This document shows, piece by piece, positions 1 to 64,000 of a DNA stretch of 64,000 nucleotides (positions are counted from its first letter, which is position 1; each line of letters begins with the position of its first letter). A model generated the notes under the pieces. The model was given only the letters and a program-made list of their open reading frames with translations. It was not told the origin of the DNA and made no database searches. The position numbers and the translations under genes were made by a program. Source of the DNA: Croceicoccus sp. Ery15. GTDB taxonomy: Bacteria > Pseudomonadota > Alphaproteobacteria > Sphingomonadales > Sphingomonadaceae. The stretch lies in NCBI RefSeq assembly GCF_020985305.1, contig NZ_CP087588.1, positions 310,001 through 374,000 on the forward strand, in the 5' to 3' direction.

Positions 1-1
1 C

Positions 2-1393
2 AATCCCTCGACCGGCAAGGTGCTGACCAAGATTCAGGCCGGCAACGCCAAGGATATCGAACGCGCGATTGCCGCCGCTAAGGCGGCGTTTCCCAAGTGG
101 TCGCAGAGCCTGCCCGGCGAGCGCCAAGAAATCCTGATCGAGGTTGCGCGTCGTCTGAAGGCACGCCATTCGCACTATGCCACCCTCGAAACTCTCAACA
201 ACGGCAAGCCGATGCGCGAATCGATGTATTTCGATATGCCGCAGGCAATTGGCCAGTTCGAACTGTTCGCTGGTGCAGCTTATGGCCTGCATGGCCAGAC
301 GCTCGATTATCCCGACGCGATCGGCATCGTCCACCGCGAACCGCTCGGCGTCTGCGCGCAGATTATCCCATGGAACGTGCCGATGTTGATGATGGCGTGC
401 AAGATCGCGCCCGCGCTGGCCTCGGGCAACACTGTCGTTCTGAAGCCGGCCGAAACGGTCTGCCTTTCGGTGATTGAATTCTTCGTGGAAATGGCTGATC
501 TGTTGCCGCCGGGTGTGATCAACGTCGTCACCGGCTATGGCGCGGATGTGGGCGAGGCGCTGGTCACCAGCCCCGATGTCGCCAAGGTCGCCTTCACCGG
601 GTCAGTAGCGACTGCGCGCCGGATCATCCAGTACGCCTCGGCCAACATCATCCCGCAGACGCTCGAACTCGGCGGCAAGTCTGCACATATCGTTTGCGGC
701 GATGCCGATATCGACGCGGCGGTGGAAAGCGCTACCATGTCGACCGTGCTCAACAAGGGTGAGGTCTGTCTGGCCGGTTCGCGCCTGTTCCTGCACCAGT
801 CGATCCAGGACGAGTTCCTGGCCAAGTTCAAAACCGCACTTGAAGGCGTCCGCCAGGGCGATCCCCTCGATATGGCAACCCAGCTGGGTGCCCAGGCGTC
901 GAAGATGCAGTTCGACAAGGTAGAAAGCTACCTGCGCCTCGCAACCGAGGAAGGGGCCGAAGTTTTGACCGGCGGCAGCCGCGCCGATGCTGCAAATCTG
1001 GCGGGTGGCAACTTCATCAAGCCGACGGTGTTCACCAATGTGAAGAACACAATGCGCATCGCGCAGGAGGAGATCTTCGGGCCGGTGACCAGTGTCATCA
1101 GCTGGAACGACGAAGCCGACATGATGCAGCAGGCCAATGCCACCACCTACGGCCTGGCCGGCGGCGTGTGGACCAAGGATCTTGCCCGCGCCCACCGGAT
1201 CGCGCGCCAGCTTGAAACCGGCACGGTCTGGATCAACCGCTACTACAACCTCAAGGCCAACATGCCGCTGGGCGGTTACAAGCAGAGCGGCTTCGGGCGT
1301 GAATTCAGCCATGAAGTGCTGAATCACTACACCCAGACCAAGTCGGTGGTGGTCAACCTTCAGGAAGGCCGCGTCGGGATGTTCGATCAGTGA
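2..1393 (+). CDS. NAD(P)-dependent aldehyde dehydrogenase (5' end outside window)
   Basis: Class I/II aldehyde dehydrogenase that oxidises an aldehyde to a carboxylate. The frame is open from base 2 and the upstream residues [10 protein letters not shown] match the family's usual early segment, so the GTG at 20 is not the true start and the N-terminus lies outside the window. Counting from that GTG, the catalytic Glu is E216 in ELGGKS and the nucleophilic Cys is C250 in GEVCLAG, 34 residues apart as in the family. The C-terminal part has EEIFGPV and the usual [11 protein letters not shown]. It is followed 31 bp later by a dihydrodiol dehydrogenase on the same strand. Beside a XylM/XylA-type monooxygenase it could oxidise an aromatic aldehyde, which is an inference from context. 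Confidence 0.93.
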
Positions 1394-1424
1394 TCGAGAA
1401 CCCGCGATCTTCGGGAGGAACGAT

Positions 1425-2225
1425 GTGACTGCAAGGCTTGAAGGACAAGTGGCGCTGCTAACCGGCGGCGCCACCGGGATCGGTGAGGCGGTCGTCGCGC
1501 GCTTTATCGAAGAAGGCGCCAAGGTTGGCGTCCTGGTCAGGGATGCCGCCCAGGCCGACTTGGTGCGTACGCGGCATGGCAACGCAGTAGTCGTGATTGA
1601 GGGCGATGTCCGCAATTATGTCGACAACGAAAAGGCGGTCGTCGCAACCGTGGCCGCGTTCGGCAAGCTTGACGTGTTCGTCGGCAATGTCGGGATCTGG
1701 GATTTTATGACCCCGCTTGCGGACATGGAACCCGAAAAGCTCTCGGAAACGCTGGACGAGATCTTCGGCGTCAACGTAAAAGGCTACTTCCTTGGTGCCC
1801 GTGCCGCAATTCCGGAGTTGCGTAAGACCAAGGGCAGCATCATCTTTACTGCCTCGACTTCAAGCTTCTACACCGGCGGTGGCGGTACGCCCTATGTGGC
1901 GTCGAAGCACGCCGTGCTGGGCCTGATCCGCCAGCTCGCCTGGGAACTAACCCCCGACGTCAGGGTCAACGGCGTGGCGCCAGGCGGCACCCGAACGCCG
2001 CTGGGCGGTACCCATGTGGGCGGAACAGCCGATGTTCACATGGAAGATATGGAAGGGCTCGACGCGATGATTGCCGGGATGACGCCGCTCGCGCGGATCG
2101 CCGAACCGGATGATCACTCCGGCCTCTATGCCTTGCTGGCCTCGCGTCGGGACTCGGCCTACATGACAGGAACGGTTTTGCTCAGCGACGGTGGAATCGG
2201 CATTGGCAAACGCCCCGGAAGCTGA
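1425..2225 (+). CDS. cis-dihydrodiol dehydrogenase, SDR family (BphB-like)
   Basis: A 266-residue short-chain dehydrogenase that resembles cis-2,3-dihydrobiphenyl-2,3-diol dehydrogenases, which rearomatise Rieske dioxygenase products to catechols with NAD+. The nucleotide motif TGGATGIG is at residues 13-20 and the catalytic set is S144, Y157 (YVASK) and K161. The segment GNVGIWDF and the later [11 protein letters not shown] fit BphB-type proteins better than generic SDRs. The start is GTG, because the overlapping ATG two bases upstream runs straight into TGA. An AGGAACG site lies just upstream. It sits 31 bp after the aldehyde dehydrogenase and ends before a convergent terminator. The ring substrate is not known. 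Confidence 0.88.
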
Positions 2226-2252
2226 AGCGGCTTAGATCTCTCCACCCTTGGC

Positions 2253-2285
2253 GGGTGCTCGCTTCGTCGAGCGCCCGTCCTTTTT
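2253..2285. terminator. Intrinsic terminator between convergent genes
   Basis: Stem GGGTGCTCG / CGAGCGCCC (one G-U pair) with a 6-base loop, then GTCC and five T. It lies between the + strand SDR stop and the stop of the minus-strand reductase gene. The T-tract favours termination of the + strand transcript. Confidence 0.75.
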
Positions 2286-3324
2286 ACGTGCGATTGCTGC
2301 GATCGAGAAAGCGGTCAGCCGAAATGGCCGAACGTGAGATGCCGGCGGCGAGCAATTGCGCTTCGGCAAAGTCGATCATCGCCGGTGGGCCACACAGATA
2401 GGCTTCGTGCGCCGCCAGATCTGCAACGCCCGCAATCTGCTCGGTGATCAGCCCACGCGCCCCTGCCCAGTCGCTGTCTGGCTCTTCATCCGACAAGGCC
2501 GGGACGAATTCGAAAGGGGCCATCCAGCGTTGACGAAGGGCCGCAATTTTGTCGAGGGCATAGAGATTGGACTGACGGCGCGCACCGTACAGCAGGTGCA
2601 CCGCCCGGTCTGCGCCCCGGTCAAGCGCCTGCTCCAGAATCGAGATAATCGGCGCTAGACCACTACCCCCGGCGATGCAAAGAATGGGGGCAGTGCTGTC
2701 CTTGAGAGCGAATTGCCCATAGGGGGCGGCAACCTTCAGCTCCATTCCGGTGCGATCGGTGCAGAACAGCCAGTCGGTAAATGCGCCGCCCGGAACGTGC
2801 CGGATGTGAAAATGCAGTTGCTGGGTGGGGCCGCCAACCGTCGCGAAGGCGAATGAATAACTGCGTGCACCTTCGATGCCGGGAGCGGTCAGATCAGCGT
2901 ATTGTCCGGGAGTGAAGGCCAGTGGCCGATCCAGTTCGATGGTCAGCCCGATGATATCCTCGCACAGCCGTTGTGCAGCGACGATGGTGCCGCGATATGT
3001 AGCAATGGCGATCCCTTGCGAGAGTGGCGCATCAACCGCGATTGTCAGATCCGAGCGCGGAATGGCCTGGCAGGCGAGGCGAAAGCCGCTGCGCAGTTCG
3101 TCGCCCTCAAGTGCAAGGGCCGACGGGCTCAATTCGCCGATCTTGCCAGACACGAGCTTGAACTTGCAGGTACCGCACGAGCCGACCTTGCAATCGTGCG
3201 GCATGGCCAAACCCGCGTCCAGCATCGCTTCAAGAAGTGTCTTGCCCGCCGGTATGTCTAGCGTGGTCGGCGATCCTTCCACGGTTACGGTGTTCATCTT
3301 GGATTTGCGCAGGAAAGAAAACAT
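2284..3324 (-). CDS. XylA-like monooxygenase electron-transfer reductase (2Fe-2S / FAD / NAD)
   Basis: A 346-residue reductase that passes electrons from NADH through FAD and a plant-type 2Fe-2S centre to a membrane hydroxylase. The N-terminal ferredoxin domain has cluster cysteines C45, C50, C53 and C85. The FAD-binding RSYSF motif is at 154-158 and the NAD domain has AGGSGLAP near 218-225. This domain order and length match XylA of xylene monooxygenase and related p-cymene monooxygenase reductases. It lies 82 bp downstream of a XylM-like hydroxylase on the same strand, so the pair should form one enzyme. A second in-frame ATG at 3297 is an alternative start. Because it carries its own ferredoxin domain, it need not serve the Rieske enzymes nearby. 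Confidence 0.9.
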   Translation of the reverse strand: MFSFLRKSKMNTVTVEGSPTTLDIPAGKTLLEAMLDAGLAMPHDCKVGSCGTCKFKLVSGKIGELSPSALALEGDELRSGFRLACQAIPRSDLTIAVDAPLSQGIAIATYRGTIVAAQRLCEDIIGLTIELDRPLAFTPGQYADLTAPGIEGARSYSFAFATVGGPTQQLHFHIRHVPGGAFTDWLFCTDRTGMELKVAAPYGQFALKDSTAPILCIAGGSGLAPIISILEQALDRGADRAVHLLYGARRQSNLYALDKIAALRQRWMAPFEFVPALSDEEPDSDWAGARGLITEQIAGVADLAAHEAYLCGPPAMIDFAEAQLLAAGISRSAISADRFLDRSNRT

Positions 3325-3406
3325 TGTCGGGTTTGTCCGAAATGGGCGGGCGGAATCCGCAGTTGCGGATTGTCGCCCGAATGAGGGTGGACGATTGGCC
3401 TGGCGT

Positions 3407-4477
3407 TCAAGTGCTGGCCAGCCAGCGCGGCCAACCAGCCTGTGCGTTGGCCTGATCCGCCAGCTTGCGTTCGCCGGGGGTGGCGAAACATTCGTCCCAG
3501 TCCTTGAGGCGCGGTTGCGCGATGAAGCGGAACCAGACCGGCGGGATCAGTCCGGCGGCGAAGCACAGGAACAGTGAGGGCATCTGCGGTGCCTGCGGTT
3601 CGGGCTTCAGCGCATAGAAGGGGATATGCCCGTCAAGGTGATGGTTGATGTGGTTTGTGATTTCCGCACCGATCGGCCGGACGATCGCTCCGAGATGGTT
3701 CCAGGCGTGATGGAGCTCGATCGGCGCCCCTTCGACCCGGATCAGGCCATAGTGCTGGAAATAATTGAACCCTTCCACGAACATCTTTGCCAAAAGCATG
3801 GCACCGATGGCAGTCAACGCAGCGGCAAGCCCCGCCGTCAGACCCACATAGGCGACAATGCCGCCCGAAAGCAGCGGAAACAACCACATCACATTCCGCC
3901 AACCGAGCCGAGGATGGCCCAGCTTGCCGAGGATTTCGACCGTCTTCTCCCATGAGTCCTTGTAAGAACCCCAGGTCGCCTGGAACACGAAGCTGTAGAT
4001 GGTCTGCCCGCGCCGAGGGGTATCGCTTTCCTTTGCCGTGTCGAGATGTACGTGGTGGGTGACGATATGGGCGATATCGCGATTGGGGTCGCCGTAGAAT
4101 GCACTCAGACACTTGGCGACATAGCGTGGAAACCAGTGGCGGCGGTGCATCAGCTCGTGCGCTACCGGCAGGGTCGGCACCGCCGAGAGCCAGCCCAGGC
4201 TGAGCAGCGATCCGGCCAGTTGCCAGCTTGAATTGTCGGCGCCGGTGATCGGGTTGATCGCGGTCGCAACCGATCGGGCAAAGGCCCAGACGAGCAGGAT
4301 CATCAGGGGCAGTTGCAGGTACATCGCGATGTCACCGAGCATGGCGGCGCCCTTCGCGCGGACTTTGTGATCGGGCGGCAGCAGCAGGTCCAGAGCCATT
4401 AGAACCGGGAATGTAGCCGCGCCCAGCCAGACGTAGCTACCGCCGAGCATGAATCCGATAACGCCCGCCAAGGTCAT
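3407..4477 (-). CDS. XylM/AlkB-like membrane hydroxylase subunit
   Basis: A 356-residue integral membrane di-iron hydroxylase of the fatty-acid desaturase/AlkB superfamily. It oxidises methyl groups of alkyl-aromatics or alkanes to alcohols. The histidine boxes are HELMH at 107-111, HIVTHH at 137-142 and NHINHH at 275-280, with FNYFQHYGL at 237-245. Hydrophobic segments occupy about 1-30, 45-70, 88-105 and 200-235. The length, histidine spacing and neighbouring XylA-type reductase favour xylene or p-cymene monooxygenase over alkane hydroxylase, which is longer and uses rubredoxin. The gene follows the receptor pseudogene on the same strand. Confidence 0.9.
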   Translation of the reverse strand: MTLAGVIGFMLGGSYVWLGAATFPVLMALDLLLPPDHKVRAKGAAMLGDIAMYLQLPLMILLVWAFARSVATAINPITGADNSSWQLAGSLLSLGWLSAVPTLPVAHELMHRRHWFPRYVAKCLSAFYGDPNRDIAHIVTHHVHLDTAKESDTPRRGQTIYSFVFQATWGSYKDSWEKTVEILGKLGHPRLGWRNVMWLFPLLSGGIVAYVGLTAGLAAALTAIGAMLLAKMFVEGFNYFQHYGLIRVEGAPIELHHAWNHLGAIVRPIGAEITNHINHHLDGHIPFYALKPEPQAPQMPSLFLCFAAGLIPPVWFRFIAQPRLKDWDECFATPGERKLADQANAQAGWPRWLAST

Positions 4478-4561
4478 GACTGGGATGAGAAAATAGCGTA
4501 GTCCGTCCTTCGGATTTCTCCCGAGTTATTTTGCTCTGGCCTTGACCGTCGAGGCAAGGGT

Positions 4562-4587
4562 GAGGGCGGCGGCGGTGCGCCGCCCTC
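4562..4587. terminator. GC-rich hairpin after the TonB receptor gene
   Basis: Perfect stem GAGGGCGGC / GCCGCCCTC just beyond the receptor stop codon. There is no strong T-run on the minus strand, so it may be a weak terminator or an mRNA-stabilising hairpin. Confidence 0.45.
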
Positions 4588-4599
4588 GGGTATAGGGTC

Positions 4600-7145
4600 T
4601 TAGTATTTGTAGGCGAGCTTCAGGAACCACTCGCGCGGACGCGAGAAGCTTGCGGTGGCGGCGCCGCCGATGTCGAGATCGACGTACCCGCCTTGGATGT
4701 ATCGTTTATCGGTCAAGTTGGTGACGCCGCCAGTCACGGTGAAGTGATCGCTCTTCTCGGTGAACGAAGCACTGGCGCCGAACACGCTATATGCTGGCTG
4801 AAACAATTGCGGGCTATTTACCGCATCCTTAAAGGTGTCGCTTTGATACGACCAGTCACCACGAAGCGTCAGTTTGCCGGCTTGCCCTTCATAGACATCC
4901 GCATTGATAGCTGCCGAAGCTGCCCATTTGGGTACGAAAGCAAATTTCGAATCCGTGGTGACGGGGGCGGCTGATAAGTCGATGTCGGTGTAATAGGCAT
5001 CCAGATAACCTACACCAAAGGTCAACTGAACCTGATCGATTGGAGCCGCTTCGCCCTCGACCTCAAATCCCTTGATCCGGCCGGCACCGGCGTTGCGAAC
5101 CTTCGGAGCGATCCCTTCGTTCACAGTGATCTGCATGTCGCTGTAATCGGAAAGGAACGCCGCGATGTTCAGGCGCAGGCGCCGGTTGAACAGTTCGTTC
5201 TTCAGGCCGATTTCGTAGGATTCGACGAATTCCGGCGTGAACGAGGGGGTCGCGATTTCAGCCGGGAAGATGCGCTGGCTGAACCCGCCGTTCTTGAAGC
5301 CTTTCGAATAGGACGCATAGATCAGCGAATTGTCGGTTATCTTGTAGTCCGCCGAGATCGCCGGGGTCCACTCCTTGGCCTTGGCCGAAACCTCGATGGC
5401 CGGCATCGTGTGGTTGCCGCCCGGGTTGGTCGCCGAAGGCGTGCAGTTCGGTAGCGGGAAACCGGCCAGCGGGCCTGACGGGAACAGGTTGGCCGCCGGG
5501 TTTGCCTGTCCGACGAGGCACTGGCTGAACGCGACGAATGCGCCCTGCGGATAGACCGATGCCAGCACTGGATCGAGTTGCGAGCGGTCGTTGAAGATCG
5601 TCTGCACAGACGGGTCGAACCGCTTGGTCTCGTTAGTGTAGCGGATGCCCGGCGTGATCGAGAACCGGTCGGTCAAATTGAAGGTGGCCTTCAGGTATGA
5701 GGCATAGCTGTCGTTGTCGATGTCGCCGCCACTAAAGAACTGGGCAAACCCGAATTCCATCGGGGTGTAGTCAGTGCCCTTTTCCTTGAGATAATAGCCG
5801 CCCAGAACGAACTTCACCCGGCCAGCCATCAGGCTTCCGGTAAACTGCAGTTCCTGCGAGGCCTGCCACACATCGATATCGCTCGCGATCCGCAGGATCG
5901 TATGCGGAGTGCCGTCGAAATCGTATTCCATGTGCGAAGTCTGGTCGCGGTAGGCCGAAATCGACTTCAGGCTGAAATCGCCGAAATCGTAATCGAGCGT
6001 GAGGTTGGTGCCCCATAGATCGAAGTCCGACCGGTTGACGCCGCCAGCCCAGGTGGTGTCGATGTCGCCAGTGATCCAGCGGGTGCTGGCGCAGGCCGGG
6101 TTGCCGGTCGGCGCAAGGGTACCCGGAACGCCAAACCCGCCCCAAGGTGCTCCGCAGCTGCCATCGGTGACGCGGATCTTGTTCCAAAAATACATCGAGC
6201 TGGGCGCGGCGATCTGGCGGTTGGTGCCCCCAGGGGGGCGCTGTTGGGAATCTCCACAAAACGCAACGGAACCGGCTGGTCTCGCAGTTCGATCAATGAG
6301 ATAGCCGTTTGTTCCTCGCGCCGGATATTGATATCCCCGCTCAGGTTGACGGTCAGCTTGTCGGTCGGCTCCCACTTGAACGCAATGCGTCCGCCGAAGC
6401 TGTCCTTGTTGCCCTGGCGGCCGCCGTCGAACAAACGCTTCTGGTAGCCGTCGCGGGTTTCATAGGAAGCAACCGCGCGCATTGCGAGAGTGTCGCTCAG
6501 CGGCACGTTGATTATGCCCTTGAAATCGGCGCGGTTGAACCGGCCGGTCGCCGCTTCGAGCTTCATGTCGAAATCGTACTGCGGTTCGACCGAATTGACG
6601 ACGATCGCGCCGCCGATGGTGTTCTTGCCGAACAGTGTGCCCTGCGGCCCGCGCAGGACCTGGACGCTCGCAATGTCGGCCATGTCGAGCAGCGCGCCAA
6701 CCGAGCGGGCGACATAGACGCCATCGACATAGACGCCCACGCCCGGGTCGACGGTGATATTGAAATCGGTCTGGCCCACGCCGCGGATGAACGAGGTGAT
6801 CGTGGCGCTGGAACCCGAGATGTTGGCAACCGGCGAGATGTTTACGTTCGGCGCGAATTTTGCGACTTCGGCCACGTTGGTGACCTGGCGTTCCTCGAGC
6901 ATTCCGCCGGTCAACGCGGTGATCGCGACCGGCGTTTCCTGCAGGTTCTCGGCCCGCTTGCGCGCAGTCACGATGATCTCTTCGAGGCCGCCGGTCTGTT
7001 GCTCCTCAGCCTGAGGCTCACTTGTTGCGGCGTCCTGCGCATGCGCCGCCATCGGTGCGAGCCCGATTGATCCGACGATCGCCGAGGCGCTGGTGCGCAG
7101 GACGACCTTCCGGAAATTGAACGATTGGTTTGTCATTGGCGTCAT
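4600..7145 (-). pseudogene. TonB-dependent outer-membrane receptor, frameshifted
   Basis: Two overlapping frames together encode about 848 residues of a TonB-dependent receptor of the kind that imports hydrophobic or aromatic compounds in sphingomonads. The first frame (from 7145) has a signal peptide ending near AHA-QD (residues 34-38), a TonB box region EEIIVTARKR and the plug domain. The second frame (ending at 4600) carries the beta-barrel and finishes in a typical C-terminal aromatic strand (FLKLAYKY). The frames switch in the homopolymers C5 (6227-6231) and G6 (6233-6238), so one base is missing or extra there. It could be a sequencing error or a real lesion. The ATG at 7136 is better spaced from AGGGAGA than the ATG at 7145. 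Confidence 0.85.
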
Positions 7146-7188
7146 TCTCCCTCTTGTTGATGTATTTTTATTTATAAGCGTGGATAGA

Positions 7189-7740
7189 CTAAACGTAGAT
7201 ATTCAGATTCTTGCTCAGCATCACGTTGTGCTTGAGGATCGCACGGCGTTTGACCAGTTGAAAGCTGTTGCCGACCTGGCGCCAGATATCGATACGGTTG
7301 CCGATCAGCGAATCCTCGTCGCGTTCGTTGCGATTGCGATAGGCATAGAAGTCCGAATAGACCCGGAACTCGTCGGCGTTTTCGGTAAGCTCCACCTCGA
7401 CGTTGGTGATGATATGGGTGCAGCGCGTCGCCGGATCCTCCGACCAGGCCGTTCCGGTCTCGAGCCGCGAAAGCCGCTTGAGGATTTCGGGCTTGCTGTC
7501 GTTGTAATAGGCCATCCGGGTCAGGTCGGTCACCTGATCGGTCTTGTCCCGGCGGTAGCGGGTTTCGATTCCCGGCATGTGGTAATGCAGGTCTTCCGCC
7601 AGCATCTCTGCCCAGTCGGCATAGTTCTCGGTGTCGAGCAGGCGCGCTTCGCGATAAAGCGTCTGGGCCAGCGCGTGGGTCAGTTCGAGCGATGCGGCAG
7701 TGCCTTGGCGTGTGCGCTCGAGGGTTGCGGTGTCGGTCAT
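7189..7740 (-). CDS. Rieske aromatic dioxygenase, beta subunit (pair 1)
   Basis: A 183-residue small subunit of a ring-hydroxylating oxygenase with the SnoaL/NTF2-like fold, needed to assemble the alpha3beta3 enzyme. Typical features are LYREARLLDTENYADWAEML near the N-terminus, the central TRCTHIITNVEVE and the final RRAILKHNVMLSKNLNIYV. AGAGGA precedes the ATG by 9 bp. It is 14 bp after its alpha subunit and 43 bp before the receptor gene, so it belongs to the long minus-strand unit. The substrate is unknown. Confidence 0.92.
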   Translation of the reverse strand: MTDTATLERTRQGTAASLELTHALAQTLYREARLLDTENYADWAEMLAEDLHYHMPGIETRYRRDKTDQVTDLTRMAYYNDSKPEILKRLSRLETGTAWSEDPATRCTHIITNVEVELTENADEFRVYSDFYAYRNRNERDEDSLIGNRIDIWRQVGNSFQLVKRRAILKHNVMLSKNLNIYV

Positions 7741-7754
7741 GGTTGTGATTCCTC

Positions 7755-9122
7755 TCAGAGCGCGAACAGGCCGGGCAGGTCGCGGGTTTCGGCCACGTTG
7801 CCAAGCCTCGGTTCGGGGCGTGTCGGCATCTTACCGAACTCGTCATGGGTCATCATGTCGAGCCAGCGCTGGTAGAAGCCGCGCTGGTTGGCGTCGTTGT
7901 ACTGGCCGCGATAGACGATGCCCGGCAGGGTATCATGTTCGATCTGGCGGCCGATGCCGCAGCGATAGTGCAGGCGCTCGTGCCTGGTGACGACTCCGCG
8001 GTTGACGGTGGTGCAGTTTTCCCAGTTCTCCCCGTCATCCATCTCGAAGGTGCCACCGGGGCCGAAGGTCTGCATGACGCCCTTGGTGACTTCTTCCTTG
8101 ATGTCATCAGGCATGTTCTTGTTGACGATCACCCAGGTCTTCAATTCGAACTGCATCGGTCCCTTGGGCTGCCATTGGCGGAAGGTGGAGATGCCGGGCA
8201 GGAACGAGACATTGGGGAAGATTGAGGCCGAGGCGACCGAGCCGAAGATCTTGGAGCGCATCTCGCCCAGGCGTTCAGCCATCTTGGGGCGGATCTTGTT
8301 GTAATAGTCCATGACCTTTGGACGGCCGAGCAGGACGAGATCGCCAACGCCCTCGGTGCCGAATTCCCAGCCGTGACCGTTCACGCTGGCATGATAGGAG
8401 TATTCCATGTCGATCGGCGGGAAGGGCATGCCATCGTTCATCGAACGGCAGCCGGAATCGTGCGTCCAGCCGGCGTGGTAAGCATCGCCGATGAAGTTCT
8501 CGACCCCGAACTTCCAGTTCGCGCTCATCACCGATTTGATGCAGCCGCCAATGAATTCGGTGCCGCCTTCCTCGTTGTCGAGGATCATGTCGAGATACCA
8601 GCGGAAATCGCCCAACCATGCCTCCAGGCTCGGCGCATCGCCGTTGAAGGTGGCGAACACCAGGCCCTTGTAGCTGCTGACCTTGGCGACGTTCTTGAGG
8701 CCATGGTTCTTGAAGTCGATATCGCCATTGTCGTAGCAATATTCCTCGTGCATGCCTTTGAGGTCGCCTGCGGTGTCAAAGGCCCAGCCGTGGTAATTGC
8801 AGACGAACCGACGAGTGTTGCCGGCATCGGCGAAGCAGACCTTGTTGCCGCGGTGCGGGCAGGAATTGAGCATGACCCGGATCGAACCATCGGCCTGACG
8901 CGCGACGATCACCGCGTCTTCGCCCATATGGGTGGTCAGGAAATCTCCGGCCTTGGGGATCTGGCTTTCGTGGGCGACGAACAGCCACGACCGGGCGAAG
9001 ATCCGGTAAAGCTCTTCCTCATAAATATCGGCGTCGGAAAAGATCCGCCGGTCGAGCCAGCCTTCCTTGAGGTCCATGTAGCGTGAATAATCCGGCTCGC
9101 GGCCGATCCGTTCGAAGCGCAT
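7755..9122 (-). CDS. Rieske aromatic dioxygenase, alpha subunit (pair 1)
   Basis: A 455-residue catalytic subunit of a ring-hydroxylating dioxygenase. The Rieske 2Fe-2S ligands are C88, H90, C108 and H111. The mononuclear iron site is in DAYHAGWTH, with D213, H216 and H221. The length is normal for naphthalene/biphenyl-type alpha subunits. GGGAGG lies 7 bp before the ATG. It is followed directly by its beta subunit and preceded by a second, related alpha/beta pair, so this cluster carries two parallel oxygenases. The sequence does not reveal the ring substrate. An electron-donor ferredoxin is not encoded nearby. Confidence 0.94.
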   Translation of the reverse strand: MRFERIGREPDYSRYMDLKEGWLDRRIFSDADIYEEELYRIFARSWLFVAHESQIPKAGDFLTTHMGEDAVIVARQADGSIRVMLNSCPHRGNKVCFADAGNTRRFVCNYHGWAFDTAGDLKGMHEEYCYDNGDIDFKNHGLKNVAKVSSYKGLVFATFNGDAPSLEAWLGDFRWYLDMILDNEEGGTEFIGGCIKSVMSANWKFGVENFIGDAYHAGWTHDSGCRSMNDGMPFPPIDMEYSYHASVNGHGWEFGTEGVGDLVLLGRPKVMDYYNKIRPKMAERLGEMRSKIFGSVASASIFPNVSFLPGISTFRQWQPKGPMQFELKTWVIVNKNMPDDIKEEVTKGVMQTFGPGGTFEMDDGENWENCTTVNRGVVTRHERLHYRCGIGRQIEHDTLPGIVYRGQYNDANQRGFYQRWLDMMTHDEFGKMPTRPEPRLGNVAETRDLPGLFAL

Positions 9123-9159
9123 GGTTTAACCTCCCAATTGTGATGTTTGAAATTGCAGT

Positions 9160-9687
9160 TCAGAAGAAGGCGTTGAGATTGCTGTCGGGCAGCACGGAAT
9201 GGTCGAGCACGATGTCGCGCGCCGCGAGCAGCCAGGCCTGGCCTTCGCCGCGCCACAGGTCGGTGCGCGCGGCGGTGAGCACGCGGGTGGTGCCGTCGAT
9301 CCGGTTGCGGTGCATGATCAGCACCGAATGGACCCGCACCTCGTTCTCCGCAGGTCTGGCCACTACCTCGACGTTGGAGATGGCGCGGCGAATGAAGTTG
9401 GGCGGGTCTTCGGCCCAAACGAAGCCGGATTTCAAGCGATCCACCCGCAGCTTGAGACGGCCAAGATCCTCGTTGAAGATCACGCCCGGGCCGACCGGCA
9501 AGGGGGGCGAACGATCCGCACGAAACCGGCGGCTCTTCAATTCCATGCGATAGCAGATGTCTTCGTTCAGCATGGCCAGCCAGCCGTCGAAGTCTTCATT
9601 GTCGAGCAGCCGCGCCTCGCAGTGGAGCGCCTGGGTGACCGCGACGATTACCTCGACCGGGGGAGGCGACAGGGGCCGGTCAAGCAT
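9160..9687 (-). CDS. Rieske aromatic dioxygenase, beta subunit (pair 2)
   Basis: A 175-residue small subunit of the SnoaL-like fold, similar in plan to the beta subunit at 7189 (HCEARLLDNEDFDGWLAMLN near the N-terminus, ending SVLPDSNLNAFF). The ATG overlaps the end of its alpha gene by 8 bp and has AGGAGG six bases upstream, so translation is probably coupled. Its partner alpha gene is 5'-truncated, which leaves open whether this subunit is still produced. Confidence 0.92.
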   Translation of the reverse strand: MLDRPLSPPPVEVIVAVTQALHCEARLLDNEDFDGWLAMLNEDICYRMELKSRRFRADRSPPLPVGPGVIFNEDLGRLKLRVDRLKSGFVWAEDPPNFIRRAISNVEVVARPAENEVRVHSVLIMHRNRIDGTTRVLTAARTDLWRGEGQAWLLAARDIVLDHSVLPDSNLNAFF

Positions 9688-10945
9688 GTTCGGCCTCCTG
9701 CGCTGTCAGCGAGTTGATGTTGTAGGTGGGCACCTCGGCCCAGGTTTCCGCCATCATGTGCTCTTGCCAGCGGCGGTAGAAATAACGCTGGTTGTGTTCG
9801 CTCACCAGGCCGGCGGCGATATCGCCGGGCAAGCCCTCGCGCTTGCCCGAGCGGCCCAGCGCCATGTTGGTGTAGACATCCATTTGCGCCGTGCGCCAGC
9901 CGCGCGACTGTTCAGTGCAGGCGGTCAGATTGTCGCCATCGTCGTTGTCGAACAGGCCTGCCAGGCCGAAGGTCAGGCACTGATTTTCGAGGATCTGCGC
10001 TTTCACCGCCTCGGGCATGTCGTTTTCGGCCATGGCCCAGGTCCACTGCTCGATCTGCCCGGGACCCTTGGGATGATAGACCCGGAACCAGTTGAGGCCG
10101 GGCAGCAGTTGCAGGTTGGGGAAGATGGTAATGTTGACCTGCGCTCCCCAGACCTGCTTGCCACGCACCTCGCCCAAGCGGTCGATCACCGTCTGGCGGT
10201 TGGCTTCCAGGTATTCGAGGATCGGTTTGGGATCGGGATAGAAGGCATAGCCGGAAACGCCGTCGAGCGCGCTCAGGACCATGTGCCCGTTCATGCCGGC
10301 GACCGACAGTCCGCCATCAAGATCGACGCCCGAATTGCCGACGTTGAGCCCCGTGAGGTCCATGGACTGCACGGCTGACATCGCGCCGGCATGGGCCCAG
10401 CCAAGGTGATAGCCATCGCCGCAGACGTTCTCGACCGGCAGCTTCCAGTTGGTGCCTAGCACCATCTTCTGGGTTTCGCCGAGCAGCGCTGATCCGCCCG
10501 GCATGGCATCCAGCCAGACATCGAGGAAAAATTTGGCATCGCCCAGATAGTCTTCGAGGCTGGGCGAATTTGCGTCCCAGCAGCCGAAGACAAGACCCTT
10601 GTATTCGGACACTTTAGTCACGGGAACCAGCCCGAACTTGCTGCGGTCTAGCTTACCAAAATAGGCCTCGTTTTCCAGCGGAACCCCGGCGAGCGCCCCA
10701 TCGGGGGCAAACGACCAGCCGTGGTAGTTGCAGGTAAACGCCCTTGCGTTGCCGCGGTCGGCGCGGCAGACGCGGTTCCCGCGGTGGGTGCAACTGTTCA
10801 GGAACGCCTTGATCGACCCGTCCTTCTGGCGAATGACGATGACATCGTCTTCGCCCATGAACGTGCGGAAATAATCGCCTGTTTTGGGAATCTGGCTTGT
10901 ATGGACTAGAAACAGCCAGCAGCGTCCAAAGATCCGTTCCAGTTC
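9680..10945 (-). CDS. Rieske aromatic dioxygenase, alpha subunit (pair 2), 5'-truncated
   Basis: Catalytic alpha subunit with Rieske ligands in CTHRGN and CNYHGW and an iron site in GDGYHLGWAH. The first ATG in frame is at 10858, but recognisable homology (ELERIFGRCWLFLVHTSQIP) continues upstream without a start to 10945, where a TGA precedes it. Compared with the neighbouring alpha subunit about 36 residues are missing. The truncation point coincides with the truncated 5' end of the divergent sigma-54 regulator, so one deletion probably removed both starts and the promoter between them. A product initiated at 10858 would lack part of the Rieske-domain N-terminus and is probably inactive. Confidence 0.85.
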   Translation of the reverse strand, partial: ELERIFGRCWLFLVHTSQIPKTGDYFRTFMGEDDVIVIRQKDGSIKAFLNSCTHRGNRVCRADRGNARAFTCNYHGWSFAPDGALAGVPLENEAYFGKLDRSKFGLVPVTKVSEYKGLVFGCWDANSPSLEDYLGDAKFFLDVWLDAMPGGSALLGETQKMVLGTNWKLPVENVCGDGYHLGWAHAGAMSAVQSMDLTGLNVGNSGVDLDGGLSVAGMNGHMVLSALDGVSGYAFYPDPKPILEYLEANRQTVIDRLGEVRGKQVWGAQVNITIFPNLQLLPGLNWFRVYHPKGPGQIEQWTWAMAENDMPEAVKAQILENQCLTFGLAGLFDNDDGDNLTACTEQSRGWRTAQMDVYTNMALGRSGKREGLPGDIAAGLVSEHNQRYFYRRWQEHMMAETWAEVPTYNINSLTAQEAEHA

Positions 10946-10954
10946 TCACCCGAG

Positions 10955-12544
10955 ATGGGCCGCATCTGGCGCGATGGCGAGCGTTGCGTCTTGCTAAGCA
11001 ATTCTGCCCTTGCCGGGCTTCGGGGACACATGGTTTCCCAGTTAGGACTGGACGCGGCCAGCAAGTTCTTCTGGGAGCTCGGCTTTGCCGAAGGTGCGCG
11101 GTGTGCAGTCGGCGCGAAGGAACTACGACCCGATCGAGACTTTCTCGATGCATTTGCCGTAGGACCCCAGGCCCATGCTTTGACCGGTTTTGGCTGGACC
11201 CAGATCGAAGCGCTCGAAAACGACAAGTCCCGCGGACACTTCGAAGGACGGTTCCTGGTCCACGATTCAATCGAAGCCGCCATTCACCTCAACGCCGAAG
11301 GCCGCGCCACCGATCCGGTCTGCTGGATGCAGACTGGCTTTGCCAGCGGTTTTGCCACTGCATTTGCCGGCCAGCCGATCATCATGCGCGAACTGGAGTG
11401 TGCCGGTATGGGCGATGCGGCATGTCTGCTGCATGCCAAGCCAGCCATGGAATGGTCACACCTTGACAGCCCGGAAAAATCGGCCTTGCCGCTGGAACCG
11501 CCGGTCCTGGATTCCGGCGAAAACAGCATGGCCGTTGGCGTATCGGCTGGCTTCATTGCCGTGAAGACGATGATCGAGCGATCGGCGCCAAGCGACGCAA
11601 CCTTGTTATTCACGGGAGAAACCGGGGTCGGCAAGGAGGTGCTGGCGAAATTCGCGCATCGCTTGAGCCGGCGGAAGGAAGCTCCTTTTGTCGCGCTCAA
11701 TTGCGCCGCCATTCCTGAAGGGTTGATCGAATCCGAGCTTTTTGGCGTGGCCAAAGGCGCTTTCACCGGGGCCGTGGCTGCGCGACCGGGTCGCTTCGAA
11801 CTTGCCCATGGTGGGACGCTCTTCCTCGATGAGATATCCACTCTCTCGCCTCTGGCCCAAAGCAAGATCCTGCGTGTGATCCAGGAAGGCGAATTCGAGC
11901 GTGTCGGCGACACGCGAACCATTAAGGTGGATGTTCGCCTGATGGCCGCTGCCAACGCCGATCTGACTCAGTCGATGCGCGATGGCCTGTTTCGCGCCGA
12001 CCTGTTCTACCAGATTTCGACCTTGCCGATTTGGGTGCCGCCGCTGCGCCAGCGCCGCGAAGACATACCCGGGCTGATCGAGCATTTCCGTTTTCGTTTC
12101 TCGCGTCGTCACCAACGCGCGGTAGCTGGGTTCACCACGAGGGCGATCAATGCCTTGCTGGTCTACGATTACCCCGGCAACGTGCGCGAACTCGAGCGAA
12201 TGGTGGAGCGGGCGGTGTTGCTCGCCGATGATGGGCAGGCGATCGACCTCCGGCATCTGTTTCTGGGTAACGATTTACCCGATCTAAAGCCGGCCATGGG
12301 ATTGGCTAGTGACGGCAAGATTATGCCTGTTACCGATATCCATGATCGTTCGGAGTTGATTCGCCAGGTGCTCGATTTGATTGTCGAGGGTGGCGAAACT
12401 CTGTCGAACGTGGAGGGCCTCGTCATCCGGGAGGCGGTGGAAGCCTCGGGCGGAAATTTTGCGCGAGCCGCCCGTACTTTGGGGCTGTCGCGTCGTCAGT
12501 TGGCGTTGAGAATGGAAAAGATCGGACCCACTGGCCGGACATAG
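10955..12544 (+). CDS. XylR/DmpR-type sigma-54-dependent activator, N-terminally shortened
   Basis: Enhancer-binding activator of aromatic catabolic operons. Domains in order are the XylR N-terminal effector domain with a V4R segment (about 1-165), the AAA+ domain with Walker A GETGVGKE at 221-228, the sigma-54 contact GAFTGA at 268-273 and Walker B GTLFLDE at 287-293, and a Fis-type helix-turn-helix near 495-522. Homology begins at FSPEMGRIW, in frame from 10943, where relatives have about 25-30 further residues. The 5' end is therefore lost at the same junction as the divergent Rieske alpha gene. ATG 10955 is the only nearby start and lacks a clear ribosome site. Loss of the extreme N-terminus may alter effector control. 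Confidence 0.88.
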   Translation: MGRIWRDGERCVLLSNSALAGLRGHMVSQLGLDAASKFFWELGFAEGARCAVGAKELRPDRDFLDAFAVGPQAHALTGFGWTQIEALENDKSRGHFEGRFLVHDSIEAAIHLNAEGRATDPVCWMQTGFASGFATAFAGQPIIMRELECAGMGDAACLLHAKPAMEWSHLDSPEKSALPLEPPVLDSGENSMAVGVSAGFIAVKTMIERSAPSDATLLFTGETGVGKEVLAKFAHRLSRRKEAPFVALNCAAIPEGLIESELFGVAKGAFTGAVAARPGRFELAHGGTLFLDEISTLSPLAQSKILRVIQEGEFERVGDTRTIKVDVRLMAAANADLTQSMRDGLFRADLFYQISTLPIWVPPLRQRREDIPGLIEHFRFRFSRRHQRAVAGFTTRAINALLVYDYPGNVRELERMVERAVLLADDGQAIDLRHLFLGNDLPDLKPAMGLASDGKIMPVTDIHDRSELIRQVLDLIVEGGETLSNVEGLVIREAVEASGGNFARAARTLGLSRRQLALRMEKIGPTGRT

Positions 12545-12556
12545 CGCAATCACACA

Positions 12557-12583
12557 TTTGCAACGCATTACATAATGTGCAAA
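12557..12583. promoter_or_regulatory. Nested inverted repeat upstream of ferredoxin reductase gene
   Basis: TTTGCA (12557-12562) and TGCAAA (12578-12583) flank an inner CATTA-CA-TAATG palindrome in the 107 bp between the regulator stop and the reductase start. The core GCAACGCATTACA resembles GCAATGCGTTACA at 14787. It may be an operator. No convincing -24/-12 sigma-54 promoter is visible. Confidence 0.45.
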
Positions 12584-12651
12584 GATATGGAAGGAAGGTG
12601 GTCGAATGACAGCCGGCTGTTCCGGTATGCTTTCAAAGTTGGGAGAATTGC

Positions 12652-13878
12652 ATGAAATCGATAGCCGTGGTCGGAGCAAATCTTGCGGGTGGCCGCGCGG
12701 TGGAGTCCTTGCGCCAGGCTGGCTTTGATGGCCGGATCACCCTGATCGGCGAGGAACCCTGGCGTCCCTACGAGCGCCCGCCGCTGTCCAAGGAAGTGTT
12801 GTGGGATCCGGCCAACGTACCGGACAACTTCTTCCTCCACGATGAAGCATGGTACGCGGACAACCGTATCGACATGCGGCTCGGGGTGCGGGCAGAAGCG
12901 CTCGATCTGACCGCAGGCGGCGTCCGCCTGGGCGGAGGCGAACTGGTCCAGGCAGATCGCATACTCCTCGCGACCGGCGGCTCGGCGCGCAAGCTCAACA
13001 TGGAGGGCACCGATGCCGCCAACGTGCATTATTTGCGCACCCGCGACGATGCCACGCGAATGGCGGCGGATCTCAAGGATGGGGCCCGCATCGTCATAAT
13101 CGGCATGGGCGTGATCGGCGCGGAAGTGGCGGCCAGCGCGATCAAGTTGGGCTGCCGGGTGACGGCGATCGAGCCGTTCGCGGCGCCGATGATCCGGGCG
13201 CTCGGGCCGCAATTTGGACAATGGTTGGGCAATGAACATCACCAGCGCGGCGTCGATACCCGCTTCGGACGCGGCGTGAACGCGATGAGAGTCCTAGATG
13301 GTCGGGTGACTCAGGTCGAACTCGACGACGGGTCGCTGGTGGATTGCGATGCCGTTGTGGTCGGGGTCGGCATCGTGCCGGAAACCAGCCTTGCCAAGGA
13401 CGCAGGCATCGTCACCAATAACGGCATTATCGTCGATAGGCAGTGCCGCACCAGCAATGAGAATGTCTTTGCCGCCGGCGACGTCGCCGAACAGGACAGC
13501 TTCTTCGGCGGTCATATCCGCCAGGAAACCTACCAGAACGCTGCCGACCAGGCCCAGGCAGCAGCGCTCGCGATGCTCGGGCAGGACGTCGATTACTGCA
13601 AGCCGGCTTGGTACTGGAGCGATCAGTTCGATCTCAACATCCAGTTCTGCGGCCATATCCCGGCGCAAGCCGAGGTAACCCTGCGCGGAGACATGGCAAG
13701 CAACCAGTTTACCGCATTCTTCCGGTCAGGCGAGACGATCGAGGGCATCCTGACTGTCAACCGCGCCCCGGACATGGGCATCGGCAAACGGCTGATAGAG
13801 CGCCGGGCCAAGGCGTCGGCCGGGCAGCTGGCCGATGCCGATGTGTCGCTCCGCGAAATCCTCAAGCAGGCTGGTTAG
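12652..13878 (+). CDS. Ferredoxin-NAD(+) reductase for ring-hydroxylating oxygenases
   Basis: A 408-residue FAD flavoprotein of the BphA4/ferredoxin reductase family that moves electrons from NADH to a Rieske or 2Fe-2S ferredoxin. Evidence includes an N-terminal dinucleotide fold (VVGANLAGGRAVESLR), PYERPPLSK near 43-51, a second NAD fold (IIGMGVIGAEVAASA, about residues 147-161) and the FAD-contact FAAGDVAE near 275. The C-terminal reductase domain is complete. GGGAGA lies 5 bp before the ATG. It follows the sigma-54 regulator and converges on a diol dehydrogenase gene. It probably serves the local Rieske oxygenases, although their ferredoxin is missing from the window. Confidence 0.9.
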   Translation: MKSIAVVGANLAGGRAVESLRQAGFDGRITLIGEEPWRPYERPPLSKEVLWDPANVPDNFFLHDEAWYADNRIDMRLGVRAEALDLTAGGVRLGGGELVQADRILLATGGSARKLNMEGTDAANVHYLRTRDDATRMAADLKDGARIVIIGMGVIGAEVAASAIKLGCRVTAIEPFAAPMIRALGPQFGQWLGNEHHQRGVDTRFGRGVNAMRVLDGRVTQVELDDGSLVDCDAVVVGVGIVPETSLAKDAGIVTNNGIIVDRQCRTSNENVFAAGDVAEQDSFFGGHIRQETYQNAADQAQAAALAMLGQDVDYCKPAWYWSDQFDLNIQFCGHIPAQAEVTLRGDMASNQFTAFFRSGETIEGILTVNRAPDMGIGKRLIERRAKASAGQLADADVSLREILKQAG

Positions 13879-13890
13879 GCTCGCAAGGCG

Positions 13891-13912
13891 GGCGGGATCA
13901 GCCGATCCCGCC
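13891..13912. terminator. Convergent hairpin
   Basis: Perfect 9-bp stem GGCGGGATC / GATCCCGCC with a 4-base loop between the two convergent genes, overlapping the last codons of the minus-strand SDR. There is no T-tract. Confidence 0.45.
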
Positions 13913-14686
13913 ACCTGCGACGTAGAGCGTCTGGCCGGTGATGTAGGACGCCTCGTCAGCGGCGAGAAAGCAGATTGCGGCGGCCAGTTCCTCGGGCTCG
14001 CCGAAGCGGCCCAGCGGGGTATCGCGCAAGGTCTGCTCCATCACTTCGCCAAAGCCCTTGCGGTCCGCGTCGGAGGGCGGGGCAGGATTGCGTGGGGTGA
14101 CACGGGTCACGTTGACCCCGCCGGGAGCCACGCAATTTACCCTGATGCCACAATCCTCCAATTCCAGAGACAACGCAGCGGTCAGCGCCGCCACGCCGCC
14201 TTTCGCAGCCGCGTAGGGCACGCGATTGACCCCGCGCGTTGCCACCGAGCCGATGTTGACAATCGCGCCGCGACCTGCCGCGCGCATGTGGGGCAGCACT
14301 GCATGGCAGCACCACAGCGTCGGCCACAGCGATCGATTAATCTCGGCGACGATTTCTTCGGTGGTGTATTCCCAATAGGGCTTGGCCCATATCGTACCAC
14401 CTACATTATGGACGGCCACGTCGATCCGCCCGAATTTATCGCTTACAGCGTTATACAGGGCAGCGGCTCCAGCCTGTTGCTCAAGGTCGTGGATGGCGGG
14501 GTGCGCGTCGACAGATTCGGCCATAAGTCGCGCAACCGCATCCAGTGTCGCCTGTTCTGCACGATCGGCAACCACGACCGTGGCCCCTTCTCGCCCTAGG
14601 CGCTGGGCGGTAGCAAAGCCGATCCCCTGGGCTGCTCCTGTGACAACTGCGATCTTGCCTGCAAATCTGCCGTTCGCGTCTGTCAT
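13898..14686 (-). CDS. BenD/XylL-like cis-diol carboxylate dehydrogenase (SDR)
   Basis: A short-chain dehydrogenase closely resembling 1,6-dihydroxycyclohexadiene-1-carboxylate dehydrogenase. That enzyme oxidises and decarboxylates the diol formed from benzoate-type acids. The match includes VTGAAQGIGFATA, the distinctive NVGGTIWAKPYWEY, SLWPTLWCCHAVLP, GSVATRGVNRVPYAAAKGG (catalytic Tyr-Lys) and the ending ITGQTLYVAGGG. ATG 14686 is preferred to 14707 because the extra residues overlap the GGGAG ribosome site. It diverges from a NahE-like gene across about 150 bp. Together with the Rieske oxygenase at 15867, whose relatives act on aromatic acids, it suggests an aromatic carboxylate intermediate. 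Confidence 0.87.
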   Translation of the reverse strand: MTDANGRFAGKIAVVTGAAQGIGFATAQRLGREGATVVVADRAEQATLDAVARLMAESVDAHPAIHDLEQQAGAAALYNAVSDKFGRIDVAVHNVGGTIWAKPYWEYTTEEIVAEINRSLWPTLWCCHAVLPHMRAAGRGAIVNIGSVATRGVNRVPYAAAKGGVAALTAALSLELEDCGIRVNCVAPGGVNVTRVTPRNPAPPSDADRKGFGEVMEQTLRDTPLGRFGEPEELAAAICFLAADEASYITGQTLYVAGGGIG

Positions 14687-14786
14687 CCCTGATTTCTCCC
14701 AACCCACACCGCATCCGGCCGGACGCGTGCAATCCTAGTGGCATTCGGCCTCATAAATCCGTATTCCACCTTTGACAAGTCAATAG

Positions 14787-14806
14787 GCAATGCGTTACAC
14801 ATTGGC
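14787..14806. promoter_or_regulatory. Operator-like inverted repeat between divergent catabolic genes
   Basis: GCAATGCGTTACACATTGGC contains CAATG...CATTG (14788-14804) and lies 31 bp upstream of the NahE-like start and 100 bp upstream of the divergent SDR. A TTGACA at 14772-14777 could be a -35 box. The segment GCGTTACACATTG nearly recurs at 57749. Confidence 0.45.
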
Positions 14807-14837
14807 TAATGTTTGAAGAGTATTTGGGAGATGTTTT

Positions 14838-15824
14838 GTGGCGCGTGAACTGCTGACTGCTGCTGATGTGAGGGGTGCCTGGGCGATCGTGCCGACGCCG
14901 GCCAAGGAAGGTGCTTCCGACTGGCGTGCCACCGATACTGTTAATGTCGACGAAGCAGCCCGCATGGTCAACGGCCTGATTGAGGCCGGGGTCGACGGCA
15001 TTCTCAGTATGGGGACGCTGGGCGAGGCCGCGACCATGACACTTGACGAAAAGCTCGTCTTTATGAAGACTATCGTCGATGCCGCCGCGGGCCGGGTGCC
15101 GGTGTTTGTCGGCACAACCTGCATCAACACCCGCGACACCATCGCGCTGACCCGCCAGGCAGTCGATATCGGCGCGACCGGGACGATGCTGGGCGTACCG
15201 ATGTGGTGCGCGCCGAGCGTCGATGTCGCGGTCCAGTTCTACAAGGATGTCGCTGAGGCGGTGCCCGATATCAATATTGCAATCTATGCCAATCCCGAAG
15301 CATTCAAGTTCGATTTCCCGCGCCATTTCTGGGGTCAGGTCGCCGAAATTCCGCAGGTTGTCACTGCCAAGTACATCGGCGTCGGCACACTGCTGCCCGA
15401 TCTGGCCGCGATCAAGGGGCGGATCAAGCTGCTGCCGATCGATTTTGATTACTATGGCGCGGCGCGGATGGACGATTCGGTCGATGCCTTCTGGACCAGC
15501 GGCGCGGTCTGCCATCCTCTCGTCAGTACGACATTGCGGGATCTCGTCGCCCAGGCCCGCGCCACCGGCGACTGGAGCAAGGCCAAGACATTCATGGGGC
15601 GGCTCGCGCCCACGGCAGCAACGCTGTTTCCCAACGGCAGCTTCAAGGAATTCTCCACCTACAACATTCCGCTGGAAAAGGCGCGGATGACCGCCGGTGG
15701 ATGGATGAACGCCGGACCTTGCCGTCCGCCCTATCACCTGTGTCCCGAAAACTATCTCGAAGGTGCGCGTAATTCGGGCAGGATGTGGGCCGAACTGGGC
15801 AAGGCGCTCGAGGCGGAGCGTTGA
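14838..15824 (+). CDS. nahE: trans-o-hydroxybenzylidenepyruvate hydratase-aldolase (NahE-like)
   Basis: A 328-residue class I aldolase of the DapA superfamily. NahE-type enzymes hydrate and cleave a benzylidenepyruvate to an aromatic aldehyde and pyruvate. Very strong resemblance to NahE/PhdJ includes GAWAIVPTP, DGILSMGTLGEAATMT, NGTMLGVPMW-like GTMLGVPMW, IAIYANPEAFKFDFPR (Tyr150) and the Schiff-base Lys178 in VVTAKYIG. The C-terminal AGPCRPPYHLCPENYLEGA is also family-typical. The start is GTG. It is followed 42 bp later by a Rieske oxygenase. The substrate could be a naphthalene or larger polycyclic intermediate. The upstream ring-cleavage and isomerase genes of that route are not in the window. 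Confidence 0.9.
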   Translation: MARELLTAADVRGAWAIVPTPAKEGASDWRATDTVNVDEAARMVNGLIEAGVDGILSMGTLGEAATMTLDEKLVFMKTIVDAAAGRVPVFVGTTCINTRDTIALTRQAVDIGATGTMLGVPMWCAPSVDVAVQFYKDVAEAVPDINIAIYANPEAFKFDFPRHFWGQVAEIPQVVTAKYIGVGTLLPDLAAIKGRIKLLPIDFDYYGAARMDDSVDAFWTSGAVCHPLVSTTLRDLVAQARATGDWSKAKTFMGRLAPTAATLFPNGSFKEFSTYNIPLEKARMTAGGWMNAGPCRPPYHLCPENYLEGARNSGRMWAELGKALEAER

Positions 15825-15866
15825 AATGAGCTGAATTGCTGCAATCAAACCTGTGGGGAAACGAGG

Positions 15867-17042
15867 ATGGCTGAAACAACACTGACCTGGCCCAAGAACT
15901 ATAATGAAGTTCCCAAGGCGGCCTTTACTCGGGCGGATCTCTACGCTGACGAGATCAGGCGGATTTTTCACGGCCCGGAATGGCACCCGATTGCGCATGA
16001 AAGCGAATTGCCCAATCCCGGTGATTTCAAGACGATGCGGCTGGCCGGAATCCCGCTTCTGATCTCTCGCGACGAGGCCGGCGTGGTGCGGGTGTTTTAC
16101 AACGCCTGCTCGCACCGCAGCAACCAGCTCGAAACCGCAGTGATGGGCAACAAGACCGAGTTTGAGTGCCCCTATCACCGCTGGCTGTTCAACGCCAAGG
16201 GGAACTTGGTCGGCTGCCCCAACCCGCGCGAATTCCTGCCCGGCTTCGACAAGGCCGATTACCCCTTGGAGCAACCGCGTTTCGAACTTTTCTATGGTCT
16301 GATCTTCGTCACGTTTTCGGCCGAGACTGAGCCACTTGACGAGTTCCTCGGCGAAGCCGGCGAAACACTGCGCGAACTGATGGCCGGCGACGGACGGCTG
16401 AAGCTGCTCGGCTATCAGAAGGTTCGCTACGACAGCAACTGGAAGGGCTACAACGACAACGACGGCTATCATGCCCCGTTGCTGCACGCGGCGTTCAAGA
16501 TGCTCAACTGGCAGGGCGGCAAGGGGCGGCAGTATACCGCCACCAAACGCGGCCATGTCTGCTTCGAATCGGCACTCTCCGTGGCGAGCGGCCCCAGCGT
16601 TCTGAAAGACAAGGATCTGATTTCCTTCAAGGGGCAGGATCCATCGGTCGGGTCGCGGATCGTCCAGCTGTTCCCCACCTTCGTCTCGACCAAGCACCTC
16701 GATGTCATCAATCTGCGCTTTGCCAACCCGGTCGACGCAGAGACTACAGAAGTTCACTACGCCTATTTCGCCCACCAGGACGACGATGCGGACATGGTTC
16801 GCCACCGCTTGCGGCAGAGTTCCAACCTGTTGGGTCCCTGCGGGCTGATCAGTATGGAAGACGCCTCGATCTTCCACCGGATCCACATCGGCAGTCACAC
16901 GCCGGGCAACGCTATCTTCCAGAAAGGCGTGCGTGATCCGGGCAAGCTGGAATCGGAGTTTCTGCAGAACGATGAAAGCGGCAATCTGCCCCGCTGGGAA
17001 TATTACCGCTCGGCGATGGGTTTCGAGAGGGCAGAGGCATGA
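15867..17042 (+). CDS. Rieske non-haem iron oxygenase, alpha subunit (pair 3)
   Basis: A 391-residue oxygenase large subunit. The Rieske ligands are C81, H83, C101 and H104 (CSHRS and CPYHRW), and the catalytic iron histidines are H202 and H207 in DGYHAPLLH. It is shorter than the alpha subunits at 7755 and 9680 and has CPYHRW instead of CNYHGW. These features recall enzymes acting on aromatic acids, such as anthranilate or salicylate oxygenases, rather than hydrocarbons. That assignment is an inference. The beta subunit gene overlaps its stop by 4 bp (ATGA). The upstream NahE-like and BenD-like genes support action on a carboxylated ring. Confidence 0.88.
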   Translation: MAETTLTWPKNYNEVPKAAFTRADLYADEIRRIFHGPEWHPIAHESELPNPGDFKTMRLAGIPLLISRDEAGVVRVFYNACSHRSNQLETAVMGNKTEFECPYHRWLFNAKGNLVGCPNPREFLPGFDKADYPLEQPRFELFYGLIFVTFSAETEPLDEFLGEAGETLRELMAGDGRLKLLGYQKVRYDSNWKGYNDNDGYHAPLLHAAFKMLNWQGGKGRQYTATKRGHVCFESALSVASGPSVLKDKDLISFKGQDPSVGSRIVQLFPTFVSTKHLDVINLRFANPVDAETTEVHYAYFAHQDDDADMVRHRLRQSSNLLGPCGLISMEDASIFHRIHIGSHTPGNAIFQKGVRDPGKLESEFLQNDESGNLPRWEYYRSAMGFERAEA

Positions 17043-17536
17043 CGGCCACCACTCCCGAGCTGGAAAAAGCGATCGACCGATTGCTGCTGGCCGATGCCAA
17101 CGCGCTTGACAGCAAGGACATGCCGGGCTGGCTGGCGAACTATGCCGAGGAAGAACAAGCATCCTATTATTGCCGCGCGGTCGAAAATAGCGAGCACAAC
17201 CTCGAGCTCGGATTCATGTTCGACGATTGCCGGGCACGGCTCGAAGATCGCGTCACCTATGTGAACGAGATCTGGGCCGGCACCTTTCAGGACTACCGCA
17301 CCCGTCATTTCGTCCAGCGCGTCAGCCATCGCCAGGTCGATGCCCGAACGGTGGAAGTGGTTTCGAATTTCTCGGTGTTCATGACGCCGATGGATGCCGG
17401 CGTCACCCAAGTCCTGGCCGCCGGCCGCTATCTCGATACAATGCGACTGTCAGACGATGGTGGCGCCAAGTTGCTGTCCCGCCGCGCCGAGCTCGATACA
17501 TCGGTTCTCCCCCGTTATCTGGTCTACCCGATTTGA
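17039..17536 (+). CDS. Rieske oxygenase, beta subunit (pair 3)
   Basis: A 165-residue SnoaL-fold small subunit that starts in the stop codon of the alpha gene, so translation is coupled. It keeps the usual early segment (LLLADANALDSKDMPGWLAN) and late segment (RRAELDTSVLPRYLVYPI). It is divergent from the beta subunits at 7189 and 9160, in line with its distinct alpha partner. Confidence 0.87.
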   Translation: MTATTPELEKAIDRLLLADANALDSKDMPGWLANYAEEEQASYYCRAVENSEHNLELGFMFDDCRARLEDRVTYVNEIWAGTFQDYRTRHFVQRVSHRQVDARTVEVVSNFSVFMTPMDAGVTQVLAAGRYLDTMRLSDDGGAKLLSRRAELDTSVLPRYLVYPI

Positions 17537-17594
17537 GTTGCTACACTCTGTCTTCAGCCCGAAAATGCGCTTAAACCAACGGGGGTAAGGATAG

Positions 17595-17738
17595 ATGATC
17601 ATCGACGCGCATGCCCATCTGGTTGCTCCGGCATCGCTTTATGTGCACAGAAGCAGTCTGATTGTTTCGGGGGGCAATACGGAGAGAGCAATAGTGTCCG
17701 TCGTCAGAACATTTGGCGCAACTCGCGGCGTAGATTAG
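17595..17738 (+). pseudogene. Amidohydrolase, truncated after ~27 residues
   Basis: Only the N-terminus of a metal-dependent amidohydrolase remains. MIIDAHAHLVAPASLY contains the family's metal-binding HxH (H6, H8). Such genes in aromatic clusters often encode decarboxylases or hydratases of ring-cleavage products. Homology stops near 17675-17697 and the frame runs into a stop at 17736 inside foreign DNA next to an IS256 remnant. The ribosome site GGGGGTAAGG precedes the ATG. The gene once continued the operon begun at 14838. Confidence 0.65.
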
Positions 17739-17764
17739 CGGAGTGCGGGCCTCGTCTGGGGGTT

Positions 17765-18399
17765 TCTTTGGTTCCGTCGGGCAGGATGCCGAGCGCGATG
17801 TAGACCGCCTTGTTGCGAACGAAGCCTTCGTCGCGAACCTTCACGCGGATCGCGTCGAAGAACACCAGAGGATAGCAATCATCGAGCGGCCGGCCCTGCC
17901 ATTCGGTCACCGTTTCCAGCACGGCGTCGGTGATCGTGGAGATCAGATCCGGCGCACGTTAATGCCGTACAGCTCTTCCAGGTGCCCCCGGATCTCACGC
18001 ACCGTCATGCCGCGTGCGTACATCGAGATGATCTTCGTATCGAAGTCCGGGAAGTGGCGCTGATACTCGGCGATCAGCTTGGGATCGAATGTACCCGAAC
18101 GGTCGCGCGGAATATCCAGCGTCACTTTCGACGTGCCGGTCAGCATCGTCTTCTTCGAGCTGCCGTTGCGCCGATTGGCGACGCCGGCCTCCGCTTCCGA
18201 TTCGAGATGATCGTCCAGTTCTGCCGTCAGCATCCGTTCCGACAGTGCCTTCTTCAACTCGTCAATCAGTCCGTCCCGGGCGAATAACTCTTGCGGGTCA
18301 CGTCCGTCCAGCTGGTCCAGTAACTCCTTGTCGATTGCCATATCGATGGTCCTTTCCATTCCATCTATATGACCTCGCGCACAAAATTACTGACAGTCC
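17765..18399 (-). mobile_element. IS256-family remnant with broken transposase
   Basis: The N-terminal half of an IS256 mutator-type transposase lies on the minus strand in two frames: 17943-18359 (138 codons, ending ELYGINVRRI) and 17704-17922 (starting LETVTEWQGRPLDDCYPLVF). A frameshift near 17930 separates them. Homology ends at GILPDGTKE, so the DDE catalytic half is gone. The outer tip CTGACAGTCCCC near 18391-18402 matches the end of the other IS256 copy. The 70 bp between 17697 and 17765 belong to neither this IS nor the amidohydrolase. Confidence 0.8.
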
Positions 18400-18655
18400 C
18401 CGACCGGAACGCCGGCACGCTTGCCGCTGTTCACCTCGGCCTTCTTCACCCACTCCAGCAGCGTGTGACCCGAGCAGTCAATCATGGCCGCTATGGATGT
18501 GATCGCTGCCCAACGGGAGGGATGCTCGCTCTCTTGATCCAGCGCCAGGCGAACAGCCCGTTCACGCACCTCAGGTGAAAACTTGTTCGTTGTCTTGCTC
18601 ATCGTAGACCCTTCCTCTCAGGAGTTAGGGCCTCCGGCAATCCCGGGGCGGTTCA
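18400..18655 (-). mobile_element. IS3-family remnant (OrfA N-terminus)
   Basis: A 71-codon frame on the minus strand (18387-18602) begins [20 protein letters not shown], a typical IS3 OrfA helix-turn-helix domain. It is cut near NSGKRAGVP by the IS256 remnant. The upstream sequence to TGAACCGCCCC (tip at about 18655) is the IS3 terminal repeat. Only one end of the element survives. Confidence 0.75.
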
Positions 18656-18657
18656 AG

Positions 18658-18917
18658 AACGTATGGCCCGCCCCGTCTGCAAGGACTATTTTGAGGCTGG
18701 CAACTGACTGGTCTGCATCAACGTATACGGCATATCAGCGTTGCGCTGTCGCCAAGATGGAGCTTCGCACGCTCTGAACCTCATAATGGGGGTGGCAGCA
18801 AAGTGCCGTTCTTGGTACCAGGCTTTCAGGGCGTCGATTTACCGTCAGGCCATCTTCAAAATTCCTCCCGCAGACATCGTGGTCACACAACCGGTCGAGG
18901 ACCGGTGACCAGGATAC
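18658..18917 (-). ncRNA. Candidate bridge RNA region of IS110 element A
   Basis: 260 bp without a gene, 3' of the transposase. It shares conserved blocks with the corresponding part of element B (20471-20716): CGTATGGCCCGCCCC with GTCTGCAAGG, GGTCTGCATCAACGTAT, GCCAAGATGG and ACCAGGCTTTC. The sequences between these blocks differ. IS110-family elements are known to encode a bridge RNA with a conserved scaffold and variable guide loops, and in IS1111-type elements it lies at this end. The exact RNA ends are not determined. Confidence 0.5.
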
Positions 18918-19949
18918 TCAGATCGGCATTGCAGCACGGTCGATCGACAACGTGTCTCCGCGACGCAGTGTGACCCAAGCGATCCGGGCCAGCTTGTTGG
19001 CCAGTGCCACCGTCACCGTGTTGTAGTGGCATCTGGCAAGCAGGCCGAGCAGCCAGCTCCCCAGCGGCGTCTCGCTCTTGGCAAGCGATGGCAGTGCAGC
19101 TCTTGCACCATGGATCAAAAGGGTTCGCAGGTACCTGTTTCCGCGTTTGCTTATTCCTCGAATCTTCGGTTTCCCGCCTGTCGTGTATTGCTTCGGTACC
19201 AAGCCCAGCCAAGCGCTGAGATCACGGCTCCGTTCAAAGGTCGACGCATCTCCGACTGCGGCTGCCAGGGCTGTCGCATTGAGCGAACCGATCCCTGGGA
19301 TCGTCAAAAGCCTGCGCGCCAGTTCATCGGTTCGGGTGAGTTCTAGAAACTCCATATCAAGCGCCGCGATCCTGTCGTCCAGCGTCTTCCACTCCTCGCG
19401 TGTTTCCATCATGAACCGACGGATCCGACCCTCGGGAAGACGATCCGTATCGGCTAGCATCGCATCGAGTGCCCTCTCGAACTTCTGGCGGCCTTGGGGC
19501 GCTACGATCCCGCGTTCCATTAGGATCGCTCGCGCCTGATTTATCAGGTTCGTACGCGCTCCCACGAGCTGCGACCGCACGCGATGGAGCGACTGAACAT
19601 CGAGCTGATCCTGGGTCTTCATCTCGACGAACCGCATGGTCGGTCGCGTTGCGGCTTCCGCGATCGCCTCTGCGTCGCGATCATCGTTCTTTTGCGCCTT
19701 TACGTAGGGACGGACATATTCCGGCGACATCAACCAGACGGTATGGCCTTGAGCCGCCAGCAACCGACCCAGATGATGCGCCCCGCAACAGGCCTCCATC
19801 GCGATCACGCATGGCGCCAGCTTCGCTGTGAAGCCTGGAATTGTGGACGGGCGCATGCGTCTGCTCAGCACGACTTTGCCAGTCGTATCAAGCCCGGCAG
19901 CACTGCAGCTGTTCTTGCCCAGATCGACTCCAAGTGTACAAATAGTCAT
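18918..19949 (-). CDS. IS110-family transposase (element A)
   Basis: A 343-residue DEDD recombinase. The N-terminal RuvC-like domain begins TLGVDLGKNSCSAAGLD and includes AMEACCGAHH and NDDRDAEAIAEA. The C-terminal Tnp_20 part has LLTIPGIGSLNATALAAAVGD and GISKRGNRYLRTLLIHGAR. It is full length and apparently intact. It catalyses guide-RNA-directed insertion of the element. Confidence 0.93.
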   Translation of the reverse strand: MTICTLGVDLGKNSCSAAGLDTTGKVVLSRRMRPSTIPGFTAKLAPCVIAMEACCGAHHLGRLLAAQGHTVWLMSPEYVRPYVKAQKNDDRDAEAIAEAATRPTMRFVEMKTQDQLDVQSLHRVRSQLVGARTNLINQARAILMERGIVAPQGRQKFERALDAMLADTDRLPEGRIRRFMMETREEWKTLDDRIAALDMEFLELTRTDELARRLLTIPGIGSLNATALAAAVGDASTFERSRDLSAWLGLVPKQYTTGGKPKIRGISKRGNRYLRTLLIHGARAALPSLAKSETPLGSWLLGLLARCHYNTVTVALANKLARIAWVTLRRGDTLSIDRAAMPI

Positions 19950-20040
19950 GGCTCGCTCCTTTCCTTTTCACCAACAACCGCATCCTATCAGATGCTGGAA
20001 AAGGGGCGGGCCATTCCATAATTGGTGGCGGGAAACGAGA

Positions 20041-20320
20041 ATGAAGATAGTGTATATCGATCGCTCGATGTCGGCGTTCAGGAGCCCAACTCGTTTTCGC
20101 GGGACATGTTCCGCAAAGGTCATGACAAAGCTGACGCAGGTTTATCCCGATGCGGAAATTGTCTACCGCGACCTCGCCGCTGATCCGCTTCCGCATCTTC
20201 GCGCGCATACGCTTCCGGCTATTTTCGGGCAGGCTGAAAGCGAAGACTGAGACACGGCGACCGAGCCTGGTCTGAGCAAGGAAGCTCTTGCGCAGTTCAT
20301 GGATGCCGACGTTGAATAGC
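20041..20320 (+). pseudogene. Azoreductase-like (AzoR family) fragment
   Basis: Starts MKIVYIDRS and contains KLTQVYPDAEIVYRDLAADPLPHL, the N-terminal signature of FMN-dependent NADH-azoreductases. The middle (SFSRDM) is only readable in another frame, so there are at least two frameshifts. It is then interrupted by a stop at 20248-20250 and ends near QFMDADVE where an IS3 element starts. It is a dead remnant about one third of the normal length. Confidence 0.55.
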
Positions 20321-20331
20321 CCCTAGATTTG

Positions 20332-20470
20332 TGGACGCCTTCTTTCCTAAATTTGAGGACAGGAGGCGACGATGGGGAAAGCTAATTTCAGCGACGAGTT
20401 CAAGCGTGATGCGGTGGCCCAGATCACCGAGCGCGGCTACCGGGTGACCGAGGAGCGCGACATCCTAAAA
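20332..20470 (+). mobile_element. IS3-family element 2, left end and OrfA remnant
   Basis: From the tip near TAGATTTGTGGACGCC through OrfA beginning at 20372 (MGKANFSDEFKRDAVAQITERGY). The frame jumps directly to VTEERDILK, so the middle of OrfA has been deleted. IS110 element B is inserted immediately after the DILK codons. The OrfB part continues at 21816. Confidence 0.75.
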
Positions 20471-20716
20471 AACGTATGGCCCGCCCCGTCTGCAAGGGTA
20501 AAATTGGATGGCGTAGTGGGTCTGCATCAACGTATCCGGTCTCAGGTCTGCTGACCTGGCCAAGATGGGTTCCGCGCGGCAGGAGCTTCATAAAGCCATC
20601 GGTGACAAGCACCACATTTTTAACCAGGCTTTCCCGTCCGCCGGTTCGACCGTTATGCCATCTATCTCACCTCCACAGACATTCTGAGCGCCCAGCCTCG
20701 ACTGACCGCAATTCCG
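20471..20716 (-). ncRNA. Candidate bridge RNA region of IS110 element B
   Basis: 246 bp 3' of the transposase, sharing the conserved blocks listed for element A with divergent sequence between them. The pattern of fixed scaffold and variable segments fits a bridge RNA. RNA ends and guide loops were not folded. Confidence 0.5.
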
Positions 20717-21748
20717 TCAGATGGTTGCCTCCTGCGATCGATACACGTCACCGCGCCGGAGAACGGCCCAGGCGATCCGCGCCAGTTTGGCTGCCAGTGC
20801 GACGACCGCAACGTTGGGATGCGCGCGAGCAAGTAGATTGCGTAGCCACGCTCCTATCGCTGTTTGTTGCTCGGCAAAGTGCCTCATCGCGGCCCGTGCC
20901 CCATGGATGAGCTGGGTCCGTAAATAACGATTCCCACGCTTGCTGATGCCCAGCATTTTGGTTTTACCGCCGGTCGAGTGTTGTCGCGGCGTCAGACCGA
21001 GCCATGCGGCCAGATCACGCCCTTTGGCAAAGGCGCTGGCATCGCCCACTGCAGCGACCAGCGCCGTGGCATTAATCACACCGATGCCGGGAATTGTAAC
21101 CAGGCGCCGCGCCAGATCGTCCTCGCGAGTTAGCGCCACCAGTTCGCCGTCATAGGCCGCTATTCGCTGGTCGAGCTGGGTCCATTCGTCGCGCAGGTCC
21201 TGCAGAAGATGCAGCATCCTGGCACTGATTGGCGGATCGTCCGCCATGAGTTCGTCGAGCCGATTGATTAGGGGACCACGGCGCTTTGGCAGAATGATAC
21301 CCCGCTCCAGCAGCATCGCGCGTAACTGGTTGGTCAGCCGGGTCCGCTCTGCAACCAACCTTGCGCGTGCGCGATGCAGAATTTGCAGGTCGAGCTGGGC
21401 TTCGCTTTTCGGTGTCACCAAGCGCATTGTTGGTCGGGTCGCGGCTTCAGCAATCGCTTCGGCATCGCGATCATCGGTCTTCTGCGCCTTGACGTAGGGC
21501 TGAACATATTCGGGCGACATCAATCGCACCGAGTGACCATGCGACTGGAATATTCGGCACAGAAAATGCGCGCCGCAGCATGCCTCCATCGCCACCACGC
21601 ATCGCGGCAGCTTCGATACGAACTTAATCAGACCCTGTCTCGTCATCCGTCGACGCAACACGACTGCGCCGGAATCATCAAGGCCAGCAACGCTGCAACT
21701 GTTTTTGCCAAGATCAACGCCCAGAACACTGATTGCCAAATTCGTCAT
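20717..21748 (-). CDS. IS110-family transposase (element B)
   Basis: A 343-residue DEDD transposase, the same length as that of element A and homologous throughout (VLGVDLGKNSCSVAGLDDSG, TDDRDAEAIAEAATRPTMR, LVTIPGIGVINATALVAAVGD, GISKRGNRYLRTQLIHGAR). The start is ATG 21748; the open frame continues further upstream into flanking IS3 sequence without homology. Apparently intact. Confidence 0.92.
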   Translation of the reverse strand: MTNLAISVLGVDLGKNSCSVAGLDDSGAVVLRRRMTRQGLIKFVSKLPRCVVAMEACCGAHFLCRIFQSHGHSVRLMSPEYVQPYVKAQKTDDRDAEAIAEAATRPTMRLVTPKSEAQLDLQILHRARARLVAERTRLTNQLRAMLLERGIILPKRRGPLINRLDELMADDPPISARMLHLLQDLRDEWTQLDQRIAAYDGELVALTREDDLARRLVTIPGIGVINATALVAAVGDASAFAKGRDLAAWLGLTPRQHSTGGKTKMLGISKRGNRYLRTQLIHGARAAMRHFAEQQTAIGAWLRNLLARAHPNVAVVALAAKLARIAWAVLRRGDVYRSQEATI

Positions 21749-21815
21749 TGCTCGTCTCCTCTTCCATTCCGGCGCCGTTATAGCGCCGGTCGTTGAGGGG
21801 CGGGCCATCCCATAA

Positions 21816-22366
21816 AGCCACCGCGTATTTGACCTTTGGCCACTTCGTTCCGCCAGGGATGCAAAGTGAGATACGCGTTCGTTGCCGAGCATCGCACGCT
21901 GTTCCCGGTGCGCGCGATGTGCCGGTGTCTGCGCATCCAGCCCAGCGGCTTCTACGCCTGGTTGAAGAACCCGTTGAGCAGACGGGCGAAGGAAGATGCT
22001 CGGCAGACCGAGCTGCTCCGGCAGGCATGGGAAGACAGCGGCAAGGTCTATGGCTATCGCAAGCTGCATGACGACCTGCTCGATCAGGGCGAGACTTGCT
22101 GCCCGAACCGCGTGGCGCGTCTCGCCAGTCTGGCGGGTATTAAAGCGAGGATCGGCTACAAGCGCAGGCCGGGCAGCTATGGTGGCAAGCCATCCAGGGT
22201 GGTCGACAATACGCTGGCCCGCCAGTTCGATGTCGCGGCACCCGACAAGACATGGGTGACCGACATCACCTACATCAGGACGCAGGAGGGCTTTGCCTAT
22301 CTGGCGGTGGTGATCGACCTTTACTCCCGCCGAGTGGTGGGCTGGTCGATGCAGAACCGCCAGATG
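21816..22366 (+). pseudogene. IS3-family OrfB transposase, 3'-truncated
   Basis: The frame from 21836 contains YAFVAEHRTLFPVRAMCRCL, the HTH_21 segment GKVYGYRKLHDDL and the rve integrase start KTWVTDITYIRTQEGFAYLAVVIDLYSRRVVGWSM. Homology stops after MQNRQM near 22366, so the second Asp and the Glu of the DDE triad are lost. It is joined directly to an unrelated gene fragment. Confidence 0.85.
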
Positions 22367-22806
22367 ATCCAGACCTGGCGATCAAGGCAGGCAGACACCT
22401 ATGCGAGGAATTGCTCGAACCCCTTCAAGACCATTGGGGCAGGATTGCGATCCGGTCTGCGTATCGCTCGTGTGAGGTAAATGGCTTTTGCAATGCGATG
22501 CAGCGCAAGAAGAAGGCCGGCTACACCTGTGCTTCGAACGAGAGCAATTTCGCGGGGCACATCTGGGATCGCCTCGATGTGAACGGACACATGGGGGCGA
22601 TGGCTTGTGAGGTCGTTCCCAGTTTCTGGGCCAATCACCAAGAGCAAGGCGATTGGCAGATACTCGCTCGATGGATCCACGAGCACCTCCCTTACTCAAC
22701 GCTCTATTTCTTTCCGACCTATTGGGCATTCAATATCGGCTGGCATGAAAGCCCCAAAAAGAGCATCAAGAGCTACGCAGAGCCTGCCGGAACATTCACT
22801 CCCTGA
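22367..22806 (+). pseudogene. 5'-truncated protein resembling M15-type peptidase-fold proteins
   Basis: In frame from the IS3 junction the sequence reads LAIKAGRHLCEELLEPLQ then RIAIRSAYRSCEVN, ASNESNFAGHIWDRLDVNG and a late EHLPYSTLYFFPTYWAFNIGWHE to a stop at 22806. The SxYRS, AGHxWD and final WHE pattern recalls the D-Ala-D-Ala peptidase (M15) fold, although the canonical zinc ligands are not all clear. The N-terminus is missing because the IS3 fragment replaced it. No ribosome site or start is evident, so expression is doubtful. Confidence 0.5.
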
Positions 22807-22866
22807 CGGAGAAGCAAATCAAGATTCGAGTCCCAAAAAAGGCATCGAACCAATGCATTAGACGGT

Positions 22867-22888
22867 TTTTGCGGGCCTTTTGCGGGCC
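22867..22888. repeat. Tandem 11-bp repeat
   Basis: TTTTGCGGGCC occurs twice in a row, followed by TTTGC. It lies in the 140-bp gap between the truncated M15-like gene and the next frame. Function unknown. Confidence 0.6.
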
Positions 22889-22949
22889 TTTGCCTCAGAC
22901 CGAATTGCTTAAGTATCTGAATATAAATCGGAAAAGAGCTCGAATGTGA

Positions 22950-23492
22950 TGCCTCTTCTGGACCTACTCAATTCTCGGCGGTCTTGCGCTAATCACAGGC
23001 GGCCTCCTAATCTCAAATCATTTAATGCGGGCTTATGGAAAGCGCGCGAGGATCAAGAAGATCACCGCGCAAATGGACCATTTCCTCGAACAGATCGAGG
23101 GGCTCTCGGAAGCAGTCGGCGCCTCCGGCACGCCGGCCCCGATCGTTGACCAGAGCCCTTATCGGATCATCACCGCAGACCGTGATGCCGATCTTCGATT
23201 GAGCCTCTTCAGCCGGGACGGATCGATAAGCTGGCCGCTGATTCTAGATGGAAGCTTTCATATCGAGGGCGATACCCTTCCCGACCTTCAAAGCTTTGCA
23301 CATGCAGTGCTTGTCGATGGCAAGGAAGGCCTTTTCATCGAGCACGACGGCAGTCAAACAGGCATGATCGGATATGGGCTGAAGGGCCCCAATGCGGCTG
23401 GCTATCAGTTGGAGCCCAAGCTCGCCGAAGCTATCGGCATCGAAGCCAATGGGGGTGTAACCCTGAAATCCCTGGTCAGGTCGAACACCTGA
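22950..23492 (+). CDS. Hypothetical membrane-anchored protein
   Basis: The frame from ATG 23025 encodes 155 residues with an early helical segment (KRARIKKITAQMDHFLEQIE), then a domain rich in acidic and aromatic residues (RIITADRDADLRLSLFSRDGSISWPL). In-frame codons upstream back to 22950 encode a strongly hydrophobic stretch, LGGLALITGGLLISN, which looks like a transmembrane helix. It has no ATG or GTG; an ATG at 22944 is followed directly by TGA. Either the start is unusual or a point mutation broke it. If only 23025 is used the anchor is lost. No family is recognised. It is the first of a series of same-strand small genes. Confidence 0.55.
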   Translation, partial: CLFWTYSILGGLALITGGLLISNHLMRAYGKRARIKKITAQMDHFLEQIEGLSEAVGASGTPAPIVDQSPYRIITADRDADLRLSLFSRDGSISWPLILDGSFHIEGDTLPDLQSFAHAVLVDGKEGLFIEHDGSQTGMIGYGLKGPNAAGYQLEPKLAEAIGIEANGGVTLKSLVRSNT

Positions 23493-23506
23493 TCAGAGGG
23501 AAAAAG

Positions 23507-24160
23507 ATGGACCAGCCGCTTCACCAACTCGTCATCATCGAACTCAACAAGATGCGGTCCGGCCCTGGCTTCTCCGATCGTCAGCGAGCACTCTACGATT
23601 TCGCCATCTACATTCGTGACGCTTACCCGCTCTTTACGGGCCGAGAAGCGATGAAGATCGACAATCTCGTCGCTCACGCGATCTACACCGATCTCGATGC
23701 CGCGCCCCAAGTGCTGCACGAAACGGCCTGGCACATGCTCCAGAGCGCTATCGGCCTGCGAAACGAAATCGCGGACGCCAGAACAGATGGATCGATGTCG
23801 GCCTTGCGCGCGGCAACCGTCGCCTATGTCGAGAAGCGCCAGCGCGGCATCGACATGGAAGGGGAAGAAGCGGGCCGCATCATCAACGCTCTCGTCAAGC
23901 AATCGGCCGAACGGCATCCGCGCCTTGGGCTTTCCTACGGTTATATCGGGAACATCTGGCATGCTCCCTACAAGGATGATCGCAGCTTCCGCGTCTTCAC
24001 CAAGGTGAGAGCTGCCAATGCACCGAACAGCAGCATCAGCTTTGGCGCGCACTCGATCGAAAACCTCGGCCACCTTGCAATCATGGCTGAAAAAGAATTC
24101 CAAGAATGGTGCGCCCACCTTCAGGAGCGGCTGGACGCCGGGGAACTGAGAGCGATCTGA
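23507..24160 (+). CDS. Hypothetical protein, 217 aa
   Basis: No family is recognised. Mostly helical and soluble, with no signal peptide or membrane segment. The central region (AVYVEKRQRG-like AYVEKRQRGIDMEGEEAGRIINAL) is charged and probably helical. The ribosome site GAGGGAAAAAG is of the same type as in neighbouring module genes. It starts 14 bp after the preceding gene, so the two are probably cotranscribed. Confidence 0.7.
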   Translation: MDQPLHQLVIIELNKMRSGPGFSDRQRALYDFAIYIRDAYPLFTGREAMKIDNLVAHAIYTDLDAAPQVLHETAWHMLQSAIGLRNEIADARTDGSMSALRAATVAYVEKRQRGIDMEGEEAGRIINALVKQSAERHPRLGLSYGYIGNIWHAPYKDDRSFRVFTKVRAANAPNSSISFGAHSIENLGHLAIMAEKEFQEWCAHLQERLDAGELRAI

Positions 24161-24190
24161 GGCGAGTTAGGCTTGCTGAAAGGAAAATCG

Positions 24191-24721
24191 ATGCTCGCGC
24201 ATGTGAACCCTGCTTGGCTGATTGCCGCAATCCTGCTCGTAGCAGTCCTGCTGCGAACATGGTGGGTCCGCCGTCACTACGTCGCCGTTTCCTCTTCTGC
24301 CATCGACTGGAACGACGGTGACACGATTTACTACACCTCGTCCGGTCGCCGGAGCGTCAAAATCCGTTGTAGTGGGTTCGATGCTCCCGAAATGGATCAA
24401 GCGCACGGAAGAGCGGCACGCGATTTCTTGCGCGATCGTATCAATGCTGCTGGCGGCATCAGCCTCCTCCCGCGCGAAGTCGACCGCTTTGGCCGGATCG
24501 TCGCAGATGTTCGCTTGGGCATGGACGGGAAGGGCGGCGATCTCGCTTCCCTGATGATCCGCAGCGGCTGGGCGCATTCCTACCAGGAGCGCGCTATTGA
24601 TCGCTTCATTGGAACGCTGCCAGCTCGCATTCTGGGTCGTGGCCTCTGGAAGAACAGTCTCTTCGGCCTTCGAGTTACAAGGCCTTCCACTCACCGCTAC
24701 AAAAAAGCGTATTGGGGCTGA
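24191..24721 (+). CDS. Membrane-anchored thermonuclease-like (SNase fold) protein
   Basis: A 176-residue protein with an N-terminal transmembrane helix (AWLIAAILLVAVLLRTWWV) followed by a staphylococcal-nuclease-like domain. The domain has DGDTIYY, the family-typical RCSGFDAPEMDQAHGRAARDF and a later VDRFGRIVADV. Plasmids often encode such nucleases near transfer genes. ATG 24191 has AAAGGAAAA upstream and is preferred to the TTG at 24173. It ends 6 bp before an IS5 element. Activity is likely but the catalytic residues were not all checked. Confidence 0.75.
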   Translation: MLAHVNPAWLIAAILLVAVLLRTWWVRRHYVAVSSSAIDWNDGDTIYYTSSGRRSVKIRCSGFDAPEMDQAHGRAARDFLRDRINAAGGISLLPREVDRFGRIVADVRLGMDGKGGDLASLMIRSGWAHSYQERAIDRFIGTLPARILGRGLWKNSLFGLRVTRPSTHRYKKAYWG

Positions 24722-24727
24722 TTTTTC

Positions 24728-25581
24728 CTAGGTTTCGTGGACAAAGCTTGACTGTGGACTCGGACCTTGATTCAAGGCTGGCTTTTGGAGGCAGCCTTGG
24801 GCGAGCGGATTGGCGTTACGGACGAAGAGTGGGAAGTGATCGGGCCGCTGCTGCCACCTGAGCGGGGTCGTGGCTGCCGTCCGGCGCAGGACAACCGCCC
24901 CTATTTCGAAGGCATGATGTGGATCGCGCGGACCGGAGCGCAGTGGCGTCACCTGCCGGATGAGTATGGCAAGTGGAACAGCGTTTTCCGGCGCTATCGA
25001 CGATGGGTTACGACCGGCGTGTTCGATGCCATGCTGGAGACGCTGGCGGAACTGGCGGGGCGCGACACAGCCGCCGACATGATCGATAGCACCGTGGTCC
25101 GGGCACATCATTGTGCCGTCGGCATAAAAAGGGGACTCAGCAAACCGAGGCGCTTGGCCGATCGCGCGGCGGCTTCACCACCAAGCTCCACGCAAGGTGC
25201 GATGCCAGAGGCTTGCCCCTCGGCTTCGTGCTGACACCGGGGCAAGCGCACGATGTGCAGGGCTTCGCACCGCTGTTCCGCATGATAACTGACCGGATCG
25301 AGGCCTTCCTGGCTGATCGGGGATACGATGCCGATGCGATCCGCGAAGAGATTGAGGCGGCGGGCGTCGAGGCGGTGATCCCGGCCAAGGCGGGCCGGCG
25401 TAATCCCGCCGCGCATGATCGCGCGAAATACAAGTGGCGCAACCTGATCGAGCGACTGTTCAATAAACTCAAGAACTGGCGACGCGTTGCGACCCGCTAC
25501 GACAAAACCAAGGAATCCTATCTCGGCTTCGTCGCGCTCGCCTCAGTCAAACTCTGGATACCCTTTGTCCACGAAACCTAG
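24728..25581 (+). mobile_element. IS5-family (IS427-group-like) insertion sequence
   Basis: An 854-bp element with perfect 19-bp terminal repeats, CTAGGTTTCGTGGACAAAG at 24728-24746 and its complement at 25563-25581. Two overlapping frames encode the transposase. It is inserted just after the nuclease-like gene, which it does not break. Confidence 0.9.
24767..25581 (+). CDS. IS5-family transposase, two overlapping frames
   Basis: The first frame (24767-25234; ATG at 24796-24798 encodes the likely start region) contains TDEEWEVIGPLLPPERGR, the DUF4096-type N-terminus, and the first catalytic Asp in DMIDSTVVRAHH. The second frame (25111-25581) continues GRSRGGFTTKLHARCDARGLPL, ADRGYDAD and the late YKWRNLIERLFNKLKNWRR with the catalytic Glu. 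The frames overlap by about 120 bp, as in IS427-group elements that use programmed frameshifting. Both parts look intact. Confidence 0.85.
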
Positions 25582-25685
25582 AACCACGCTTTGTGCCAGC
25601 ACTGCTTCATCCTAAAATGTGAGCAGGTCTTTGAAATCCCCACCAACAGGCGGTCCCCTCATTTCCGCTTGGCCGTGTTCAAGAC

Positions 25686-25739
25686 CTTGGCTCGGCTTCG
25701 GCGCTCTTTCTAGTCCTTTGGGCGACGGGCCGAGCCAAG
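25686..25739. promoter_or_regulatory. Long inverted repeat in a 300-bp intergenic stretch
   Basis: Perfect 11-bp arms CTTGGCTCGGC (25686-25696) and GCCGAGCCAAG (25729-25739) separated by 32 bp. The stretch 25582-25885 holds no convincing gene. The repeat may be a structured leader RNA, an operator or a recombination site. Confidence 0.4.
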
Positions 25740-25885
25740 CAATCCTACTTCTGGACTGCCCGGCGTTTATGCTTCTTCGCCTGGCAAGCCCGCCCACCTC
25801 AAACAACTCGGGGACAAGACCGGGCTGCCTCTGACCAGCGAGTCCACGACCATGTAGCTTTCACGCTTGGTCACGGGGTCGTATT

Positions 25886-26077
25886 GTGCAGCAGGACGAA
25901 CGGGTTAGCGAAGAACAGGCGCCTATCGGGCTATTCTGTACCCGATGTGCGAACCATGCTGGCGAACTCGACGCAGGCGGGCTCCTGTTCTGTGACGTGC
26001 TGGACCTTTGCGAGATCTGGATGTGCGAGGAATGTCTCAACGCACCCAGTGCAAAATCCAGCTTCAGGTTTTCCTGA
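25886..26077 (+). CDS. Small cysteine-rich protein, possible zinc ribbon
   Basis: A 63-residue frame (GTG start) with CTRC near residue 18 and CEEC near residue 48, a spacing that could bind one zinc ion. Between them is an acidic hydrophobic segment (LLFCDVLDLCEIWM). No family is recognised. It precedes other small module genes on the same strand. No strong ribosome site is seen, so confidence is modest. Confidence 0.4.
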   Translation: MQQDERVSEEQAPIGLFCTRCANHAGELDAGGLLFCDVLDLCEIWMCEECLNAPSAKSSFRFS

Positions 26078-26119
26078 TCGATCCGCGAAGCGGGCAAATT
26101 CGATCGAAGGAATGGAAAA

Positions 26120-26284
26120 ATGGCCAACCCGAAGAAGAAAGAACTGCGTCAGCCCGAAGCCATGCGCAATCCCATGCGCGCACAGCTTTTCGACCCCAGC
26201 TGCCGTGCCTCGCGCCGCACTGTCGAACGCAACCGCAAGGCTTACACCCGCAAGGTGAAGCACCGGGACGGCGCGCTCTATTGA
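26120..26284 (+). CDS. Small basic protein resembling ribosome-rescue factor ArfA
   Basis: A 54-residue, very basic protein: MANPKKKELRQPEAMRNP, then AQLFDPSCRASRRTVERNRK and AYTRKVKHRDGALY. The pattern of a DP near the middle, basic residues and a K-AYTRK-KHR tail resembles ArfA-type alternative ribosome-rescue peptides, which release stalled ribosomes with release factor 2. The resemblance is by eye only. GAAGGAATGG precedes the ATG. It lies in the small-gene module. If correct, it would be a plasmid-borne rescue factor. Confidence 0.5.
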   Translation: MANPKKKELRQPEAMRNPMRAQLFDPSCRASRRTVERNRKAYTRKVKHRDGALY

Positions 26285-26317
26285 GCGCGCCCATTCCAGA
26301 ACTTAACGAGGACCAGT

Positions 26318-26392
26318 ATGCACCCCTTCTTTCAGATCTCCGTGGCGCTCGCATTTGTCGCAACAATTACGTCGGTAGCAGAACCGGCATGA
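26318..26392 (+). CDS. Possible 24-residue hydrophobic peptide, coupled to lipoprotein gene
   Basis: MHPFFQISVALAFVATITSVAEPA reads as a short signal-like or membrane peptide. Its stop overlaps the ATG of the lipoprotein gene (ATGA). It could be a leader that couples translation, or a fortuitous frame. The ribosome site AACGAGGACC is plausible. Confidence 0.35.
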   Translation: MHPFFQISVALAFVATITSVAEPA

Positions 26393-26826
26393 AGCTGAGC
26401 GCAATTGCCGTCGTGGCAGGGGCCGCCCTCATCCTCGCTGGATGCGAGATGGGTTCGGACCCCGAGGGGCCCAACGAGGCATTCCTCGTTCTGCGTGCTG
26501 ACGACGGGGCCATTCGAGACTTCTATCTCGGCGGCTACGACACGATGTCCGAGTGCCATGATATCCTTGCCTACGAGATCGAGACCGCGGAACAGGATCG
26601 CAACAGCGAGTTCTGGACCAATCCCGACTTCACATACGGAGGCTACCCCTCGGACGGTTGGACCAGGAACGTCATCGTTGAAGCCAAGTGCGTCGATCGC
26701 AAGGGCACTAAGCTTGGCGACAATCCCTTAGGTAAATCGGGACTGGGGCAGGGTGGCTTAGGAAAGTCTGGCCTAGCCCGTCTTATTCACGGGGTTGGCT
26801 ACGAAGGGTTGGCGGGAGTGGCATAA
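26389..26826 (+). CDS. Putative lipoprotein, C-terminus altered by IS1380 insertion
   Basis: A lipoprotein signal peptide with lipobox LAGC (Cys19) is followed by a domain with VLRADDGAIRDFYLGGYDTMSECHDI and conserved-looking cysteines. Beyond residue ~110 the sequence becomes a Gly-rich imperfect repeat (GKSGLGQGGLGKSGL). The IS1380 left end lies at 26777, so the last ~16 codons are IS sequence. The original C-terminus is unknown. Probably exported to the cell envelope. No family is recognised. Confidence 0.6.
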   Translation: MKLSAIAVVAGAALILAGCEMGSDPEGPNEAFLVLRADDGAIRDFYLGGYDTMSECHDILAYEIETAEQDRNSEFWTNPDFTYGGYPSDGWTRNVIVEAKCVDRKGTKLGDNPLGKSGLGQGGLGKSGLARLIHGVGYEGLAGVA

Positions 26827-28422
26827 GCCTCTGATCTGAATTAGGAACTGGGTGTCTACACCGGCCCTGCTGCAGGGCAGAAAATGCCACAGGCCACACC
26901 CGCCATGAACGACGATATCGCAAGCCCCTTCCGATTCCCAGCGGTCGACCGCAAGAAAGTCACAGCCGCGTTCGACGGTGGTCGGCTCACTTCGGACGGC
27001 GGCGTTCTGTTGCTGTCGCAGGCCGAGCGCGCGATGGGTATCTGCCAGCGGCTTGCGACTTGCATTGCCGATCCGCGCGATCCTGCGCGGGTGATCCATC
27101 GCCTCGACGACATCCTGCGTGCCCGCGTGTTCGCGATCGCCTGCGGCTATGAGGATGCCGACGATCTCGATGCCCTGCGCGACGATCCGGGCTTCCGCCT
27201 GGCCCTGGGCAAGCTGCCGGGATCGGGCGCGGGGCTGGCCAGCCAACCGACGATGAGCCGGTGGGAGAATGCACCGATCACGCGCGAGTTGGCGAAGATG
27301 CTGGCCGCGATGATCGACATCTACTGCGCCAGCTATCCGGCCCCGCCGGCGGCGGTGACGCTGGATATCGATGATACCTGCGATGTCGTCCATGGCTATC
27401 AGCAGTTGTCGTTCTGGAATGGTCATCATGGCGAGCGTTGCTTCCTGCCGATCCATGTCTACGACACCGCCACTGGCCGGCCGGTGGCGATGCTGCTGCG
27501 CACCGGCAAGACACCGTCTGGTGTTGAAGCTGCCGGTCACATCCGGCGCCTCGTGCGCCACATCCGCCGGCAATGGCCCGAAACGCACATCACCATCCGC
27601 GGCGACGGGCACTATGGGCGGCCCGAGGTCATGGCCGTCTGCGAGGGTTGCGGCGTCGACTACGTGTTCGGCCTGCCGACCAACGCCGTGCTACGCGCCG
27701 ATCCCGAAATCGTCGTTGCCGCCGATGCCTGTGCGGTCAAACGCGCTCAGCGCCAGTACCCGGTCCTGCGCACCTATGCCGAGACCCGCTACGGGGCCAA
27801 AAGCTGGAAGTGCCAGCGCCGCGTCGTCGCCCGGATCGAGGCCAGTACGATGGGCATGGACATCCGCTATGTCGTCACTTCGCTGACCGAAGGCTCGGCC
27901 GAGCACATCTATGATACGCTCTACTGCGCGCGCGGTCAGGCCGAAAACCTGATCAAGCTGCACAAGACCCAGCTGGCCAGCGATCGCACCTCGTGCCGCT
28001 CTCCCAACGCCAATCAGATGCGCCTCATCCTGCACACCGCCGCATACTGGCTCCTGTGGCGCATTCAGCAGGAAATCCCCAAGGCAGCCTCGCTCGCGAC
28101 CGCCGAGTTCGCAACGTTGCGCCTCAGGCTGCTCAAGGTCGCTGCCCGCGTCATTGAGAGCGCCACTCGCATCCGTGTCGCCTTCGCGTCAGCCTGTCCC
28201 GATGCCTCCGTTTTGAAAGCCATCGCCACCAATCTCAGGCCTGCACCTACTTAGGCGGTGCGGCTGTGCCGCCGAACTCCGAGCTCCATTCCATCAACCT
28301 CGAAAAGCCCATTGATCCTGACGCGGTGAAAAATGCCGTCGAAGACGCTCGCCCGGACTACGCCGCCAACGTCAGATCAAGGCCCATCCACTTCGCTGCT
28401 GCGGCCTCATGAATAAACCGGG
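26777..28422 (+). mobile_element. IS1380-family insertion sequence, copy 1 (complete)
   Basis: 1,646 bp with imperfect terminal repeats: left CCCGTCTTATTCACGGGG, right complement CCCGGTTTATTCATGAGG. The left flank is CTAG (26773-26776) and the right flank is TTAA, so this copy alone has no target duplication. The right 582 bp recur identically at 38791-39372. Confidence 0.85.
26884..28254 (+). CDS. IS1380-family transposase
   Basis: A 456-residue DDE transposase of the IS1380/IS4 superfamily. It has the early KKVTAAFDGGRLTSDGGVLLL, LDIDDTCDVVHGYQQLSFWNG with the first Asp, IRGDGHYGRPEVMAVCEG with the second, and the C-terminal ARGQAENLIKLHKTQLASDR with the Glu. It is full length with no frameshift. 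A GGCGG...CCGCC hairpin follows the stop. Confidence 0.92.
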   Translation: MPQATPAMNDDIASPFRFPAVDRKKVTAAFDGGRLTSDGGVLLLSQAERAMGICQRLATCIADPRDPARVIHRLDDILRARVFAIACGYEDADDLDALRDDPGFRLALGKLPGSGAGLASQPTMSRWENAPITRELAKMLAAMIDIYCASYPAPPAAVTLDIDDTCDVVHGYQQLSFWNGHHGERCFLPIHVYDTATGRPVAMLLRTGKTPSGVEAAGHIRRLVRHIRRQWPETHITIRGDGHYGRPEVMAVCEGCGVDYVFGLPTNAVLRADPEIVVAADACAVKRAQRQYPVLRTYAETRYGAKSWKCQRRVVARIEASTMGMDIRYVVTSLTEGSAEHIYDTLYCARGQAENLIKLHKTQLASDRTSCRSPNANQMRLILHTAAYWLLWRIQQEIPKAASLATAEFATLRLRLLKVAARVIESATRIRVAFASACPDASVLKAIATNLRPAPT

Positions 28423-29394
28423 TTAATGCGCCTTGCGAGCCGGCTGGGCCATTGCAGTCCGAAAATATTCGAACGTCCGCAGAAGTCCGCCATGCAGCGG
28501 AATTGCCGGTTCCCAGCCCAGTTCTCCTTTGGCCAGGCTGATATCCGGGCGCCGACGCTGCGGATCGTCGGGCGCGGCAGGCAGGCAATTGATCGCGGTG
28601 TCCACGCCGCCGTACTCCAACACCAATTCGGCCAGTTCGCGGATCGTGAATTCGCCCGGATTGCCCAGATTGATCGGCCCGGTTCCGGCAGTATCGGAGC
28701 GCATGAAGGCGAGAAATCCGGCGATCAGATCATCGACATAACAGAATGATCGGGTCTGCTCTCCGTCACCATAAATCTCGAGCGGCTGTCCATTGAGGGC
28801 CTTCACGATAAAATTCGAGACAACGCGGCCGTCGTCCGGGTCCATGCGCGGACCATAGGTATTGAAGATACGCACCACCCTGATCTCGACACCGAAGCAG
28901 CGGTGGTAATCGAAGCATAGCGCCTCGGCAGCCCGCTTGCCTTCGTCATAACACGCGCGCGGACCGACCGTGTTCACGCAGCCCCTATAGCCCTCGTGCT
29001 GGGGATGCATCTCGGGATCGCCATAGACCTCGCTGGTCGACGCCTGAAAGAAACGCGCTCGGCTGGTTCTCGCGACATCCAGCAGATTGCGGGTTCCCAC
29101 AACGCTGGTCATCATCGTGTGGACAGGGTTCGCCTGGTAACGTGGCGGCGACGCCGGGCAGGCGAGGTTCCAGACCTCGTCGACTTCCATTTCGGGAAGC
29201 GGATCGCAAACGTCATGCTCAATGAAGGAAAACTTCGGATTGCCGACAAGATGCTGAATGTTCTGGAACCGTCCTGACAACAAATTGTCCAAGCAGAAAA
29301 CTTCGAGCCCCTGCTCGATAAGGCGGTCGCACAGGTGGCTACCAAGAAAACCGGCACCACCAGCAACCAAAGCACGATTCTTGACGACTCGCAT
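28423..29394 (-). CDS. UDP-glucuronate decarboxylase-like NAD-dependent epimerase/dehydratase
   Basis: An extended SDR of about 323 residues, close to UDP-xylose synthases (UDP-glucuronate decarboxylases), which feed polysaccharide synthesis. It has [54 protein letters not shown], the catalytic [11 protein letters not shown] and [20 protein letters not shown], all family hallmarks. ATG 29394 is preferred to the GTG at 29409. The TAA stop abuts the right end of IS1380. The gene has no polysaccharide neighbours here and is flanked by IS1380 and IS630, so it was probably carried in from elsewhere. The extreme C-terminus may be trimmed. Confidence 0.87.
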
Positions 29395-29484
29395 CACCCG
29401 CACCCCCACGATTTGAGTGTAGCCTGGGTTAAAAACCAGACTGCGGCGACCCGACTGGAAACTTACGTCACGAATTTACATTAG

Positions 29485-30535
29485 AGCGGTTTTCGACCGA
29501 TTTGAATCGATGAGGGATTCCCACCAGGTGTGATTTCTGATTCAGAATCCGTGCTGGTGAAGGAGGCCAGCATGGATGGGCCAACCTCTTTCGATGGATT
29601 TGCGTTCTCGGCTTCTGGCGGCAGTGGATGGCGGTATGAGTTGCCGCGCTGCTGCGGCCCGGTTTGGCGTTGCGCCTTCGACGGCGATCCGCTGGCGGGT
29701 GCAGCGGCGCGAGACGGGCGCCTTCGCGCCGAAGCCGCAGGGTGGCGACATGCGATCTCGCCGGGTCGAAGAGCGTGCGGGGGACATCCTCGCCATCTGG
29801 GAAGAGCGCAAGGACATCTCGCTTGAGGAACTTCGCCTGGCGCTGACCGAAGTTGGCCTGACCGTCTCCGTGGCCGGGCTGCATCGCTTCTTCGCGCGCA
29901 GGGGGATAACGCGCAAAAAAAGACTGGCCATGCAATCGAGCAGGACCGGCCCGACGTCCTGAAGCAGCGCCGGGAATGGTTCGAGAGCCAGATCGATCTG
30001 GAACCCGAACGCCTCGTGTTCATCGACGAGACGTGGACCGCCACCAACATGACCCGCAGCCATGGCCGCTGCCCGAAAGGCGAACGGCTGCGGATGGGTT
30101 TCCCGCACGGCCACCGCAAGACCACGACGCTCGTCGCCGGTCTACGCTTGACCGGCATGGTCGCGCCGATGGTGCTGGACGGTCCGATCAATGGCGACTG
30201 GTTCGAAGCCTATGTCACTCAGGTGCTCATTCCCGAACTGCGTCCCGGCGACATCGTCGTCATGGACAACCTGTCGAGCCACAAACGTGCGGCGGTGCGG
30301 GAAAAGATCGAGGCGGCAGGCGCGACACTGCGCTTCCTCCCGCCCTACAGCCCGGACTTCAATCCGATCGAGAAGGCCTTCTCACGCCTCAAGGCCATGC
30401 TCCGCAAAATCGGCGAGCGAACCGTCAGTGGCCTCTGGGACCTGATCGGCAAACTCGTCGATATCTTCCAGCCCGGCGAATGCGCCAACTACTTCAGCTC
30501 GTGCGGTTATGACCCGGAATGATCGAAAACCGCTC
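29485..30535 (+). mobile_element. IS630-family insertion sequence
   Basis: About 1,051 bp with terminal repeats GAGCGGTTTTCGA and complement (ending 30535), flanked on both sides by TA, the expected IS630 target duplication (29483-29484 and 30536-30537). It carries two frames joined at an A7 run. Confidence 0.9.
29576..30522 (+). CDS. IS630-family transposase, programmed frameshift
   Basis: The first frame (29576-29962) holds the helix-turn-helix half (MDLRSRLLAAVDGGMSCRAA). The second (recognisable from before 30016 to 30522) holds the DDE half with VFIDETWTATNM, DIVVMDNLSSHK and FLPPYSPDFNPIEKAFSRLK. The frames join at seven A (29915-29921), a classical slippery site, so a fused product by frameshifting is expected. 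No other lesion is seen. Confidence 0.88.
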
Positions 30536-30564
30536 TAGCCAGCCCAATCGCGTATGCCCGCGAG

Positions 30565-30942
30565 GTGTCGCTTCGCTGTGACATGGATCCCACGGTCTTT
30601 TCATCAGGAAGGCCTGAGCATGATCGTGCCGTGAACTCGGATACCTCGCGCGGAGTGAGGCACTACCTTATCGACGAAGATAGCAGCCAGGTCTGGATCG
30701 TCGCCAACGGACGCAAGCGGAATTATTGCGATCCGAATGAGCAGTGCCATGTCCAGTTTTCGAAGTCGGTCATCTCCGGAAGAAAGGATGCCGATGGCTA
30801 CGACAGTGGCTTTCGAATTGATCGCGTGACCGGGGATCTTACCGAAACCCTGAATACCCGCGATCAAAAAGGTAACTGGCTAGCCACCCTCGATCTCTCT
30901 GGTCAATGCACGCCAGATACCGAACTAAGACCCAGATTTTGA
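30565..30942 (+). CDS. Hypothetical protein, possibly interrupted upstream by IS630
   Basis: A 125-residue frame (GTG 30565; ATG 30583 also possible). The central part (VRHYLIDEDSSQVWIVANGRKRNYCDPNEQ) and two late cysteines suggest a folded exported or soluble domain. No family is recognised. In-frame codons before the GTG (SPIAYAREVSLRCDMD) also look like coding sequence and run into the IS630 end, so the 5' part may have been separated by the IS. A clear terminator lies about 50 bp downstream. Confidence 0.5.
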   Translation: MSLRCDMDPTVFSSGRPEHDRAVNSDTSRGVRHYLIDEDSSQVWIVANGRKRNYCDPNEQCHVQFSKSVISGRKDADGYDSGFRIDRVTGDLTETLNTRDQKGNWLATLDLSGQCTPDTELRPRF

Positions 30943-30989
30943 TCGCAAATCCAACCTGATCGATCAAAACCCAGTCAAATAAATCGCTA

Positions 30990-31020
30990 CCCCGCAAACC
31001 CACGGTTTTGCGGGGTTTTT
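30990..31020 (+). terminator. Intrinsic terminator
   Basis: Stem CCCCGCAAA / TTTGCGGGG with an 8-base loop and a run of five T. It separates the hypothetical gene at 30565 from the next module unit. Confidence 0.9.
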
Positions 31021-31093
31021 CGCGTCCCGGGAAGCGCAGAACGCCATTCGATGGGCAATCCAATCAAATAGACAACGTCGAAGGAAAACAGCG

Positions 31094-31723
31094 ATGCCTT
31101 TCGGAACCGAATACACACCCCTGATCGCCCGCGTCGCACGCAACAAGAAACGTCCTGAGCAGGTCGTAGGTTTCATCAAGTTCGGCGACCGCGAACAGCT
31201 CTGCTTCTTTGAACGAAACAGCGAGCAGCCCAAGGCTGGCACCGAAGTCGAGGTGATGATTACGGGCCCGGTCCATCCCTATGAGGATGGCGGCTACCCT
31301 GACACTGAAACCCTGAAGGGCCTGCGCGTCAGGGCCGTCGACCAGGCCCAGCACGTCCTTGTCGCCATTGACGGCTTCGAGATGGCCGGCAGCATGTGCC
31401 GCAACCTCGCCATGGGCGCGCTGACGCTCGGCTTAGGCGAGATGAACGTCACTCTCGCCAAGCAGATGTCCGAGCCCACCAAGGGCCTCATCCCCGTCTC
31501 GCCGGGTCGCACCGGCGCTCGCTTCGCCGACAACGTCAATCCCCGCTTCTATGGCCGCGAGTATGCAGCGCCGGTGCCGACCAACGTCTGGATCGAACGC
31601 AATCCGGCGAACGGCTTGCCGGTCAAGCAGCCTGGCGGCACTTGCCGCGCAATCGGCCTGACGCGCATCGAAGATCTCGAATGCGCTCATCTCGTCGAGC
31701 GCCAGTTGAAGCGGGCGGCCTGA
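31094..31723 (+). CDS. Hypothetical protein, 209 aa
   Basis: No family is recognised. The N-terminal ~80 residues look like a small beta domain (EYTPLIARVARNKKRPEQVV, GTEVEVMITGPVHPYEDGGY). The C-terminal half contains FYGREYAAPVPTNVWIERNP. Soluble, no signal peptide. The ribosome site AAGGAAAACAGCG precedes the ATG. It begins a unit right after a terminator, so a promoter should lie in 31021-31090. The next gene starts 3 bp after its stop. Confidence 0.75.
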   Translation: MPFGTEYTPLIARVARNKKRPEQVVGFIKFGDREQLCFFERNSEQPKAGTEVEVMITGPVHPYEDGGYPDTETLKGLRVRAVDQAQHVLVAIDGFEMAGSMCRNLAMGALTLGLGEMNVTLAKQMSEPTKGLIPVSPGRTGARFADNVNPRFYGREYAAPVPTNVWIERNPANGLPVKQPGGTCRAIGLTRIEDLECAHLVERQLKRAA

Positions 31724-31725
31724 CC

Positions 31726-31962
31726 ATGGCCACCCGCTACGGCCCCGAAGTCGGGTTCTTCCAGAACGCATGGAACAACCCGCCAGCGCCCTTCAATCCG
31801 CTGTTCGACCCTGGTGCGACAGCGCGCCGCGCCAAGGTGACCTCAAGCATGGAGGCAGATGGCTTCTACAAGAGCCACACCCGCGAGGAGTGCAAGGCTG
31901 AATGGCATCGCCGATACAACGCTGCCCTCAGCGATGAGAAGGCCACGCATAAGAGCGAATGA
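31726..31962 (+). CDS. Hypothetical protein, 78 aa
   Basis: Small soluble protein (MATRYGPEVGFFQNAWNNPP, then FDPGATARRAKVTSSMEADG) with a charged C-terminus. It starts 3 bp after the preceding stop, so translation is probably coupled. No family is recognised. Confidence 0.65.
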   Translation: MATRYGPEVGFFQNAWNNPPAPFNPLFDPGATARRAKVTSSMEADGFYKSHTREECKAEWHRRYNAALSDEKATHKSE

Positions 31963-32007
31963 GACGAGCCCTTTGGGCGAGAGAAAAATCAAACAAGGAC
32001 GATCATC

Positions 32008-32322
32008 ATGCAGAACGCTCTGACCATCATCGACTTCGCCCAGCTCGCTACCAAGACCAACGGCGCCGATGTCATCGTCATCGAATGCGTCAATGGCGGT
32101 TCTGACTCGCGCTTCTCGCGCAACTTCCCATCGATCGAGAACGCCTGCGACCTCGGCGATGGTCCGCTGGCCCTTGCTCCCGCCAGCAAGGAAGAGGCAC
32201 TCTCCACCTTCGACAAGATCGTTGCCGACTACCAGGCCGCCGGCGGCGAACTGCTCAATTCGACGATCCTTCACATCTCGGCAGGAGAGATCGTGAACCG
32301 GTTCGAGCCAAGCTACTTCTGA
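32008..32322 (+). CDS. Hypothetical protein, 104 aa
   Basis: Soluble acidic protein (ALTIIDFAQLATKTNGADVI, ending AGEIVNRFEPSYF). AAGGA lies 8 bp before the ATG. It follows the 78-residue gene after 45 bp and probably shares its transcript. No family is recognised. Confidence 0.7.
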   Translation: MQNALTIIDFAQLATKTNGADVIVIECVNGGSDSRFSRNFPSIENACDLGDGPLALAPASKEEALSTFDKIVADYQAAGGELLNSTILHISAGEIVNRFEPSYF

Positions 32323-32412
32323 TCGGTCACGGTCGGAATTTTTGGGCCCGATCCTCTTCCATCCTAAAATCTCCAGGGCGCTGGACCTCCAGTACCCGAC
32401 AGGAGCCTTAGA

Positions 32413-33318
32413 ATGACCGATATTTCAGAATCCAGCATCGACGCTGAAGCTGAAGCTCAAGCTCAAGCCGAACTCGATGCCAAGTTGACCCATCCGGATT
32501 CCGTCTGGAACGTCGTTTACGCCGCGGTCGACGAGGTCAACGAACGGTACCGGCTCCCCAAGCATTACGCGCTTCGCGCGCAATACGAGCCCGGAGAAGT
32601 ATGGGTCGCGTGGGGCAATCCGCGCCAAGCTCCGAACGGCCATAGGACCATCCTTTGGCGGCCCGAAATCGAGACAGACGAAGAGATGAAGGCCCGTCTT
32701 CGCCGTGAAGTCGATCGCACCGGTCTCATGGCAGCTCTGATTGTCGGCCGAGACCAGGAACTGCGCAACCAGGGCATCGACCCAGCCGATTGCCCGATCT
32801 GGGCGAGGGCAGGGACGCCCATGCTCAAGCTGCTCGTCGAACGCATTCTCGAACGCGGCGACGATCTCCACCTGATCGAGCGAGGCGCGATCATGCATCC
32901 CCTCAACTTCGTCAGGGTAGCTGACCGATGCCAGTATTTTTTCAGCTGGTGGCATGACGTCGAAGGCTTCGTCATTCCCTCGCCTCAGAACGAGCTCGTG
33001 CGATCCGGCATCGTCGGGGCGCCGCTCGAGAAGATCATCGATAATGGCGGTGAGATAAGCTTCGGCCCCATCATCGAAGTCAAATCGGTCAGCATCGGGG
33101 ACACCGACCTTTCACTCGATCGCCCAGACGACCCGGACGATGAAGAAGACGAGTTTGGCCAGTGGCACCTCAAGGCCGCTCTTTCCGGCCTGGTGCGCTT
33201 TGCAGAGCCGCCTGAGGGCATCGAACCCGATCCCGTCAAGGCATGGCTGGCCCTAACCGAAACCGCCAAGCCAGCGCCCATGCAGTTCAAGTCGGGCCCG
33301 GAACCTCTTCGGCTTTGA
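32413..33318 (+). CDS. Hypothetical protein, 301 aa
   Basis: The largest unknown gene of the module. The N-terminus has an Ala-Glu/Gln repeat (SIDAEAEAQAQAELDAKL) encoded by a GCTGAAGCT-type DNA repeat. The middle has the hydrophobic/aromatic QYFFSWWHDVEGFVIPSPQN and the C-terminal third is strongly acidic (DRPDDPDDEEDEFGQW). No membrane helix or signal peptide is seen. AGGAG lies 8 bp before the ATG. Upstream, CATCCTAAAAT (32360-32370) also occurs at 25608. Function unknown. Confidence 0.78.
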   Translation: MTDISESSIDAEAEAQAQAELDAKLTHPDSVWNVVYAAVDEVNERYRLPKHYALRAQYEPGEVWVAWGNPRQAPNGHRTILWRPEIETDEEMKARLRREVDRTGLMAALIVGRDQELRNQGIDPADCPIWARAGTPMLKLLVERILERGDDLHLIERGAIMHPLNFVRVADRCQYFFSWWHDVEGFVIPSPQNELVRSGIVGAPLEKIIDNGGEISFGPIIEVKSVSIGDTDLSLDRPDDPDDEEDEFGQWHLKAALSGLVRFAEPPEGIEPDPVKAWLALTETAKPAPMQFKSGPEPLRL

Positions 33319-33337
33319 GACATCAAGGATATTGACC

Positions 33338-33505
33338 ATGCCTCATCTCTATCTTGGCGACAGCCGCTGGCGCCAAGGACGCGGCTTTCGCCGCTTCCGC
33401 CACAGCGAGATGCTGCCCGGCCGCCGGTCTTGGGCCGACTGGTTCGCCACGCGTTCCAGGGTCAACCAAGCCGAAAAAAGGCGCGCTAGGACCGCCACGA
33501 CCTAA
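33338..33505 (+). CDS. Small basic protein, 55 aa
   Basis: MPHLYLGDSRWRQGRGFRRF, then RHSEMLPGRRSWADWFATRS and a basic tail, rich in Arg and Trp. It fits between two module genes with 19 and 11 bp spacing, which supports it as a real gene. Nucleic-acid binding is conceivable from charge alone. No family is recognised. Confidence 0.5.
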   Translation: MPHLYLGDSRWRQGRGFRRFRHSEMLPGRRSWADWFATRSRVNQAEKRRARTATT

Positions 33506-33516
33506 AGGGAATTCCC

Positions 33517-34149
33517 GTGCGCTATCGCTGCCTCATCCTTACTGCTGCATGTGCTATTGCGGCATGCGATAACACAAGCGAACCCCCGGCGCCTGCCGAA
33601 ACACATCCCACGCCAGCCGCCAAGCCGATTGGCCTTGAGTGGGAACAAGGTCCCGACGGCAGCCAGGTCCATCTCCTAGGCGATATTGCCATCAAATGCT
33701 GGCCGGATAGCCCCTACCAGCGATGCGTTCAGATCATTGGCTTCAGCATCGACGATGATCTTAAGAGCAGTCCCACCAGTGGCCCCGGACAGGTCAGCAT
33801 TACCTACGCCCACTTCGACGGCTTGCCGCTGGACTATATTGCGCCTGCCAATGAGCGCGCGGTGAAGGTGAAGCTCATCTGCAAGAGCCTCGCTAACAAT
33901 CGCTTCCACGAGGATCGCCGAAGCGAGATCCTGACGATCCGCGGCAATGAAGCTGAGCGCAATGAGATTGCCGCAGCCTCTTCCCGGCCATGGACCAGGC
34001 AGTATATCGAGACATTCGCCAACAAGAACTCGCCGGGACAGCCAAGCCCTTGGTTCGACTGCCTCGAGATCGCTTCCATCATTCACGAAGAAGGCCTGAG
34101 GGTCGCTCTAACCGATCGCATTTCAGCCGACATGGTCGGGCTCGACTAA
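33517..34149 (+). CDS. Putative lipoprotein, 210 aa
   Basis: GTG start with AAAGGGAA upstream. The signal peptide MRYRCLILTAACAIAAC has a lipobox ending at Cys17, followed by a Pro/Ala-rich linker (EPPAPAETHPTPAAKP) and an unknown domain with a few cysteines (IKCWPDSPYQRCVQIIG). It should be anchored in the cell envelope. It is the second lipoprotein of the module after 26389. No family is recognised. Confidence 0.72.
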   Translation: MRYRCLILTAACAIAACDNTSEPPAPAETHPTPAAKPIGLEWEQGPDGSQVHLLGDIAIKCWPDSPYQRCVQIIGFSIDDDLKSSPTSGPGQVSITYAHFDGLPLDYIAPANERAVKVKLICKSLANNRFHEDRRSEILTIRGNEAERNEIAAASSRPWTRQYIETFANKNSPGQPSPWFDCLEIASIIHEEGLRVALTDRISADMVGLD

Positions 34150-34178
34150 GCCTGATCCAGCTGAGACAAAGGAAAATC

Positions 34179-34688
34179 ATGCATCACGTCTTTGCCGCCA
34201 CCGAGGTCTTCCCTGTCACTATCCGTTTCTCGAACGGGGCTACGCTCACCTGCAAGGTCCCCGAAGATGATCGCGACCGCATTCTCGTGATGGCATCAAA
34301 AAAGCTCGAAGACCGCCGCCAATTCATTGTCGTCGAGACCGTTGAATCGCTGATCGCCATCAACACCCATGGCATCGGTTCGGTCTCATGCGCCCGAGAT
34401 GGCGAAGTCCCCACGATGGTCAGCCCAGAACATGCCCCAATGTGCCATCTTCTGATGACCAGCGGACAGTCGGTCGAACTCGACATCATCCAGGATGTCA
34501 TCACCGAAGAGAACATCGACGAGTGCGGCGACCTCGAATATCTCCTCCAAATGCTGGAGGAGAGCCCCGACTTCGAAGATGCGATCAACATCAAGGGAGC
34601 GGTCAACGACCATGCTCTGACAGCGGACCAGATCATGACGCTCAGCTTCGCTCGCGATCTGGTGAACAAAGTCGTCATCAACGACTGA
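34179..34688 (+). CDS. Hypothetical protein, 169 aa
   Basis: Soluble acidic protein. The N-terminal half (FPVTIRFSNGATLTCKVPED) looks like a beta-rich domain and the C-terminal half (ECGDLEYLLQMLEESPDFED) is helical. AAAGGAAAATC directly precedes ATG 34179. The open frame extends further upstream but without coding character. No family is recognised. Confidence 0.72.
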   Translation: MHHVFAATEVFPVTIRFSNGATLTCKVPEDDRDRILVMASKKLEDRRQFIVVETVESLIAINTHGIGSVSCARDGEVPTMVSPEHAPMCHLLMTSGQSVELDIIQDVITEENIDECGDLEYLLQMLEESPDFEDAINIKGAVNDHALTADQIMTLSFARDLVNKVVIND

Positions 34689-34698
34689 GGAGGGACTT

Positions 34699-35133
34699 TT
34701 GCTTCGAATAGCTGCTTTGACCATTACCGCGGCGATGAGCCTTTCCAGCATATCGCCCCTGCGGGCGCAGGAAATGGTCTCGGTCGACCGCATCAACGCC
34801 TGCGTCATGCTCGAGCAGCAATGGATCGCGACAGAGAAGGAATTTGCCTACCAGCACGTCCTTCGCCTCGCAGGCCGTGTACCTGACGACGATGATGGCG
34901 AAATGCTGATCCTCATGGGCCAAGCCTCGCAGATAATCGATCTTCTCGGCCATCATGATTGCGACTGGTATCCCGATCATGCCTTGCGCGACGATGCCTA
35001 CCACTATGCAGCGAGCGCATGCATTGAGGCACGGAACGGGCGGGTCGATCCCGATGCTCCGCCCGTTGAACAACTCTGCGACCGCGGGCAATGGGAAGAC
35101 AATCTAAGCGAACCTGGCTACCCGAGGTTCTGA
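34699..35133 (+). CDS. Hypothetical exported protein, 144 aa
   Basis: TTG start with GAGGAGGG 4-5 bp upstream. Signal peptide MLRIAALTITAAMSLSSISP with likely cleavage after LRAQ or nearby. The mature part has cysteines (INACVMLEQQW, SACIEARNG, EQLCDRGQW) that may form disulfides in the periplasm. It is 10 bp after the preceding gene. No family is recognised. Confidence 0.7.
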   Translation: MLRIAALTITAAMSLSSISPLRAQEMVSVDRINACVMLEQQWIATEKEFAYQHVLRLAGRVPDDDDGEMLILMGQASQIIDLLGHHDCDWYPDHALRDDAYHYAASACIEARNGRVDPDAPPVEQLCDRGQWEDNLSEPGYPRF

Positions 35134-35183
35134 CGTAATTTCGTCGATCCCTGGAATCGAACTGATCGAAGGGAACGGAAAAA

Positions 35184-35426
35184 ATGGTCATCACCCTCTT
35201 CCACGACGCTGGCGACGACACCTACGCTTTCGCTACCGAAGGCGATTTTTATCCCACTATCGAAAGCCTGGGCTTCAGCCCGGCCGTGTGTGGCCAACGC
35301 ATTTCCATTGAAGCCGTCGAAGCTCGGTCGACTACCGCCAGCGGCGGCAAGCTCGACCATTTCCAGCTCTTCACGTTCCTGGACGCAGCCAAGGCGGCTG
35401 GCGCCAAGAAGGTGGGCTGGTACTAA
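35184..35426 (+). CDS. Hypothetical protein, 80 aa
   Basis: Small soluble protein (VITLFHDAGDDTYAFATEGD, ending FLDAAKAAGAKKVGWY). The ribosome site is GGGAACGGAAAAA. Five bases separate its stop from the next start. No family is recognised. Confidence 0.68.
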   Translation: MVITLFHDAGDDTYAFATEGDFYPTIESLGFSPAVCGQRISIEAVEARSTTASGGKLDHFQLFTFLDAAKAAGAKKVGWY

Positions 35427-35431
35427 GACTG

Positions 35432-36025
35432 ATGGCTGCCCATCCTATCCAATCCAGCGAAGAGAGCGGGGACCTCGTCCTCCCGCTCTTGCGCCTGGAC
35501 AATCAGTCACTCGCCCACGCCCTTCAAGCCATCGGCATCCCGGTCACATTTTGCCTTGATGCCGAAGGCTTTCTTGAAGACGTGCGGATCGAAGCTGGCG
35601 GTCTTCGGTGCAAGCCCGATGCTGATCCAGCAAACATCCTTCATGAAGCTGGCCACCTTGCCATATTGCCGCCCGTTCTGCGCTCACGTGCCAATGACGA
35701 TCTTGGCGAGATCGTCGAGGCCCTTGAGGAACTCTACGAGGCCAAGGCCAACGATCCCGAATGGATCGACAGTCCCCTCATGCAAGCAACCCTCCAGATT
35801 TCCGATCCTGAAGCCACAGCCTGGGCCTTCGCGTTCGGCACCGCCTGCGGTTACTCGCCTGACCAGATCATCCAAGACGATCAGTACGACGGGGAAGGCG
35901 ATGGCGTCCGATTCATGCTGGTCCAAAACCAGTACCTCGGAGTCCATGGCCTACGGGCTGCAGGCTTCATCGATCGCGTCAGCCAGTACCCACATCTGAA
36001 GATGTGGACGCAGGACGCGGCCTAA
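35432..36025 (+). CDS. Hypothetical protein with HEAGH (HExxH) motif
   Basis: A 197-residue protein with ANILHEAGHLAILPPVLR near residues 70-87. HEAGH matches the HExxH zinc-binding motif of metallopeptidases, including small ImmA/IrrE-type proteases. A third ligand is not obvious; acidic residues follow (DLGEIVEALEELYEAKANDP). An internal AWAFAFGTACGY segment is hydrophobic. It starts 5 bp after the previous gene, probably by coupling. It might be a peptidase of the module, or the motif may be chance. Confidence 0.68.
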   Translation: MAAHPIQSSEESGDLVLPLLRLDNQSLAHALQAIGIPVTFCLDAEGFLEDVRIEAGGLRCKPDADPANILHEAGHLAILPPVLRSRANDDLGEIVEALEELYEAKANDPEWIDSPLMQATLQISDPEATAWAFAFGTACGYSPDQIIQDDQYDGEGDGVRFMLVQNQYLGVHGLRAAGFIDRVSQYPHLKMWTQDAA

Positions 36026-36128
36026 CCGCTCCTGCATGAAAGGCTGACAAGCAGCCTATCATGGCACCCAATGCGCAATCCCCAAGAGGGCAGGGCTGGT
36101 GAGCTACCAGCTGAAGGAAAACCGCATC

Positions 36129-36286
36129 ATGCAACTCGATCCGCGCATCATCATGCACATCCCGGCTGACGAACCGTTTTACGATCGCCAGCTGCGCGCC
36201 GAGAATATCGAAGATATCTGGCTGCATAAATCCGGAGGGCAGCACCTCGTATTTCTGACCGAAAACGAGATCGCTTACCTTCCCAA
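36129..36286 (+). pseudogene. Hypothetical protein, 3'-truncated by IS21
   Basis: MQLDPRIIMHIPADEPFYDR then QHLVFLTENEIAYLPN, where the IS21 left end (36287) begins. AAGGAAAA lies upstream of the ATG. About 53 residues remain; the frame runs on into IS sequence to 36350. The last recognisable gene of the module on this side. Confidence 0.6.
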
Positions 36287-36409
36287 TGAGAACGGCGGTG
36301 CAAAATTAGACCACGGTAGCGGCGGCGAAGTGCTGCTGCGGGCGGCGTAAAAGTCGTCCACTTTTTCCCTTTTCGCGATGCTGGCGAGGAGGGATGAGGG
36401 ATTTACACC

Positions 36410-37900
36410 GTGGAACTTTACCTGAAGGTTCGTCTTGCCTGCGCGGGCGGCATGAGCGCCCGGGCGGCAGCGAAGCATTTCAACATATCGCGCGACACGG
36501 TCCGCAAGATGCTGTCGTATTCCGAGCCGCCCGGTTACCGTCGCAGCGCCCCGGTGCGGCGACCGAAGCTGGAAGCGTTCATACCGATCATCGACGGCTG
36601 GCTGGATGGGGACCGGTCGGTCCCGCGCAAGCAGCGCCATACGGCGAAGCGTGTGTTCGATCGCCTTCGCGAAGAGCATGGCTTCACCGGAGGCTACACG
36701 ATCATCAAGGATTACATCCGGGATCGGGATCAGCGCAGCCGGGAGATGTTCGTGCCGCTGGCACACGCACCCGGCCATGGGCAGGCAGATTTTGGAGAAG
36801 CTCTGGTCGAGATCGGCGGGGTGGAGCAGAAGGCGCACTTCTTCGTGCTCGATCTGCCGCACAGCGACGCCTGCTACGTACGCGCCTATCCGGCTGCCGT
36901 TGCCGAGGCCTGGATGGACGGCCATGTCCACGCCTTTGCGTTCTTCGGCGCGGTGCCGCTGTCGATCGTCTACGACAACGACCGCTGCCTGGTCTCGAAG
37001 ATCCTGCCTGACGGGACGCGGCTGCGCGCGAGGCTGTTCAGCGCCTTCCTGTCGCACTACCTGATCCGTGATCGTTACGGCCGCCCCGGCAAGGGTAACG
37101 ATAAGGGCGGCGTTGAAGGCCTTGTCGGCTATTGCCGGCGCAACTTCATGGTGCCGATCCCCCGGTTCCCGACATGGGAGGCGTTCAACCTGTGGCTCGA
37201 GGAGCAATGCCGCAAACGGCAGAACGACCGGCTGCGGGGCGAGAGTGAGACGATTGGCGAGAGGCTGCGGCGCGATCTGGCGGCGATGCAGGAACTGCCG
37301 GCTTCCCCCTTCGAGGCCTGTGACCAGACCAGCGGCCAGGTCTCATCGCAGGCGCTGGTGCGTTACCGGACCAACGATTACTCGGTGCCGGTGCGCTTCG
37401 GCCACCAGGAGGTGTGGATCAGGGGCTATGTCGACGAGGTGGTGATCGGTTGCCGGGGCGAGATCATTGCCCGCCATGTGCGCAGCTACGAGCGCGAGGA
37501 TGTGATCTTCGATCCGATCCATTACCTTCCCCTGATCGAACAGAAGATCAATGCCCTCGATCAGGCCGCACCATTGCAGGGCTGGGACCTGCCCGAGGTA
37601 TTTACAACGCTGCGCCGGCTGATGGAGACGCGCATGGGCAAGCATGGCCGGCGCGAATATGTGCAGGTACTGCGCCTGCTGGAGAGCTTCGCTCTGGCCG
37701 ATCTGCATGGCGCGGTGAAGCAGGCCCTTGATATGGGCGCGATCGGCTTCGATGCGGTGAAGCATCTCCTGTTATGCCGGGTGGAGCGCCGCCCGCCCCG
37801 ACTGGACATGGCGATCTATCCCTACCTGCCCAGGGCCAGAGTGGAGACAACATCGGCGCGCTCGTACATGCGGCTGTTGACCGGCGGAGCAGCGGCATGA
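36410..37900 (+). CDS. istA: IS21 transposase IstA
   Basis: A 496-residue transposase with an N-terminal helix-turn-helix (VRLACAGGMSARAAAKHFNI) and an integrase core (GHGQADFGEALVEIGGVEQK, the second Asp in YDNDRCLV, and GNDKGGVEGLVGYCRRNFMV with the Glu). The C-terminal Mu-type domain is present. Its stop overlaps the istB start (ATGA). Intact. Confidence 0.94.
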   Translation: MELYLKVRLACAGGMSARAAAKHFNISRDTVRKMLSYSEPPGYRRSAPVRRPKLEAFIPIIDGWLDGDRSVPRKQRHTAKRVFDRLREEHGFTGGYTIIKDYIRDRDQRSREMFVPLAHAPGHGQADFGEALVEIGGVEQKAHFFVLDLPHSDACYVRAYPAAVAEAWMDGHVHAFAFFGAVPLSIVYDNDRCLVSKILPDGTRLRARLFSAFLSHYLIRDRYGRPGKGNDKGGVEGLVGYCRRNFMVPIPRFPTWEAFNLWLEEQCRKRQNDRLRGESETIGERLRRDLAAMQELPASPFEACDQTSGQVSSQALVRYRTNDYSVPVRFGHQEVWIRGYVDEVVIGCRGEIIARHVRSYEREDVIFDPIHYLPLIEQKINALDQAAPLQGWDLPEVFTTLRRLMETRMGKHGRREYVQVLRLLESFALADLHGAVKQALDMGAIGFDAVKHLLLCRVERRPPRLDMAIYPYLPRARVETTSARSYMRLLTGGAAA

Positions 37901-38664
37901 GCAGCCAAGCTCCCGAACTGCTGCTCGCCAGCCACCTCAAGACGCTCAAGCTGCCAACCTTCCTGCGCGAGCATGACAAGCTGGCCCGGCAATGCGCAGC
38001 AGAGGGCGTAGATCATGTCCGCTACCTTGCTCGGCTTGTCGAACTGGAACTGATCGACCGGGAACGCCGGATGGTCGAGCGCCGGATCAAGGCCGCGCGG
38101 TTCCCGGCCGCCAAGAGCCTCGACAGCTTCGACTTTGCCGCCATTCCGAAGCTCAACAAGATGCAGGTGCTCGAACTGGCGCGTTGTGACTGGATTACCC
38201 GTCGCGAGAACGTCATCGCCCTTGGCCCGTCGGGGACCGGCAAGACCCATGTCGCGATCGGTCTTGGCCTGGCGGCCTGCCAGAAGGGCCTGACGGTCGG
38301 GTTCATCACTGCTTCCGCGCTGGTCAGCGAGATGATGGAGGCACGCGACGAACGCCGCCTACTGCGCTTACACAAGCAGATGACCGGCTATAAGCTTCTC
38401 ATCATCGATGAGCTGGGGTTCGTGCCCCTCTCCAAAACCGGCGCGGAACTGCTGTTCGAGCTGATCTCACAGCGCTACGAACGCGGCTCGACGCTGATCA
38501 CCAGCAACCTGCCGTTCGACGAATGGACCGAGACGTTCGGTTCCGAGCGCCTGACAGGCGCGCTCCTCGACCGGCTCACCCACCACGTCAGCATCCTCGA
38601 GATGAACGGCGAGAGCTATCGCCTGGCCCAGAGCCAGGCACGCAAAGCACGTCCCAACCCCTGA
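37897..38664 (+). CDS. istB: IS21 helper ATPase IstB
   Basis: A 255-residue AAA+ ATPase that helps IstA choose and bend the target. Walker A is GPSGTGKTHVA near residues 109-119 and Walker B is LLIIDELGF near 165-173. The start codon overlaps the istA stop, so translation is coupled. Full length. Confidence 0.94.
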   Translation: MSSQAPELLLASHLKTLKLPTFLREHDKLARQCAAEGVDHVRYLARLVELELIDRERRMVERRIKAARFPAAKSLDSFDFAAIPKLNKMQVLELARCDWITRRENVIALGPSGTGKTHVAIGLGLAACQKGLTVGFITASALVSEMMEARDERRLLRLHKQMTGYKLLIIDELGFVPLSKTGAELLFELISQRYERGSTLITSNLPFDEWTETFGSERLTGALLDRLTHHVSILEMNGESYRLAQSQARKARPNP

Positions 38665-38790
38665 CAGAAACGGCAATCCGGGTGTTGGCGACCCCCGCTC
38701 GGGCTACGCCCTCCCGGCGCTCGCCAACACCCGGATCAAGTGGCCTGGTTTTGCTCCGCCCAATGGACGACTTTTACGCCGCCGTTGACA

Positions 38791-39372
38791 GCCAGTACGA
38801 TGGGCATGGACATCCGCTATGTCGTCACTTCGCTGACCGAAGGCTCGGCCGAGCACATCTATGATACGCTCTACTGCGCGCGCGGTCAGGCCGAAAACCT
38901 GATCAAGCTGCACAAGACCCAGCTGGCCAGCGATCGCACCTCGTGCCGCTCTCCCAACGCCAATCAGATGCGCCTCATCCTGCACACCGCCGCATACTGG
39001 CTCCTGTGGCGCATTCAGCAGGAAATCCCCAAGGCAGCCTCGCTCGCGACCGCCGAGTTCGCAACGTTGCGCCTCAGGCTGCTCAAGGTCGCTGCCCGCG
39101 TCATTGAGAGCGCCACTCGCATCCGTGTCGCCTTCGCGTCAGCCTGTCCCGATGCCTCCGTTTTGAAAGCCATCGCCACCAATCTCAGGCCTGCACCTAC
39201 TTAGGCGGTGCGGCTGTGCCGCCGAACTCCGAGCTCCATTCCATCAACCTCGAAAAGCCCATTGATCCTGACGCGGTGAAAAATGCCGTCGAAGACGCTC
39301 GCCCGGACTACGCCGCCAACGTCAGATCAAGGCCCATCCACTTCGCTGCTGCGGCCTCATGAATAAACCGGG
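38791..39372 (+). mobile_element. IS1380-family fragment, copy 2 (right end only)
   Basis: 582 bp that appear identical to 27841-28422, encoding the last ~138 residues of the IS1380 transposase plus the right end. The left part is missing at the IS21 boundary. The right flank is CTAG (39373-39376), matching the left flank of copy 1. Confidence 0.9.
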
Positions 39373-39406
39373 CTAGCGCTCCACCTCATTCTTCAAGGAG
39401 TCTCTC

Positions 39407-39868
39407 GTGCACCAGACCATTGTTACCTGCGGCAATGCGGATGCCAGCCTCGCGCATGTCCTGACCCACGCTATCGAAACCTCCGACAAGCCTCGGCATC
39501 AGATCGCCCGTGAGATGGGCATGCATCGCGAAACCTTGTTGCGGGTCATGCGCGGCGATCGGACCGTCAGTCTGGATGAGGCCGCGCGCGTCTTCGAACT
39601 GTGCGGCGCGTGCCCGCGCGCCAGCCTGATCCTGACGCTCGCGGGGCAGGAGAATCTGGCCTGCGAATGGATGCGTTGCGAAATGGGCGCTTTTCTCGAG
39701 GAGTTTTTGACCGCGCTGCCCGGACAGCTTGAACGCACATTGGGCAGTCGAGTTGCCGACCTTAGGCCGCGTTGGGCGAATGGCACTTCGCAGCTGATCG
39801 CGCGGATTCTTGCCAAGCATATCGACGATTTTGCCAGTCGGGACATCGGTTTGGCGCTGCCGCGATAG
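39407..39868 (+). CDS. Helix-turn-helix (XRE-like) regulator
   Basis: A 153-residue protein with GTG start and AAGGAG upstream. An HTH of the XRE/Cro type is at about residues 30-60 (KPRHQIAREMGMHRETLLRV, followed by SLDEAARVFELCG). The C-terminal half is helical and acidic (GAFLEEFLTALPGQLER). Such proteins are common on sphingomonad mobile elements as local regulators. It begins just outside the IS1380 composite boundary. The target is unknown. Confidence 0.72.
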   Translation: MHQTIVTCGNADASLAHVLTHAIETSDKPRHQIAREMGMHRETLLRVMRGDRTVSLDEAARVFELCGACPRASLILTLAGQENLACEWMRCEMGAFLEEFLTALPGQLERTLGSRVADLRPRWANGTSQLIARILAKHIDDFASRDIGLALPR

Positions 39869-39916
39869 AGGAAGAAATCCAGGAGGGGCAGTTAAATTAA
39901 TCTGATAGGATTGATC

Positions 39917-40210
39917 ATGAAGATCCACGAACAGCCCGCCGATGAAGCCTGCACAAACGGTGATGCAGTGCATCAGATAGCGCAACCGTCTAGGCTATTG
40001 CGATTGCCCGAAGTCATGGATCGGGTGGGCTTGCGCCGTTCAGCCATCTACCAGAGGATGAAGGAAGGTCGGTTTCCAAGGTCTCGGTCGCTCGGACCGA
40101 AATGTACGGTATGGGTTGAGACCGAAATTGACGCGTGGGTCCAGTCTGTAGAACAAAGCCCATCTAACAAGGATGTATGTTGTCAAATATCGTGCGATGG
40201 TCGCCTCTAG
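39917..40210 (+). CDS. AlpA-family helix-turn-helix regulator
   Basis: A 97-residue protein with an AlpA/HTH_17 domain: LLRLPEVMDRVGLRRSAIYQ, then MKEGRFPRSRSLGPKCTVWV and a final EIDAWVQS, the standard order of this family. AlpA-type regulators usually control integrases or excision of mobile elements. ATG 39917 is preferred to TTG 39911. No integrase gene is found in this window, so it may be a leftover of an integrative element. The C-terminal tail is unusual. Confidence 0.82.
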   Translation: MKIHEQPADEACTNGDAVHQIAQPSRLLRLPEVMDRVGLRRSAIYQRMKEGRFPRSRSLGPKCTVWVETEIDAWVQSVEQSPSNKDVCCQISCDGRL

Positions 40211-40292
40211 GATTACCGAGTGAGGTCGGTAAGTGCATTTAGCCCTACCTGATCATATCGAGGCAAGTGAAGTGTCGTCCGCCTTCGCCGCC

Positions 40293-41615
40293 GGGGACTG
40301 TCAGGAATTTCGTGGGCGGGCGGTTGACCCTTACGCCGCCATGGCTTTGATAAAGCGCTCACCGAATATGACGGCGAACTGGGCCTTTGCCATGGTCCAC
40401 TCACGCGGCGGCATTTTCCACTCTTTCTCCGACCGATTCAAGATCAGATAGAGCAATTTCGTGGCGGCCTCGTCGCTCGGGAAGTGCCCCCTGGCCCTGA
40501 CGGCTCTGCGAAGCTTCGAGTTGAGGGCTTCTATGGAATTCGTGGTGTAAACGATCCGGCGGACCTCGTCCGGGAATGCAAAAAACGGAATGACCTCGGT
40601 CCAGGCCCGCCGCCAGCTCTGGCCGATGGCGGGATAGCGCTGGCCCCAGGGGCCAGCCTCGAACGCGGTGAGCGCCTCCTGTTCGGCGGCCTCGGCGCTG
40701 GGAGCGCGGTAAATGTCCTTGAGCGCCGTCGCCAGCCCTTTGCGGTCCTTCCAGGACACGAAGTCCGTCGAATTGCGCAGCAAATGGACGATGCAGGTCT
40801 GGACGATCGCCTCAGGGAAGATGGCGGTGATGGCCTTGGGGAAGCCCTTGAGCCCATCGACCACGGCAAGCAGGATGTCTTCTGTACCGCGGTTCTTGAG
40901 TTCGTTCATCACCCGCAGCCAGAACTTGGCACCTTCGTTCTGCTCGAGTCACAGACCGAGCACCTCCTTCGAGCCATCGGCGCGGACACCCAGCGCGATG
41001 TAGATGGCCTTGTTACGAACCATGCCTTCATCGCGGATCTTGACCCGGATCGCATCGAAGAGGACGAGCGGGTAAACCGGATCCAGCGGCCGCTGCTGCC
41101 AGCTGGCGACTTCGTCGAGAACGGCGTCGGTCACGGTGCTGATCAGGTCTGGCGACACGCCGATGCCATACAGATCATCTAAATGCCCGGTGATCTCCCG
41201 CGTGCTTATGCCGCGCGCGTACATCGATATGATCTTGTCATCAAAGCCGGGGAAACGGCGCGGGTACTTCGCGATCAGCTGCGGCTCGAAGCTCGACTGA
41301 CGGTCGCGCGGGACATCGATCTCCAGCTTGCCGGCATCTGTGGTCACGCTCTAGCGGCCATAGCCGTTGCGCGTGTTCCCGGCCCCTTGATCGCTGGTCA
41401 GATGGTGATCCATCTCCGCATTCAAGGCCCGCTCGGTCATCGTCTTCTTCAGAGAATCCAGCAAGCCGCCTTGTTCGAAAGCGGCACTGGCAGCATCGCC
41501 AGCCCAAAGCTGGTCCAGCAGCTCATTCGGTATCGCAGGTTCTTTGCGTCGGGACATAGTGGGACTCCTTCTTACCCATTATGCCCGCCCACACACGGAA
41601 TTCCTGACAGTCTCC
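40293..41615 (-). mobile_element. IS256-family element with two nonsense mutations
   Basis: About 1.32 kb. The left end GGGGACTGTCAGGAATTTCG and the right end (complement GGAGACTGTCAGGAATTCCG) are imperfect terminal repeats. The right end sits inside an IS701 remnant. The transposase is disrupted by two in-frame stops. Confidence 0.82.
40331..41557 (-). pseudogene. IS256-family (mutator) transposase with two in-frame stop codons
   Basis: The whole 409-codon frame is conserved from IPNELLDQLWAGDAASAAFE to FGERFIKAMAA, with [39 protein letters not shown] and ARGHFPSDEAATKLLYL. It is broken only by TAG at 41351-41353 and TGA at 40949-40951, all in one frame. The TGA stands where relatives have Trp (GLWLEQ), the TAG where they have a basic residue. 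Single substitutions explain both, so inactivation appears recent. Confidence 0.88.
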
Positions 41616-42546
41616 CTCGCCGGGCAGATGCTGCGCACCCATGTCTTGATACGCTGGGGCGGGCCATCTGCGACACGGACGCGAACGGCGGCGAAGCGGG
41701 CGACAAGTGGGCCCTTCGTCCCGCGCCGCCAACTGACCTTCCACTTCGCCGTCTCCAGCATCGCCTTGGCAGATATCGATTTGGCATCGGGGATGGCGTT
41801 CTTGCGGGGGCGGCCTTTCCCGGTGACCGGAAAGATCATCGCGACATCGTGCATGTAGGCCGTCTGTCTGGACGGAATACCGACCGCCCAGGCAAGGCCA
41901 CGTTCGGAGAGCCCCTGTCGAAACGGCGCGGACATGCCATACCCTGCATCGGTCAGGACACAGGCAAAGGGGACACCGTGCCGCACGGACCCCGGTCAAT
42001 CTCGGCCAGCGCGATCTCGGGCTTGGTTCTGTAAGGGTGGCAATCAGCGGGAACGTCAGTTCGTGCCATTCGGGCCGCATCGCTGGTCCAGCATTCGGGA
42101 AGAAACAGACGCAAACCGACCATGACCGGCATTTCACCTGATGCCAGCGCTTTCGACACCAGTGTCTTACATTTGGCATTCTTGCCAAGCGGCGAGGCAT
42201 ATTGCGGCGACACGCCAACCGCATGGCATCCCTTCTTGGCCACGGCCGCGGCCTTATCGTCGATAATCAGCCAAGCATCGTTGCCGCCCACCTGCCTGTC
42301 GGCTTCGACCTGCAGCTCCGGCTCAAGCGGTTCCTGGTCCCACACACCGCTCGCGAAAAAATGATGCAACCGGTCGTAGCTGACATCGCTCCCGCGCGCG
42401 GCCATCGGCTGTATGCTCTTGCGATCCCCCGGACCGATCAGCCCCGCAATATCTGCTGGACACATCCAGAAGCGCGTCTTGTTTCGCAACGCCACTACAA
42501 ACGGCGCCAGCCACTCTTCCAGTTCGTCACGCCAATCCGTATCCAT
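41616..42546 (-). pseudogene. IS701-family transposase remnant
   Basis: Begins MDTDWRDELEEWLAPFVVAL at 42546 with GGGAGG upstream. It continues MCPADIAGLIGPGDRKSIQP, LIIDDKAAAVAKKGCHAVGV and TKPEIALAEIDR. A frameshift near 41975 separates this from the second part (CVLTDAGYGMSAPFRQGLSE and GKGRPRKNAIPD). The C-terminal third, with the last catalytic residue, is lost at the IS256 insertion. Confidence 0.8.
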
Positions 42547-42667
42547 CACCAGCCTCCCTAAAAGCTGGCTCTCTATGGAGCCGTAGGCGTGCGAATGCAC
42601 AATCACCGGAATCCTCGCCAAAGAATCCCCTGCGCAAACCCGTCAACAAATATCTGCCGAAGTAGTG

Positions 42668-43831
42668 CTAGAACGAGCGGGGCAACCCAAGGCTTTCCGC
42701 AATTCCGTTGCGTACCATTTCATTAGTGATCGGACCGATCCGCCACAAGCGACTGTCGCGCCAATAGCGTTGCATGTCAGTTTCCGCCGAATAGCCCATG
42801 CCGCCAAGAATCTGGATGCCGAGATCGGCGGCCTTGTTGGCGTTTTCCGATGCCATCAGCTTGAGCATGTTGGCCTCAACGCCGACCTTCTCGCCCCGCC
42901 TCTGCTTGTCCGCACAATAGTGAAGCATCAGCTCTGTCGTCTTTTGCATCGTCGCAATATCGGCCAGATAATGCTGCAGGCTCTGGAAGCGCCCGATGAT
43001 CCCGCCGAACGCCTTGCGCTGCTGCATGTAGTCGAGTGCGTCTTCTAGCACGCCGTCGATCACGCCGAGGCAGAACGCGCCGACCATGATGCGCTCGTTG
43101 TTAAGGGTTGGAAGCAGCATGTACCAGGCCTTGTCCGGCTCACCCAGTACGGCGTCATCGGCGACGAACGCATTGTCGAAGTGGATGGAGCAACTGCCCA
43201 TCGAGCGCATGCCAAGTTTGGCCAGAGGCGTGATCTTCATGCCGTCGGTGGTGGTTGGGACCCAGAACAAGGTCAGGCCCTGATGCTTCTTTTCCACCGA
43301 TTTGTCGCTGCGCGCGATGACGAGCAGATAATCCGCGACATGCGCGGAAGAGCTCCAGATTTTTTCACCATTCAGAACCCAGCCCCCATCGACTTTTTCC
43401 GCCGTGGTGGCCATTGCGCCGAGCAGATCAGTGCCGCCAGCCGGTTCGGTAAATGCGATCGCGGCCTTAAGACGGCCGTTGGCGATTTCCGGCAGGAATT
43501 TCGCTTTTTGATCCTCGCTACCGTAGAGGCCGATGGATTTCGAACCGGCGAACGAGGTGATGCCCCAGATCCAGGCAAGGCCGCCCAGCGTCCGCGCCAA
43601 CTCGCGAGCCAGTAGCATCTGCATCACGACATCGCCGCCCTGGCCATCGTAATCTTCCGAAATTCCTACCCCGTGAAAACCGGCTTCAGTGAATTTGTCC
43701 CAAAGGGCGAATGGGTAGTTATGCTCGTCCATTTCAAGGTTACGGGCCCAGTCCTTGGGCGCCTCGTTGTCCACCCAGCGGCGAACCGTGTCCCTGAAGG
43801 CCTGATACTCTTCGGGAAGTTCGAAATCCAT
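42668..43831 (-). CDS. Acyl-CoA dehydrogenase family protein
   Basis: A 387-residue FAD enzyme that introduces a double bond into an acyl-CoA. It has AAIAFTEPAGGTDLLGAMAT, NGEKIWSSSAHVADYLLVIA, the FAD-binding QHYLADIATM segment and the C-terminal LGGMGYSAETDMQRYWRDSR. The usual catalytic Glu is not obvious at its common position, so substrate class is open. ATG 43831 has GAGGAG upstream. In a cluster with P450s and SDRs it probably takes part in side-chain or ring beta-oxidation. Confidence 0.9.
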   Translation of the reverse strand: MDFELPEEYQAFRDTVRRWVDNEAPKDWARNLEMDEHNYPFALWDKFTEAGFHGVGISEDYDGQGGDVVMQMLLARELARTLGGLAWIWGITSFAGSKSIGLYGSEDQKAKFLPEIANGRLKAAIAFTEPAGGTDLLGAMATTAEKVDGGWVLNGEKIWSSSAHVADYLLVIARSDKSVEKKHQGLTLFWVPTTTDGMKITPLAKLGMRSMGSCSIHFDNAFVADDAVLGEPDKAWYMLLPTLNNERIMVGAFCLGVIDGVLEDALDYMQQRKAFGGIIGRFQSLQHYLADIATMQKTTELMLHYCADKQRRGEKVGVEANMLKLMASENANKAADLGIQILGGMGYSAETDMQRYWRDSRLWRIGPITNEMVRNGIAESLGLPRSF

Positions 43832-43845
43832 TGTGCTCTCCTCAA

Positions 43846-44121
43846 TCAATCTATCAACAAATTGTCTTTGGTTACATGTTGGCCCAAGGCTCTACTCGTA
43901 ACTGGTAGAAACTTCGGGCTCAGACCAATGTCTCCGGCGCTGGCCATGGCCAGCAATCTGGCCGCCAAACCATCAAGCTGGATCAACACGCCGTCGGCGT
44001 CGCCACGCTTGAGGCAGACCAAATTCGCCTTATGCTTGCGGGGGAATTCGATCGTTAGTTCGGGGCTGATACTGAGGTAGAAGGTGACTTCGATTGTAAT
44101 GTGTCCAGCAATCAATATCAT
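43846..44121 (-). CDS. Possible small protein, 91 aa
   Basis: The frame reads MILIAGHITIEVTFYLSISP and then RKHKANLVCLKRGDADGVLI with an amphipathic C-terminus. It lies between the acyl-CoA dehydrogenase gene and a 42-codon frame whose stop immediately precedes its ATG. No family is recognised and no strong ribosome site is seen. It may be real or one end of a broken gene. Confidence 0.35.
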   Translation of the reverse strand: MILIAGHITIEVTFYLSISPELTIEFPRKHKANLVCLKRGDADGVLIQLDGLAARLLAMASAGDIGLSPKFLPVTSRALGQHVTKDNLLID

Positions 44122-44250
44122 CTATTCGCCGTAAGTCTTGGCATCGAGGATACGTACACCAGTGACGGATGCGGATGGAGTTGCGGTCGCCAGCAAAGGA
44201 TTGATGTAGTCCGGCGTAATCCCGTCGGTTGATGTAGGGGCTAGAGCCAT
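44122..44250 (-). CDS. Possible 42-residue peptide
   Basis: MALAPTSTDGITPDYINPLL then TATPSASVTGVRILDAKTYG. The TAG stop abuts the ATG of the 91-residue frame. AGGATAAG-type sequence upstream could serve as a weak ribosome site. Together the two may be an N- and C-terminal part of one protein separated by a stop. The 119 bp from 44251 to 44369 hold nothing recognisable. Confidence 0.3.
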   Translation of the reverse strand: MALAPTSTDGITPDYINPLLATATPSASVTGVRILDAKTYGE

Positions 44251-44369
44251 GATACTTATCCTTTTTCGCGCCTATCCGCGTAAACGGCCATCAATGCTTC
44301 GAGCGCCGTAGAGGGAGTTCGCCACCTATTCGCCCATCGAAGTGACGATCGCCGTCATCATGGCCCCGC

Positions 44370-45968
44370 TTATTTCATCTTCTTGAGTTCGCGCATCGCG
44401 CGATTGGCTGCGATGCGCCCGGCGATACCCGATACGCCGCCGCCCGGATGGGCGCCCGCGCCGCCGATAAGGAAGCCCGGGAACGGCGGTTTGGGTCCGC
44501 CGAAGCCGGTAGCGGGGCGATGCACCCCGGCGCGCAGGGCTCCGAAATCGACATGGGTTACGCAACCGTTGGTGACGTTGAGCCGCCTTTCGCGCTCGCG
44601 CGCGGTTTCGACGAAGCGGCCCACCTCGCTATCGAGACCGTCGTAGAACTCACCCAGCTGTGTCTTGATCGACGTCATCGTGCGGTTCTTGAGCTGCTGC
44701 GACCAGCCCTCGCGCGCATCGACTGCGATGCTGGGCAGGTAGACATAGGCCAGCGAGCCGCCCGGAGGAGCCTGCGTCGGGTCCGAGTTCGACAACGGCG
44801 TCACCGACACGGCATGGCGGCGGGGAATATCGCCGCGGCGGGCGGCGGCGAAGGATTCGCGCACTTCGTCGGGCGTACCGATCAGGCCCACCGCCTTGTT
44901 GAGATCGGCATTGTCGTGACGCAGGTCCTGATGCTTCTTCAGCGTCAGCGGACCCGACATCGCCAGATTGGCGAGGAAGGGGGCGGCATTGGAACGGTTC
45001 GCGGGCGCATGTTCGATGCGCTTCATCAGCGTGCGAGGCACGCCACCGGGCGTGGTCAGGCGCATGGCCGTGCGCGGATCGCAAGTGGCGATCACCATCT
45101 TGGCACGAATGACCCGGCCATCGTGCAGCCGCACACCTTTCGCCGCGCCATCATCGACGATGATCTCGGCAACAGGGGCATTGAGTTCGATCTGCGCGCC
45201 CGACGCCTCGATACTCCGCGCCAGCGCGTCGGCAAATGACTGGAGGCTGCCGATGGGCTTGCCCGTGCCATATTTGTGGGTAACGGCGAAAATCATGTAG
45301 GCCGCCGCGTTGCCATCGTCATCGACGGGGCCGGCGCCCGCGGCAATGCCCAGCAGCAGGGCGATGGTCGCCGGATGTTCGAAACGCTCGCACGCGACCT
45401 GGTCGGCGGTGGCCTTGGACAGCGCCACCAGCTCGTCCTTCAGCCGCACGTTGCGTACCGCGCTGCCGATCATCTTGGACATGTTCTTCACGTCCGGCCG
45501 ACCGGGTTCCGACATCATGATCGGAAAGCCGATATCCATCATGACGTTCAGCGTCTTCATGAACTCCAGATAGGCCTTGCCGTCATTGCGATTGATGCGC
45601 GCAATGTCTTCGGCGGTGCGGCGATAATCGTAAAACAGCGCGATCGAGCTGCCATCGGGATGGAGATAGGCATAGGTCGGATCGGGATCGACCGTGCGCA
45701 ACCCGTATCTCGGCAGGTCGAAATCCTCGATGATCCCGGATTTGCGGGCGAACAGCAGTTCCACGGCGCATGGCGTGACGAGGTGTCCGGGCGCCTCGGG
45801 GATCATATAGCCCGAACTGGTCATGCCGCCGACCTTGTCGAGCCGCTCTACGACGAGCACTTTCTTGCCCTCGCGTGCCAGATATCCCGCAGCGGCCATG
45901 CCATTGTGGCCGGCGCCGATCACGACAACGTCGAACAGATCGGCTTCGATGTTAGGGTGCGTTGCCAT
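44370..45968 (-). CDS. FAD-dependent oxidoreductase, phytoene desaturase/CrtI-like
   Basis: A 532-residue NAD(P)/FAD-dependent oxidoreductase. The N-terminal FAD fold is DVVVIGAGHNGMAAAGYLAR at about 13-32, followed by GGMTSSGYMIPEAPGHLVTP. The C-terminal GFLIGGAGAHPGGGVSGIAG with NRAMRELKKMK is the family's closing motif. This broad family includes carotenoid desaturases and retinol saturase-like proteins. Among P450s and SDRs it could desaturate or isomerise an alicyclic substrate. It starts 4 bp after the upstream SDR, so they are cotranscribed. The ribosome site is weak. Confidence 0.88.
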   Translation of the reverse strand: MATHPNIEADLFDVVVIGAGHNGMAAAGYLAREGKKVLVVERLDKVGGMTSSGYMIPEAPGHLVTPCAVELLFARKSGIIEDFDLPRYGLRTVDPDPTYAYLHPDGSSIALFYDYRRTAEDIARINRNDGKAYLEFMKTLNVMMDIGFPIMMSEPGRPDVKNMSKMIGSAVRNVRLKDELVALSKATADQVACERFEHPATIALLLGIAAGAGPVDDDGNAAAYMIFAVTHKYGTGKPIGSLQSFADALARSIEASGAQIELNAPVAEIIVDDGAAKGVRLHDGRVIRAKMVIATCDPRTAMRLTTPGGVPRTLMKRIEHAPANRSNAAPFLANLAMSGPLTLKKHQDLRHDNADLNKAVGLIGTPDEVRESFAAARRGDIPRRHAVSVTPLSNSDPTQAPPGGSLAYVYLPSIAVDAREGWSQQLKNRTMTSIKTQLGEFYDGLDSEVGRFVETARERERRLNVTNGCVTHVDFGALRAGVHRPATGFGGPKPPFPGFLIGGAGAHPGGGVSGIAGRIAANRAMRELKKMK

Positions 45969-45971
45969 AGT

Positions 45972-46808
45972 TCAGGCGTCTGCAGTTGCGGTATAGGCCT
46001 TGCCCCATTCGGCCAAGGCCAGCAGGCGGGTCTTGCGATCGCTCTGAATCTGCGGAATTTTCGCCTCGTCCGGGCCGTCGGGCACCAGCACGAGCGGTTC
46101 CTTGCCCAGACTGGCCAGCGCCAGCGCGCACACGTCGTCAGGGTCATAGGCCATGGTGTAATCCATCCCCAGCCCCTCGGTGGACTTGCGCAGCGTAGGC
46201 GTATCCATGATCGGTGCGCCCATGCCGAGGATGTCGACATTCTGCCCGTCAAGCTCGGCCCAAAGCGATTCCACGAAGTTCAGTTCGAACGCCTTGGTGG
46301 CGGAATACATGACGAGCCAGGGCTGGCCGCCAAGTCCGGCACCCGAGGACATGACGATGATGCCGCCCTTGCCGCGCTTTAAGAAGCGGTTGCCAAAGCC
46401 GTGGGTGGCTTCCAGCACATTGGCGGCATTCATCGTCAGCAATCGCAGCGACCGTTCGACCGGCGAGGCGAGGAAGCCGTTGCCCGCCCCGTCCGCACCG
46501 GCATTGGAGATGTACAGACCCACGTCGAGATCGGCGGTTTCCTCGACAATGCGGCCACCAGCGCCCTGCTCGGTCAGATCGGCAACAAGCGCGCGGAATT
46601 CGATACCGTATTCGGAAGCGAGCTGCTTTCCCAGCGCGTCGAGCGCCTCTTGCCGGCGCGAGATGAGGACGAGGTTGATGCCCATGGCGGCTAGCTGCCT
46701 GGCATAGCACGCACCCGTGCCGTCGGAGGCACCAGCGATGACGGCCCAGGGACCATATTTCCCCGAAAAGGCGGCCCGGTCGAAATCGGGCAGGTCGATC
46801 TTGCGCAT
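45972..46808 (-). CDS. Short-chain dehydrogenase/reductase
   Basis: A 278-residue SDR with nucleotide motif AGASDGTGACYARQLAAMG, the NAGADGAGNGF (NAG) motif, Ser in VMSSGAGLGGQPW and Tyr-Lys in MYSATKAFE. ATG 46808 with AAGGAA upstream is preferred to TTG 46829. The late region (EAKIPQIQSDRKTRLLALAE) is longer than in classical SDRs. The substrate is unknown. It heads a transcript with the FAD oxidoreductase. Confidence 0.88.
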   Translation of the reverse strand: MRKIDLPDFDRAAFSGKYGPWAVIAGASDGTGACYARQLAAMGINLVLISRRQEALDALGKQLASEYGIEFRALVADLTEQGAGGRIVEETADLDVGLYISNAGADGAGNGFLASPVERSLRLLTMNAANVLEATHGFGNRFLKRGKGGIIVMSSGAGLGGQPWLVMYSATKAFELNFVESLWAELDGQNVDILGMGAPIMDTPTLRKSTEGLGMDYTMAYDPDDVCALALASLGKEPLVLVPDGPDEAKIPQIQSDRKTRLLALAEWGKAYTATADA

Positions 46809-47309
46809 AAGCTTTTCTGTTCCTTTCAATTGCCGCAGGCGCGTGCTGGCCCCGGCGATGCTGTTTGCGGCGCAGCCTATAGATACGTGAAGTGGCGCCC
46901 GCCTATCGAGGGGAGGGCGGGCGGGAAGGCTCGGAGCCTGCCGGCCCGCTCAATGTTCGCGGTCTTGCCGGTGACGACTCCGGTATAATTTCCGACCGCC
47001 GCGCGTGTATAGAGATAGGCGAAGCGGGCGCGGTCCGTCGCGCCCTCCATTGGAATCGCAAGTCCTGCCGCTTGCGCCCAATCGTGCGTGGCGGTTCAGG
47101 CCGCGATGTTGGGCTGGCGATAGCCGATATAATGCAGCGCGATAGTGCGATCGTTTGGGACAGGGCATCGATAGGTCTAGGCCATGCGAAGCGAGGTTCT
47201 ATCAGCACAGCCTTTCGCAGATCTAGGTGCGAGTGCGTGCGGATGATAACTGGATTGCCCTAAAGATCGCGGAATTCTTCATACAAGTCGATTCCCACCG
47301 TCAAATCCC
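46809..47309. other. Intergenic region without recognised gene
   Basis: 500 bp between the SDR start and the P450 stop. Several frames are open on both strands but none has a ribosome site or a recognisable motif. The promoter of the SDR-FAD oxidoreductase unit should lie near 46830-46900. Confidence 0.5.
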
Positions 47310-48608
47310 CTACGCTCCGTCGACATCCCACAGCACATGCAGGGCATCAGGCCCGCGCATGTTCAGGCCGCGGATTTCTGGCTTCGGATAGTCCGGGTCG
47401 AAGCGCAGGCCCGGAAGGTCGAGTATCTCTTCCAGCGCGACCTCCATCTCGGTCAGCGCCATGTGCATGCCAAGACACATGTGCGGCCCAAAGCCAAAAC
47501 TCAGCAGCGGCCGCATCGGGCGCTTGAGCCACAGCCGGTCGGGATCATCGTACACTTCGGGATCGCGGTTGGCGGAAGCGATCGAGCATAGCACCGCCGT
47601 TCCCTTGGGTATGGTCATTCCGCCGATTTCCATGTCGCGGGCGGCAATACGGGCAACCGCGCCGGCCGTGGGATCGCGGCGCATGGTCTCCATGACCGCC
47701 TTCGGCACAAGGCTGCGATCCTGGCGCAGTTCCTCCAGCACGTCCGGCTCTTCCAGCAACTGTACCATCATATTGGCAAAGCTGCGGGTCGTCGTTTCGC
47801 CTGCGGCCAGCAGCAGCATGCGGATGAAGTTCGCGATATCCTCGTCGCTGAACTTCTCGCCCTCATGCTCGGTCGTCATCATATAGCCGAGGATGTCGTT
47901 ACGCATTTCACCGCGCGCGCGATATTGCTGCACGATCGGCATCAGCGTTTCGAACATGGATTGCCCGGCGACCATCGATTGGGGGATGGTGACCTTGGCG
48001 ACTTCGGGATCGGTCTGCGGGGCGGCGACGACCTGAATGGCCCAGCTTGCCAGATTGCCCAGCAGGTCTTCGTCATGCGGAAAGCCGAAATAGGCATACA
48101 TCGCGCGAATGGGGAAGGGCAGGGCAAACTCGCGCAGCAGGTCCGCCTTGCCGTTGGGGCGCAGTTTCTCGACGAATTCGTTCACAACCACCGGACGGAT
48201 CAGCGTTTCCATCAGCTTGCGGATCTGGCCGCGCATGAACGGCTTTTGCAGCGTCTTGCGATATTTTGTGTGTTCCTCGCCATCCATCGCGGTGAGCAAC
48301 AGATTGTCGACAGCGGCCCCGAACCCGTCACCGACGATATAGCTGAGCCAGTCGTCGGGGTTCATCAACACCGAATGGATGTCGTTATAACGATACAGGG
48401 TCACCACAGGGCGGCCTGTCATCATGTAGTCGGCCATGCTGGGAATGCTGTTTTCCTGCAGCAGGTCGCCGTGCATTACGGGGCACTTGGCGCGCTTTTC
48501 CTCGAACATCGGATAGGGGTTGGCGGGTGCGACACCCGAATATCCGTGCGTGACGAGCGAGTAATCCCTGACCATCTGGTCGAGCATTGCATTATATTTG
48601 CCGGTCAT
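47310..48608 (-). CDS. Cytochrome P450 (first)
   Basis: A 432-residue soluble bacterial P450 that hydroxylates its substrate using electrons from a ferredoxin. The haem motif is FGFGPHMCLGMHMA with Cys378. The I-helix has AAGETTT at 268-274 and the K-helix E307-x-x-R310. ATG 48608 with GGAAAGTG upstream is chosen; the frame continues upstream without homology. It follows an SDR after 144 bp. The 3Fe-4S ferredoxin at 57826 is a possible electron donor. The substrate is unknown. Confidence 0.93.
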   Translation of the reverse strand: MTGKYNAMLDQMVRDYSLVTHGYSGVAPANPYPMFEEKRAKCPVMHGDLLQENSIPSMADYMMTGRPVVTLYRYNDIHSVLMNPDDWLSYIVGDGFGAAVDNLLLTAMDGEEHTKYRKTLQKPFMRGQIRKLMETLIRPVVVNEFVEKLRPNGKADLLREFALPFPIRAMYAYFGFPHDEDLLGNLASWAIQVVAAPQTDPEVAKVTIPQSMVAGQSMFETLMPIVQQYRARGEMRNDILGYMMTTEHEGEKFSDEDIANFIRMLLLAAGETTTRSFANMMVQLLEEPDVLEELRQDRSLVPKAVMETMRRDPTAGAVARIAARDMEIGGMTIPKGTAVLCSIASANRDPEVYDDPDRLWLKRPMRPLLSFGFGPHMCLGMHMALTEMEVALEEILDLPGLRFDPDYPKPEIRGLNMRGPDALHVLWDVDGA

Positions 48609-48752
48609 TTCACTTTCCAATCCATGCGGTGCAGCCAGCTTTCGCGGAGGGTCCGAACCGTTTACGGAGATGGGCGCCCAGCAGCAGGCTTTGACGACAG
48701 TAGAGCCGTCTGGCATCGCGGCTCCACCTATCGCAGGAAAGGGAAGGCGGGC

Positions 48753-49511
48753 TTAACCGGCGGTGATGCCGCCATCGGCAACATGGCACGCGCCGTGCAC
48801 GGATCTCGCGCGATCCGATGCCAGAAACAGCAGGGGCTCCACGATATCCTCGGGCTGCGACGGTGGGCGCAGGCCAAAATAGCGGCTGTAGAGCGACTGG
48901 TCTGCATGCTTGGGAATTTCAAGGCCATCGGCCATGCCGGTCAGCATGCCGCCGGGCGCCAGCGCGTTGATGCGGACGGGCTTGTGCATGAACTCCATCG
49001 CGAGCGACTTTGTCAGGCTGAGCAGCGCCGACTTGGTCGCGCCATAGGGCGCGGTATAGGCCTGGCCCAGAAACGCCGCGCTCGACACCACGTTAACGAC
49101 ATTGCCATGGCTTTCCACCAGATGCGGCATGGCTGCCTGCATCATGAAGAACGGGCCCGATACATTGGCCGCAAACAGCGTGTTCCAGTCTTGCGTCGTG
49201 ACATCCTCCAGCGCGTGAAAGCGCAGGATGCCCGCGATATTGCACAAAACCTCGAGGCGGCCGAAGGCGCCGACCGCTGTTGCGACAGCCTGTGCGCAAA
49301 CCGCCGGATCGCCCAGATCGCCCGCCATGCTGGCGCATTCGCCTCCGGCCTCCTCTATCCGCCGCGCGGTTTCCGCCAGCCCGTCGGCATTGATGTCGAC
49401 AAGGCATAATCTGCCGCCTTCGCTGGCGAACCGAATGCTGGCGGCGCGGCCAAGGCCCGATGCCGCGCCGGTGACGAGGACGACCTTGCCTGCGAACTCG
49501 CCAGCGCTCAC
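48753..49511 (-). CDS. Short-chain dehydrogenase/reductase
   Basis: A 252-residue classical SDR. It has VTGAASGLGRAASIRFASEG, CNIAGILRFHALED, Ser in NVVSSAAFLG, Tyr-Lys in YGATKSALL and the final VHGACHVADGGITAG. The GTG start overlaps the stop of the upstream P450 gene (TAGTG), so the two are coupled and may act in sequence, oxidising an alcohol formed by the P450. Full length. Confidence 0.92.
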   Translation of the reverse strand: MSAGEFAGKVVLVTGAASGLGRAASIRFASEGGRLCLVDINADGLAETARRIEEAGGECASMAGDLGDPAVCAQAVATAVGAFGRLEVLCNIAGILRFHALEDVTTQDWNTLFAANVSGPFFMMQAAMPHLVESHGNVVNVVSSAAFLGQAYTAPYGATKSALLSLTKSLAMEFMHKPVRINALAPGGMLTGMADGLEIPKHADQSLYSRYFGLRPPSQPEDIVEPLLFLASDRARSVHGACHVADGGITAG

Positions 49512-50734
49512 TACACGTCCCAGACGAGCGGCAGGGTAACCGGCTGGATCATGCCCAAATGATATTCAAGCTGGTGGCCGGGTTTGACACTGAACTGCGG
49601 GATGCGGCCGAGAAATTCCTCGAGCGCGATCCGCATTTCGCGCTTCGCCAGATGCATGCCGATGCAGGTATGCAGCCCATAGCCGAAAGAAACGTGACGC
49701 GGCCTGCGCCCGAAATCGACTTTATCGGGATTGTCGAACTCTGCCGGATCGCGCCCGGCCAGCGTTGTGCTCATCGCCACCTTGTCGCCGGGCATCATCT
49801 TCACGCCGTGAAATTCCGTTTCGCGGGTGCAGGTGCGGAAAGTTGTCACCGCCGCATAGGCGCGCATCAGTTCGTCGATGGCATGCGGGATTTCCTCTGG
49901 GTTTTGGCGCAGGAATTCCTGATCACCGTCTTCGCGCGCCAGATGGGCGAATTGCAGGCCCATGTTGGTGGAAACGGTGTCCAGCCCGCCGATGAAAAGG
50001 TTGAAGGAAAATCCGACCAGCTCGTCATCATTAAGTTTCGCACCCTCTACGTCGACCGCAAGGGCATAGCTGATGATGTCGTCGCGGGGCGATTTGCGCC
50101 GGTCCTCAATCTGCTCGCGCAGGTAGTCGACAACTTTTCGGGTCGCTGCAGCGATTTTCCCCAGATCGGAGGCGTGGAGCAGGTCGTACTCCCATTCAAG
50201 GAACTGCCGTGTGTGATCGAGCGGGAAATCCATCAGTTCGAGGAAGACCTTTATCGGGAATTCAAAGGCAAATTCCGCCATGAATTCACATTCGCCTCGT
50301 TGGCGAAAGGCTTCCACATAGTCCACAGCATATTGCCGGATCTTGCCATCGAGCGAGGATACCGCTTTCGGCGTGAACAGCGGATTGGCCATCTTGCGAT
50401 ATTTGGCGTGGTTTGGCGGATCGACCTCTGCCGGAGTGTTGGTCCAGTTTTCACCGATCAACTTGGCAAAGGGAGAGAAGTCCTTGCTGGAGAAGGTGTC
50501 GGTGTCGAAGTAGATTTCGCGAAGATGGTCCATGCGGCGCACCACCCACGCCGGTGATCCACCGGGATAGGCGTGGGGCGCATAGAAAATGTCGGGCCCT
50601 TCGGCGTGGACTTTGGGAGCCCACCCCCGATGTGGTTCCTCACGCGTCGTCATGCCGAAAATATAGGGAAAAGGCTTCACGAGGTTGGCAGGCACATGCG
50701 TCGGAATCACTGCTTCGGGCATTTCTGGCTGCAT
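49511..50734 (-). CDS. Cytochrome P450 (second)
   Basis: A 407-residue P450 unrelated in detail to the one at 47310. The haem motif is FGYGLHTCIGMHLAKREM with Cys357. The I-helix FIGGLDTVST at 247-256 carries Asp-Thr instead of the more common Glu/Asp-Thr-Thr. The K-helix motif is in DELMRAYA. ATG 50734 with GGGAG upstream is preferred. It diverges from an HxlR regulator and precedes a coupled SDR. No reductase is fused, so it needs separate redox partners. Confidence 0.93.
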   Translation of the reverse strand: MQPEMPEAVIPTHVPANLVKPFPYIFGMTTREEPHRGWAPKVHAEGPDIFYAPHAYPGGSPAWVVRRMDHLREIYFDTDTFSSKDFSPFAKLIGENWTNTPAEVDPPNHAKYRKMANPLFTPKAVSSLDGKIRQYAVDYVEAFRQRGECEFMAEFAFEFPIKVFLELMDFPLDHTRQFLEWEYDLLHASDLGKIAAATRKVVDYLREQIEDRRKSPRDDIISYALAVDVEGAKLNDDELVGFSFNLFIGGLDTVSTNMGLQFAHLAREDGDQEFLRQNPEEIPHAIDELMRAYAAVTTFRTCTRETEFHGVKMMPGDKVAMSTTLAGRDPAEFDNPDKVDFGRRPRHVSFGYGLHTCIGMHLAKREMRIALEEFLGRIPQFSVKPGHQLEYHLGMIQPVTLPLVWDV

Positions 50735-50854
50735 TTCTGGCTCCCAATCTTTGGCGACACGATCCACCTGCGCGGTGTGACCGGCCAAACCTCTATTTTC
50801 AAACCGGGGACTATAACTTACACCTAATTTCAACAAGTAGGATCACCTTTATGG

Positions 50855-50865
50855 GGTTAGTAACC
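50855..50865. promoter_or_regulatory. Palindrome upstream of HxlR gene
   Basis: GGTTAGTAACC is a perfect 11-bp palindrome five bases before the HxlR start, flanked by two ACCTTTAT direct repeats (50845 and 50863). It could be an autoregulatory operator in the 136-bp divergent region shared with the P450 gene. Confidence 0.4.
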
Positions 50866-50870
50866 TTTAT

Positions 50871-51230
50871 ATGACCGTTACCGATGAAGATCCTGTCGAC
50901 CGCGGCGTCAGTCCCAATTCGCACGATGCGCTGCGCCGCGCATTGACGATGATTTCGGGCAAGTGGAAGCTTGAGATATTGTGGCTGCTGTATCATCGCA
51001 CCCATCGTTTCGGGGAATTGCAGAAAACTATTCACGGTGTTTCGCAGCATGTGCTGACCAAGCAGCTGCGCGAGCTTGAGGCCGACGGGCTGATCACGCG
51101 CAAAATCTATGCCGAGGTGCCGCCCCGCGTGGAATATTCGATGACCGATGCCACGCGTGAGCTTGAGCCGACGATCCAGTCGCTGATGCTCTGGTGGGAA
51201 AACCATGGCAGCAATACGAGGGGTACATGA
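50871..51230 (+). CDS. HxlR-family transcriptional regulator
   Basis: A 119-residue winged-helix regulator. It has the family pattern ALRRALTMISGKWKLEILWL, HRFGELQKTIHGVSQHVLTK, LRELEADGLITRKIYAEVPP and RVEYSMTD. HxlR proteins respond to small electrophiles or substrates. It is divergent from the second P450 gene and its stop overlaps the start of a nitroreductase-like gene (ATGA). Confidence 0.92.
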   Translation: MTVTDEDPVDRGVSPNSHDALRRALTMISGKWKLEILWLLYHRTHRFGELQKTIHGVSQHVLTKQLRELEADGLITRKIYAEVPPRVEYSMTDATRELEPTIQSLMLWWENHGSNTRGT

Positions 51231-51805
51231 TGGCGGCAGATCTCGAGACGATTTTTGCAGAGGCACGCACTTTCAACGGCTATAACGAAAGGTCCGTGCC
51301 CTCTGCATTGCTGCGGGAATTATACGATCATCTGAAATGGGGTCCCACCTCGGCTAATTCCTGCCCGGCGCGGTTTGTCTTCGTTACTTCGGGCGAGGCG
51401 AAGGAGCGGTTGCTGGCCTGCGTGAACGAGGGGAACCTCGCCAAGGTTCGCTCCGCGCCGGTCACCGCCATTGTCGCAGCGGATACGCGATTTTACGAGG
51501 AGATGCCCAAGCTGTTTCCGTCGCGCGATTTCGCGTCGGCCTTTGCGGGAAAGACCGCGGTTATCGACGATCTGCTGGCGCGCAACGTGCCGCTGCAGGG
51601 AGCGTATATGATTGTCGCGGCGCGCGGGTTGGGATTGGATTGCGGGCCCATGTCGGGCTTTGATGCAGAGGCGCTGAACCGGGCCCTCTTTCCCGAAGGC
51701 CGCTGGAAGGCAAATTTCATCTGCGCATTGGGATATGGCGACAGGACGAGCCTGTTTCCCCGTAACCCGCGATTGCCGTTCGAGGATGCCTGCCGGATCG
51801 TCTGA
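51227..51805 (+). CDS. RutE-like nitroreductase-family (malonic semialdehyde reductase) protein
   Basis: A 192-residue FMN enzyme closely resembling RutE/HadB-type reductases. It has FAEARTFNGYNE, LYDHLKWGPTSANSCPARFV, LAKVRSAPVTAIVAADTRFY and RGLGLDCGPMSGFDAEALNR. RutE-type proteins reduce malonic semialdehyde to 3-hydroxypropionate. The exact role in this cluster is unknown; removal of a C3 product or quinone reduction is conceivable. Its ATG overlaps the stop of the HxlR gene, which suggests joint regulation. Confidence 0.88.
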   Translation: MMAADLETIFAEARTFNGYNERSVPSALLRELYDHLKWGPTSANSCPARFVFVTSGEAKERLLACVNEGNLAKVRSAPVTAIVAADTRFYEEMPKLFPSRDFASAFAGKTAVIDDLLARNVPLQGAYMIVAARGLGLDCGPMSGFDAEALNRALFPEGRWKANFICALGYGDRTSLFPRNPRLPFEDACRIV

Positions 51806-51871
51806 CGCGGATTACACAGACAGACGACCATCGCCCGGCCTATGACCGGGCGATGGATTTCGTGTCCCGCC

Positions 51872-53095
51872 TTAGTAGGAACCCGGAGGTGCTATCGGAT
51901 CGCCACCGGCAAGGGCTCGGCCCTGAATTTCATAGCCGATCGTGGGAATGTTCTGGATGTGCCGAAGCGCCATCGAAATGTCGCGCCAGTAACGGTTGAT
52001 CGGCTTATCGAGCGAAAAGCCCGACGAACCGGCCTGGAACATGAGCGATTCACTGGCCGCGTGGATCGATTCGACGATCTGGCCGCCCATCGCACGATGG
52101 CGAACCTTTTCCTCAGCCGTGAACTCTTCACCCATTCCGACCCGATCGAGCTTTGCGGCAAGGCTGAACAGGATGGTCTTGGCAGTTTCGACCAATGCGG
52201 CAGCTTCACCCAGATCGCGCATATATGCACCCGATCCAGTGCGCGGTCCGATCGTCGTGGTAAGGACGGGTTTGCCCGATTCCGCTGTCACGATCTCAAG
52301 CATGGCTTCGACCGCGCCGATAAGCTGGGCAAGACCGGTGGTCCGCACCATCGGAACTGCGGGAACAAGGTCCGACGGCGCGCCGAAATGTTTCTTGGTG
52401 GGATCGATTTGTCCGGTGCGTTCATTCATCAAAGCCATCTGGCTGTCAGGGATGAAAACGTCCTTTGCAATCGCGGTGTCGGAACCGGTGCCCTGCATGC
52501 CGCTGACGAACCAAGTATCCTTGATCTCGAATTCGCTCATCGGAATGTAGCACATGTTGATGCCGGGTACGACGGGGCCGTCATAATCCTCGAGAACGAC
52601 GCCCTGTTGCGTCCAAGTCGCCTGTCGCGAACCCGACATATAGGGCCACGCACCATTGATAATCCAGCCGCCGTCAACCTTGCGCGCCTTGCCGGGCGGG
52701 TTATACGCGCCGCACACCGGCTGCGGTCCGTCGGCAAAAACAGCGTCCTGCACGCTGTCCGGCGCAAGGCTGGTGACCCAGGTAGTGCCATTGATGATCT
52801 GCATGACCCAGCTTACTGCCGGGTCGCCTTTGGCGATCTCCATCTGGACGCGGGAGAAATCGGTGGGCGAAAGGCCAAAGCCGCCGAGGCGTTGCGGCAC
52901 GATCAGTTGCAGGAAACCTTCTTCCTTGAGCATCCGGTCAACCGCTTCGGTCGGATTGCGGCGCTTTTCGCCTTCGGGTGCCTGTTCGGTTAGAAACGGG
53001 CGTAGTTCCTTTGCCCGGGCGACGATCTTGTCGGCGACCGACTTGTCGGCCCATGCGCCAACTTGCCCAACAGGTGCTTTTGCCAAAGTAGCCAT
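51872..53095 (-). CDS. Flavin-dependent monooxygenase, acyl-CoA dehydrogenase fold (HsaA/HpaB-C2-like)
   Basis: A 407-residue group D flavoprotein oxygenase homologue. It has LQLIVPQRLGGFGLSPTDFS, AKGDPAVSWVMQIINGTTWV, VCGAYNPPGKARKVDGGW and SSGFSLDKPINRYWRDISMA. These features fit two-component monooxygenases such as HsaA of steroid degradation, p-hydroxyphenylacetate hydroxylase C2 and indole oxygenases, rather than a true acyl-CoA dehydrogenase. The flavin reductase partner is not beside it. ATG 53095 is chosen because GAAAGG lies too close to the ATG at 53104. It is the last gene of the Rieske operon. Confidence 0.82.
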   Translation of the reverse strand: MATLAKAPVGQVGAWADKSVADKIVARAKELRPFLTEQAPEGEKRRNPTEAVDRMLKEEGFLQLIVPQRLGGFGLSPTDFSRVQMEIAKGDPAVSWVMQIINGTTWVTSLAPDSVQDAVFADGPQPVCGAYNPPGKARKVDGGWIINGAWPYMSGSRQATWTQQGVVLEDYDGPVVPGINMCYIPMSEFEIKDTWFVSGMQGTGSDTAIAKDVFIPDSQMALMNERTGQIDPTKKHFGAPSDLVPAVPMVRTTGLAQLIGAVEAMLEIVTAESGKPVLTTTIGPRTGSGAYMRDLGEAAALVETAKTILFSLAAKLDRVGMGEEFTAEEKVRHRAMGGQIVESIHAASESLMFQAGSSGFSLDKPINRYWRDISMALRHIQNIPTIGYEIQGRALAGGDPIAPPGSY

Positions 53096-53116
53096 TTCAT
53101 GCATCCTTTCGATTAT

Positions 53117-53740
53117 TCAGACAGTCTGGTCGGCGGTTTCGAGTAGCCATTTTTCAAGGCTGTCCGCGCTTTCATTCCAGAGCATCAACCAGTTCTCGTC
53201 GGCTGGCACCAGAAGGGTGCTCAACTGGAGGCGAACAAGTATTTCAACGAAAGCTATGGCATTTATAGTCTTGCCAAGCTTTACCTCGATATATTTGAAG
53301 GTAGGTTCCAACGCCGAATGGACGGCCAGCTTGTATCGGGCGAACCTACTGCGGAAGAACGACAGGTGAAACCGCGGTTCGACTTCGAAAACGCGATCGG
53401 GGGAATTCTCATTGGTGTAGCGCGCATAGAACTGCATCACCTGCCGGAACCGTTCGATCGGGTCATCGATGCCTTCCGCCGCTTCGCGAATGCCATTTTC
53501 GAACCCGATGCAGACAAACTCTGCGACTGCGGCAAGTACGTCGTCCTTGCTGGAGAAATAGCGATAAAGCGTGCCGCGCGAGACGCCGCTCGCTTCGATG
53601 ATGTCGCTCATCGAAAGGCGCCTGACGCCGCGCTCGGCTATGGCATCCAGCGCTCCCGACAGGATCTTTATGACGCTGGGAGACATAACAAAATCGTCTC
53701 CTACCTCGGCAGAGGCGGCAAATTCAGGCTGGAACTTCAT
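53117..53740 (-). CDS. TetR-family transcriptional regulator
   Basis: A 207-residue regulator with an N-terminal helix-turn-helix (ILSGALDAIAERGVRRLSMS, DIIEASGVSRGTLYRYFSSK DD pattern at about 25-65) and an all-helical ligand domain. The ATG overlaps the stop of the upstream SDR (ATGA), so it is inside the operon it may control. The near-perfect inverted repeat at 57755-57785 in the operon's promoter region is a candidate binding site. Confidence 0.92.
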   Translation of the reverse strand: MKFQPEFAASAEVGDDFVMSPSVIKILSGALDAIAERGVRRLSMSDIIEASGVSRGTLYRYFSSKDDVLAAVAEFVCIGFENGIREAAEGIDDPIERFRQVMQFYARYTNENSPDRVFEVEPRFHLSFFRSRFARYKLAVHSALEPTFKYIEVKLGKTINAIAFVEILVRLQLSTLLVPADENWLMLWNESADSLEKWLLETADQTV

Positions 53741-54552
53741 GTTTCCCCCTTTTCAAGTTCTTTGAGATTGTGGGGGATGCTGACATAGCCGGGCAGGTTC
53801 TGTCCGCCATCGACATTGATCATTTCACCTGTGACGAAGCGCGACATGTCCGAAGCAAGAAATGCGACGACCGGACCAATGTCATTTTCAGGGTCGCCCG
53901 CGCGCTTGAGCGGATTGGTCGCAACGACATTTTCAAGAAAGCCTGGAACCTCGTCGACCAGCTTTGCGAAGATCTGGCCAAGGCCGGTCGGAGCGATGGC
54001 ATTAACGCGGATATTGAAGCGGCCCCATTCAACCGCGGCACTACGAGTCAACCCGACGATGCCAAGCTTGTTGATGTTGTAGTCGCTGTGGAGCCACGCC
54101 CCGGTCTGCGCGTCAATGGAGCTGAAATTGACAACCGAACCGCCGCCACGTGCCTTCATGTGCGGAAAGGCGGCCTGCATGGCCCACCAGTTACCCCAGA
54201 TGCCAATTTCCAGCGTGCGCTTGAGCATCTCGTCCGTCTTGTGCTCCAGCAGGACACCGTCAGACAATAACGAGGCATTATTGACCAGAATATCGAGGCC
54301 GCCGAATTCATCCACCGCGCGCTGCACCATGGCCAGCACGTCATCCTTGATGCCCATATCGGCGGACATGCCGACTGCACCGGTTCCGAATTCCTTGCGG
54401 ATCTCTTCGGCCACCCGTTCGGTCGCTACACCGTCGCGCCCGGTAATGAGTAGCGAAGCGCCTTCGCGCGCCAGACGACGCGAAATGCCATGGCCAAGGC
54501 CCTTCGCCCCGCCCGTTACGATTGCCACTTTACCTTCGAGCATTCCGCTCAT
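53737..54552 (-). CDS. Short-chain dehydrogenase/reductase
   Basis: A 271-residue SDR. It has VTGGAKGLGHGISRRLAREG, VNNASLLSDGV, Ser in VNFSSIDAQTG, Tyr-Asn-x-x-Lys in DYNINKLGIVG and the late MINVDGGQNLPGYVSIP. The Tyr is present but the classical YxxxK reads YNINK. It overlaps its neighbours by 4 bp on each side, so it is a tightly coupled operon member after the Rieske redox genes. Confidence 0.91.
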   Translation of the reverse strand: MSGMLEGKVAIVTGGAKGLGHGISRRLAREGASLLITGRDGVATERVAEEIRKEFGTGAVGMSADMGIKDDVLAMVQRAVDEFGGLDILVNNASLLSDGVLLEHKTDEMLKRTLEIGIWGNWWAMQAAFPHMKARGGGSVVNFSSIDAQTGAWLHSDYNINKLGIVGLTRSAAVEWGRFNIRVNAIAPTGLGQIFAKLVDEVPGFLENVVATNPLKRAGDPENDIGPVVAFLASDMSRFVTGEMINVDGGQNLPGYVSIPHNLKELEKGET

Positions 54553-55715
54553 GCCATTTCCCCCACCAATTTATCCATTTCCATGCGTTGTTCGCATTTT
54601 CCCTGTGTCAGGACGTAACCCTGAACCCTGTTGTCGCTATCGACGAACAGATGCTTGTCGCCCTCTGCGTCGCTTTCCACCTGCCGCCACTCGCCCCGCA
54701 AAGCCACCGCAGGCGGCAGCAGGTTGATCGGGAACACGGTCGTCTTCACCTGCACCGAAAGCGGCGGGAACCTGATCTGGGTCGGCGTGCCCAAGGCGCT
54801 GGGCGCAATCCCGCGGGCCGCTGCCATGATCGGCGTGACATAGGCGGCAAGGCCGTTGGGATATTCGGCGCAATCGCCGATCGCGTATATGTCGGGGTCG
54901 CTCGTTTGCCCGTATTCATTGACCTTTATGCCGCGGCCGATTTCCAGCCCGGCTTCGCGGGCCAGCTCGACGTTGGGGCGCAGTCCGACGGCGGACAGAA
55001 CGATATCCGCCTCTACCCGCGTACCGTCATCGAGTGTGGCGACATATCCGGGTGAGGGCTGGCAATAGTCGATGGCGTCGACCTTGCGGCCAAGATGCCA
55101 CTCCACGCCCTTTTCCTGCAGCGTATCGCGCACCTTTTCGCCCACTGCGGGCGGGACAAGCTGGGCGAGGGGATTATCCAGCATGTCGACGACAATCGGC
55201 CGGTAGCCATTGGTGATCAGATCGTTGGCGAATTCGGTGCCGACCAGACCTGCGCCCATGATCAGAACGCGCGCGCCCTCCGGCAATTCCTTCCGAAAGC
55301 GATCGTAATGTTCGAGCTGGTTCACCGAAATGGCGCGATGCGCGGCATCGCCGCCGATCTGCGGTCGAACCGGCTCGGCGCCGGTTGCCAGGATCAGGGA
55401 ATGGTACTGGATCGGTCCGCCAGTGGTCAAAAGCGCCTTGCCGGCACGGTCGATGGCCTCTGCCTCGCGCCCGATGCGAGCATCGAGCTTGAGATTGGCG
55501 ATCATCTTTTCGGCCGGGGTCGTGACCAGCGTTTCGCTTGTCTTACCCTTGGCGAGCGCCGTGGAAAGGGCGGGCTTGGAATAGAAATGCCCGTCCTCCA
55601 GCGTCACCATGACGAGCCGGGCCTCGGGCGAGAGCCTGCGCAATTCGCGCAGGACCCCGAAGCCCGCAAGGCCGCTACCGACGACCACCACAGTAGATGT
55701 TGCAGACGTGCCCAT
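54549..55715 (-). CDS. Rubredoxin/ferredoxin-NAD(+) reductase-like flavoprotein
   Basis: A 388-residue FAD/NAD reductase. It has VVVVGSGLAGFGVLRELRRL at the N-terminus, HFYSKPALSTALAKGK, a second fold in VLIMGAGLVGTEFANDLITN and the FAD-contact DIYAIGDCAEYPNG. The layout fits rubredoxin reductases and ferredoxin reductases of oxygenase systems. It starts 5 bp after the Rieske beta gene, so it most likely reduces the electron carrier for that oxygenase, possibly the ferredoxin encoded divergently at 57826. Confidence 0.9.
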   Translation of the reverse strand: MGTSATSTVVVVGSGLAGFGVLRELRRLSPEARLVMVTLEDGHFYSKPALSTALAKGKTSETLVTTPAEKMIANLKLDARIGREAEAIDRAGKALLTTGGPIQYHSLILATGAEPVRPQIGGDAAHRAISVNQLEHYDRFRKELPEGARVLIMGAGLVGTEFANDLITNGYRPIVVDMLDNPLAQLVPPAVGEKVRDTLQEKGVEWHLGRKVDAIDYCQPSPGYVATLDDGTRVEADIVLSAVGLRPNVELAREAGLEIGRGIKVNEYGQTSDPDIYAIGDCAEYPNGLAAYVTPIMAAARGIAPSALGTPTQIRFPPLSVQVKTTVFPINLLPPAVALRGEWRQVESDAEGDKHLFVDSDNRVQGYVLTQGKCEQRMEMDKLVGEMA

Positions 55716-55720
55716 GCAAT

Positions 55721-56302
55721 TTACAGGAACACCGCGAAATTGGACATGCCGAGCACCGACTGATCGACGATGATCTCGCGGCGGGCCAGCCTGTATTCGC
55801 CGTCCACTTCGCGCCAGACATCGCGGCGTTCGGCGGTGGTATTCTCGTTTTCCGGACTGTCGCCGCGGCTACGTTCGAGAAAGAGATAGCTGACGACTTC
55901 ATATTCGCCCGGCGTGTCGAGCTCGCCCACGCGGACATTGGTCACGAAACGGCGACAACGCGACGGCGGATCTTCGGCCCATGCGCTTTTCTGCAAACGC
56001 CCTGAACGCATCACGAGCGAATCGTAATTCTCGTCGAAATGGAACATCGTGCGCATGACGTCACGGTCGCGGTTCGGACCGGTACGCGTCAGGCGGATCG
56101 GCGCCTGATAGATGATGTCCGGCGCAAGCATCGCGATCCAGTCATCGATCCGGCGCTCGTCGAGAGCGGCGGCTTCGTCATACAGCGTCTCTAGGAGCCG
56201 GTTATAGATTTCCGAGCCCAGCGGCACGCGCTTCTTGGAAACCAGGCCGCGAAGGATCGTGGTGGAATCGGGGGCGGCGGTCGATTTGGTAATCCAGGTC
56301 AT
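55721..56302 (-). CDS. Rieske oxygenase, beta subunit (pair 4)
   Basis: A 193-residue SnoaL-fold small subunit. It has LETLYDEAAALDERRIDDWI, the central DPPSRCRRFVTNVRVGEL and the final RRDVWREVDGEYRLARREII with VLGMSNFAVFL. ATG 56302 is set by GGGGGAG upstream; the open frame extends further into the alpha gene end. It starts 17 bp after the alpha stop. Confidence 0.92.
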   Translation of the reverse strand: MTWITKSTAAPDSTTILRGLVSKKRVPLGSEIYNRLLETLYDEAAALDERRIDDWIAMLAPDIIYQAPIRLTRTGPNRDRDVMRTMFHFDENYDSLVMRSGRLQKSAWAEDPPSRCRRFVTNVRVGELDTPGEYEVVSYLFLERSRGDSPENENTTAERRDVWREVDGEYRLARREIIVDQSVLGMSNFAVFL

Positions 56303-56319
56303 GTCTTGATCTCCCCCGC

Positions 56320-57708
56320 TCAAACCGCGTCCATCAGGTCGTAATAGGCCAGCCACCAGTTCCACTGCGTGTCGTCCTTGGTGAAGCCGGGATAAAGCAA
56401 GCCTTCGCCAACCCAGCCTTCGGGCCGTTCGTGGCCGTGAAGGGCCTGATACTTGAGCGTCATGTCCTTGCTGACCGCGCCCCGCGCATTCTTCATGATT
56501 ACAGGCCAGACGTCGGCATCATCCTGTTCGATCACGCCGGAGGTGCCGGTATTCCAGATCGAGTTCTGCAGCATGTCGCGCTTCATCTGCTCGGGGGCGT
56601 CCTTTTCCGCGAACAGATAATTCACGAATTCCACCTTGTCCGGGCCCTTGGGCACATAGGCATGCAGCGAAAGCGCACCCGACGATCCGCCATCCGTGCG
56701 CGGGGCGAAAATGAAGGCGATCAGGATGTTGGGGAACATGCCGCCGACCTGCGGCGGAATGGTTGCCAGCTGGGCAACCTGATCTTCGGTCAGGTTCTCG
56801 AAAAGTTCGGGGATCATGTCCTTGGTGATGCCCGGCGGGGTGAGCAATTCCAGACGCTCGCGCGTGGACTTGCCTTCGAACGGCACGTCCGCGAACATCT
56901 TGAAGGTCTTTTCCGCCTCAAGGCAGCGCAGCGAATGGCCCTGCTCGCATGAAACATCGACGCCATACATGCCGGGTGCCTGATCATAGATCGTCTCGGC
57001 CGTGCCGCCCATGACCCCGCCTTCCATCAGCGAGCGGTGCAGGGTCAAGGTGTGGAAGCCGTCCGAACCCGATTGCTCGCCGGGAACCTTCCAGTTGCAG
57101 GGGAGGGTGAAACGCTGCGGCGGGCCGAGCAGTTCGAGGCCGCGATTGGTGCGGCAGAAAAGCTGGTCCATGTAATATTTGATGTCGCCGAGATACTCGT
57201 CGAACGAAGGTCCGTCGACGTTCCAGGTGGCGAAGATCAGCCCGCCGTAGAGATGCACCCTGGCCTTCTTCAGACCCAGCGTCTTCTTGTCGACGTCATT
57301 GCCATGCATCTTTTCGCGTTCGACCGGCGCACCGATGAAATCGCCGTTCGGGCGGAAGGCCCAGCCGTGATAGATGCACTGGTGGACGCGCTTGTTGCCT
57401 GCTTCGCCAAGACACACGCGCATGCCGCGGTGCGGGCAGACATTCAGGGAAACATGAACGTCCCCGTCCTGTCCGCGGGCCACGATGACGTTGTCTTCGG
57501 CCATGTCGCGTACGATGAAATCGCCCGCCTCCGGAATCTCGCTTTCGTGACCGAGCAGCAGCCAGGTCTTGGCGAAAATCTTCTCCATCTCAAGCTTGTA
57601 GAGCTCTTCGTCGGTCATAACGCGGAGCGAAACTTCGTTGCTCTCACGCATGATCAGATCGTCAAGCGAGGTTCCGTCGCGCAACACGAGTTTGGATTTC
57701 TGGAGCAT
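56320..57708 (-). CDS. Rieske non-haem iron oxygenase, alpha subunit (pair 4)
   Basis: A 462-residue catalytic subunit with start at ATG 57708 (the frame is open further upstream but without homology). Rieske ligands are C91, H93, C111 and H114. The iron site is D216, H219 and H224 in GSDGFHTLTLH. It heads a six-gene minus-strand operon: alpha, beta, reductase, SDR, TetR, flavin monooxygenase. It diverges from a ferredoxin gene across a 117-bp region that holds an inverted repeat. The substrate is unknown; it is distinct from the three alpha subunits of the first cluster. Confidence 0.93.
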   Translation of the reverse strand: MLQKSKLVLRDGTSLDDLIMRESNEVSLRVMTDEELYKLEMEKIFAKTWLLLGHESEIPEAGDFIVRDMAEDNVIVARGQDGDVHVSLNVCPHRGMRVCLGEAGNKRVHQCIYHGWAFRPNGDFIGAPVEREKMHGNDVDKKTLGLKKARVHLYGGLIFATWNVDGPSFDEYLGDIKYYMDQLFCRTNRGLELLGPPQRFTLPCNWKVPGEQSGSDGFHTLTLHRSLMEGGVMGGTAETIYDQAPGMYGVDVSCEQGHSLRCLEAEKTFKMFADVPFEGKSTRERLELLTPPGITKDMIPELFENLTEDQVAQLATIPPQVGGMFPNILIAFIFAPRTDGGSSGALSLHAYVPKGPDKVEFVNYLFAEKDAPEQMKRDMLQNSIWNTGTSGVIEQDDADVWPVIMKNARGAVSKDMTLKYQALHGHERPEGWVGEGLLYPGFTKDDTQWNWWLAYYDLMDAV

Positions 57709-57754
57709 CGCAGCCTTCTCTCCGTAGCAAACATTTTCTGATTGATTCGCGTTA

Positions 57755-57785
57755 TACACATTGAATAATATTTGTTCAATATGTA
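57755..57785. promoter_or_regulatory. TetR-like operator in divergent promoter region
   Basis: Arms TACACATTGAA (57755-57765) and TTCAATATGTA (57775-57785) match at 10 of 11 positions around a 9-bp spacer. The repeat lies between the divergent Rieske alpha and ferredoxin genes. The sequence GCGTTATACACATTG here also resembles GCGTTACACATTG at 14793. Confidence 0.6.
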
Positions 57786-57825
57786 AAAGGGGGTTAAAGG
57801 CAAATCGAGGAGATTGGAGAGGTCG

Positions 57826-58038
57826 ATGTCTGGAAACGGTAAACTCAAGGTCGTGATCAACAAGCCCGCTTGCTGCGGCTATGGCGTCTGCGCGGAAATC
57901 TGCCCGGAAGTGTACAAGCTCGACGAACATGGCATCGTCTATGTCGATGACGAGATCGTGCCAGAGGGTCTGGAGGACAAGGCGCGCGAAGGGGCCGATG
58001 CCTGCCCGCAATCCGCATTGGCAGTGGTCGACGCCTGA
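57826..58038 (+). CDS. P450-type 3Fe-4S ferredoxin
   Basis: A 70-residue ferredoxin. The cluster motif is CCGYGVCAEICPEVY with a later ADACPQSAL, so Cys17/18, Cys22, Cys26 and the distant Cys are available, and the central position of the usual 4Fe motif is Tyr/Gly, as in 3Fe-4S ferredoxins that serve P450s. ATG 57826 with GAGAGG upstream is preferred to TTG 57814. It is divergent from the Rieske operon and followed by an old-yellow-enzyme gene. It could donate to the two P450s, to the Rieske enzyme, or both. Confidence 0.9.
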   Translation: MSGNGKLKVVINKPACCGYGVCAEICPEVYKLDEHGIVYVDDEIVPEGLEDKAREGADACPQSALAVVDA

Positions 58039-58163
58039 GGAGAACAGGCTGAGGAGGGGGTGCGCGCTTTCTCCTCTGCCCCCTTGATGAATTTCCCTAT
58101 CGGTTGACAGGGCAGATATGCCTTGGCCTCGGCGACGGTCGCCTTCAGAAAAGGGGGCGAGCG

Positions 58164-59243
58164 ATGCGTACCGAATTGAATCCGCTGTTTTCACCATTCT
58201 CGTGCAAGACGTTGCAGGTGCCTAATCGCTTCGTAATGTCGCCGATGACGCGGCAGTTCAGTCCCGGGGGCATTCCGGGTGAGAATGTTGCCGATTATTA
58301 CGCGCGCCGCGCGGCCAGCGATGTCGGGTTGATCGTAACCGAAGGGATCGGCGTCGATCATCCTTCGGCCATCGGTGAGGGCAGCATGGGCGAAAAGGAC
58401 ATTCCTGTCCTGCATGGCGATGCCGCCCTGCAGGGCTGGCGCAATGTCGTTGACCGGGTGCACAAGGGTGGTGGCCGGATCGTGCCACAATTGTGGCACA
58501 TGGGCGCCGTGCGCAAGGACGCCAGCCCGCCCCAACCCGAAGCGCGCTCGCTCCATCCGGGAAACATGGATGAAGACGATATCGCCGATGTCGTCGCTGC
58601 CTTCGCACGCAGTGCAGCCAATGCCAAGGACGTGGGTTTTGACGGGATCGCGCTCCATGGCGCGCATGGCTATCTGCTCGACAGCTTCATGTGGGAGCAG
58701 ATGAACAACCGCGATGACGATTGGGGCGGGGACGTCGCTCGCCGAACGCGTTTTCCTGTCAAGGTTGTCGAGGCGGTCCGCGAAGCCGTCGGCCCCGATA
58801 TGCCGATCATATTCCGCATATCGCAATGGAAGCTGCAGGATTACGATGCGCAGCTTGCTGATACGCCCGAAGGCCTTGGTGTTATCGTTAAGGCCCTGGC
58901 CGAAGCCGGGGTCGATATTTTCGATGTCAGCACGCGGGTATTCTCCCGCCCGGCGTTCGCCGATTCCGACATGGGGCTTGCCGGCTGGATACGCCGCCTG
59001 TCCGGTCGCCAGACCATGACGGTCGGCGGCGTCGGCTTCGATAAGGAACTGGCAGCCAGTTTCACGCAGCAGACCACCGTTCTCGACAATCTGGACGAGG
59101 TTGTCCGCCGGTTCGAAGCAGGCGAATTTGATCTGGTGGCGATCGGTCGGGCCTTGCTGATGGACCCGCAATGGGTGGTAAAGGCCAAGGAAGGCGAGGC
59201 TTTCAAGCCCTTCGACATCTCGGCCTATGCACGACTGGAGTGA
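58164..59243 (+). CDS. Old yellow enzyme family NADH:flavin oxidoreductase
   Basis: A 359-residue FMN enzyme of the OYE family that reduces activated double bonds such as enones. It has LFSPFSCKTLQVPNRFVMSP, HKGGGRIVPQLWHMGAVRKD, VGFDGIALHGAHGYLLDSFM with the His-x-x-His region and FDLVAIGRALLMDPQWVVKA. ATG 58164 with AAAAGGGGG upstream is chosen. It follows the ferredoxin gene after 125 bp. Reduction of an unsaturated ring ketone would fit the cluster, which is inferred from context. Confidence 0.9.
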   Translation: MRTELNPLFSPFSCKTLQVPNRFVMSPMTRQFSPGGIPGENVADYYARRAASDVGLIVTEGIGVDHPSAIGEGSMGEKDIPVLHGDAALQGWRNVVDRVHKGGGRIVPQLWHMGAVRKDASPPQPEARSLHPGNMDEDDIADVVAAFARSAANAKDVGFDGIALHGAHGYLLDSFMWEQMNNRDDDWGGDVARRTRFPVKVVEAVREAVGPDMPIIFRISQWKLQDYDAQLADTPEGLGVIVKALAEAGVDIFDVSTRVFSRPAFADSDMGLAGWIRRLSGRQTMTVGGVGFDKELAASFTQQTTVLDNLDEVVRRFEAGEFDLVAIGRALLMDPQWVVKAKEGEAFKPFDISAYARLE

Positions 59244-59252
59244 AGCTGCGCG

Positions 59253-59972
59253 TCAGAACGTTTCCGACGTGGCATAGATGTGCATGCGTGCGGCATTGGC
59301 ATTGCCCGTCTGCTCGCACATGAAGCGGATTGCGCGGGCAATATCCCCGGCCTGCATTGCCGGTAGAAATTCGTCCCAGCCGGGCTGGCCCCTGGACTTC
59401 ATGTCTTCGAAGATCTCGGTCGATGTCGTGCCGGGCGAGACCAGCCCGACCCGGACACCGGAACCGGCAAGCTCGACCCGCAGCACCTCGGTAAAGCGCT
59501 CCAGCGCCAGTTTCAGCCCCCCGTATATGCCGGTACCGGCTGCGGCGATGCCGGCGCCAATGCTTGACACGTTCACGATCTGGCCAGTTCCCTGCGCCTT
59601 CATATGCCGGGCGAACAATATGCTGGCGCGGACGACGGCCGAATAGTTCACCGCGATCATCCGGTCGAGTTCGTCCAGATCGAAATCATCGTGGTGACTG
59701 GTGCGCAGGATCCCCGCATTGTTCACAAGGATGTCGACCTTGCCAAACGCTGCCAGCGCATGGTCCAGCAACGCGCTCGCGGACGACGGATCGGACAGGT
59801 TGAGCGCCATGAATTGCGCAGCATCCCCGATTTCCTGCTGCAACGTTTCAAGCCGGTCCTGCCGCCGCGCCACCAGCAGAACCCGCGCTCCAGCCGATGC
59901 GAGAATATGTGCCGTTGCGGCGCCGATCCCCGCAGAGGCACCGGTCACCACTGCGACTTTTCCATCCAGCAT
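59253..59972 (-). CDS. Short-chain dehydrogenase/reductase
   Basis: A 239-residue SDR. It has VTGASAGIGAATAHILASAG, VNNAGILRTSHHDD, Ser in NVSSIGAGIAAAG, and GIYGGLKLALERF, where the Tyr and Lys of the active site are in YGGLK. The ATG shares its A with the upstream stop (TAATG), so translation is coupled to the SnoaL-like gene. It is the last gene of the five-gene operon from 63893. It converges on the OYE gene with a 9-bp gap. Confidence 0.91.
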   Translation of the reverse strand: MLDGKVAVVTGASAGIGAATAHILASAGARVLLVARRQDRLETLQQEIGDAAQFMALNLSDPSSASALLDHALAAFGKVDILVNNAGILRTSHHDDFDLDELDRMIAVNYSAVVRASILFARHMKAQGTGQIVNVSSIGAGIAAAGTGIYGGLKLALERFTEVLRVELAGSGVRVGLVSPGTTSTEIFEDMKSRGQPGWDEFLPAMQAGDIARAIRFMCEQTGNANAARMHIYATSETF

Positions 59973-60418
59973 TATACCTGATCCCTCTCCGATCCGATGA
60001 TCAATGCCGTGAAAGTGCGCCGCGCGATCTTCCAGCCATCTACCGTCCGGACGAGGAAGTCATCGTATGAGCCTATGCCGCGATGCATCGGACCCTGCTT
60101 GTTTTCCGGACTCAGCAGCGCATCGACATAGCTGGTTGCATTGGCACCGCCTTGGGCATTGGTCAGCTTGATATTGCTGATCCGGTGCAGCGTCGGGCCC
60201 AGCCGCGCATGGGCTTCCCGCATGAAATCGGTAAGGTCGGCGATATTCTGCCAGCTGCCAAAATCACCGTAATCGGCTTGGCAATCGGCGATGAAGCAAC
60301 TGCGGAACAAGTCCCAGTCCCGCAAGTCTATGGCGCTTGCATAGGCGATCAGTACGGCACTGATCGAGCGTTCGTCCTGGGCGCTGAGCCCGGTATCGAT
60401 CCCGCAATTGATGTTCAT
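59972..60418 (-). CDS. SnoaL-like (NTF2-fold) protein
   Basis: A 148-residue protein of the SnoaL_4 type. It has ERSISAVLIAYASAIDLRDW, LFRSCFIADCQADYGDFGSW, then HRISNIKLTNAQGGANATSY and GSYDDFLVRTVDGWKIARRT. Such proteins act as cyclases, isomerases, dehydratases or lone beta-subunit-like folds in catabolic clusters. GGGAGAGG precedes the ATG. It sits between the ABM gene and an SDR in one operon. The reaction is unknown. Confidence 0.85.
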   Translation of the reverse strand: MNINCGIDTGLSAQDERSISAVLIAYASAIDLRDWDLFRSCFIADCQADYGDFGSWQNIADLTDFMREAHARLGPTLHRISNIKLTNAQGGANATSYVDALLSPENKQGPMHRGIGSYDDFLVRTVDGWKIARRTFTALIIGSERDQV

Positions 60419-60457
60419 GTTTTCTGCCTCTCCCCCAATTTCACAGCCACGACCGGA

Positions 60458-60757
60458 TCACACGATGTTCCGGTCCCAATATTCCGTCCGTGGCGGGCTG
60501 GTCAGCATGGCTGCCATTTGGTCCATCACGCCGCTTTTGGTCCGAAATGCGACATAGGCTTCATGGTCGGCCCGCGACGCCCATTCCTCGATAAAGATGA
60601 CGCGATTGGGATCGTCGGCATTGTGGCGAATGCTGATATCGACAAAGCCCGGAAACGCCCTCGTATCCTTCAGAGCTTCGGGGATTTGCTCGCAGAAATC
60701 GTCGACAAGTTCGGGCTTCAAGGCCAATTCCAGTGTCACGATGACTGTATCTTGCAT
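60458..60757 (-). CDS. Antibiotic biosynthesis monooxygenase (ABM) domain protein
   Basis: A 99-residue dimeric alpha/beta-barrel protein. It has VTLELALKPELVDDFCEQIP, TRAFPGFVDISIRHNADDPN, VIFIEEWASRADHEAYVAFR and a short C-terminus. ABM proteins include cofactor-free monooxygenases acting on quinol-like substrates. GGAGAAAG lies upstream. It follows the aldehyde dehydrogenase gene after 23 bp in the same operon. Confidence 0.88.
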   Translation of the reverse strand: MQDTVIVTLELALKPELVDDFCEQIPEALKDTRAFPGFVDISIRHNADDPNRVIFIEEWASRADHEAYVAFRTKSGVMDQMAAMLTSPPRTEYWDRNIV

Positions 60758-60780
60758 GGCGCTTTCTCCGTTCGATCGCG

Positions 60781-62271
60781 TTATCGGCCAATCGGATAGA
60801 AAATCGATTTTTCGTGCTGATATTCGCGCAGCCATTCGGGACCATATTCGCGCCCGATGCCGGACCGCTTGTATCCGCCGATGGGGGCGTCGCTCATCGT
60901 GCCCGTCCCGCCATTCAGCGACACGCTGCCGGCCCTGATCTGCAAGGCCATCTCGTATCCCTTTGCGGCATCGGCCGTTTCGACCGCGCCATTCAGGCCA
61001 TAGCGGGACTCGTTGGCGATGCGGATGGCCTCCTCGTCCGTGGAGAAGCCGATGATGCAGCCGACCGGTCCGAAAATCTCTTCCTGCGCGATGGCCATGT
61101 CGTTGGTCACGTCGTCGAATAGGGTAACCTCGGTAAAATATCCCTTGTCGAGACCGGCAGGACGGCCTCCGCCACACACAAGCGTCGCGCCGGCGGACTG
61201 TCCCAGCCCGATGAAATGCTCCACCTTGCTGCGTTGGCTTTCGCGGATCAGCGGGCCCATGCGGATCGAAGGGTCGGCCGGATTACCGATGCTGATCTGC
61301 GCGGCGACGGCAGCCGCGGTGGCGGCAAAAGCAGGTCGCAGGCTTTCGTGGACGAGGAAACGCGTGGGAATGGCGCAGCCCTGGCCGGCGTTGATGGAAA
61401 TAAGGGTTGCGGCCATGGCGGCGGCGCGCTCGACATCGGCGTCCTCGCGCACGATCAGCGCCGATTTGCCGCCCAGTTCCAGATGGACCTTCTTCAGCGT
61501 GGGCGCGGCCTGCCCCATGATCTGGGCGCCCACTCCTTCCGATCCAGTGAAGGTCACCATATCGATCCGCTCGTCAGTGCAAAGCAACCGGCCTTCTTCG
61601 ATCCCGCCGGTCACGATGTTGACCACGCCGGGCGGCAGGCCGATCTCGTCCGCCACCTCGCCGAAGAGCAACGCCGAAAAAGGCGTGAACGGCGACGGTT
61701 TCAGCACCAGCGCGCAACCGGCGAGCAGGGCTGGGCCGATTTTCGCAAGGTTGAGCAGGAACGGAAAATTATAGCCGGTTATAGCGGAAACGACGCCGAT
61801 CGGCTCGCAAACCACCGTTGTTCCGCCGATCGAGCGTGGACCATCCGGGACGAAAGGATTGGGTGTGATATCTATGGGCAGCCGTTCGGGACGGTCGCGC
61901 CGTGCATGGCCGATCGCAGCTTCTAGCAGGCGCAACGGATTGTCGACCTGCATCAGCTGGGTCACACCTGCCGCGCAGCCGACTTCGGCCACGATCAGCT
62001 CGGCGATGCGGCCCTGTCTTGCCCGCAGCGCGTGCGCCATCTTCTCGATCATGTCGGCGCGCTCGGCCATCGACATCTTGGGCCACGGGCCGTGGTCGAA
62101 AGCTTCGCGGGCGGCAGCAATGGCCAGTTCGACCTGTTGTGCCGACGCGACGGGCGCATGGGCGAGGATTTCTTCGGTGGCGGGATTGATCACAAGCTCG
62201 GTTCCGGCCTCTGGCGCGTGCCAGCCGCCATCGACATAGAGCTTCGAAATATCGGTAAAGGCGGTGCTCAT
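60781..62271 (-). CDS. NAD(P)-dependent aldehyde dehydrogenase
   Basis: A 496-residue, complete aldehyde dehydrogenase. It has NPATEEILAHAPVASAQQVE, ITGYNFPFLLNLAKIGPALL, FTGSEGVGAQIM, the catalytic Glu in [11 protein letters not shown] and the Cys in NAGQGCAIPTR. The C-terminal EEIFGPVGCIIG and GGYKRSGIGREYG are typical. The ATG overlaps the stop of the GMC gene, so an alcohol oxidase and the aldehyde dehydrogenase are coupled and probably oxidise an alcohol to an acid in two steps. Confidence 0.94.
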   Translation of the reverse strand: MSTAFTDISKLYVDGGWHAPEAGTELVINPATEEILAHAPVASAQQVELAIAAAREAFDHGPWPKMSMAERADMIEKMAHALRARQGRIAELIVAEVGCAAGVTQLMQVDNPLRLLEAAIGHARRDRPERLPIDITPNPFVPDGPRSIGGTTVVCEPIGVVSAITGYNFPFLLNLAKIGPALLAGCALVLKPSPFTPFSALLFGEVADEIGLPPGVVNIVTGGIEEGRLLCTDERIDMVTFTGSEGVGAQIMGQAAPTLKKVHLELGGKSALIVREDADVERAAAMAATLISINAGQGCAIPTRFLVHESLRPAFAATAAAVAAQISIGNPADPSIRMGPLIRESQRSKVEHFIGLGQSAGATLVCGGGRPAGLDKGYFTEVTLFDDVTNDMAIAQEEIFGPVGCIIGFSTDEEAIRIANESRYGLNGAVETADAAKGYEMALQIRAGSVSLNGGTGTMSDAPIGGYKRSGIGREYGPEWLREYQHEKSIFYPIGR

Positions 62272-63893
62272 CGGTTTGTGTCCCTGCCGAGAATCATGTC
62301 CGCGGCGTTCATGGCGATGGCCATCGCCGGTGCATTGGTATTGCCCGAGACCAGCGTGGGCATGATGGAGGTGTCGCAAACGCGCAGACCGGTCACGCCG
62401 CGCACGCGCAATTGCGGATCGAGCACGCTCCCTGCTTCGGCGCCCATCGCCGCCGTGCCGGCGATATGGAAGGACGTCCCGCCAAGCTGGAGCAGGTTTG
62501 CGAGGATGTCCTCGTCCGAATGGACCTGCGCCGCAGGTCCGACCTCCTCGACGATCCATGGCGAAAGCGCGTGCTGGCCCCCGAAACGGCGTATCCATTT
62601 GAACAGGGCCAGCGCCTTGTCGCGGTCCAGCTGCTCGCTGAAATGATTGGCATCGATTTGCGGCGGGGCATCGGGGTCGGCCGACCGGATATGCGTCGAT
62701 CCGCGGCTCTCGGGCCGGGTGAAATAGCCCAGCAGGCGCATGCCGGGAAAATCGTCCAGCACGACCCTGCCGCGCGCATCCTGCTTCATGGTGACCATCA
62801 TCGAACCAATCTGCGCATCGGGACGGTCGAGGTCCGGCGCAGTCTTGATGAACCCGCCGACCTCATGCGCGGCGTCGGTCATCGCTCCCCGGCGCAGCAA
62901 CAGATATTGCATGACCGAGGATATCAGACCGATTCCGCTCAGCTTCTGGTTGGAACTGTGGCCGCGGATGCGCCAGTCGATCGCGACATAGCGATGCTCG
63001 CGCAGGTTTTCCCCCACAAGGGGGCTATGCGCCGCGACCGTGATGCCCAGAGACTTCAGCCGCTGCGCATCGCCGATGCCGGAAAGCTCCAGCAAACGGG
63101 GCGATTCGACCGCTCCGGCGGAGAGGATGATTTCACCCTCGCAGCCGATGGTCCTGCCTTCGACCACGATGCCCACGGCGCGGGTGCCTTCGAAGGCGAT
63201 CCTTTCGGCGGATTTGCCGGTCAGGACATAAAGGTTGGGCCGTTTGCGGGCCGGGTCGAGAAAAGCCCGCGCGGCAGAGAAGCGCTCTCCCTTCCACGTG
63301 GTGGTGGCCTGATATCCCATGCCCTCGTCCGCGACGACATCGACCGCGTTCACATCGCTGACGGTCGGAACGCCCATTTCGGCGCCCGCGCGCAACATCG
63401 CATCGGTAACCGGATTGCCGTGCCTTGCCACCGAAATGCGCAATGGTCCGCCCGTGCCGCGCCACGCGGCCGCGCCCAGCGCGTGATCCTCCAGCGCGAC
63501 GAAATGCGGGCCCATGCGGTCCCAGCCCCACCCGTCGCAACCGGCCCTTTTCCAGTCATCATAATCCTGCGGTGCGCCGCGCATGTAGACCATGCCGTTT
63601 ACCGAACTGGAACCACCAATACCGCGGCCCTTCAGCCATGTTTCCTCGGGCTGGTTGCCAGCCGGGGTGACGCCATAGGCGAGGACGTGTGGATTGGCCG
63701 GATCGAGCAGCTTGCCCACACCGCGCGGCATGCGGATCAGCGGGCTGTTGTCATCGGGGCCGCATTCGATAAGCAGCACCCTGTTGGCTGGGTTCGCGCT
63801 CAGCCTGTTGGCAAGGACGCAGCCCGACGAGCCGGCACCGACCACGATGTAATCGAATGACATCCCGTCCATCATGGCAAGCGTGCGATTCAT
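62268..63893 (-). CDS. GMC-family FAD alcohol oxidase/dehydrogenase (choline dehydrogenase-like)
   Basis: A 541-residue glucose-methanol-choline oxidoreductase. It has DYIVVGAGSSGCVLANRLSA, GRGIGGSSSVNGMVYMRGAP, ILSAGAVESPRLLELSGIGD and the C-terminal FHIAGTAAMGAEAGSVLDPQ with the catalytic His and a late Asn (GNTNAPAMAIA). It oxidises an alcohol with FAD. GGGAGAG precedes ATG 63893; ATG 63863 is an alternative. It is the first gene of a five-gene operon (GMC, ALDH, ABM, SnoaL, SDR). The remaining 107 bp to the window end probably hold its promoter. Confidence 0.93.
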   Translation of the reverse strand: MNRTLAMMDGMSFDYIVVGAGSSGCVLANRLSANPANRVLLIECGPDDNSPLIRMPRGVGKLLDPANPHVLAYGVTPAGNQPEETWLKGRGIGGSSSVNGMVYMRGAPQDYDDWKRAGCDGWGWDRMGPHFVALEDHALGAAAWRGTGGPLRISVARHGNPVTDAMLRAGAEMGVPTVSDVNAVDVVADEGMGYQATTTWKGERFSAARAFLDPARKRPNLYVLTGKSAERIAFEGTRAVGIVVEGRTIGCEGEIILSAGAVESPRLLELSGIGDAQRLKSLGITVAAHSPLVGENLREHRYVAIDWRIRGHSSNQKLSGIGLISSVMQYLLLRRGAMTDAAHEVGGFIKTAPDLDRPDAQIGSMMVTMKQDARGRVVLDDFPGMRLLGYFTRPESRGSTHIRSADPDAPPQIDANHFSEQLDRDKALALFKWIRRFGGQHALSPWIVEEVGPAAQVHSDEDILANLLQLGGTSFHIAGTAAMGAEAGSVLDPQLRVRGVTGLRVCDTSIMPTLVSGNTNAPAMAIAMNAADMILGRDTNR

Positions 63894-64000
63894 TTTCTCT
63901 CCCGTCGATCAGGGATGTGTCGCGCTTGGGTGCCAGCCTCTGTCCTACCCGCTGACAGGTTGGTGCTTTTTTTGCGCTCCTAAGCTGGCGTGAAACCAGA

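Follow-up and report, generated by a model that had tools for sequence, protein, structure and literature searches.

Regulation of the aromatic catabolic genes of plasmid pNL1 from Novosphingobium aromaticivorans F199 has been suggested to go via BphR and sigma-54 promoters, and the role of BphR/AhdR in sphingomonads is termed unclear in the available text of the same source (PMC4048848, citing earlier work for pNL1). That report describes bphR/ahdR as truncated or interrupted in the polycyclic aromatic hydrocarbon (PAH) degraders Sphingomonas sp. P2, N. pentaromativorans US6-1 and Sphingobium sp. PNB, and states that sphingomonads with truncated activator genes still degrade PAH (PMC4048848). 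The locus described here resembles those of P2, US6-1 and PNB in that the same sigma-54 activator has been lost in aromatic-degrading sphingomonads, but unlike PNB, for which a transposase insertion is described (PMC4048848), it carries a clean short-repeat deletion that includes the promoter and both gene starts. In sphingomonads, where BphR/AhdR has been lost repeatedly, it is a further and clean case.

On the plasmids of both US6-1 and C. naphthovorans PQ-2, all that is left of the activator in the slot flanked by hcaB and the reductase is two pieces, residues 293-343 and 435-544. The Walker A motif (240-247) and the RxDxxxR motif (366-372) are absent from both pieces, and the ferredoxin reductase 3' of the activator is retained on both plasmids despite this decay. 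A tblastn search over 15 kb of the US6-1 plasmid pLA1 recovered only these two decayed pieces, and beside them, within the same 15 kb, an oxygenase-XylMA unit of at least 50% identity was not found. The tag AB433_RS18080 is missing from the PQ-2 gene table, and since this table omits pseudogenes we infer that ardR (AB433_RS18080) is the decayed gene of the slot, lying between tags RS18075 and RS18085. According to the PQ-2 study, deletion of ardR, a sigma-54 regulator gene, lowered phenanthrene degradation and the transcripts of three genes, and a copy of ardR in trans alleviated the defect in degradation and brought one of these transcripts back in part (PMC7432010). The ardR remnant may still act despite having no ATPase core; the other reading is polarity on the reductase gene that follows, and the complementation speaks against this as the whole cause. 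The case of ardR is a caution against calling every broken activator copy silent.

The window analysed here is a stretch of 64,000 nucleotides from the 3.63-Mb single-contig genome of Croceicoccus sp. Ery15, and its cluster follows the pNL1 order of reductase, activator, alpha1/beta1, alpha2/beta2, receptor, XylM and XylA. On the plus strand, a XylR/DmpR-type sigma-54 activator homologous to BphR/AhdR (10943..12544, 5'-truncated) is followed by a FAD-dependent ferredoxin reductase (12652..13878). On the minus strand lie the Rieske oxygenase alpha subunit 1 (alpha1, 9680..10945, 5'-truncated), the ring-hydroxylating beta subunit 1 (9160..9687), a second Rieske alpha subunit with an open frame (alpha2, 7755..9122), the ring-hydroxylating beta subunit 2 (7189..7740), a TonB-dependent receptor in two overlapping frames (4600..7145), a XylM-like membrane hydroxylase with a FA_desaturase domain (3407..4477) and a XylA-like 2Fe-2S/FAD reductase (2284..3324). 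Most of these assignments rest on Pfam domains, joined by the open reading frames for alpha1 and alpha2 and by the pNL1 annotation for the XylA-like reductase. The pNL1 counterpart of the XylM-like gene is annotated as 'alkane 1-monooxygenase', and XylM and XylA are names that we take to apply to the pNL1 genes.

Identity to pNL1 at the DNA level is 87-89% over both sides as wholes; unlike the window, pNL1 still has DNA between the divergent genes, -24/-12 site included, and its activator gene is more diverged, with 434 of 1574 bases different. XylM, XylA, alpha2, both beta subunits and the reductase each have an open frame in the window, and alpha1 is also otherwise open, with both its Rieske and catalytic domains (Pfam Rieske and Ring_hydroxyl_A) detected and biphenyl 2,3-dioxygenase (2gbw) as its closest solved chain. 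All four domains of the activator (XylR_N, V4R, Sigma54_activat and HTH_8) were detected too, in agreement with the XylR_N, V4R, AAA+ and Fis domains of DmpR, MopR and XylR, and its best solved relative by sequence is 6iy8, a DmpR-type regulator named CapR there. Unlike those three regulators, the window's activator lacks the first 19 residues when read from its first ATG, and carries the motif RADLFYQ.

In the window, alpha1 and the activator stand head to head near 10.94 kb with zero intergenic DNA, one frame (9680-10945) running directly into the other (10943-12544), as the initial annotation had read them. The same annotation had proposed that one deletion took both 5' ends together with the promoter region, and the intact allele, the repeat, the 343 bp and the lost -24/-12 site behind this proposal could all be identified. 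A scan of a genome-contig collection, in which 79 distinct loci were kept from the best 80 of 152, placed N. marinum DSM 29043 among the closest alpha1 matches of those best 80, with 98% protein identity. In this strain the activator and alpha1 genes diverge, with DNA that is 97% identical to the window's for the activator side and 93-94% for the oxygenase side; this is the nearest intact allele found and preserves the parental form of the cluster. N. marinum carries a perfect 9-bp repeat, TCCAGTTCT, twice, once in each gene and 343 bp apart, whereas the window has one copy left (10938..10946) and misses 343 bp relative to it. The two alignments between window and N. marinum, one for the activator side and one for the oxygenase side, overlap by the nine window bases 10938-10946, and the junction is fully accounted for by the two flanks, with neither insertion sequence nor foreign DNA. 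The repeat is present at both ancestral ends and once in the product, as expected when short direct repeats delimit a deletion. The two genes have been fused head to head by the loss of 343 bp bounded by 9-bp direct repeats, of which each gene carried one in its 5' end.

The deletion would have arisen by slipped pairing or short-homology repair. Junction homology of at least 9 bp was obtained in 0.0105% of 200,000 simulated random deletions of 200-600 bp in the N. marinum sequence. Further direct repeats of 8-11 bp are present in the N. marinum stretch searched, so the 9-bp repeat is a sufficient, not a unique, site; among 24 intact loci compared base by base, N. marinum alone has the perfect repeat at both positions. 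Inversion or translocation of the missing pieces was considered and rejected, since a 393-bp N. marinum query for the deleted stretch matched well in the window's genome only over 59 bp at the junction, and its next-best match there covered 39 bp (E 0.027).

The deletion shortened both genes at the coding level. The alpha1 frame is open from codon 10943-10945, immediately behind a TGA at 10946-10948, as had been noted initially, and its first ATG now stands at 10858, residue 30 of the remnant. Since the Rieske match begins at residue 10, a product started from this ATG lacks the beginning of the Rieske domain, and no complete Rieske domain can be translated from it. The loss relative to N. marinum amounts to 29 residues, or 34 with the upstream ATG, close to the initial estimate of about 36 but lower. 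Homology of the activator starts at about 10938-10943, in keeping with the start near 10943-10945 first assigned to it, and the first ATG lies at 10955. Here the expected loss of 25-30 residues was too high, as 13 coded residues are missing relative to N. marinum, or 19 if ATG 10955 is used. The XylR_N match begins at position 6 in the window's activator and at position 1 in that of N. marinum, and the window's gene does not have a complete N-terminus with a start of its own. The cut would reach about residue 26 of DmpR, in an alignment made by eye with DmpR letters that we take to be correct. The ATPase of DmpR is restrained by its sensor dimer, whose interlocking is due to residues 18-45 (PMC7264223), and the cut therefore probably takes away part of the corresponding arm in the window's activator.

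In 31 of 31 intact loci measured (24 and a further 7), the points at which homology ends on either side lie 336-354 bp apart; many of these loci are near-identical alleles, so that 31 is not the count of independent lineages; they come from several genera, with alpha1 identity down to about 76%. In N. marinum the deleted stretch carries a -24/-12 promoter-like site, TTGGCACGAAATGTGCT, on the oxygenase strand and facing the oxygenase; where the alignment is non-coding, this site falls in the island of clearest conservation. Its core, TGGCA-N8-GC, was found in 23 of the 24 loci compared base by base, against 2.2% of shuffles, and in all 7 of the additional ones (30/31 overall). The strict -24/-12 pattern matches once in the 19.9-kb N. 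marinum locus, once in 21 kb of pNL1 and nowhere in 60.5 kb of the window's region, and it is a pattern chosen post hoc, with the sites already seen, which weak promoters would escape. With this site deleted, the window's activator is left with no cognate -24/-12 promoter adjoining it.

The identical junction is present in Croceicoccus pelagius Ery9 and Novosphingobium sp. PC22D. Unless the three assemblies go back to the same raw data, an error of assembly or sequencing in a single genome is a very improbable source of the fusion, given that these separate assemblies share the same junction 19-mer, found once per stretch examined, with the alignment continuous across it. The clusters of Ery9 and PC22D match the window's at 99.3% (10.6 kb aligned) and 99.5% (13.3 kb aligned), respectively, and the block shared with PC22D extends to 37.8 kb at 99.1% identity, whereas a 4-kb segment of the rpoB region is only 89% identical in Ery9, 85% in PC22D and 86-88% in N. 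marinum. Such a difference between the cluster and the rpoB region means that the deleted allele moved horizontally, and the same junction in 99%-identical DNA means that Ery9 and PC22D inherited or received the same deletion. The deletion is therefore older than the cluster's horizontal spread. Occurrence of this arrangement in several strains had been named initially as a sign against a deletion; it does occur in form, in Ery9 and PC22D, but as one inherited or received event and not as an ancestral state. That the short head-to-head form is ancestral, with the promoter region inserted in the relatives, is hardly credible on other grounds as well: its occurrence in three genomes is what this reading has in its favour, but all three instances lie on one and the same 99%-identical allele, and every one of the other 31 loci measured, from several genera, is long, the -24/-12 core being kept in all but one. 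Related clusters are located on conjugative plasmids, and among 20 listed of 413 plasmid records, the five covering most of the query are all long-form.

The activator of this lineage carries a further change. Codon 372 in the numbering of the intact protein (12011..12013, plus strand) encodes Gln instead of the Arg found in 120 of 120 homologues (the best 120 of 1298); the activator of PC22D is identical to that of the window and Ery9 shows no differences there, so that Gln is the state of the deletion lineage, unlike N. marinum, which has Arg. Residue 372 is the last position of the RxDxxxR motif (366-372), and with RADLFYQ the window's protein does not match it. By motif, backed by alignment to solved chains, this position corresponds to R168 of PspF, whose substitutions drastically reduced ATPase activity and left a residual, unproductive interaction with sigma-54, in the available text of the PspF study (PMC3419264). 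Compared with N. marinum, the activator shows 8 nonsynonymous and 5 synonymous codon differences, the amino-acid changes being divided into 4 on the window branch and 4 on the N. marinum branch, with no excess on the former that would speak for relaxed selection. No second XylR_N activator able to act in trans was found in the four genomes searched, three of them drafts.

In all likelihood, a single deletion on an N. marinum-like allele removed both starts and the sigma-54 site, and the cluster then spread horizontally with a unit that is uninducible and mostly relict. The deletion that joined alpha1 and the activator took, in one step, the translation starts of both genes together with the seven-gene unit's only strong promoter-like site for sigma-54. 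The deleted cluster then moved in a block of at least 38 kb (with PC22D), and at least three species carry it. With the promoter gone and the activator doubly damaged, the unit would no longer answer aromatics; alpha1 would not be made as a working subunit and the activator would be inactive, while read-through could still supply the second oxygenase pair and XylMA. We infer that BphR/sigma-54 control has probably been lost over a largely relict unit. That the unit may be silent is favoured by the further lesions, namely Gln372, the split receptor and the alpha1 frameshift of the relatives. In N. marinum the receptor is a single frame of 882 codons, whereas in the window and PC22D its barrel and plug lie in separate overlapping frames; the pNL1 receptor is also annotated in two pieces. 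Against a relict unit stand the open frames of alpha2, beta2, XylM and XylA, the equal number of activator changes on the window and N. marinum branches, and the open alpha1 of the window with a pNL1-type patch near the frameshift site, as selection would predict. The published cases, as far as the available text of both reports goes, point in the same direction, with PAH degraded despite truncated activators (PMC4048848) and the effect of ardR deletion relieved in trans (PMC7432010).

The history of alpha1 bears on how these observations are read. In Ery9 and PC22D, one A has been lost from an A5 run (window 10527-10531), splitting alpha1 into two frames, and the window keeps the full run. 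At the 631 sites in 9160-12560 at which PC22D and N. marinum share one base and pNL1 has another, the window is of N. marinum type at 594, of pNL1 type at 36 and of neither type at one, and all 36 fall in three patches of alpha1. The first patch, a recombination tract, spans 9821..10085, with sites 9914 and 10058 inside it of N. marinum type; the second spans 10247..10307; and the third is short (10535..10544), with clear sites at 10538 and 10544 and 10535 fitting too, a few bases from the run that is A4 in Ery9 and PC22D. A search of four genomes gave neither a pNL1-type copy that could have donated these patches nor a donor for the odd cluster at 13212-13241. On the comparison of three genomes, either recombination mended an ancestral frameshift in the window or the frameshift was never present there.

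These patches, one of them so close to the frameshift site, are part of what would be expected had the deletion rewired the unit, so that the activator is dead or irrelevant and low constitutive read-through explains both the spread and the open alpha1. The horizontal spread of the deleted allele and the open alpha2, beta2, XylM and XylA fit such a history, as does the predicted cut into an arm like that of DmpR residues 18-45, by which the ATPase-restraining sensor dimer is interlocked (PMC7264223). We nevertheless regard rewiring as unlikely. A crude scan found no sigma-70-like promoter at 10700-11700, the receptor and activator bear further damaging changes, the patches span about a quarter of alpha1 so that closeness to the frameshift could be chance, and a large mobile block could have carried the allele along. 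Slightly more doubtful still is that the rewired unit spreads because uncoupled expression, low constitutive or silent, pays, with recombination with a pNL1-type copy having removed or prevented the frameshift in the window's lineage, so that the shortened oxygenase, perhaps started at a non-ATG codon behind the GGGTGA at the junction, remains useful.

Truncated bphR/ahdR genes are already in print, and the mutation and the cluster are both of known kinds, so the novelty of the locus is modest; no published mention of this deletion was found among the titles and openings of abstracts listed. Its value is that of a resolved case, with the near-ancestor, the repeat, the product and the later history of a catabolic operon that would have lost its inducible promoter in one step, and that then travelled between species while broken. 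Oxygenase genes in a genome annotation need not mean an inducible pathway. Among 14 genomes of the same genus, the window's and that of Ery9 are the only carriers of the deletion, and in the family an activator at 68% identity or more is present in 5 of 397 genomes, two with the deleted form (the same two strains) and three with the intact one.

Shared catabolic gene content may extend well away from the 5'-truncated Rieske oxygenase alpha gene alpha1 (G000:C1:319683-320945, in coordinates of the whole Ery15 genome). A second Rieske alpha gene, matching alpha1 at 43%, is found at G000:C1:247873-249078, ~72 kb away, and the same spacing is observed in Novosphingobium sp. PC22D and in N. marinum DSM 29043, which suggests that the catabolic block common to the three genomes is much larger.

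Within the window, positions 500-2500 differ from PC22D at 182 sites over 2 kb, covering the aldehyde dehydrogenase gene and hcaB, and since the surrounding block is otherwise nearly identical between the two strains, this segment is a putative recombination tract of its own. A short cluster of changes occurs in the ferredoxin reductase gene, where 7 substitutions, every one from G/C to A/T, fall within 30 bp (13212-13241). Six of the seven were found in the window alone among the compared loci, while the one at 13212 is common to loci L010 and L018, and a search of four genomes found no donor for the cluster. The TonB receptor gene (4600-7145; also noted at L108:3421-5976) is split in the window and in PC22D, and is likewise annotated in two pieces on plasmid pNL1; N. 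marinum and N. olei each have it as one uninterrupted reading frame, of 882 and 867 codons respectively.

Two transposase sequences (17943-19949) follow the catabolic cluster: a 138-aa fragment of the Mutator family and a member of the IS110 family. The alignment of Croceicoccus pelagius Ery9 to the window is interrupted at 20472 and picks up again at about 21.8 kb.

Plasmid p1 of Croceicoccus naphthovorans PQ-2 (NZ_CP011771.1) carries a decayed remnant of the sigma-54 activator gene bphR at about 95382-96279 (L173:14097-14994). From tag order, the regulator gene ardR (AB433_RS18080), known from a published study, should lie at this site, but in the deposited DNA the remnant retains only residues 293-343 and 435-544, and Walker A and RxDxxxR are absent from it. 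The remnant is a candidate regulator without an ATPase core, with polarity on the reductase gene as the alternative reading, since deletion of ardR is reported to have an effect that supplying the gene in trans relieved (PMC7432010).
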